The notes under the pieces were generated by a model, which was not told the DNA's origin, ran no database searches, and saw only the letters and a program-made list of their open reading frames with translations. A stretch of 21,704 bases of DNA, from positions 1-21,704 of the IMG/VR virus record IMGVR_UViG_3300003872_000058. One strand, given 5' to 3'. Made by a program: the position numbers and the translations under genes. This document shows, one piece after another, positions 1 through 21,704 of the stretch. The DNA comes from a virus. Each line of letters begins with the position of its first letter. The stretch's first letter is position 1.

Positions 1-897
1 ATTGAGCAAAGCCCAGATTTGGTCTTTGCCCCCGTCAAGTCCGTCCGTGGCGGTCCTGGCGGCAGCGCCACCTACGCCTGCAAGGAACTGGTGTACGCCT
101 ACGCCATGTGGATCAGCCCCCGGTTCCACCTGCACGTCATCCGCGCCTTCGACGCCCTGGTCGCCGGCCAGGCCCAGCCGCAGGAACCGCCCCGCGCCCT
201 CCCCTACGCCACCCGGGAGCAGCGCGAGCCGCTGGTGAAGGCCATCCGCCGGGTGGTGAAGGTGGCAGAAAGCCGCGGTCGCAAGCTGGGCTACGACGAG
301 GCCCACGCCATCGTCAACCTCAAGCTCGGCGTCGAGGACGTGGAGCGCATGACGTTGGAGCAAGTGCGGCAAGGCATCGCCATCGCCGGCGAGATGCTGG
401 AGCGGGTGGTGCTGGAAGGCGAGTACATCCACCGCGACGACTGGGACGCCCGCCAGCGCCAGCAGGCCGAAGAGAACCGCCTCACCGCTAAGGAGCGCGC
501 CGAACTCAAACAGGCCATGCACCATGCTCTGTTTCTCGTCGGCAACGACCAGGCCGCCATGCAATGGCTCACCAACCGCCTGCGGGTGCGGTACAATCTC
601 GCCAGCCTCGACCAGCTCCCCCGCGACCGGCTGCCCGAGGTGCGCGAAGAACTCGACCAGCTCCGCAAACAGCTCTGTGGCTACTTCGACTTCATCGCCG
701 AGGCGCGCGAATTCATGCACCGCGAAATCATCGGCGCCGGCACGCCCTGGACGCCGTCGGTGACCAAGAAGTGGCGCGAGAAGCTGAAGCGGACCCTTCC
801 CCCGCGCCCCGACTGGCTGCGCATGGCCCTCAAAGACCTGGGGCTGCCGAGCCCCTGCGCGAGCTGCCGGAAGCGACCGCAGGAAGGGCAGGCATGA
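1..897 (+). CDS. KilA-N/ORF6C-type phage antirepressor, copy A (5' end outside window)
   Basis: The reading frame is open from the first base, so the start lies upstream of the window. The first ~57 residues are the end of a KilA-N DNA-binding domain (core TYACKELVYAYAMWISPRF, then HLHVIRAFDALVAG). The rest, about 240 residues, is different from copy B and contains two ORF6C-like segments: one around REPLVKAIRRVVKVAESRG, the other RYNLASLDQLPRDRLPEV. KilA-N plus ORF6C is the usual make-up of Ant-type antirepressors, which bind phage repressors or DNA and favour lytic growth. The KilA-N core is almost identical in DNA to copy B (69-171 versus 2341-2443), while the C-terminal parts are unrelated, so the two copies are mosaic paralogues. 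The 3' 217 bp overlap, antisense, the tail of the minus-strand gene ending at 681. The family call is firm; an antirepressor role is inferred. Confidence 0.8.
   Translation: MEQSPDLVFAPVKSVRGGPGGSATYACKELVYAYAMWISPRFHLHVIRAFDALVAGQAQPQEPPRALPYATREQREPLVKAIRRVVKVAESRGRKLGYDEAHAIVNLKLGVEDVERMTLEQVRQGIAIAGEMLERVVLEGEYIHRDDWDARQRQQAEENRLTAKERAELKQAMHHALFLVGNDQAAMQWLTNRLRVRYNLASLDQLPRDRLPEVREELDQLRKQLCGYFDFIAEAREFMHREIIGAGTPWTPSVTKKWREKLKRTLPPRPDWLRMALKDLGLPSPCASCRKRPQEGQA
69..171 (+). repeat. KilA-N core repeat, copy 1 (pairs with 2341-2443)
   Basis: This stretch matches 2341-2443 over 103 bp with two mismatches that I can see (gaactggtg versus gagctggtc). Similarity stops abruptly at both ends, at the same codons of the two KilA-N genes. 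The shared block encodes the conserved KilA-N core. It could serve as a homology patch for recombination between the two genes. Confidence 0.9.
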
Positions 898-1220
898 CCG
901 ACCGCCTCGATCCCGCCGCGCGCCGCGCCTCCTGCCACCAGGCGCACGCCCAGCGCCCGCATCACCCGCATCACCGTATCGAAGCGCGGCGCGGCGCCAT
1001 CGCGCAGCGCCCGGTAGAGCGCCTCGCGGGCCAGCCCGGACTCGCGGGCGATCTCCGTCATGCCGCGCGCGCGGGCAATGGTCCCCAGCGCCTCGATCAC
1101 CGCGTTGGGATCGTCCTCTTCCAGCACGGCGGACAGATAGCCGGCGATGCCCTCCGCGTCGCGCAGATGCTCCGCCGGATCGAAATCCGGCAATTCGGAA
1201 ACACGAATCTTTCGGCTCAT
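681..1220 (-). CDS. HI1420-type addiction-module antidote (XRE-like) with a non-native C-terminal tail
   Basis: Residues 1-97 (from MSRKIRVSELPDFDPAEHLR to RVMRALGVRLVA) look like the TIGR02684/HI1420 family of putative antidotes: an N-terminal DPAE segment, then a helix-turn-helix in ARARGMTEIARESGLAREAL. Members are normally about 90-100 residues. Here the frame runs on for some 80 further residues that are simply the complement of the KilA-N copy A 3' end and the short repeat at 876-932, so the native stop appears to have been lost at a junction near 932. The start overlaps the stop of the upstream antitoxin (ATGA at 1217-1220), so the two are probably translated together. No HI1419-type partner toxin is present; the toxin in this operon is RelE/ParE-like and already has an antitoxin. 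The family call is fairly sure; whether the long form is functional is unknown. Confidence 0.7.
   Translation of the reverse strand: MSRKIRVSELPDFDPAEHLRDAEGIAGYLSAVLEEDDPNAVIEALGTIARARGMTEIARESGLAREALYRALRDGAAPRFDTVMRVMRALGVRLVAGGAARGGIEAVGHACPSCGRFRQLAQGLGSPRSLRAMRSQSGRGGRVRFSFSRHFLVTDGVQGVPAPMISRCMNSRASAMKSK
876..932 (+). repeat. 57-bp direct repeat, copy 1 (pairs with 2821-2877)
   Basis: The 57 bp are identical to 2821-2877. They cover the last codons and stop of each KilA-N gene plus the first 13 codons of a downstream small ORF (MTDRLDPAARRAS) whose ATG overlaps the KilA-N stop. After base 932 the two copies diverge completely. In copy 2 that breakpoint lies at the tip of a perfect inverted repeat (2868-2891). 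Confidence 0.92.
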
Positions 1221-1576
1221 CCGTCAACATCCAGCAGCAACTGCCCAGGATGCAGCCCCATCGCCGCGGCCAGACGACGCAGCGTGGCGTGGCGCGGCCT
1301 GGAATCGCCGCGTTCGATGCGCGCCACCGCAGACTGCTTCATCCCCGCCCGCCGGGCCACCTCCGCCTGGGTCAGACCCAAATGCTCGCGCCAGGCCGCC
1401 ACCAGCGGGACGCCATCGAGCACATGCCGCTCCACCACCTCCTGCGGAACGCCCTGCTCGCGGGCCTGCGCCGCCCGCCAGGCCTCGACCATCTCCTGGA
1501 ATCGCTCCCACGGCACCACGGCGAAGACCGGCTTGCCGTCCTGCTCGATCACCTGGAAATCAATAGGTGCGTTCAT
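1217..1576 (-). CDS. XRE-family antitoxin of a RelE/ParE-type toxin-antitoxin pair
   Basis: The 119-residue product starts with a Phd-like segment (about residues 1-33, FQVIEQDGKPVFAVVPWERF). A spacer follows, then an XRE helix-turn-helix at about residues 66-95 (LTQAEVARRAGMKQSAVARI). This layout is typical of antitoxins encoded just downstream of RelE-type toxins whose sequence ends VKKRDERTY. The start overlaps the toxin's 3' end by 17 bp and the stop overlaps the next antidote start by 4 bp, so it is the middle gene of a three-gene minus-strand operon. By family, the N-terminal part neutralises the toxin and the HTH represses the operon, probably at the paired TTATAA sites upstream of the toxin (inferred). 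Confidence 0.85.
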   Translation of the reverse strand: MNAPIDFQVIEQDGKPVFAVVPWERFQEMVEAWRAAQAREQGVPQEVVERHVLDGVPLVAAWREHLGLTQAEVARRAGMKQSAVARIERGDSRPRHATLRRLAAAMGLHPGQLLLDVDG

Positions 1577-1814
1577 CGCGTTTTTTCACCTCCTCGATGC
1601 TGACGACGCGGGCGTGATCCAGCACATCGAACAACACCCGGTAATTCCCCACCCGCAGGCGGTAGCCGTACTGGTGGTTCCTCAGCGCCTTGACGCCGGA
1701 CACCTCCGGGAATTCGGACAGGGCGCGGACGGCCAGGGTGATGCGCTTGCGGGCCTGCTGATCCTTCAGCTTGGTCAGCTGCTTCAGCGCCTTGGGGGTC
1801 CAGATCACGTCCAT
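1560..1814 (-). CDS. RelE/ParE-family toxin
   Basis: The 84-residue protein runs from MDVIWTPKALKQL to VKKRDERTY. It has the RelE/ParE fold signature: an N-terminal helix pair rich in Lys/Arg, the strand pattern YGYRLRVGNYRVLFDV and the C-terminal IEEVKKRDERTY. Family members are mostly mRNA interferases acting at the ribosome; some inhibit gyrase. The ATG at 1814 was chosen because the family begins with this W-TPKALKQL segment and because a TATAAT box ends 6 bp upstream. There is no Shine-Dalgarno sequence, so the mRNA may be leaderless. The gene points away from KilA-N copy B, and its promoter lies back to back with the promoter of that unit. Confidence 0.87.
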   Translation of the reverse strand: MDVIWTPKALKQLTKLKDQQARKRITLAVRALSEFPEVSGVKALRNHQYGYRLRVGNYRVLFDVLDHARVVSIEEVKKRDERTY

Positions 1815-1820
1815 GCGTTT

Positions 1821-1848
1821 ATTATAACGAATTATAACACTTTCGCAA
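1821..1848 (-). promoter_or_regulatory. Promoter/operator of the RelE-XRE-HI1420 operon
   Basis: Read on the minus strand there is TTGCGA (1848-1843), a 16-bp spacer and TATAAT (1826-1821), which puts the start point at or next to the A of the toxin ATG at 1814. A second TATAAT lies 10 bp upstream (1836-1831). The two form a 10-bp-spaced direct repeat with TTATAA cores, a plausible binding site for the operon's HTH antitoxins. The stretch is strikingly AT-rich for this genome. Confidence 0.6.
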
Positions 1849-1854
1849 TAGCGT

Positions 1855-1883
1855 TTGACAGGCGCGCCCACCGGGCCTACGCT
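1855..1883 (+). promoter_or_regulatory. Sigma70-like promoter for the C4-like RNA / KilA-N copy B unit
   Basis: A consensus TTGACA at 1855-1860, a 17-bp spacer and TACGCT at 1878-1883 predict a start near 1889-1891, exactly where the structured leader begins. It is divergent from the TA promoter, with only about 6 bp between the two -35 elements, so a repressor bound at the TTATAA repeats could affect both. Confidence 0.6.
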
Positions 1884-1889
1884 TACCCA

Positions 1890-1965
1890 GTCACCGCAAA
1901 ATCGGTGACCGGGTTTGGCAGCCCGAAGCAACTGGCGCACCACGCGCCATCCGAGCGCGTTTTTT
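1890..1965 (+). ncRNA. C4-like antisense leader RNA (P1 c4 / P4 CI type)
   Basis: The roughly 75-nt segment lies between the promoter at 1855-1883 and an intrinsic terminator. Hairpins: GTCACCG/CGGTGAC (1890-1896 with 1903-1909), CGGG/CCCG (1910-1913 with 1922-1925) and TGGCGC/GCGCCA (1933-1938 with 1944-1949). The last is an alternative to the terminator stem. Two blocks are complementary to the downstream transcript in antiparallel order: GGGTTTGGCAG (1911-1921) with CTGCCAACCC (2029-2038, one bulged base), and GCAACTGG (1928-1935) with CCAGTTGC (2016-2023, perfect). In P1 and P7, C4 RNA pairs in this bipartite way with the icd leader and blocks icd-ant expression. Here the size, the position upstream of an antirepressor and the complementarity all fit. 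I could not run a covariance model, so assignment to the C4 family is inferred. Confidence 0.65.
1942..1965 (+). terminator. Intrinsic terminator/attenuator of the leader RNA
   Basis: The stem ACGCGC (1942-1947) pairs with GCGCGT (1955-1960) around the loop CATCCGA and runs into six T residues (1960-1965). Termination here would give a short RNA of about 75 nt; read-through would give the icd-like/KilA-N mRNA. Confidence 0.6.
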
Positions 1966-1977
1966 CGTGCCCGAGTT

Positions 1978-2202
1978 ATGGCGGGTGTTGTGGGGAGCCG
2001 CAAGGCTCGCCGGTCCCAGTTGCCCGGTCTGCCAACCCGCAACATCCGCCACCCTTTCGCTGGCAGGAAAGGCGTGGCGGTTCTCGAACCTCAGCAACTG
2101 GAGAACCGACATGACGCACTCCCTTTCCGTCCTGAACACGGACATCCGCATCCACGACGGCCTCTACTCCCTCAACGACCTGCACCGCGCCGCCGGTGGT
2201 GA
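1978..2202 (+). CDS. Small icd-like ORF overlapping the KilA-N copy B start
   Basis: ATG at 1978 opens a 74-codon frame (starting MAGVVGSRKARRSQLPG) that crosses the KilA-N start codon at 2111 and ends inside that gene. In P1, icd is a similarly small frame between c4 and ant that overlaps ant, and its translation is needed for ant expression. Ribosomes on this frame would melt the hairpin at 2078-2108 that hides the KilA-N ribosome-binding site. However, all three forward frames are open here. One of them, ending at 2114 in an ATGA overlap with KilA-N, resembles proteins annotated as Ash/Icd-like in other prophages (TAKSVTGFGSP segment). The translated frame is therefore uncertain. Confidence 0.35.
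   Translation: MAGVVGSRKARRSQLPGLPTRNIRHPFAGRKGVAVLEPQQLENRHDALPFRPEHGHPHPRRPLLPQRPAPRRRW
1979..2051 (+). promoter_or_regulatory. Structured mRNA leader carrying the target of the C4-like RNA
   Basis: A 12-bp stem with one G-U pair joins 1979-1990 (TGGCGGGTGTTG) to 2040-2051 (CAACATCCGCCA). Inside it sits a GAGCC/GGCTC hairpin with a GCAA tetraloop (1995-2008), and the inner unpaired part exposes CCAGTTGC (2016-2023) and CTGCCAACCC (2029-2038), the two blocks complementary to the leader RNA. CCAGTTGC is also complementary to GCAACTGG at 2094-2101, just at the KilA-N ribosome-binding site. Confidence 0.6.
2078..2108 (+). promoter_or_regulatory. Hairpin hiding the KilA-N copy B ribosome-binding site
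   Basis: CGGTTCTC (2078-2085) is perfectly complementary to GAGAACCG (2101-2108). The right arm contains most of the Shine-Dalgarno GGAG (2100-2103), which lies 7 nt before the ATG at 2111. The loop carries GCAACTG, which can pair with CCAGTTGC at 2016-2023. Translation of an upstream frame would open the hairpin. Confidence 0.6.
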
Positions 2203-2842
2203 GAAGAGGCACGAGCCGCACCGCTGGCTCCGCAACGACCAGACCAAGGCGCTCATCGAGGAGATCGAGTGCTCCCCAGATTTGGGGATCACTCCCGTCA
2301 AGGTCATCAAGGGCAACCGTGCCGACGGTGCTCCCCAAGGCACCTACGCCTGCAAGGAGCTGGTCTACGCCTACGCCATGTGGATCAGCCCCCGGTTCCA
2401 CCTGCACGTCATCCGCGCCTTCGACGCCCTGGTCGCCGGCCAGCGACCGGTCCTCCCCGTGCCCGGTTGCGTCTTCGACCGCGACCTGCGCAGCGCCGTC
2501 AACCGCCGGGCGCACGAACTGGCGTTGGAGGAAGAGACGAAGCTGCGCGAACGGTTGACGGAAGCGGTCGGGCGCCGTTCGAGGACGGAGCCGGACCGCG
2601 CGGCGCTGCTGGAATGGATCGACGGATGGCGCCCCGCCCGCGCCGCGGCCCTGCCCGCGGAACAAGCGCGCGAGATCGCCGAACGGCTGGACCGGCTCGG
2701 CCGCCTGTTCCATCCGTTCAGCGAACCGTTCTCCGACGTCCAAGGCCTCAAGCGCCTGCTGAGCGGCCTCGACCCCCGCCTCGGCGTTCGCGAACGGCGT
2801 TACATGGAGCTGATCTCCGCACCGCAGGAAGGGCAGGCATGA
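2111..2842 (+). CDS. KilA-N domain antirepressor, copy B
   Basis: The 243-residue protein has a complete N-terminal KilA-N domain (about residues 1-110: LNTDIRIHDGLYSLNDLHRA, HEPHRWLRND, then the TYACKELVYAYAMWISPRF core). Its C-terminal region (about 115-243) is rich in charged helices (RAHELALEEETKLRERL, AREIAERLDRLGRLF) and unrelated to that of copy A. KilA-N proteins bind DNA; in phages with a c4-type leader they act as antirepressors. The start at 2111 follows GGAG by 7 nt and gives a full KilA-N domain. Expression is probably controlled by the structured leader and C4-like RNA upstream. The stop overlaps the ATG of the small ORF at 2839. The end of the gene is shared exactly with copy A (57-bp repeat). 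Confidence 0.85.
   Translation: MTHSLSVLNTDIRIHDGLYSLNDLHRAAGGEKRHEPHRWLRNDQTKALIEEIECSPDLGITPVKVIKGNRADGAPQGTYACKELVYAYAMWISPRFHLHVIRAFDALVAGQRPVLPVPGCVFDRDLRSAVNRRAHELALEEETKLRERLTEAVGRRSRTEPDRAALLEWIDGWRPARAAALPAEQAREIAERLDRLGRLFHPFSEPFSDVQGLKRLLSGLDPRLGVRERRYMELISAPQEGQA
2341..2443 (+). repeat. KilA-N core repeat, copy 2 (pairs with 69-171)
   Basis: This is the second copy of the 103-bp near-identical block in the KilA-N genes. The divergence on both sides is abrupt, which points to recombination rather than simple descent of whole genes. Confidence 0.9.
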
Positions 2843-2877
2843 CCGACCGCCTCGATCCCGCCGCGCGCCGCGCCTCC
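2821..2877 (+). repeat. 57-bp direct repeat, copy 2 (pairs with 876-932)
   Basis: It is identical to 876-932 and includes the KilA-N stop and the first codons of the downstream small ORF. Here the sequence continues into the right arm of an inverted repeat (2881-2891) that is missing in copy 1. Confidence 0.92.
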
Positions 2878-2891
2878 CACGGGAGGCGCGG
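2868..2891. repeat. Perfect 11-bp inverted repeat at a recombination breakpoint
   Basis: CCGCGCCTCCC (2868-2878) is the reverse complement of GGGAGGCGCGG (2881-2891), with AC between. There is no T tract, so it is not a standard terminator. The identity with the first KilA-N unit stops at 2877, one base before the tip, which suggests that the cassette after copy A entered or recombined at the tip of this palindrome. Confidence 0.75.
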
Positions 2892-2935
2892 AACGCCCGC
2901 ATCGACCCTGGGCCGCGCGGGCGCCCGGTCACGCG

Positions 2936-2957
2936 CCGTGGCGGAGGAGGGCGATCG
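2936..2957 (+). repeat. 22-bp direct repeat, left flank of the DUF4258/DUF2283 cassette
   Basis: It matches 3455-3476 with one mismatch (core GGCGGAGGAGGGCG). It ends just before the stop of the DUF2283 gene at 2960. In the small ORF it encodes VAEEGDR, against VAEEGGR at the other end. Confidence 0.85.
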
Positions 2958-2959
2958 CC

Positions 2960-3166
2960 TCAGGCCGCGTCGGCGGGCACCTGCTCGAAGATCATCCGCG
3001 CCACGTCGGTGCGCTCGCTGGCGTGCTGGATGTCGATGCCTACCAGCGCGCCGTCCTCGGCGAAATCCAGAACGACCCCCTCGGCGACTTCTTCGGCTTC
3101 CACGCCGGGGCGCTCGCTCAGATGGATGTAGAGGGAATCGGTCTCCCGATCGTATTGCATCCTCAT
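2960..3166 (-). CDS. DUF2283 family protein, putative antitoxin partner
   Basis: The 68-residue protein (MRMQYDRETDSLYIHLSERP to MIFEQVPADAA) has the DUF2283 signature: Y-D-x-E-x-D-S-L-Y-I near the start, followed by EVAEGVVLDFAEDGALVGIDI. The ATG at 3166 overlaps the stop of the upstream gene (ATGA, 3163-3166), so the two are translationally coupled. Genes of this family are often found next to DUF4258-type small genes in bacteria and phages and are suspected toxin-antitoxin pairs. By order the second gene would be the antitoxin, but that is inference from context. Confidence 0.75.
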   Translation of the reverse strand: MRMQYDRETDSLYIHLSERPGVEAEEVAEGVVLDFAEDGALVGIDIQHASERTDVARMIFEQVPADAA

Positions 3167-3387
3167 GGCTTGAACCTCCGGTCGTAGAAAGCGTTGTGCA
3201 AGGTCTCGCCGTCCTCCAGTACCACGACGCGCAACCAGCGTCCATCGACCCGGCTCCAGTAGCGAATGCGACCGTCCGGTTGCACTTCGCGGCGTACCGC
3301 GTGGGCGATCGCTTCGCGGCAAATCGCCTCGGTCACATAAGGGCGCTTGGACAGAACGATGTCGCGGAAGTACGGCGTCGCTTTCAT
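3163..3387 (-). CDS. DUF4258-like small protein, putative toxin
   Basis: The 74-residue protein (MKATPYFRDIVLSKRPYVTE to GETLHNAFYDRRFKP) is basic, with the pattern HAVRREVQPDGRIRYWSRV followed by RWLRVVVLEDGETLHNA. I recognise this as the DUF4258-like group commonly encoded beside DUF2283. DUF4258 has a RelE/BrnT-like character, so a toxin role is plausible but unproven. There is no ribosome-binding site before the ATG. A CATAAT box ends 7 bp upstream, so the transcript is probably leaderless or nearly so. The gene is the first of a two-gene minus-strand cassette flanked by 22-bp direct repeats. Confidence 0.65.
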   Translation of the reverse strand: MKATPYFRDIVLSKRPYVTEAICREAIAHAVRREVQPDGRIRYWSRVDGRWLRVVVLEDGETLHNAFYDRRFKP

Positions 3388-3394
3388 CGATTCG

Positions 3395-3423
3395 ATTATG
3401 CGGGAAACCCGTACGCCTTCAAA
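3395..3423 (-). promoter_or_regulatory. Promoter of the DUF4258/DUF2283 cassette
   Basis: On the minus strand TTTGAA (3423-3418), a 17-bp spacer and CATAAT (3400-3395) predict a start at about 3388, one base before the ATG at 3387. The arrangement resembles that of the RelE operon. Confidence 0.45.
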
Positions 3424-3454
3424 TTCGGTTCGACGCCCCGCGTCCCCAGGCTGT

Positions 3455-3476
3455 CCGTGGCGGAGGAGGGCGGTCG
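3455..3476 (+). repeat. 22-bp direct repeat, right flank of the DUF4258/DUF2283 cassette
   Basis: This is the second copy of the repeat at 2936-2957, offset by 519 bp with one mismatch. It lies just upstream of the cassette promoter, so the pair encloses the cassette and its promoter exactly. Confidence 0.85.
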
Positions 3477-3518
3477 TCCCGGCGCGCCGCCTGCGCGCCG
3501 CCGTCGGGAGCCGGACGC

Positions 3519-5465
3519 ATGAACCCTGCTCTCGACCGCGCCGCCACCGACGACCTCGCCGACGGGCGCGCCGCCTACCTCGCCGAGCTGGCGCGCTCGG
3601 CGCGACCGCGGCGGCGGCTCACCGTCTCCGAATGGGCGGACGCGCACCGCGTCCTCTCGCCCAAAGGCGCCTCCGAGCCGGGCCCATGGCGGACCTCCCG
3701 CACCCCCTACCTGCGGGAGATCATGGACTGCCTCTCGGCGCGCTCCCCCGTGCGCCGCGTCGTCTTCATGAAGAGCGCCCAGGTCGGGGCCACCGAATGC
3801 GGCCTCAACTGGATCGGCTACGTCCTCCACCACGCCCCGGCGCCCATGCTCGTCGTCCTGCCCACCTTGGAAGTGCGCAAGCGCTGGGTGCGCCAGCGCC
3901 TCGACCCCATGCTCGCCGAAACCCCCGTCCTGACGGAGATCGTCGACGCCCGCCGCCGGCGGGACGGGGCCAACGCCGAAGACATCAAGGATTTTCCGGG
4001 CGGCATGCTCGTCCTCGGCGGCGCCAACTCCCCGGCCTCCCTCGCCTCCATGCCCATCAAATACGTCCTCTGCGACGAGGTGGACCGCTTCCCCTGGGAG
4101 ATCGGCCAGGAAGGCGACCCCCTGGGCCTCATCGACGAACGCACCAAGACCTTCCCCCGGCGCAAGGTCATGCTCGTCTCCACCCCCACGGTGGCCGACG
4201 CCTCGCGCATCGAAGAGGAATACGCGCGCACCGACCGGCGCCGCTATCACGTCCCCTGTCCGCATTGCGGCGAATGGCTGGTGCTGCGCTGGTCGCAGCT
4301 GCGCTGGGACCGGGCCCTCACCCGCGCCGTGTACGTCTGCGAGCACTGCGGCTCGGAGATCGAAGAGCGCTGCAAGCCCGACATGCTCGCCCGCGGCCGC
4401 TGGGTGCCGGAAGACCCGAGCCGACCGTCCGACGTGCGCGGCTACCACATCAACGGCCTCTACGCCCCCCTCGGCCTCGGTCACGGCTGGCTCGACCTGG
4501 CGCGTGAATTCGTCCACGTGCACGACGACAAGGCCAAGCTCAAGCGCTTCGTCAACACCGCCCTGGGCGAGACCTGGAAGGACCGCTCGCGCGACGTCAC
4601 CGCGCGCGACGTCGCCGCCCGCGCCGAAGACTGGCCCGCCCGCGTGGCGCCGCCCGGCTGCATCCTCCTCACACTCGGCGTGGACGTGCAGGACGACCGT
4701 CTGGCCCTGCTGCTCACGGGCTGGGGGCGCGGCGAAGCCTGCTTCGTGCTGGACTGGCTGGAGCTCCCCGGCGACCCGGCGCGCCCCGAGCTGTGGAGCC
4801 GCCTCTCCGAATACCTGCACACCCCGGTGACGAGCGCCTGGGGCCGCCCCCTGCGCATCGCCGCCGCGGCCATCGACAGCGGCGGCCACCACACCCACGA
4901 CGTGTACGCCTTCGTGCGCCAGCAAGGCGATCGCCGCGTCATGGCCGTCAAAGGCGCCTCCACGCGGGGCAAGCCCGTGCTCGCCCCGCGCCCGACCGCG
5001 CAAGACGTCAACTGGCGCGGACGCACCATCCCCAAGGGCGTCAAGCTCTGGACCGTAGGCGCCGACACCGCCAAGGCCGTGCTCTACAACCGTCTCGCCG
5101 GAGACGCCGACCAAGCCCCCGAAGACCGCCTCGTGCGCTTCTGCGCCGACCTCGGGGCCGACTTCTACCGCCAGCTCACCGCCGAAATCTACGACCCGGA
5201 GAAGAACCGCTGGGTGCTGCGCCGCGGGCGCCGCAACGAAGCGCTGGACTGCTGGGTGTACGCCTACGCCGCCGCCCAGCACCCGGAAGTGCGCGTCCAC
5301 CGCCTGCGCGAACGCGACTGGGCACGGATGGAGCGCGCCCTCCAGGCCGAGCCGGATGCGCCGCCCGAAGCGCGGACGGACGTCCCCGCGCCCGCCGCGG
5401 GCGGCAAGCGCCGTCGCCGCCCCCGGCGCCGCGGCGGTCTCGCCCCGGACGACTGGAGCCTCTGA
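3519..5465 (+). CDS. Phage terminase large subunit, GpA family
   Basis: The 648-residue motor and nuclease packages DNA into proheads. The N-terminal ATPase has a deviant Walker A (KSAQVGATE, about residues 85-93), Walker B with catalytic Glu (VLCDEVDRF, 183-191) and coupling motif LVSTPT (219-224). Two CxxC pairs (CPHC 247-250, CEHC 274-277) form the zinc knuckle typical of the GpA/lambda gpA group. The RNase H-like nuclease domain shows acidic residues in GVDVQDD (D389), AIDSGGHHTHD (D453) and EALDCWVYA (D577). Length is normal for the family. The ATG overlaps the stop of the preceding small ORF, with GGGAG upstream. The small terminase subunit usually found just before it is absent; two antirepressor/TA units sit there instead. 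Confidence 0.95.
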   Translation: MNPALDRAATDDLADGRAAYLAELARSARPRRRLTVSEWADAHRVLSPKGASEPGPWRTSRTPYLREIMDCLSARSPVRRVVFMKSAQVGATECGLNWIGYVLHHAPAPMLVVLPTLEVRKRWVRQRLDPMLAETPVLTEIVDARRRRDGANAEDIKDFPGGMLVLGGANSPASLASMPIKYVLCDEVDRFPWEIGQEGDPLGLIDERTKTFPRRKVMLVSTPTVADASRIEEEYARTDRRRYHVPCPHCGEWLVLRWSQLRWDRALTRAVYVCEHCGSEIEERCKPDMLARGRWVPEDPSRPSDVRGYHINGLYAPLGLGHGWLDLAREFVHVHDDKAKLKRFVNTALGETWKDRSRDVTARDVAARAEDWPARVAPPGCILLTLGVDVQDDRLALLLTGWGRGEACFVLDWLELPGDPARPELWSRLSEYLHTPVTSAWGRPLRIAAAAIDSGGHHTHDVYAFVRQQGDRRVMAVKGASTRGKPVLAPRPTAQDVNWRGRTIPKGVKLWTVGADTAKAVLYNRLAGDADQAPEDRLVRFCADLGADFYRQLTAEIYDPEKNRWVLRRGRRNEALDCWVYAYAAAQHPEVRVHRLRERDWARMERALQAEPDAPPEARTDVPAPAAGGKRRRRPRRRGGLAPDDWSL

Positions 5466-5519
5466 AGCGAGCCGGCGCAGACCGGACGCGAACCACCAAG
5501 GGAGGGACGAGGACCATGC

Positions 5520-5780
5520 ATGACCGCCGACCGACTCCCCGAACTGCTCGCCATCGCCCGCGTTCACCTGCCCGACGTGAGCGACGCCGTCTGGGCGCGC
5601 ATCGAACGTGACATCCGCGCCCGCTACGGCGCCGAAAGCCACTACATCGCCAGAAAGCCCAAGACCCTCCGTCTCCAAGCCATCGCCCAGGGAGAAGACC
5701 CCGGCGTCGGCGACCGCCGCCGGCGCGAGCTGGGTCGCCTCGTCGGGGTTGAAGCGCGCGCGGGGATGGCCGATGATTGA
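5520..5780 (+). CDS. Mor-like small DNA-binding protein
   Basis: The 86-residue protein has an N-terminal part (LPELLAIARVHLPDVSDAVW, then ARIERDIRARYGAESHYIAR) that resembles the start of Mor/C-type activators of Mu-like phages, with an RxYGxExxYI pattern. The C-terminal HTH expected in such proteins is not clear; the last 30 residues are Arg/Gly-rich and may be degenerate or shifted. It begins 54 bp after TerL behind a GGGAGGG stretch and stands at the head of the cargo block between TerL and gpW. If it is a regulator, it could act on the following ImmA/IrrE-PIN genes. Family assignment is tentative. Confidence 0.5.
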   Translation: MTADRLPELLAIARVHLPDVSDAVWARIERDIRARYGAESHYIARKPKTLRLQAIAQGEDPGVGDRRRRELGRLVGVEARAGMADD

Positions 5781-5818
5781 ACCGTCGGGGGTCCGTCTTG
5801 ACCGTCATGGTCCGGTTC
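5779..5818. promoter_or_regulatory. Possible operator upstream of the ImmA/IrrE gene
   Basis: In the 114-bp gap before the ImmA/IrrE gene, GAACCG (5779-5784) and GACC (5800-5803) are complementary to GGTCCGGTTC (5809-5818), giving a nested inverted repeat. TTGACC at 5798-5803 could be a -35 element, but I see no well-placed -10. The rest of the gap holds only the strong AGGAGG ribosome-binding site at 5885-5890. Confidence 0.25.
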
Positions 5819-5894
5819 GGAGAGCAGGATCGGATACCGACCTAGACCGCCGGGCGGCGAGAAAGGCGGCGGGAAGAGCGGAAAAGGAGGGCGC

Positions 5895-6971
5895 ATGGCG
5901 GCGGTCGACGTTCGGCGCATGGTAGGCGAGCGGCTCGGCATGGAGATGGAGCGCCAGAGCCTGCGTCCGGAAAACGTCGCACGAGAGACGGGGCTGAGCC
6001 TCGATGTGATCGAGGGTTATCTCAAGGGCCTAAGGGAGATCGATTTCAAAGAACTCGGACCGCTGTGCGAGGCGCTGGGGCAAGACGTGCTGTGGCTCGT
6101 CTCGCCGGCGTGGAAGCCGTCCAAGGTCCACTTCCGCGCCAACTTCGAACGCCGGCTTCGCGACGAGGTCCTCTCCGCCGAGCGGGCGCTGTCCCTGGTC
6201 GCCGACTTTCTCGAGCGACCGAAGAGGCCGACCGTCTCCCGCTTGCCAGACGGCGACACGGATCGCGCCCATCTGCTCATGACCCTATGGGAGCGCGTGG
6301 CGCCCCTGCGCGAGGCGCACCCGCGCGTGGAAGACCTGTACCGGGCGCACCGGTTGCCCGCGTTGCCGCGGACCATGGAGCTGGACGGGTTTCTCGTGTC
6401 CCTGGACCGATGGGCCCTGGTGTTCGCCCGGCGTGGCACCTACTCCGGTCGGGTCGAGTTCACCCTTCTGCACGAGTTCGCCCATTACGCCTTCCATCCC
6501 GAGCCGGAACCCGACCGACGCATCGAGATCGGCGCGCGCGATTTCTATCTAGATCCTGTGCCGAGGCGTGCCCTGCAGGAATGGGTGGCCAACAAGTTCG
6601 CCCAATTGTATCTGGTCCCCATGACGGTCATGGACGAGTGGGGCAAGGCCGGGCGAGAACGGGCGACGACCGAGGCCGCCCGCTACGCCGTCGAGCACGG
6701 CGTCAGCGCCGACGTGGCCGCCAACGCCCTGTGGACCCTGCTGGACACCGGGCAGCAGCTCTGGGTGCTGTACGAGGGTCACGACACGCTGCTGCCGCTG
6801 CTCGAGGCCGCGGGAGGAGACCTTCGCGGCCCGTTCCACGTTCGCGGAGACCGGTCGCATCGAGGACTTCCTGGAAGAACAGGCGAGCTCTCTCAGGCGG
6901 CGCCTGGAGGCGCGCAGGGACGAATTCTCGGAAGCGCGTTGGGAAGAAGTCATGGAAGGCCTTTTCGGTGA
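5895..6971 (+). CDS. HTH-ImmA/IrrE family metallopeptidase, probable 3' frameshift
   Basis: The N-terminal HTH (about residues 24-46, LRPENVARETGLSLDVIEGY) is followed by an ImmA/IrrE peptidase domain with the zinc motif HEFAH (193-197). Such proteins cleave or bind repressors or antitoxins and occur in phages, ICEs and TA pairs. The ATG follows AGGAGG. The literal frame stops at 6971, overlapping the next gene's GTG by 4 bp. From about 6814, though, its product turns into Gly/Arg/Ser-rich nonsense. The +1 frame instead reads EETFAARSTFAETGRIEDFL and a further acidic helical tail to TGA 6976-6978, with G/C-rich third positions. A single-base change near 6808-6816 (GCCGCGGGAGG) is the likely cause: mutation, sequencing error, or less likely programmed shifting. 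Partner: the PIN-like gene downstream. Confidence 0.8.
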   Translation: MAAVDVRRMVGERLGMEMERQSLRPENVARETGLSLDVIEGYLKGLREIDFKELGPLCEALGQDVLWLVSPAWKPSKVHFRANFERRLRDEVLSAERALSLVADFLERPKRPTVSRLPDGDTDRAHLLMTLWERVAPLREAHPRVEDLYRAHRLPALPRTMELDGFLVSLDRWALVFARRGTYSGRVEFTLLHEFAHYAFHPEPEPDRRIEIGARDFYLDPVPRRALQEWVANKFAQLYLVPMTVMDEWGKAGRERATTEAARYAVEHGVSADVAANALWTLLDTGQQLWVLYEGHDTLLPLLEAAGGDLRGPFHVRGDRSHRGLPGRTGELSQAAPGGAQGRILGSALGRSHGRPFR

Positions 6972-7624
6972 GCGGTGACGACCGGATTCTGATCGTCGAC
7001 ATTTCCTTTCTCCACCCCGCCGCCAGGAAGCTCCGCAATTGCGAGATCGTCGAACAGATCCTCGTCAATCTGGGCGACGAGATCCTTTTCGATCGGGAAA
7101 TGGAGGCGAAGAACACGGATCTGTGCGCCGAAGAAATCCGCGGACTCGGAGAAGGACCGTTCGAGCTCTCCGACGAAGAGGCCCTTGCCTGGTTTTCCGG
7201 CTTGGAAAGGGAGACCGCGGAAAAGGTCAGACGGGCGGTGAGGCCGCCGAAAAAAAGCCTATCGAGGGACGCGTACGACGAGGCGCCTTACGAACACCCC
7301 GATATACGCATCGCCGCTTACGCCCATCGTCGCACAGGTGAAGGAAGCCGGCTGACCGTGCTCACCTGCGACAGCGGCCTCCTCTTGGCGTTGCGTATCC
7401 TGAACGTCCCGCGCCGTTGCTTCAAGGCCGCCGTTCGCGAAGCGCACGTCGAGGCGAAAGGGTGCCCGGACATTCTGCCGTCCGAGAAGTACGGCACCCA
7501 GGCCATGCTGGAAGCTTCGCCGCCGGAGCGAGACCCGTTCTTCTACGTCCACGACCACAGACATTGCGACAAATGCGACGGGGGAAGCCGCCACTGCCCC
7601 CTCTTCCCGTCGCCTGGCGTCTGA
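6968..7624 (+). CDS. PIN-like nuclease, putative toxin or effector paired with ImmA/IrrE
   Basis: The 218-residue protein starts at GTG 6968 (VSGDDRILIVDISFLHP). Likely PIN acidic positions are D11 in ILIVDISF, E108/E109 or D112 in EHPDIRIAAYA, and D135 in LTVLTCDSGLLLAL, the usual T-x-D near the end of the fold. PIN toxins are Mg-dependent ribonucleases. The C-terminus adds three cysteines and several histidines (HDHRHCDKCD, C210), a possible metal site not usual in PIN toxins. The overlap with the ImmA/IrrE gene shows a coupled pair. Known TA-like pairs join ImmA/IrrE-HTH proteins with PIN proteins such as DUF4411; this one looks like a divergent variant. The PIN call comes from motif spacing and is not certain. 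Confidence 0.6.
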   Translation: MSGDDRILIVDISFLHPAARKLRNCEIVEQILVNLGDEILFDREMEAKNTDLCAEEIRGLGEGPFELSDEEALAWFSGLERETAEKVRRAVRPPKKSLSRDAYDEAPYEHPDIRIAAYAHRRTGEGSRLTVLTCDSGLLLALRILNVPRRCFKAAVREAHVEAKGCPDILPSEKYGTQAMLEASPPERDPFFYVHDHRHCDKCDGGSRHCPLFPSPGV

Positions 7625-7658
7625 CGAAAAGCGAACCCACCATCATACCGCACCCTTC

Positions 7659-7686
7659 CGGAAATTTTTAGGGATAAAAATTTCCG
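7659..7686. promoter_or_regulatory. Perfect 11-bp AT-rich palindrome before the head genes
   Basis: CGGAAATTTTT (7659-7669), the loop AGGGAT and AAAAATTTCCG (7676-7686) form a perfect stem in the 78-bp gap between the PIN-like gene and gpW. It is far more AT-rich than its surroundings. It could be an operator, or a bidirectional terminator that insulates the cargo block; the stem is not GC-rich and there is no T tract after it, so an operator is at least as likely. Confidence 0.5.
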
Positions 7687-7702
7687 CCTCCCCCGGGCGA
7701 CC

Positions 7703-7903
7703 ATGCCCGGCATGAGCTTCACTCGATCGGACCTGGACGCCCTGGATCGTGCCATCGCCTCCGGCGAGCTGCAGGTGCGCATCCAGGACAGGATGGTGAC
7801 CTACCGCAGCCTGGACGAGCTGCTGCGCGCTCGGCGGGCCGTGCGGCAGGCGTTGTCCGGGCGTCGTCCCGGCCATGCCCTGGCGGACTTCTCCGATGCC
7901 TGA
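7703..7903 (+). CDS. gpW-like head-tail joining protein
   Basis: The 66-residue protein (MPGMSFTRSDLDALDRAIAS then VRIQDRMVTYRSLDELLRAR) has the helix-hairpin-helix pattern of gpW-type joiners: an N-terminal DLDALxxAIASG, a short charged beta hairpin, and a YRSLDELLRAR helix. It fills the portal after packaging and makes the platform for head-tail joining. Position just before the portal is typical. The start may instead be the second Met (7712). The stop overlaps the portal start by 8 bp. Confidence 0.75.
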   Translation: MPGMSFTRSDLDALDRAIASGELQVRIQDRMVTYRSLDELLRARRAVRQALSGRRPGHALADFSDA

Positions 7904-9383
7904 GTGGCTGGACCGGGCCGTCGCCTACTTCGCCCCCCGTGCGGCGCTGGAACGTTCCCGCGCCCGCGCCCTGCTGGCCTACTACGAGGCGGCGCGCCCG
8001 GGGCGCTTCCGCAAGGCTCGGCGCGAGGCCGGGTCGCCCAACCAGGCCCCGGGCCGCGACGCGCGATCGCTGCGCGAGCAGGCCCGCCACCTGGAACAGA
8101 ACCTGGACCTGGCGCGGGGCGTGCTGGCGGTGCTGGTGGCCAACGTCGTCGGCGCCTCCGGCATCGGCATCGAGCCCCAACCGCGCACCCGCGACGGCGA
8201 GCTGATCGAGCCCCTGGCGCGCGACCTGGAGCGCCTGCTGCGCGACTGGGCCAAACGCCCCGAAGTCACCTGGGAGCTGGATTGGGCCGGCGTGCAGCGT
8301 ATCGCAGCGCGGGCCTGGTTACGCGACGGCGAGGTCCTCGCGCAGCTCCTGTCCGGGCCGGTGCGCGGCCTGGAGCACGGCACCGCCGTACCGTTCAGCC
8401 TGGAGCTGATCGAGGCCGACCTCCTGCCCCTGGACTACAGCGATGGCGAACGCATCCTCCAAGGCGTCGAGCGCAACGCCTGGGGCCGCCCCGTGGCCTA
8501 TCACCTGCTCAAGCGGCACCCGCAGGAACTGGGGCGGATGCCCGGCGCCGCGGACGTCAAGCGCGTGCCCGCCGGGCGCGTGCGGCACCTCAAGCTCGTC
8601 GATCGCATCGGCCAGGTGCGCGGGGTGAGCGTCTTCGCCGCCGTCCTCACCCGCCTCGAAGATTTGAAGGACTACGAAGAATCCGAGCGCATCGCCGCCA
8701 AGGTGGCGGCGAGCATGGCCGCCTACATCAAGAAAGGCACCCCGGACCTCTACGATCCCGACGCCGACGAAAGCGACGAGCCGCGCGAGCTCACCTTCCG
8801 TCCGGGGATGATCTTCGACGACCTGCTCCCCGGCGAAGAGATCGGCACCATCGACACCACCCGCCCCAACGCCCAGCTCGAGCCCCACCGCAAGGGCCAG
8901 CTGCGCGCCGCCGCCGCCGGCGTCGGCTGCACCTACTCCAGCCTCGCCAAGGACTACGACGGCACCTACTCCAGCCAACGCCAGGAGCTCATCGAAGGCT
9001 ACGCCCACTACGCCGTCCTGGCGTCCGAATTCGTCGCCCGCTTCGTGCGCCCCGTGTACGAACGCCTGGTGGCCACCGCGGTGCTCTCCGGGGCGGTGGA
9101 CGTCCCCTCCGACGCGGATCCGCTGTCGATCGCCGACGCCCTCTACGTCCCTCCGCAGATGCCGTGGATCGACCCCCTCAAGGAAGCCAAGGCCTGGCGC
9201 GAGCTGGAGCGCGGCGGCTACGCATCCGGCCCGGAGATCGTCCGTCGGCGCGGGCAGAACCCGCGCGACGTGCTGGATCAGGAGGCCCGCTGGCGGCGCG
9301 AGGCCGCCGAGCGCGGCCTGGATTTCGACACCGCCCCGGACCCCGGGGCCAGCGACGGAGGAGCGAATGAAAACGCCGCCTGA
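7896..9383 (+). CDS. Phage portal protein, lambda GpB family
   Basis: The 495-residue protein forms the dodecameric portal. Family features: an N-terminal helix with YYEAARPGR, RSLREQARHLEQNLDLARGVL then NVVGASGIGIEPQP (about residues 55-95), the stem/clip region VLTRLEDLKDYEESERIAAK followed by AASMAAYIKK, and the late segment TTRPNAQLEPHRKGQLRAAA leading to CTYSSLAKDYDGTYSSQRQE. The start ATG 7896 (MPEWLDRAV) overlaps the gpW stop; an in-frame ATG at 7875 is possible but would add a non-family peptide. The 3' end overlaps the protease-capsid gene by 17 bp. Confidence 0.93.
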   Translation: MPEWLDRAVAYFAPRAALERSRARALLAYYEAARPGRFRKARREAGSPNQAPGRDARSLREQARHLEQNLDLARGVLAVLVANVVGASGIGIEPQPRTRDGELIEPLARDLERLLRDWAKRPEVTWELDWAGVQRIAARAWLRDGEVLAQLLSGPVRGLEHGTAVPFSLELIEADLLPLDYSDGERILQGVERNAWGRPVAYHLLKRHPQELGRMPGAADVKRVPAGRVRHLKLVDRIGQVRGVSVFAAVLTRLEDLKDYEESERIAAKVAASMAAYIKKGTPDLYDPDADESDEPRELTFRPGMIFDDLLPGEEIGTIDTTRPNAQLEPHRKGQLRAAAAGVGCTYSSLAKDYDGTYSSQRQELIEGYAHYAVLASEFVARFVRPVYERLVATAVLSGAVDVPSDADPLSIADALYVPPQMPWIDPLKEAKAWRELERGGYASGPEIVRRRGQNPRDVLDQEARWRREAAERGLDFDTAPDPGASDGGANENAA

Positions 9384-11382
9384 CTGGTACCGCCTGGCCG
9401 TCGCCGCCGGCGGCGACGACGCCGAGCTGTGGATCTACGGCGACATCGGCGAGAACTGGTGGGACGAGGAGAGCCTCACCGCCCGCCGCCTCGCCGACGA
9501 ACTGGCCGCCCTGGACGTGTCCGCCCTCACCGTGCGCATCAACTCCGTGGGCGGCCAGGTGGCCGACGCCCTGGCCATCTACAACGCCATCCGCCGCCAT
9601 CGGGCGCAGGTGACGGTGGAGATCGACGGCGTCGCCTACAGCGCGGCGAGCATGATCGCCATGGCCGGCGACCGCGTGCGCATGGCCGCCAACGCCCTGC
9701 TCATGATCCACGCTCCCTGGGGCGCGGCCATGGGCAACGCCGCCGAGATGCGCCGCTTCGCCGACGTGCTGGACACCTACGCCGAAGCCATGACCCAAGC
9801 CTACCTGCGCGAGGGCGGCCCGGACGCCGCCACCGTGGAGGCCTGGCTCAAGGACGGCGAAGACCACTACTTCACCGCCGCCGAGGCCCTGGAAGCCGGC
9901 CTGGTGGACGAGGTCACCCGCCCGGTGGACATCGCCGCCCGCGTGCGCGACCTGCCCCTGGGCCGCTACCGCAACCCCGCGAACGTCGAGGAGCCCGTCA
10001 TGCCCGAATCCAAGCCCGCCCCCAAGACCCCCGCCGCCCGGCCCGCCGATCCGTCCGCCGCCGGCGGCGCCGACGTCGCCGACATCGAAGCGGCCGCCGC
10101 CCGCCGCGCCCTGGAGCGCGAACGGGAGCGCCGCGCCGCGGTGCGCGCCATCGCCGAGCCCTTCGCCGCCCAGCCCGGGATCGCGGCGCTGGTGGAAGCG
10201 ATGCTGGACGACCCCGGCGTGGACGAAGGCGTCGCCCGCGAGCGCATCCTCGCCCACCTGGCGCAGGGAGCCGAGCCCGTGGCCCGCCCGGCGCGCGTCG
10301 GCCTCGACGAACGCGACAAGTTCCGCGCCGGCGCCCGCGCCGCCGTGCTCGCCCGCGCCGGCCTGGCCGCCGACGACGACCGCGGCAACGAATTCCGCGG
10401 CCTCACCCTGCTGGAGCTGGCGCGCGCCAGCCTGGAGCGGGCCAGCGTCTCCACCCGCGGCCTCGATCGCATGAGCCTGGTCGCCGCGGCCTTCACCCAC
10501 ACCGGCGCGGACTTCGGCGCCCTGCTGGCGGACGTGGCCGAAAAGGCCATGCTCAAGGGCTACGACGAGGCCGAAGAGACCTTCCAGGCCTGGACGGCCA
10601 CCGGCTCGGCCTCCGACTTCAAGCCCATCCGCCGCGTGGACCTCAACCTGTTCCCGACCCTCGAGCAGGTGCCCGAGGGCGCGGAATACCATTACGGCAC
10701 CATCGGCGACCGGGGCGAGACGGTGCAGATCGCCACCTACGGCCGCATGTTCTCCATCACCCGCCAGGCCATCGTCAACGACGACCTGGACGCCTTCTCC
10801 CGCATCCCCCGGCGCATGGGGCGCGCGGCCATCCGCACCGTGGGCGACCTGGTGTACGCCATCCTCACCGCCAACCCGCCCATGTCCGACGGCAAGCCCC
10901 TGTTCCACGCCGACCACGGCAACCTCCTCGCCGCCTCCGCCATCACCACCGCCGCGGTGGACAAGATGCGCGTGGCCATGGCCACCCAGAAGGACCCGGA
11001 CGGCCACGCCGCCGCCCTCAACATCCGCCTGGCGCGTCTCATCGTTCCCATGGCCATGGAAGGGCAGGCGCGGGTGGTGCGCGACGCCGAATTCGAGGTG
11101 GACCCCACGGCCAAGAACTCGCGCGTGCCCAACGCCGTGCGCGGCACCTTCGAAGTCGTCTCCGACGCGCGCCTGGACGCCGCCTCCGCCACCGCCTGGT
11201 ACGGCGCGGCCTCCGCCGGCATGCACGACGTGGTCGAAGTGACCTACCTGGACGGCCAGGACCGGCCCTACCTGGAGCAGAAGAGCGGCTGGACGGTGGA
11301 CGGCGCGGAATTCAAGGTGCGCATCGACGCCGCCGCGACGCCGCTCGACTTCCGCACCCTGGCCAAGAACCCCGGCGCCTAA
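9367..11382 (+). CDS. ClpP-like prohead protease/major capsid protein fusion
   Basis: The 671-residue polyprotein has three parts. Residues 1-205 are a ClpP-type serine protease (INSVGGQVADALAIYNAI; nucleophile S95 in YSAASMIAMAGD; His115 in LLMIHAPWG; likely Asp in DGEDHYFTAAEALEAGLVDE). Residues 206-335 are a Pro/Ala-rich, then charged helical, scaffold-like delta region (ALERERERRAAVRAI). Residues 340-671 are an HK97-type capsid domain (ETFQAWTATGSASDFKPIRR, TYGRMFSITRQAIVNDD, LFHADHGNL). The protease would cut the scaffold during prohead maturation. Fused protease-capsid genes are known in phages with GpA terminases. There is no separate capsid gene. An internal ATG at 10000 behind GAGGAG could allow scaffold-capsid to be made without protease. 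Confidence 0.92.
   Translation: MKTPPDWYRLAVAAGGDDAELWIYGDIGENWWDEESLTARRLADELAALDVSALTVRINSVGGQVADALAIYNAIRRHRAQVTVEIDGVAYSAASMIAMAGDRVRMAANALLMIHAPWGAAMGNAAEMRRFADVLDTYAEAMTQAYLREGGPDAATVEAWLKDGEDHYFTAAEALEAGLVDEVTRPVDIAARVRDLPLGRYRNPANVEEPVMPESKPAPKTPAARPADPSAAGGADVADIEAAAARRALERERERRAAVRAIAEPFAAQPGIAALVEAMLDDPGVDEGVARERILAHLAQGAEPVARPARVGLDERDKFRAGARAAVLARAGLAADDDRGNEFRGLTLLELARASLERASVSTRGLDRMSLVAAAFTHTGADFGALLADVAEKAMLKGYDEAEETFQAWTATGSASDFKPIRRVDLNLFPTLEQVPEGAEYHYGTIGDRGETVQIATYGRMFSITRQAIVNDDLDAFSRIPRRMGRAAIRTVGDLVYAILTANPPMSDGKPLFHADHGNLLAASAITTAAVDKMRVAMATQKDPDGHAAALNIRLARLIVPMAMEGQARVVRDAEFEVDPTAKNSRVPNAVRGTFEVVSDARLDAASATAWYGAASAGMHDVVEVTYLDGQDRPYLEQKSGWTVDGAEFKVRIDAAATPLDFRTLAKNPGA
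9988..10002 (+). promoter_or_regulatory. Internal ribosome-binding site and ATG in the protease-capsid gene
   Basis: GAGGAG (9988-9993) lies 6 nt before an in-frame ATG (10000-10002, Met212), exactly where the protease domain ends and the scaffold region begins. Initiation here would give a 460-residue scaffold-capsid product, comparable in logic to the internal start of lambda Nu3 in gene C. Confidence 0.45.
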
Positions 11383-11400
11383 GGCATAGGAGAGAGAACC

Positions 11401-11724
11401 ATGGCCAAGAACTACCGACATCAGGGGCACGTCCTCACCCACAGCCCGTCCTCGGACGTGGCCTCCGGCAGCCTCGTGCTCATGAACGGCCTGGCCGGCG
11501 TGGCCCTGTCCGACATCCCCGCCGGCGGTCTGGGCGCGGTGCAGATCCAGGGCGTCTTCACCCTGCCCAAGGGCGCCGTCTCCGTGGGGCAGGGGGCCAA
11601 GGTCTACTGGGACGCCGCCGCCGGCGCGCTCACCACCGCCGCCAACGGCAACACCCTGGTGGGCCGCGCGGCGGCGCCGGCCTCCACCACCGACGCCACC
11701 GTGGACGTGATCCTCAACGCCTGA
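11401..11724 (+). CDS. DUF2190 family protein, capsid decoration/stabilisation
   Basis: The 107-residue protein (MAKNYRHQGHVLTHSPSSDV to DATVDVILNA) matches DUF2190: an N-terminal (Q)GHVLTH segment, then SGSLVLMNGLAGVAL, and GAKVYWDAAAGALTTA near the end. Members are small beta-rich proteins that sit on or near the capsid as decoration or stabilising proteins. It follows the capsid gene after a very strong ribosome-binding site (AGGAGAGAG), as expected for a high-copy product. Confidence 0.85.
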   Translation: MAKNYRHQGHVLTHSPSSDVASGSLVLMNGLAGVALSDIPAGGLGAVQIQGVFTLPKGAVSVGQGAKVYWDAAAGALTTAANGNTLVGRAAAPASTTDATVDVILNA

Positions 11725-12056
11725 TGGACGCGACGCGCGCCAACGAAGCCTGCCTGCGCGCCTTCGGCGAAGAGGTCGTCGTGGCCGGGCGCGCGGTGCG
11801 CGCCATCGTCTCGGCGCCCGTGGAGGCCCACGAGCTGGACCGCTCCGGGCGCGTCCAGGCGTCGCTGCGCCTGGACCTGGAACGGCCCGCCCTGCGCCTC
11901 CTGGACGCCGACGCCGCGGGCCTCGCCCAGGGCGACCCGGCGACCCTGCGCGGGCGGGACTACGCCATCGCCCGCCTGCGTCCGGACGGCGCCGGCATGA
12001 CCGAGGCCACCCTCATGCCCGTTCCCGGGCGCGACGCCGCCGGAGCCTGGCGATGA
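11724..12056 (+). CDS. Head-tail joining protein, lambda gpFII-like
   Basis: The 110-residue protein starts at ATG 11724, overlapping the DUF2190 stop (TGATG). A region such as VVVAGRAVRAIVSAPVEAHE in the N-terminal half and a closing ATLRGRDYAIARLRPDG, then TEATLMP, are like gpFII/Phage_attach proteins, which cap the portal complex and receive the tail. Position between the decoration protein and gpZ is the lambda-type order. Sequence similarity is modest, as usual in this family. Confidence 0.7.
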   Translation: MDATRANEACLRAFGEEVVVAGRAVRAIVSAPVEAHELDRSGRVQASLRLDLERPALRLLDADAAGLAQGDPATLRGRDYAIARLRPDGAGMTEATLMPVPGRDAAGAWR

Positions 12057-12679
12057 TCCCCGAGCCGATCCTGGACCTCGACCTCGGTCGCGATTGGGAG
12101 GCCGCCGTGCGGGAACTGGGCGCCCTGGGCGATCCCGCGCGCGTCGAGCGCGCCTTGAAGCGGGCGGTGCGCAAGCTCGCCCGCTGGGCCTTTCGGGAGA
12201 TGACGCGGCGCTACGCGCGCGAGTCCGGCGTGCCGCAGAAGACCCTGCGCCGCTACCGGCGCGTGGCCATGCGGGTGGGCGATCTGCGCGCCGACCTGTG
12301 GGCCGGCCTCGATCCCTTCCCGGCGCACGCCGCCGGGCGCGTGAGCTGGAGCCGCCGGTCCCCCGGGGCCCGGGTGCGCGGACGCCTCTTCGAAGGGGCA
12401 TTCTATCGAGCCGTGTACGGATCCGAGGCCAAGGTCTGGATTCGCGTCGCGCGCAACCGCAGCGCCCGCCTGCCTCTGTACCACCCGCCCAGGAACTGGC
12501 GACCGATGGGAGACGACGGCCCTGATCGAGGCCGTTTCCCGGTCGCCCTGGTGGCCTGGCCGGTGGCGACCGCCGCCGCGCCGCTGACGCGCGGCCTGGA
12601 GCGCGAGGCCCGCGCGCGCTTCGCCCGCCTGGCGCGGCAGGAACTCCGCTACGCCCTGGACGTGGAGGGTCGGCGGTGA
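12053..12679 (+). CDS. Minor tail protein, gpZ-like
   Basis: The 208-residue protein shows the gpZ pattern: a long basic helical N-terminal half (ALKRAVRKLARWAFREMTRR, SGVPQKTLRRYRR), a central beta part with WIRVARNRSARLPLYH, and a C-terminal helix of small and basic residues. GpZ completes the head-proximal end of the tail. Start and stop overlap its neighbours by 4 bp. The family is divergent, so the call rests on both pattern and gene order. Confidence 0.7.
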   Translation: MIPEPILDLDLGRDWEAAVRELGALGDPARVERALKRAVRKLARWAFREMTRRYARESGVPQKTLRRYRRVAMRVGDLRADLWAGLDPFPAHAAGRVSWSRRSPGARVRGRLFEGAFYRAVYGSEAKVWIRVARNRSARLPLYHPPRNWRPMGDDGPDRGRFPVALVAWPVATAAAPLTRGLEREARARFARLARQELRYALDVEGRR

Positions 12680-13172
12680 GCCTGGGCAAGATCCACGACG
12701 CCATCCTCGCCCACCTGGCGGCGCGCTTCGGCGAGCGTCTGGTGCACGTGGGCCCTTACGCCCCGGCGCCGGGCGAGGGGCTGACCACGCCGGCGGCCCT
12801 GTTCGAGATCGAGGGCTGGGAAGGGGAGGGCGGCGACGGCGCCGGACGGACCTGCCTGCGCCTGCGCTGCGCGGTGCACTGCATCCTCTCCTTGCGCACC
12901 CCCCAGGTGGCGCGCGAGGTGCGCTGGAGGACGGGCCCATCCCCGGCCTGGAAGGGCTCGCCGGACGCCCCGAGGCCGTCGCCTGCGTGCCCGGCGAGTT
13001 CCGCCCCGGGCAGGACGGCTTCGAGGCCATGGTCGTCGCCTTCGAGCTGCCGGCGGTGCTGGGCGAGTCCGTCTGGGACGGGGAGGGGATCACGCCCGTG
13101 CAGGTCTTCGCCGGCGTGGCCCCGGACATCGGTCCGCCGCACATCGACGACTACGAGGAGATCCTGGGATGA
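12676..13172 (+). pseudogene. gpU-like tail terminator gene with a reading-frame break
   Basis: The start at GTG 12676 (VSLGKIHDAILAHLAARFGE) gives a normal coding sequence up to about residue 83 (TPQVAREVR). After that the frame becomes Ser/Pro-rich nonsense. From about 12924 the -1 frame takes over (LEDGPIPGLEGLAGRPEAVA, then FEAMVVAFELPAVLGESVWD) and runs to TGA 13170-13172, overlapping the lysozyme ATG. Joined, the two parts give about 165 residues, the size of gpU-type proteins found between gpZ and the lysis or baseplate genes. The break lies in GTGCGCTGGAGG. Sequencing error, mutation or frameshifting cannot be told apart here. The family call is by size and position. Confidence 0.55.
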
Positions 13173-13600
13173 CGCGCGAGATACTCGTCCGCCGCATCAT
13201 GGCCCACGAAGGCTTCTCCGGGCGCCCCTACGAGGACGCCACCGGGCACCTGACCATCGGCTACGGGCGCAACCTGGACGCCCGTCCCCTCGACGAGGCC
13301 GAGGGCCGCTGGCTCCTGGAGCGCGACCTCTCGCGCCTGGAGGCGGAGCTGGAGCGCATGCCCCTCTATCTTTCCCTCGACCCGGTGCGCCGCGCCGCCC
13401 TGCTGGAGATGGCCTACAACCTCGGGGTGCGCGGCCTGGCGGGCTTCCGGCGCATGCTGGCGGCCCTCGCCCGGCGCGACTGGGAGACCGCCGCCGCCGA
13501 AGCCTTGGATTCCCGCTGGGCGAAGCAGGTGGGCGCGCGGGCCGAGCGCATCGCCCACCGTCTGCGCACCGGTCGCTGGGAAGCGGAGGCGCGCTCGTGA
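13169..13600 (+). CDS. GH24 phage lysozyme (T4-type muramidase, endolysin)
   Basis: The 143-residue protein has the T4 lysozyme catalytic triad with identical spacing: E14 in AHEGFSGRPY, D23 in YEDATGHLTIGYG and T29. The closing part (RRAALLEMAYNLGVRGLAGF and RWAKQVGARAERIAHRLRTG) is the usual C-terminal lobe. It cuts the glycan strand of peptidoglycan at lysis. No signal peptide or SAR segment is visible at the N-terminus, so release should need the holin next door. The stop overlaps the holin GTG. Confidence 0.93.
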   Translation: MTREILVRRIMAHEGFSGRPYEDATGHLTIGYGRNLDARPLDEAEGRWLLERDLSRLEAELERMPLYLSLDPVRRAALLEMAYNLGVRGLAGFRRMLAALARRDWETAAAEALDSRWAKQVGARAERIAHRLRTGRWEAEARS

Positions 13601-13971
13601 TCCAGGCCCTGGCGCCCGCTCTGGCGAACCTCATCGGCAAGGTGGTGGACCGCGCGGTGCCCGACCGCGACGAGGCCGAGCGCCTCAAGGCCCGCCTGCA
13701 GAGCGAGGCGATGAACCTGGACCACGCCGAATTCCAGGCCGCCGCCCGCATCGTCCTGGCCGAGGCGGAGGGCACGGGCCTCAAGGCCTGGTGGCGACCG
13801 CTGACCATGCTCGTCTTCGTCGCCCTGGTGGTCGCGCGTTGGTTCGGCCTCTCCGCCGAGGGGCTCACGGAAGCGGAATACCTGAAGCTCTGGGAGATCG
13901 TGCAGTTGGGGTTGGGCGGCTACGTGCTGGGTCGCTCGGGGGAAAAGATCGTGCGGGAGTTGAAACGTTGA
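13597..13971 (+). CDS. Holin of the 3TM/gene-transfer-release type
   Basis: The 124-residue protein starts at GTG 13597 (overlap GTGA). After an amphipathic N-terminal part (LAPALANLIGKVVDRAVPDR) and a charged helix, it has two hydrophobic segments at about residues 66-85 (WRPLTMLVFVALVVARWFGL) and 97-112 (LWEIVQLGLGGYVLGR). The WWRPLTM motif is typical of the 3TM holin family (PF11351). It would permeabilise the inner membrane and let the lysozyme out. The stop overlaps the TTG of the following gene. Confidence 0.82.
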   Translation: MIQALAPALANLIGKVVDRAVPDRDEAERLKARLQSEAMNLDHAEFQAAARIVLAEAEGTGLKAWWRPLTMLVFVALVVARWFGLSAEGLTEAEYLKLWEIVQLGLGGYVLGRSGEKIVRELKR

Positions 13972-14225
13972 CCGATGCCGAGCACAGCGAGCGCCTGGCG
14001 CGCATCGAAGCCCTGCAGACCGCCATGGCACAGGACATCAAGGAAGTGCGCGAGTTCATGGAGCGGCTGGTGAAGGTGGAGGAGCGCATGGCCGCCAACG
14101 CCGAGACCGCCCGGCGGATGGGCCAGCGCCTGGAGGCCGTGGTGGGGCATTGGGAGCGCTGGGCCTGGATCGTCGCCGCCGCCGGCGTCGGCACGGTGGC
14201 CTATCTGCTGCGAGGGCAGGGTTGA
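13968..14225 (+). CDS. Coiled-coil protein with C-terminal membrane anchor, lysis module
   Basis: The 85-residue protein has a predicted coiled coil over about residues 5-60 (RLARIEALQTAMAQDIKEVR and MERLVKVEERMAANAETARR). One transmembrane segment follows at about 65-81 (WAWIVAAAGVGTVAYLL). The TTG start at 13968 overlaps the holin stop, matching the overlap style of the operon. Such proteins accompany holins in many phages and may be XhlA-like or take an Rz-like supporting role; there is no N-terminal anchor as in Rz. Function unproven. Confidence 0.6.
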   Translation: MTDAEHSERLARIEALQTAMAQDIKEVREFMERLVKVEERMAANAETARRMGQRLEAVVGHWERWAWIVAAAGVGTVAYLLRGQG

Positions 14226-14764
14226 TGGACGTATCGCAGGACCTGGCCTTTCGGGTGACGGAGCTGGAGCGGCGCCTCTCCAACCTGGTGGCCGTCGGCA
14301 CGGTGGCCGAGGTGGACGCCGCTGCCGCCCGCGTGCGGGTGCGCCTCGGCGCCCTCCTCACCGATTGGCGCCCGTGGCTGGCGCCCCGCGCCGCCGGAGT
14401 GAGCGTCTGGTCGCCGCCCGAGGTCGGCGAGCAGGTGGCGCTCCTGTGCCCCTGGGGCGACCCGAGCCTGGCCCTGGTCCTGCCGGCCCTGTGGCAGGAC
14501 GCCCATCCGGCCCCGTCGGCGGACCCCGGCCGTGCGGTGGTCGCCTTCGACGACGGCACCCGCATCGAATACGACCGCGCCGCAGGGCGCCTCTCGGTGA
14601 GCTGCGTAGGAGAGGTCTCGGTGACCGCCGCGACCGCCGTGACCCTGGACGCTCCGGCCATCTCCTGCGCCGGCGGCGCCGGGGTGATCACCGGCGAGTC
14701 CGTATGCCACTTCACCGGCAGCCCGCACGCGGACCGATCCACCGTGGTGACGGCGAGGAAATGA
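14225..14764 (+). CDS. Baseplate assembly protein V (P2 gpV-like spike)
   Basis: The 179-residue protein begins with a helix (FRVTELERRLSNLVAVGTVA) followed by an OB-fold domain (VDAAAARVRVRLGALLTDWR and VSVWSPPEVGEQVALLCPWG). Its C-terminus is a repetitive beta part (RIEYDRAAGRLSVSCVGEVS, then AATAVTLDAPAIS) that forms the trimeric beta-helix spike. It is the central spike that punctures the outer membrane. Length is slightly below P2 gpV. It opens the P2-like baseplate operon. Confidence 0.88.
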   Translation: MDVSQDLAFRVTELERRLSNLVAVGTVAEVDAAAARVRVRLGALLTDWRPWLAPRAAGVSVWSPPEVGEQVALLCPWGDPSLALVLPALWQDAHPAPSADPGRAVVAFDDGTRIEYDRAAGRLSVSCVGEVSVTAATAVTLDAPAISCAGGAGVITGESVCHFTGSPHADRSTVVTARK

Positions 14765-14765
14765 C

Positions 14766-14963
14766 ATGGCCCTATCGACGACCGGCCTGCAGACGCGCAT
14801 CGAGAACGAGCTGAGCGCCCTCGGGGTGCAGATCGACAATCCCCACTGCTGGGCGCGGCAGTTCGCCCAGGCCATCGCCCGAGCGGTGGTGGACGAGATC
14901 CAGGCGAACGCCCGAGTGACGATCCCTGCCGGGTCGTCCGCGGGCACCTATCCGGTGACCTGA
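14766..14963 (+). CDS. Small conserved baseplate-region protein
   Basis: The 65-residue protein (MALSTTGLQTRIENELSALG, then ARAVVDEIQANARVTIPAGS) is of a kind often seen between spike and gpW genes. It has a helical N-terminal part with AxAIARAVVDEIQANA and a short Gly/Ser/Thr end. No function is established that I can name. The gene starts just after gpV and ends directly before gpW, so it is surely part of the operon. Confidence 0.65.
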   Translation: MALSTTGLQTRIENELSALGVQIDNPHCWARQFAQAIARAVVDEIQANARVTIPAGSSAGTYPVT

Positions 14964-15299
14964 ATGAAAGGGATGGACGCGAACACGGGCAAGGCCATCG
15001 AGGGCGTCGCCCACCTGCGCCAGTCGGTGCGCGACATCCTCGCCACGCCCATCGGCTCGCGCGTCATGCGGCGCGATTACGGCTCGCGCCTGTTCGAGCT
15101 GCTGGACGCCCCTATGGACGCCGCCGGCCTCACCGCCATCCACGCCGCGGTGGCCGAGTCGCTGGCCCGGTGGGAGCCGCGCCTGCGTCTCTCCCGCGTG
15201 CGCGTCGCCGAGCTGTCGCCGGGCCGTCTGGTGCTCGACCTGGAAGGCGAATGGCGGCCCGACGGGCGGACGCTGACCCTCGAAGGAGTGATCCTGTGA
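14964..15299 (+). CDS. Baseplate protein W (gpW/gp25 family)
   Basis: The 111-residue protein has the gp25-like core: a N-terminal HLRQSVRDILATPIGSRVMR with RRDYGSRLFELLDAPMD, an alternating helix, and the strand pattern RLRLSRVRVAELSPGRLVLD. The protein joins the baseplate wedge to the sheath and inner hub. Placement between V and J is the canonical P2 order. The stop overlaps the J start (GTGA). Confidence 0.92.
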   Translation: MKGMDANTGKAIEGVAHLRQSVRDILATPIGSRVMRRDYGSRLFELLDAPMDAAGLTAIHAAVAESLARWEPRLRLSRVRVAELSPGRLVLDLEGEWRPDGRTLTLEGVIL

Positions 15300-16192
15300 G
15301 CGCGCGCATCGACCTCTCGCGCCTGCCGCCGCCGGCGGTGGTGGAGACCTTGGACTACGAGACGATCCTCCAGGCCATGCGCGACGACCTGACGGCCCGC
15401 GACCCGGCCCTGGCGGACGCCCTGGCGCTGGAGTCCGAGCCGCTGTCCCTGCTGCTGGAGGTGTGCGCCTACCGGGAGCTGCTCCTGCGCCAGCGGATCA
15501 ACGACGCCGCCCGCGCCGTCATGCTGGCGACCGCCACCGGCGCGGACCTGGACAACCTGGCGGCCCTGTTCGGCGTCGCCCGCCAGGTGGTGGACCCGGG
15601 CGACCCGAACGCGACGCCGCCGGTCCCGCCCACCTACGAGAGCGACGAGCGCCTGCGCGAACGGGCCCAGTTGGCCCTGGAAGGCATCACCACCGCCGGG
15701 CCGGTGGGCAGCTACGTCTATCACGCCTTGTCCGCGTCCGGGCAGGTGAAGGACGTGGACGTGCGTTCGTCCACCCCGGGTCAGGTGGACGTGACGGTGC
15801 TCTCAACGGTGGGCGACGGCACGCCCGACCAGGCCCTGCTCGACGCGGTGAGCGCCGCCCTGAACGCCGATGACGTGCGCCCCCTGTGCGACACGGTGGT
15901 GGTGTCCGGAGCGACCGTCAAGCCCTACGCCATCGCCGCCACCCTGACCCTCTACGAAGGACCGGACGCGGAGGTGGTGCGCCAGGCGGCGGAGGACGCG
16001 GCGCGCGCCTACGCCGACGAGCACCACCGGCTCGGCTACGACGTCACCCTCTCCGGGCTCTACGCCGCCCTGCACCGTCCCGGGGTGCAGAACGTGACCC
16101 TTTCCGCCCCCACGGCGGACCTGGTGGTGCAGCCGCACGAAGCGCCCTGGTGCACCGGCGTCACGGTGACCGTGGGAGGCGTCGGTGAGTAG
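15296..16192 (+). CDS. Baseplate assembly protein J
   Basis: The 298-residue protein carries the baseplate J signature: YETILQAMRDDLTARDPALA, the block YRELLLRQRINDAARAVMLA, GADLDNLAALFGVARQV, then ESDERLRERAQLALEGITTA and GPVGSYVYHALSASGQVKDV. It forms the wedge of the baseplate. Its GTG start is chosen because it gives a full N-terminus and overlaps the W stop by 4 bp. It overlaps I by 8 bp. Confidence 0.93.
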   Translation: MSARIDLSRLPPPAVVETLDYETILQAMRDDLTARDPALADALALESEPLSLLLEVCAYRELLLRQRINDAARAVMLATATGADLDNLAALFGVARQVVDPGDPNATPPVPPTYESDERLRERAQLALEGITTAGPVGSYVYHALSASGQVKDVDVRSSTPGQVDVTVLSTVGDGTPDQALLDAVSAALNADDVRPLCDTVVVSGATVKPYAIAATLTLYEGPDAEVVRQAAEDAARAYADEHHRLGYDVTLSGLYAALHRPGVQNVTLSAPTADLVVQPHEAPWCTGVTVTVGGVGE

Positions 16193-16703
16193 CCTGCTGC
16201 CTCCCTCCGCCCCGCCCGCCCTGCGCCATGCTGAGGCGAGCGCCGCGCGCCTGGCGGAGCTGGACGCCGGCGCCCTGCGCCGCCTGTGGGACCCGGACGC
16301 CTGCCCGGCGGCTCTCCTGCCCTGGCTGGCCTGGGCGCTCTCGGTGGACGAATGGGATCCGGACTGGGCCGACGATCGCAAGCGGGCGGTGATCCGCGGC
16401 GCCTATGCCGTGCACCGCGTCAAGGGCACCCTGGCGGCCATCCGCCAGGCCCTGATCGACGCCGGCTACGGCGACGCCACGGTGGTCGAGGGAGCCGCCC
16501 AGGGCGCCGGCGCGCATTGGGCCACTTACCGCCTCGCCCTCGACCGTCCGGTGACCATCGCCCAGGGCGAGCGCGTGCGCGCCATGCTCGCCCAGCTGGC
16601 GCCGGCCCGCTGCCGCCTCGAGGGGCTGGACTACCAGCAGGCCCTCAACACGTATGACGGCACCATCGCCTACGACGGCACCTGGAGCTACGGAGTCGCC
16701 TGA
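16185..16703 (+). CDS. Tail protein I (P2 gpI-like)
   Basis: The 172-residue protein has the gpI pattern: a LLPPSAPPALRHAEASAARL start, the motif LLPWLAWALSVDEWDPDW, and RAVIRGAYAVHRVKGTLAAI. It connects the baseplate wedge to the fibre. GTG start at 16185. The final part includes two related pentapeptides (TYDGT, AYDGT). The stop shares a base with the fibre ATG (TGATG). Confidence 0.9.
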   Translation: MSSLLPPSAPPALRHAEASAARLAELDAGALRRLWDPDACPAALLPWLAWALSVDEWDPDWADDRKRAVIRGAYAVHRVKGTLAAIRQALIDAGYGDATVVEGAAQGAGAHWATYRLALDRPVTIAQGERVRAMLAQLAPARCRLEGLDYQQALNTYDGTIAYDGTWSYGVA

Positions 16704-18148
16704 TGGCCAATCTCGTCGAAAGCGCGACTTGGGAGACCGGCGTCTATCAGCTCGAGACGACCGATCCGGTGGTGGGCGGCCCGGACGGCGTCTCCAACCT
16801 GCAAGCGAAGCAGCTGGCCAACAGAACGCTCTGGCTCAAGCAGCAGGTGGACGCCCTGAACGTGGACGTGAGCGCCATCCAGGCGGACTACGTCTCCCAG
16901 GGCGAGGTGGGCACGGCGGCGAACCAGATCCCCCGCCGCGACGCCGCCGCCAAGATCCCCGGCGACCTGGCCGGCAACGCCGCCACCGCCGATCGCTGGC
17001 GCACCGCGCGCATCATGACCGTCAAGCTCTCGGGAGACGCCTCGGGCAGCGCCTCGGTGTACGTCTCCGGCGCCGCCAATTGGATCGTCGACGTGTTCGC
17101 CAACGTGCTGCGCGCCGACGACGCCGCCACCCTGGACGGCTGGCCGGTGCGTTCCGCCGTCTCCGGCAACGCTTGGGGCTACGTCCCGCTGGTGAAGACG
17201 GACGGCGTGATGGAAGTCGGGCGCTACATCGACTTCCATCATACGAGCGCCGATTCCATCGACTATGCCGCCCGCCTGCACACCGACGGCAGCGGCAACG
17301 GTCGTCTGTACGTCAACGGCTCGCGCATCGTCACCGAGAACGGCGGTCGCGCGCCCGACGCGGCCAAGCTCATGGGGCGCGCGCCCGGCAACGCATCGGG
17401 CGACGTGCCGGTGTCCAACGGCGCGCGCTGCGTCGATCTCAACGCCGACCGACTGGACGGCTACCACGCCAGCGCTACCGCCGCCGCCTCCACCATCCCC
17501 GTGCGCGACGGCGCCGGACGCCTGCCCGGCGACGTCACCGGCAACGCCGCCACCGCCGACCGCTGGCGCGTCGCGCGCACCCTCAGCCTGAGCGGCGACG
17601 CCACCGGCTCCGTGTCCATCGACGGGTCCGGCTCTGCGACCCTGCCGGTGACGGTGAAGAACGATTCCCACGCCCATGGCCGCACCACCACGTACCAGGA
17701 CGCCCTGGAAGCCGTATGGAGCGAGATCGCCACCTTGCCGCAGAGTACGTCGCGGACGATCACTACGGCCTGGCGGCAGCTCTTTTCCATCAGCATCCCG
17801 TATCAGGTCGTTTCCGCCTCGCGCACCGTCCTCGCCTTCGACGTCTTTCCTTTCTTCGCCTCCGGGACGGGGCTGGACACGGAGATCGTCCTCAAGTTCG
17901 ACTTCTACGACCTGTTCATGACCGCCGGTCAGTCGCGCTACGTGTACAAGGTGCTGCCGCTCTACTCCCTGATGGGATCCAACGTCACCTTGCACGCGGG
18001 CTTCTCCCTGACGCGCTCCAGCTACGGGCCCAATCCGAGCGTGACCGTGTCCGCGCGCCTGCGCTCAGGGACGGCCAATCCGGTCATGGACACGGCCAAG
18101 ATCGTCTGCCACGCCTACAACGCCATCGACGGAACCTGGAGGTATTGA
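16703..18148 (+). CDS. Tail fibre protein (P2 gpH position)
   Basis: The 481-residue protein has an N-terminal baseplate-attachment part, then two copies of a fibre repeat (IPxRDxAxxxPGDLAGNAATADRW, at about residues 77-118 and 266-306), joined by a segment with the LDGW/DRLDGYHAS motif. The C-terminal about 150 residues are different and probably make the receptor-binding head. Fibre repeats of the GNAATADRWRTAR kind are common in prophage fibres. There is no fibre-assembly chaperone gene after it; the sheath gene follows directly. The receptor specificity cannot be read from the sequence. Confidence 0.8.
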   Translation: MANLVESATWETGVYQLETTDPVVGGPDGVSNLQAKQLANRTLWLKQQVDALNVDVSAIQADYVSQGEVGTAANQIPRRDAAAKIPGDLAGNAATADRWRTARIMTVKLSGDASGSASVYVSGAANWIVDVFANVLRADDAATLDGWPVRSAVSGNAWGYVPLVKTDGVMEVGRYIDFHHTSADSIDYAARLHTDGSGNGRLYVNGSRIVTENGGRAPDAAKLMGRAPGNASGDVPVSNGARCVDLNADRLDGYHASATAAASTIPVRDGAGRLPGDVTGNAATADRWRVARTLSLSGDATGSVSIDGSGSATLPVTVKNDSHAHGRTTTYQDALEAVWSEIATLPQSTSRTITTAWRQLFSISIPYQVVSASRTVLAFDVFPFFASGTGLDTEIVLKFDFYDLFMTAGQSRYVYKVLPLYSLMGSNVTLHAGFSLTRSSYGPNPSVTVSARLRSGTANPVMDTAKIVCHAYNAIDGTWRY

Positions 18149-18149
18149 C

Positions 18150-19319
18150 ATGGCCTACCTGCACGGCATCGAACTCATCGAACTGGACGGCGGCGCGCGC
18201 CCGGTGCGCACCGTACGCTCCTCCGTCATCGGCGTGGTCGGCACAGCCCCCGCCGCCGACCCCGCCGCCTTCCCCGAGAACACGCCGGTGCTGGTGGCCG
18301 GCTCGCGCCTGGAGGCGGCCAAGCTGGACACCGCCGGCACCGGCGCGGGCACCCTGCCGGCGGCCCTGGACGGCATCCTCGACCAGGCCGGCGCGACGGT
18401 GGTGGTGGTGCGCGTGCCCGAAGGCGCCAACGACGCGGAGACCCAGTCCAACGTCATCGGCGGGGTGGACGCGGCCACCGGCCAGTACAAGGGCGCGCAG
18501 GCCCTGCTGGCGGCGGAGAGCGCCCTGGGCGTCACTCCGCGCATCCTCTGCGCCCCCGGCTTCACCCAGGTGCAGGCGGTGGCCGACGCGTTGATCTCCA
18601 TCGCCCAGCGCCTGCGCGCCGTCGTCGTCGCCGACGGTCCCGACGCCACCGACGCCGACGCCATCGCCTACCGCGCCGCGTTCGGCTCCGACCGCCTGTA
18701 CCTGGTCGACCCCTGGGTGCGGGTATGGGACGCCGCAGCCGGCGCCGAGCGCACGGAACCGGCCTCGGCGCGGGTGGCCGGCCTCATCGCCAAGACCGAC
18801 GCCGAGCGAGGGTTCTGGTGGAGCCCTTCCAATCAGCCGCTGGCCGGCGTGCTCGGCACCACCCGACCGGTGGACTTCGCCCTGGGCGACGCGAGCGCCC
18901 GCGCCAACGTGCTCAACGAGAACGAGATCGCCACCGTCATCCAGAAGGACGGGTTCCGCCTCTGGGGCAACCGCACCACCGCCGCGGATCCCAAGTTCGC
19001 CTTCCTGTCCGTGCGCCGCACCGCGGACATGATCAACGAATCGCTCCTCCAGGCGCACCTGTGGGCGGTGGACCGCAACATCACCAAGACCTACGTGGAC
19101 GACGTGCTGGAGAGCGTGCGCGGATATCTGAGCCATCTGAAGGCGCAAGGGGCGATCGTCGACGGCTCCGTGTGGGCCGACCCGGACCTGAACGGCCCGC
19201 AGGCCATCGCCCAGGGGCAGGTCTATTTCGACTTCGATTTCACTCCCCCTTATCCGGCCGAGCACATCACCATGCGCTCGCGCCTCGTCAACGACTACCT
19301 GGGCGCCCTGGTGGCGTAA
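18150..19319 (+). CDS. Tail sheath protein FI
   Basis: The 389-residue contractile sheath subunit shows the family's N-terminal HGIELIELDGGARPVRTVRS with SSVIGVVGTAP, then VTPRILCAPGFTQVQAVADA, and the conserved C-terminal domain (RLWGNRTTAADPKFAFLSVR, then INESLLQAHLWAVDRNITKT). It shortens on contraction and drives the tube into the cell. The gene has a strong GGAGGT ribosome-binding site, as expected for an abundant protein. Confidence 0.96.
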   Translation: MAYLHGIELIELDGGARPVRTVRSSVIGVVGTAPAADPAAFPENTPVLVAGSRLEAAKLDTAGTGAGTLPAALDGILDQAGATVVVVRVPEGANDAETQSNVIGGVDAATGQYKGAQALLAAESALGVTPRILCAPGFTQVQAVADALISIAQRLRAVVVADGPDATDADAIAYRAAFGSDRLYLVDPWVRVWDAAAGAERTEPASARVAGLIAKTDAERGFWWSPSNQPLAGVLGTTRPVDFALGDASARANVLNENEIATVIQKDGFRLWGNRTTAADPKFAFLSVRRTADMINESLLQAHLWAVDRNITKTYVDDVLESVRGYLSHLKAQGAIVDGSVWADPDLNGPQAIAQGQVYFDFDFTPPYPAEHITMRSRLVNDYLGALVA

Positions 19320-19328
19320 GGAGGCGAC

Positions 19329-19871
19329 ATGCTCAAGCACATCCTCAAAGACCTGAACCTGACCGTGGACGGGCGCGGCTACGCCGGGCGCGTCGAGGAG
19401 CTGGTGCCGCCCAAGCTCACCGTGAAGACCGAAGACGTCCGCGCCGGCGGCATGGACGCCCCCGTGCAGGTGGACATGGGCATGGAAGCGCTCACCTGCG
19501 AGTTCACCCTGGTGGACTACGACCCGGACGTGCTCGCTCTGTTCGGGCTCGCGCCCGGCGCCACCACCCAGCTCACCATGCGCGGGGCGGTGGAGGACGA
19601 GTTCTCCGGCACGGTGCGCCCGGTCGTCGTGAACGTGCGCGGGCGCGTCAAGGAGCTGGACCCCGGTACCTGGAAGCCCGGAGAGAAGACCACGCTCAAG
19701 GCGACCATGGCGCTCACCTACTACAAGCTCGTCCATGACGGGCGCGAGCTGCACGAGATCGACGTGCCCAACATGGTGCGCAGGATCGACGGCGTGGACC
19801 AGCTCGCCGCCCGCCGCGTCTATCTGCTCCTCTCCGGACGCATCCGACCGTTGCGGAGGAAGGGGAAATGA
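19329..19871 (+). CDS. Major tail tube protein FII
   Basis: The 180-residue tube subunit fits the P2 FII family: LKDLNLTVDGRGYAGRVEEL near the start, LPPKLTVKTEDVRAGGM-like segment, VQVDMGMEALTCEFTLVDYD, and the late TLKATMALTYYKLVHDGREL. It polymerises on the baseplate inside the sheath. An AAGGAGG ribosome-binding site lies just upstream. The stop overlaps the ATG of a predicted lipoprotein gene, unlike P2 where the tail chaperone E follows. Confidence 0.94.
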   Translation: MLKHILKDLNLTVDGRGYAGRVEELVPPKLTVKTEDVRAGGMDAPVQVDMGMEALTCEFTLVDYDPDVLALFGLAPGATTQLTMRGAVEDEFSGTVRPVVVNVRGRVKELDPGTWKPGEKTTLKATMALTYYKLVHDGRELHEIDVPNMVRRIDGVDQLAARRVYLLLSGRIRPLRRKGK

Positions 19872-20125
19872 AGCGGACCTGGCTCCTCGTCGCCGGCCTG
19901 CTGGCCGCCTGTCAGCAGCCGGGCGGTTCCATGACCCTGGCCGTCTGCCTCGACGGCGACGAGATCGCCGCTCTGCGCGAGCACTGTCTCGGCCCGGCGC
20001 AGCCCGTCGACGGCGTCGAGTGGCGGTACGATCCGGAAGCCTGTCGCGCCGTGCGCGTCGATCTCGCTTGCGACGATCCTGACGGCGGCGCCATGGGCGT
20101 GCTCGCCTTGGAGGCGCGTCCGTGA
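19868..20125 (+). CDS. Small predicted lipoprotein inside the tail operon
   Basis: The 85-residue product starts MKRTWLLVAGLLAAC: a short positively charged end, a hydrophobic core, and a lipobox LAAC with Cys15. The residue after Cys is Gln, so outer-membrane sorting is expected. Four more cysteines (27, 40, 59, 68) in the mature part could form two disulfides in the periplasm. It overlaps tail tube FII by 4 bp at the start and the next gene by 4 bp at the end, so it is translated with the virion proteins. It matches no family I know. Small phage lipoproteins such as T5 Llp block superinfection; another option is a lysis or virion-entry role. All of these are inference. Confidence 0.6.
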   Translation: MKRTWLLVAGLLAACQQPGGSMTLAVCLDGDEIAALREHCLGPAQPVDGVEWRYDPEACRAVRVDLACDDPDGGAMGVLALEARP

Positions 20126-20649
20126 TCGCGGCGGCGGATCTGGTCGGTACGGTGGAGATCGTCGATCGGGTGCCCACGCGCACCGGCGTCATCGTCGACG
20201 CGCGCGTGGAAGACCCCGTCCTGGGCCGCATCGACGATGTGCGCCTCGCCGCGCCCGCCGCCGCCATGGCTTGGGACGCCGCGACCCTGACGGACTGGGT
20301 GCGCCAGGTCATGGAACGGCGCGCGGCGCGCACCCTGGAGCGCGAGATCGACGAGGTCGTCGAGGCGCTGCGCCGCGGCGAGAACCCCTTGCGCGACGGG
20401 AACGGCAACCTGCGCGGCACCGCCCATCTGCCCTACGCAGATGCGGCCGCCGCCACGTACCGGCGCCTGTCCGCATCCACCGCCGCCCGCGACCGCATCG
20501 TCGCCGCCGGCATCGTGCAGGCCCTCGACGACGCCGAGCTGACCGCGGTCACCGGCCTCGACGCCGCCGGCATCCAGGCCCTCCGCGACCAGGCCGCCGC
20601 CGCGCTCCAGGCCGCTGCGCTGATGCGGCAGGCCGGGGGAGAATGGTGA
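20122..20649 (+). CDS. Unknown phage protein in tail operon
   Basis: The 175-residue product starts at GTG 20122 (overlap GTGA). A beta-rich N-terminal part (LVGTVEIVDRVPTRTGVIVD and ARVEDPVLGRIDDVRLAAP) is followed by helices rich in Ala, Arg and Glu (WVRQVMERRAARTLEREIDE and VVEALRRGENPL) and two helical Ala-rich stretches. No cysteine, signal peptide or membrane segment is seen. I do not recognise a family. Its position after tube FII and before a large surface-like protein suggests a tail assembly or adaptor role; it lies where a tail chaperone would be expected but does not resemble gpE. Confidence 0.6.
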   Translation: MIAAADLVGTVEIVDRVPTRTGVIVDARVEDPVLGRIDDVRLAAPAAAMAWDAATLTDWVRQVMERRAARTLEREIDEVVEALRRGENPLRDGNGNLRGTAHLPYADAAAATYRRLSASTAARDRIVAAGIVQALDDAELTAVTGLDAAGIQALRDQAAAALQAAALMRQAGGEW

Positions 20650-21704
20650 TGGCCGTCTGGTACGTCGATCCGGTCAACGGGGCGTCGACCAACGGCGGCA
20701 CGAGCTGGACGGACGCGGTGGACACGCCGGCCAACCTGCCGCCGGTGGCCGCCAACGGCGTCCTGGACCCGGGCGACGTGGTGAAGCTCGCCAACACCGG
20801 ACGCGTCGCCGGGCAGATCTCCGATTGGACGCCGGACCTATCCGCCGGTCCGTTGGTGGCCTTCGTCGGCTACGATCCGGCCACCGATACGCCTCTGCCT
20901 GCGCCCGACCTCGCCGGCGTGGCGAACTACGGCGGATTCGGGGCGGTGAACGCTTATTGCGAGGCGATCCTTCTGCAGCAACAGACGAACGATTACTGGT
21001 TCGCCCTCGGCGGATACCGCGCCGGCGGTCAGCTGCTCGTCGCTCGTCGCTGCGCTATCGCCCAGAAGCCGAGTTCCGGCGTGAACGTCGCCGCGCGCAG
21101 CAACGCCAACGTCGCCCCGTCGAGAGCGATTCTCGACGACTGCTCCGTCACCGCGAACGGGCCGGTCAAGGTGTTCGAGGGCGCCGAGCTGGTCATGCGC
21201 GGCGGGACGCTCGCCGGCATCGACGGCGTGGACGGCGCGCTCCTCGTCGATCAGGGCGTGCTGCGTCTCGCCGGCGTCGACGTCTCGGCGATGACGACGG
21301 GGGCGCTGGTGGACTGCCGAGGCGGCCTCGCCGAGATCGACGTCGTCGGTCTGCCGGCAGGCGCGAGCCTCTTCTCTTCGGCGTCGCCGCCGACGGCCGC
21401 GCCGGGACGCGTCGTCGTGCGCGGTCGCGACTTCTACGCCGGCATCGACGACGCAGGCACCTGGGACCTGACCACCGCCGTCTTCCGAACCGGCGGCGCG
21501 GTCTTGTCCGACGGCGCGCCCGTGGCCCTGATCGCCGGCACCGCCTCCGCGCTGCAGCCCGGCATCCGCGCCAGCGAGATCGTCCTGTCCGAGTCTCTGC
21601 CGCTCGACCTGACCGCGGACCGCACCCTCTCCATCCATCTCGCCCAGCCTGCCGGCGCGACGGCCCTCACCACGCAAGAGGCGTGGCTGACGGTGGAGAT
21701 CGAG
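20649..21704 (+). CDS. Beta-helix-like phage protein, possible tail spike (3' end outside window)
   Basis: The frame is open to the last base, giving at least 352 residues. ATG 20649 shares its A with the preceding stop and lies 6 nt after GGGGGAG; an upstream in-frame ATG at 20643 is less likely. The N-terminus (MAVWYVDPVNGASTNGGTSW, then LDPGDVVKLANTG) is like the start of pectate-lyase-type right-handed beta-helix proteins. The middle has the repetitive short-strand pattern of such folds (CSVTANGPVKVFEGAELVMR, GTLAGIDGVDGALLVDQGVL). Beta-helix proteins in phages are often spikes or depolymerases. It could also be a virion decoration protein. No catalytic residues can be named. Confidence 0.55.
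   Translation, partial: MAVWYVDPVNGASTNGGTSWTDAVDTPANLPPVAANGVLDPGDVVKLANTGRVAGQISDWTPDLSAGPLVAFVGYDPATDTPLPAPDLAGVANYGGFGAVNAYCEAILLQQQTNDYWFALGGYRAGGQLLVARRCAIAQKPSSGVNVAARSNANVAPSRAILDDCSVTANGPVKVFEGAELVMRGGTLAGIDGVDGALLVDQGVLRLAGVDVSAMTTGALVDCRGGLAEIDVVGLPAGASLFSSASPPTAAPGRVVVRGRDFYAGIDDAGTWDLTTAVFRTGGAVLSDGAPVALIAGTASALQPGIRASEIVLSESLPLDLTADRTLSIHLAQPAGATALTTQEAWLTVEIE

Follow-up and report, generated by a model that had tools for sequence, protein, structure and literature searches.

A predicted lipoprotein gene directly after the tail tube gene in a virus record with a P2-type contractile tail

The tail cluster of phage P2 carries an inserted exclusion gene, Z/fun, to which the gene described here can be likened by position, both lying in a P2-type tail cluster on opposite sides of the sheath gene. 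Z/fun is listed as a phage exclusion gene in PMC3091744. The mEpimmI lipoproteins Lpp021 and Lpp010 are described as encoded in the structural gene cluster and as excluding phages when expressed, with neither of them excluding mEp013 (PMC11893012). The Llp gene of T5 is described as adjoining the receptor-binding gene pb5 on its downstream side; Llp acts on FhuA, the abstract gives the sparing of phages from fragments of lysed cells as its rationale, and the title of one reference calls Llp "expressed early during infection" (PMC9586334). Rtp45 of phage Rtp is reported as a small lipoprotein with a disulfide that acts on LptDE and alters LptD, so that the phage's own binding protein cannot bind (PMC12685063). 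For LysC of P2-like phages, a Pro content of 9.5-9.7% is given (PMC3091744). Since lipoproteins that lie in structural clusters and exclude phages are already in print for mEpimmI, the kind is known; what is new in the present case is the unusual position and that no relatives were found. Among literature titles and the opening parts of abstracts, no lipoprotein between FII and the tail chaperone was recognised.

The window analysed was the whole virus record of 21,704 bases, with a G+C content of 0.71. Pfam matches in the record were terminase gpA, a lambda-type portal, a ClpP-protease/capsid fusion, a cement protein, a lysozyme and a holin with three TM segments, together with the P2-type baseplate and tail genes V, W, J and I followed by sheath FI and tube FII; PHROGs placed a fibre-like protein between I and the sheath. 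The family of the tube gene is labelled "head closure" in PHROGs, and the Pfam naming was preferred, together with that of the annotated phages PPpW-3, AcaML1, Persinger and Mano. The record is of temperate type, with KilA-N genes and a toxin-antitoxin-like pair. The features at its right end were as follows:

19329-19871, + strand: tail tube gene FII (Pfam Phage_tube, E 4.8e-59)
19818-19871, + strand: altered tube tail VYLLLSGRIRPLRRKGK, the last 17 tube codons and the stop codon
19855-19859, + strand: GGAGG ribosome site of the lipoprotein gene, 8 nt upstream of its ATG and inside the altered tube 3' end
19868-20125, + strand: predicted lipoprotein gene, 85 aa (coding score, ribosome site, lipobox rule)
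19868-19912, + strand: predicted signal peptide and lipobox LAAC, codons 1-15 (rule-based call)
20110-20114, + strand: GGAGG, 7 nt upstream of the GTG of the 175-aa gene
20122-20649, + strand: orphan 175-aa protein, its GTG start overlapping the lipoprotein stop
20649-21704, + strand: beta-helix-like ORF, running off the record end (N-terminal likeness to an annotated beta-helix protein)

The tube stop shared ATGA (19868-19871) with the lipoprotein start and the lipoprotein stop shared GTGA (20122-20125) with the next start, giving a 4-bp overlap on each side, while no GGAGG-like site preceded the in-frame Met22 (19931). By a codon score whose training set was 11 genes of the record, the annotated frame came out best of six across 19868-20125. 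With stop codons left out, the frame scored 0.170 nats per codon (0.127 with the stop), above all 360 wrong-frame controls (99th percentile -0.038, maximum 0.130) and just under the 5th percentile (0.181) of 72 right-frame segments from the 11 genes (minimum -0.008, median 0.414), which places it at the low edge for genes of this record.

The N-terminus of the protein, MKRTWLLVAGLLAAC, showed by rule the positive n-region, the hydrophobic h-region and the lipobox ending in Cys that characterise a bacterial lipoprotein. The rule was custom-written, in place of SignalP, and was applied to start codons opening frames of 40 aa or more. In its strict form, the lipoprotein ORF was the only match among 940 starts in the window, compared with 42 distinct matches among 127,841 start codons in 208 related loci (some overlapping), several of them apparently genuine Rz1-type genes; the signal is therefore not what chance usually gives. 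The residue after the lipobox Cys15 was Gln, which points to the outer membrane by the Lol rule of E. coli. Cysteines stood at residues 15, 27, 40, 59 and 68, that is, the lipobox Cys and four more. This content (5 of 85 residues) compares with 26 cysteines among the 4407 residues of 15 other genes in the record, the terminase supplying 12 of them, and a binomial estimate for at least four cysteines in the mature part, computed post hoc on the sequence already seen, was 8e-4. No CxxC pair was present in the protein, and the enrichment in its absence suggests a periplasmic location. The mature part of 71 aa contained 6 Pro (8.5%), 13 acidic and 5 basic residues, with a computed pI of 4.2. The best explanation of the coding, ribosome-site and lipobox evidence is that 19868-20125 is a genuine gene whose product is a small exported lipoprotein, export and lipidation being predicted.

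No family reached the curated cut-off in Pfam, PHROGs, NCBIfam or PADLOC. Far below cut-off, NCBIfam gave RlpA (E 0.031, residues 1-59) and a lipoprotein-signal model (E 0.047, residues 1-13), both of which cover the signal peptide. At the sensitivity used, the phage, plasmid, IMG/VR and GTDB collections yielded no credible relative. The tblastn matches in phages (2 records at E 10) and in plasmids (1 record at E 0.03, 34.8% over 81% of the query) were judged to be chance, the latter lying in a 4.8-Mb E. coli record near mdtM, in a stretch without a listed gene in an incomplete gene table. The IMG/VR and GTDB scans, which require exact short peptides and could miss remote relatives, gave 20 and 297 pattern stretches, none of them confirmed. 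A search of the whole records of 29 tube or sheath relatives (19 virus records and 10 genomes) found 6 with matches at E 1 or below, the best at 0.017; these were judged to be chance from their E-values and their short, partial extent. A phmmer search of the PDB at E 10 or below returned only VEGF receptor 2 (E 0.43), which is unrelated, and the AlphaFold model was too poor to use (pLDDT 46). The initial annotation had described a LAAC lipobox protein with four mature cysteines and no recognised family, coupled by 4-bp overlaps to the tube gene and the next gene, and all of this was borne out, the signal peptide by the strict rule.

Comparison of the tube gene with its relatives used 208 loci related to tube or sheath from two viral scans and one genome scan, which are not independent samples (the tube scans kept the best 80 of 391 and the best 80 of 99, and many genome loci are Pseudomonas prophages, and a few of the loci overlap). 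A tube gene was present in 206 of the 208. Its usual ending consists of D, any residue, an L-like residue, three residues, Arg, two residues, a hydrophobic residue, Gly, one residue and the stop, as in DQLAATRSALGI. This ending was shared by 204 of the 206 tubes, 186 of which fitted a regular expression with nothing after it and 18 more of which were assigned by eye; the other two (L193 and L196) carried 21 further residues. The window tube continues as DQLAARR-VYLLLSGRIRPLRRKGK, departing from the relatives after about nt 19817 and reading on where the 204 stop about five residues past the Arg. The segment 19818-19871 is, on this comparison, likely the left boundary of an accessory block.

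Of the 182 relatives for which 2.5 kb or more follows the tube, 181 had an ORF of 450 aa or longer beginning 381-1158 nt behind it; the median over all 182 was 475 nt. The exception was L147, whose long ORF began at 4062 nt; what resembled a large insert ahead of it turned out to hold a second tube gene, and the locus (L147:7794-8875, on a Marinibactrum halimedae contig) holds two tandem tail-tube-like genes. The examples checked after the tube matched Phage_TAC_7, the tail assembly chaperone (L163 and L010), and PhageMin_Tail, a tape measure (L163). In PPpW-3, AcaML1, Persinger and Mano, the sheath and tube genes are followed by one small gene and then by a long one, which the annotation calls a tape measure in AcaML1 and Mano and a tail protein in PPpW-3 and Persinger. 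Many relatives had a small protein of about 48-94 aa between tube and chaperone (e.g. L002:1834-2052 and L010:6505-6651), of the type YYVIKPT...ARPLRNGGFI or ...NSRQAKYLLLSGH, the L010 example having no Pfam match. The strict rule detected no plus-strand lipoprotein signal in the first 2 kb behind the tube in any of the 206 relatives, 186 of which could be followed over that whole distance. A looser rule matched, besides the window gene, only L166 and L168, in near-identical arginine-rich frames 1005 nt after the tube that were judged spurious. About 5 kb after the tube of L196, near the contig end, a lipobox protein with a DUF1375 match was seen (L196:7199-7477).

In the window, the 1833 nt after the tube held the lipoprotein gene, the orphan 175-aa gene and the ORF running off the record end, and this 1.8 kb, which the lipoprotein gene opens, had no counterpart in the relatives. 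Searches at E 10 or below found no match to the chaperone (PF10109) or to the tape-measure family (PF10145) anywhere in the record. None of the long post-tube ORFs of 186 relatives matched the window at E 0.01 or below, whereas the long ORF of L163 matched 136 of the 186. When 999 mechanical ORFs of 60-130 aa from behind the tube in relatives served as queries, three matched these 1833 nt at E 0.001-0.009, a yield that chance would give with so many queries. The 175-aa protein gave a Pfam match to Abhydrolase_10 below cut-off (21.6 bits against 23, E 1.2e-4), judged spurious, and no relatives in phages or IMG/VR. Its matches in genomes numbered 0 of 274, 0 of 300 and 2 of 289 (L218 and L219), that in L218 being a frame antisense to a GTPase-like ORF.

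The third ORF begins M-AVWYVDPVNGASTNGGTSWTDA. Across 72,556 plasmid records it had one match, to the N-terminus of a Haloferax plasmid protein (46% identity over query residues 2-49, E 0.6) that starts MTTYYVDPANGNNSNSGTSLNDA and is annotated as a right-handed parallel beta-helix. The match is a hint that the ORF, two genes downstream of the lipoprotein gene, may be an adhesin or tailspike. Family, fold, phage and PDB searches yielded nothing of use, and no relatives appeared in phages or IMG/VR at the limits used. One of 300 genomes matched (L220, E 9.9e-4) in a frame holding ABC-transporter-like sequence, judged to be chance; the first 64 residues matched 7 phage records at E 2-9, including one head fiber protein at E 9, which is not evidence. 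The AlphaFold model was too poor (pLDDT 37), and a Foldseek search with it gave nothing at E below 6. The start of the ORF, 778 nt behind the tube, falls inside the interval where the long ORF of the relatives begins; an insertion is therefore not demonstrated by spacing, and the case for one rests on sequence. As the ORF starts where relatives may begin the tape measure, it may instead be an extremely diverged tape-measure replacement.

The best reading of the locus is a late accessory block with an outer-membrane lipoprotein. The lipoprotein, the 175-aa protein and the beta-helix-like protein would have been acquired together by recombination at the tube stop, and the lipoprotein gene would be transcribed with the tail operon and hence late; the right-hand limit of such a block falls beyond the record. 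Late expression is drawn from the overlaps and from the lack of any match to a sigma-70-type promoter or terminator in 18100-21704, a weak test in a G+C-rich record; the missing matches are compatible with late co-expression. The earlier proposal of late expression rather than a lysogenic promoter gains this much from the promoter search, but a place in the tail operon is no proof of late-only expression. The use of T5 Llp as a late parallel became doubtful with the reference title that calls Llp early (PMC9586334), and the debris-sparing rationale does not need late expression.

The likeliest job of the lipoprotein, by analogy, is receptor blocking or superinfection exclusion, which is proposed tentatively and at somewhat less than an even chance. 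This function is favoured by the precedent of the mEpimmI lipoproteins, Rtp45 and Llp. Sec would export the protein, which would carry its lipid on Cys15, be directed to the outer membrane by Gln at +2 and gain stability from two disulfides. From the periplasmic side it would bind a surface receptor, so that phage adsorption or DNA entry fails; the producer cell would be spared a second infection and progeny would not be wasted on debris, as is described for Llp and Rtp45. Two genes further on, the beta-helix-like ORF would perhaps encode the matching adhesin. If it does, the block pairs an adhesin with a lipoprotein and resembles T5, where Llp lies beside pb5.

Like the window protein, Lpp021 and Lpp010 are lipobox proteins of temperate phages with genes within the structural cluster (PMC11893012); as described there, they come from E. 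coli siphophages and their exclusion was tested, whereas the window has a P2-type contractile tail and a gene beside the tube, the likeness being one of description. With T5 Llp and Cor the protein has in common that it is a small phage lipoprotein, here with a possible adhesin gene nearby; however, Llp is described as early and its gene as directly downstream of a proven receptor-binding gene, whereas the neighbours in the window are the tube gene and an orphan. Rtp45 is likewise a small disulfide lipoprotein, but with one disulfide (Cys30-Cys38), compared with four extra cysteines here, and with a known receptor (LptDE); it had no sequence match to the window lipoprotein in the searches run. 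In database searches of PHROGs, Pfam and PADLOC, the lipoprotein had no match to Llp, Cor, Rtp45 or any other exclusion protein at E 1 or below. A further step, that a mobile cassette of an adhesin and a receptor-blocking lipoprotein inserts between tube and chaperone in contractile-tail phages, so that a single step alters the host range and brings in the self-exclusion that matches it, with the lipoprotein founding a new four-cysteine exclusion family, is speculative and improbable.

Other explanations start from the same gene. A moron, that is, a lysogenic-conversion or fitness lipoprotein that alters the host envelope for reasons other than exclusion, is unlikely, though it would suit an orphan lipoprotein in a temperate-type record, and other lipoprotein-like genes occur near the tail genes of relatives, such as the DUF1375 one in L196 and a minus-strand one in L014; however, no promoter of its own was seen (weak test), and the overlaps on both sides tie the gene to the late genes. 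Its product could also be no lipoprotein at all: translation would then begin at Met22 or the lipobox be fortuitous, and the protein would be small and either cytoplasmic or an accessory part of the fibre or tail block. The neighbours are known or presumed structural genes, other kinds of small genes occupy the slot between tube and chaperone in many relatives, no relatives were found to show conservation of the signal, and the mature part matches nothing. Against these points stand the single strict signal in 940 starts, the strong ribosome site at the ATG (19868) with none at Met22, and the cysteine enrichment without a CxxC pair, which suggests the periplasm; such a protein is slightly less probable than a moron.

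Misassembly, in which a foreign or host segment was joined to the phage contig and the lipoprotein gene lies outside the tail operon, would explain why the tube 3' end leaves its relatives exactly where the unknown genes begin, at the contig end, and why chaperone and tape measure are not found in the record. The junction itself, however, has clean 4-bp overlaps with ribosome sites and an unbroken tube ORF, and the G+C content (0.727, compared with 0.71 for the record) is similar; an artefact is quite improbable. Even less probable is an o-spanin, an outer-membrane spanin subunit (Rz1 or LysC-like) that fuses membranes at lysis. The small size and the 6 Pro in 71 mature residues resemble the LysC/Rz1 o-spanins, being near the Pro content given for P2-like LysC (PMC3091744), and the record has lysozyme and holin genes and no Rz/Rz1 pair recognised in its ORF list. 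Such o-spanins are described in the lysis cassette, overlapping LysB, unlike the window gene, which lies 6 kb from the lysis genes; the ORF list and Pfam showed no i-spanin neighbour and no plausible overlapping inner-membrane partner, and the protein is acidic, with four cysteines and no family match.

If the favoured exclusion function is true, an unrelated lipoprotein joins the receptor-blocking kind, the tight order of tube, chaperone and tape measure in P2-type tails can admit accessory genes, and exclusion genes travelling with adhesins are suggested; if it is false, the gene is an ordinary orphan accessory gene.

Several other features of the record were observed. Two KilA-N genes (1-897 and 1967-2842) have a long similar stretch in common by eye, and an HTH/ParE-type toxin-antitoxin-like pair lies between them on the minus strand (1217-1961). 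Between terminase and portal, 5895-6971 encodes an HTH and M78 (IrrE-like) protein that matched the PADLOC CapP model (E 3.7e-10). In the tail region, a gene at 12676-13172 is apparently split by a frameshift into overlapping + frames, one from 12676 onward and one at 12987-13172, which by eye resemble the start and the end of one protein like that of ORF 10 of PPpW-3.
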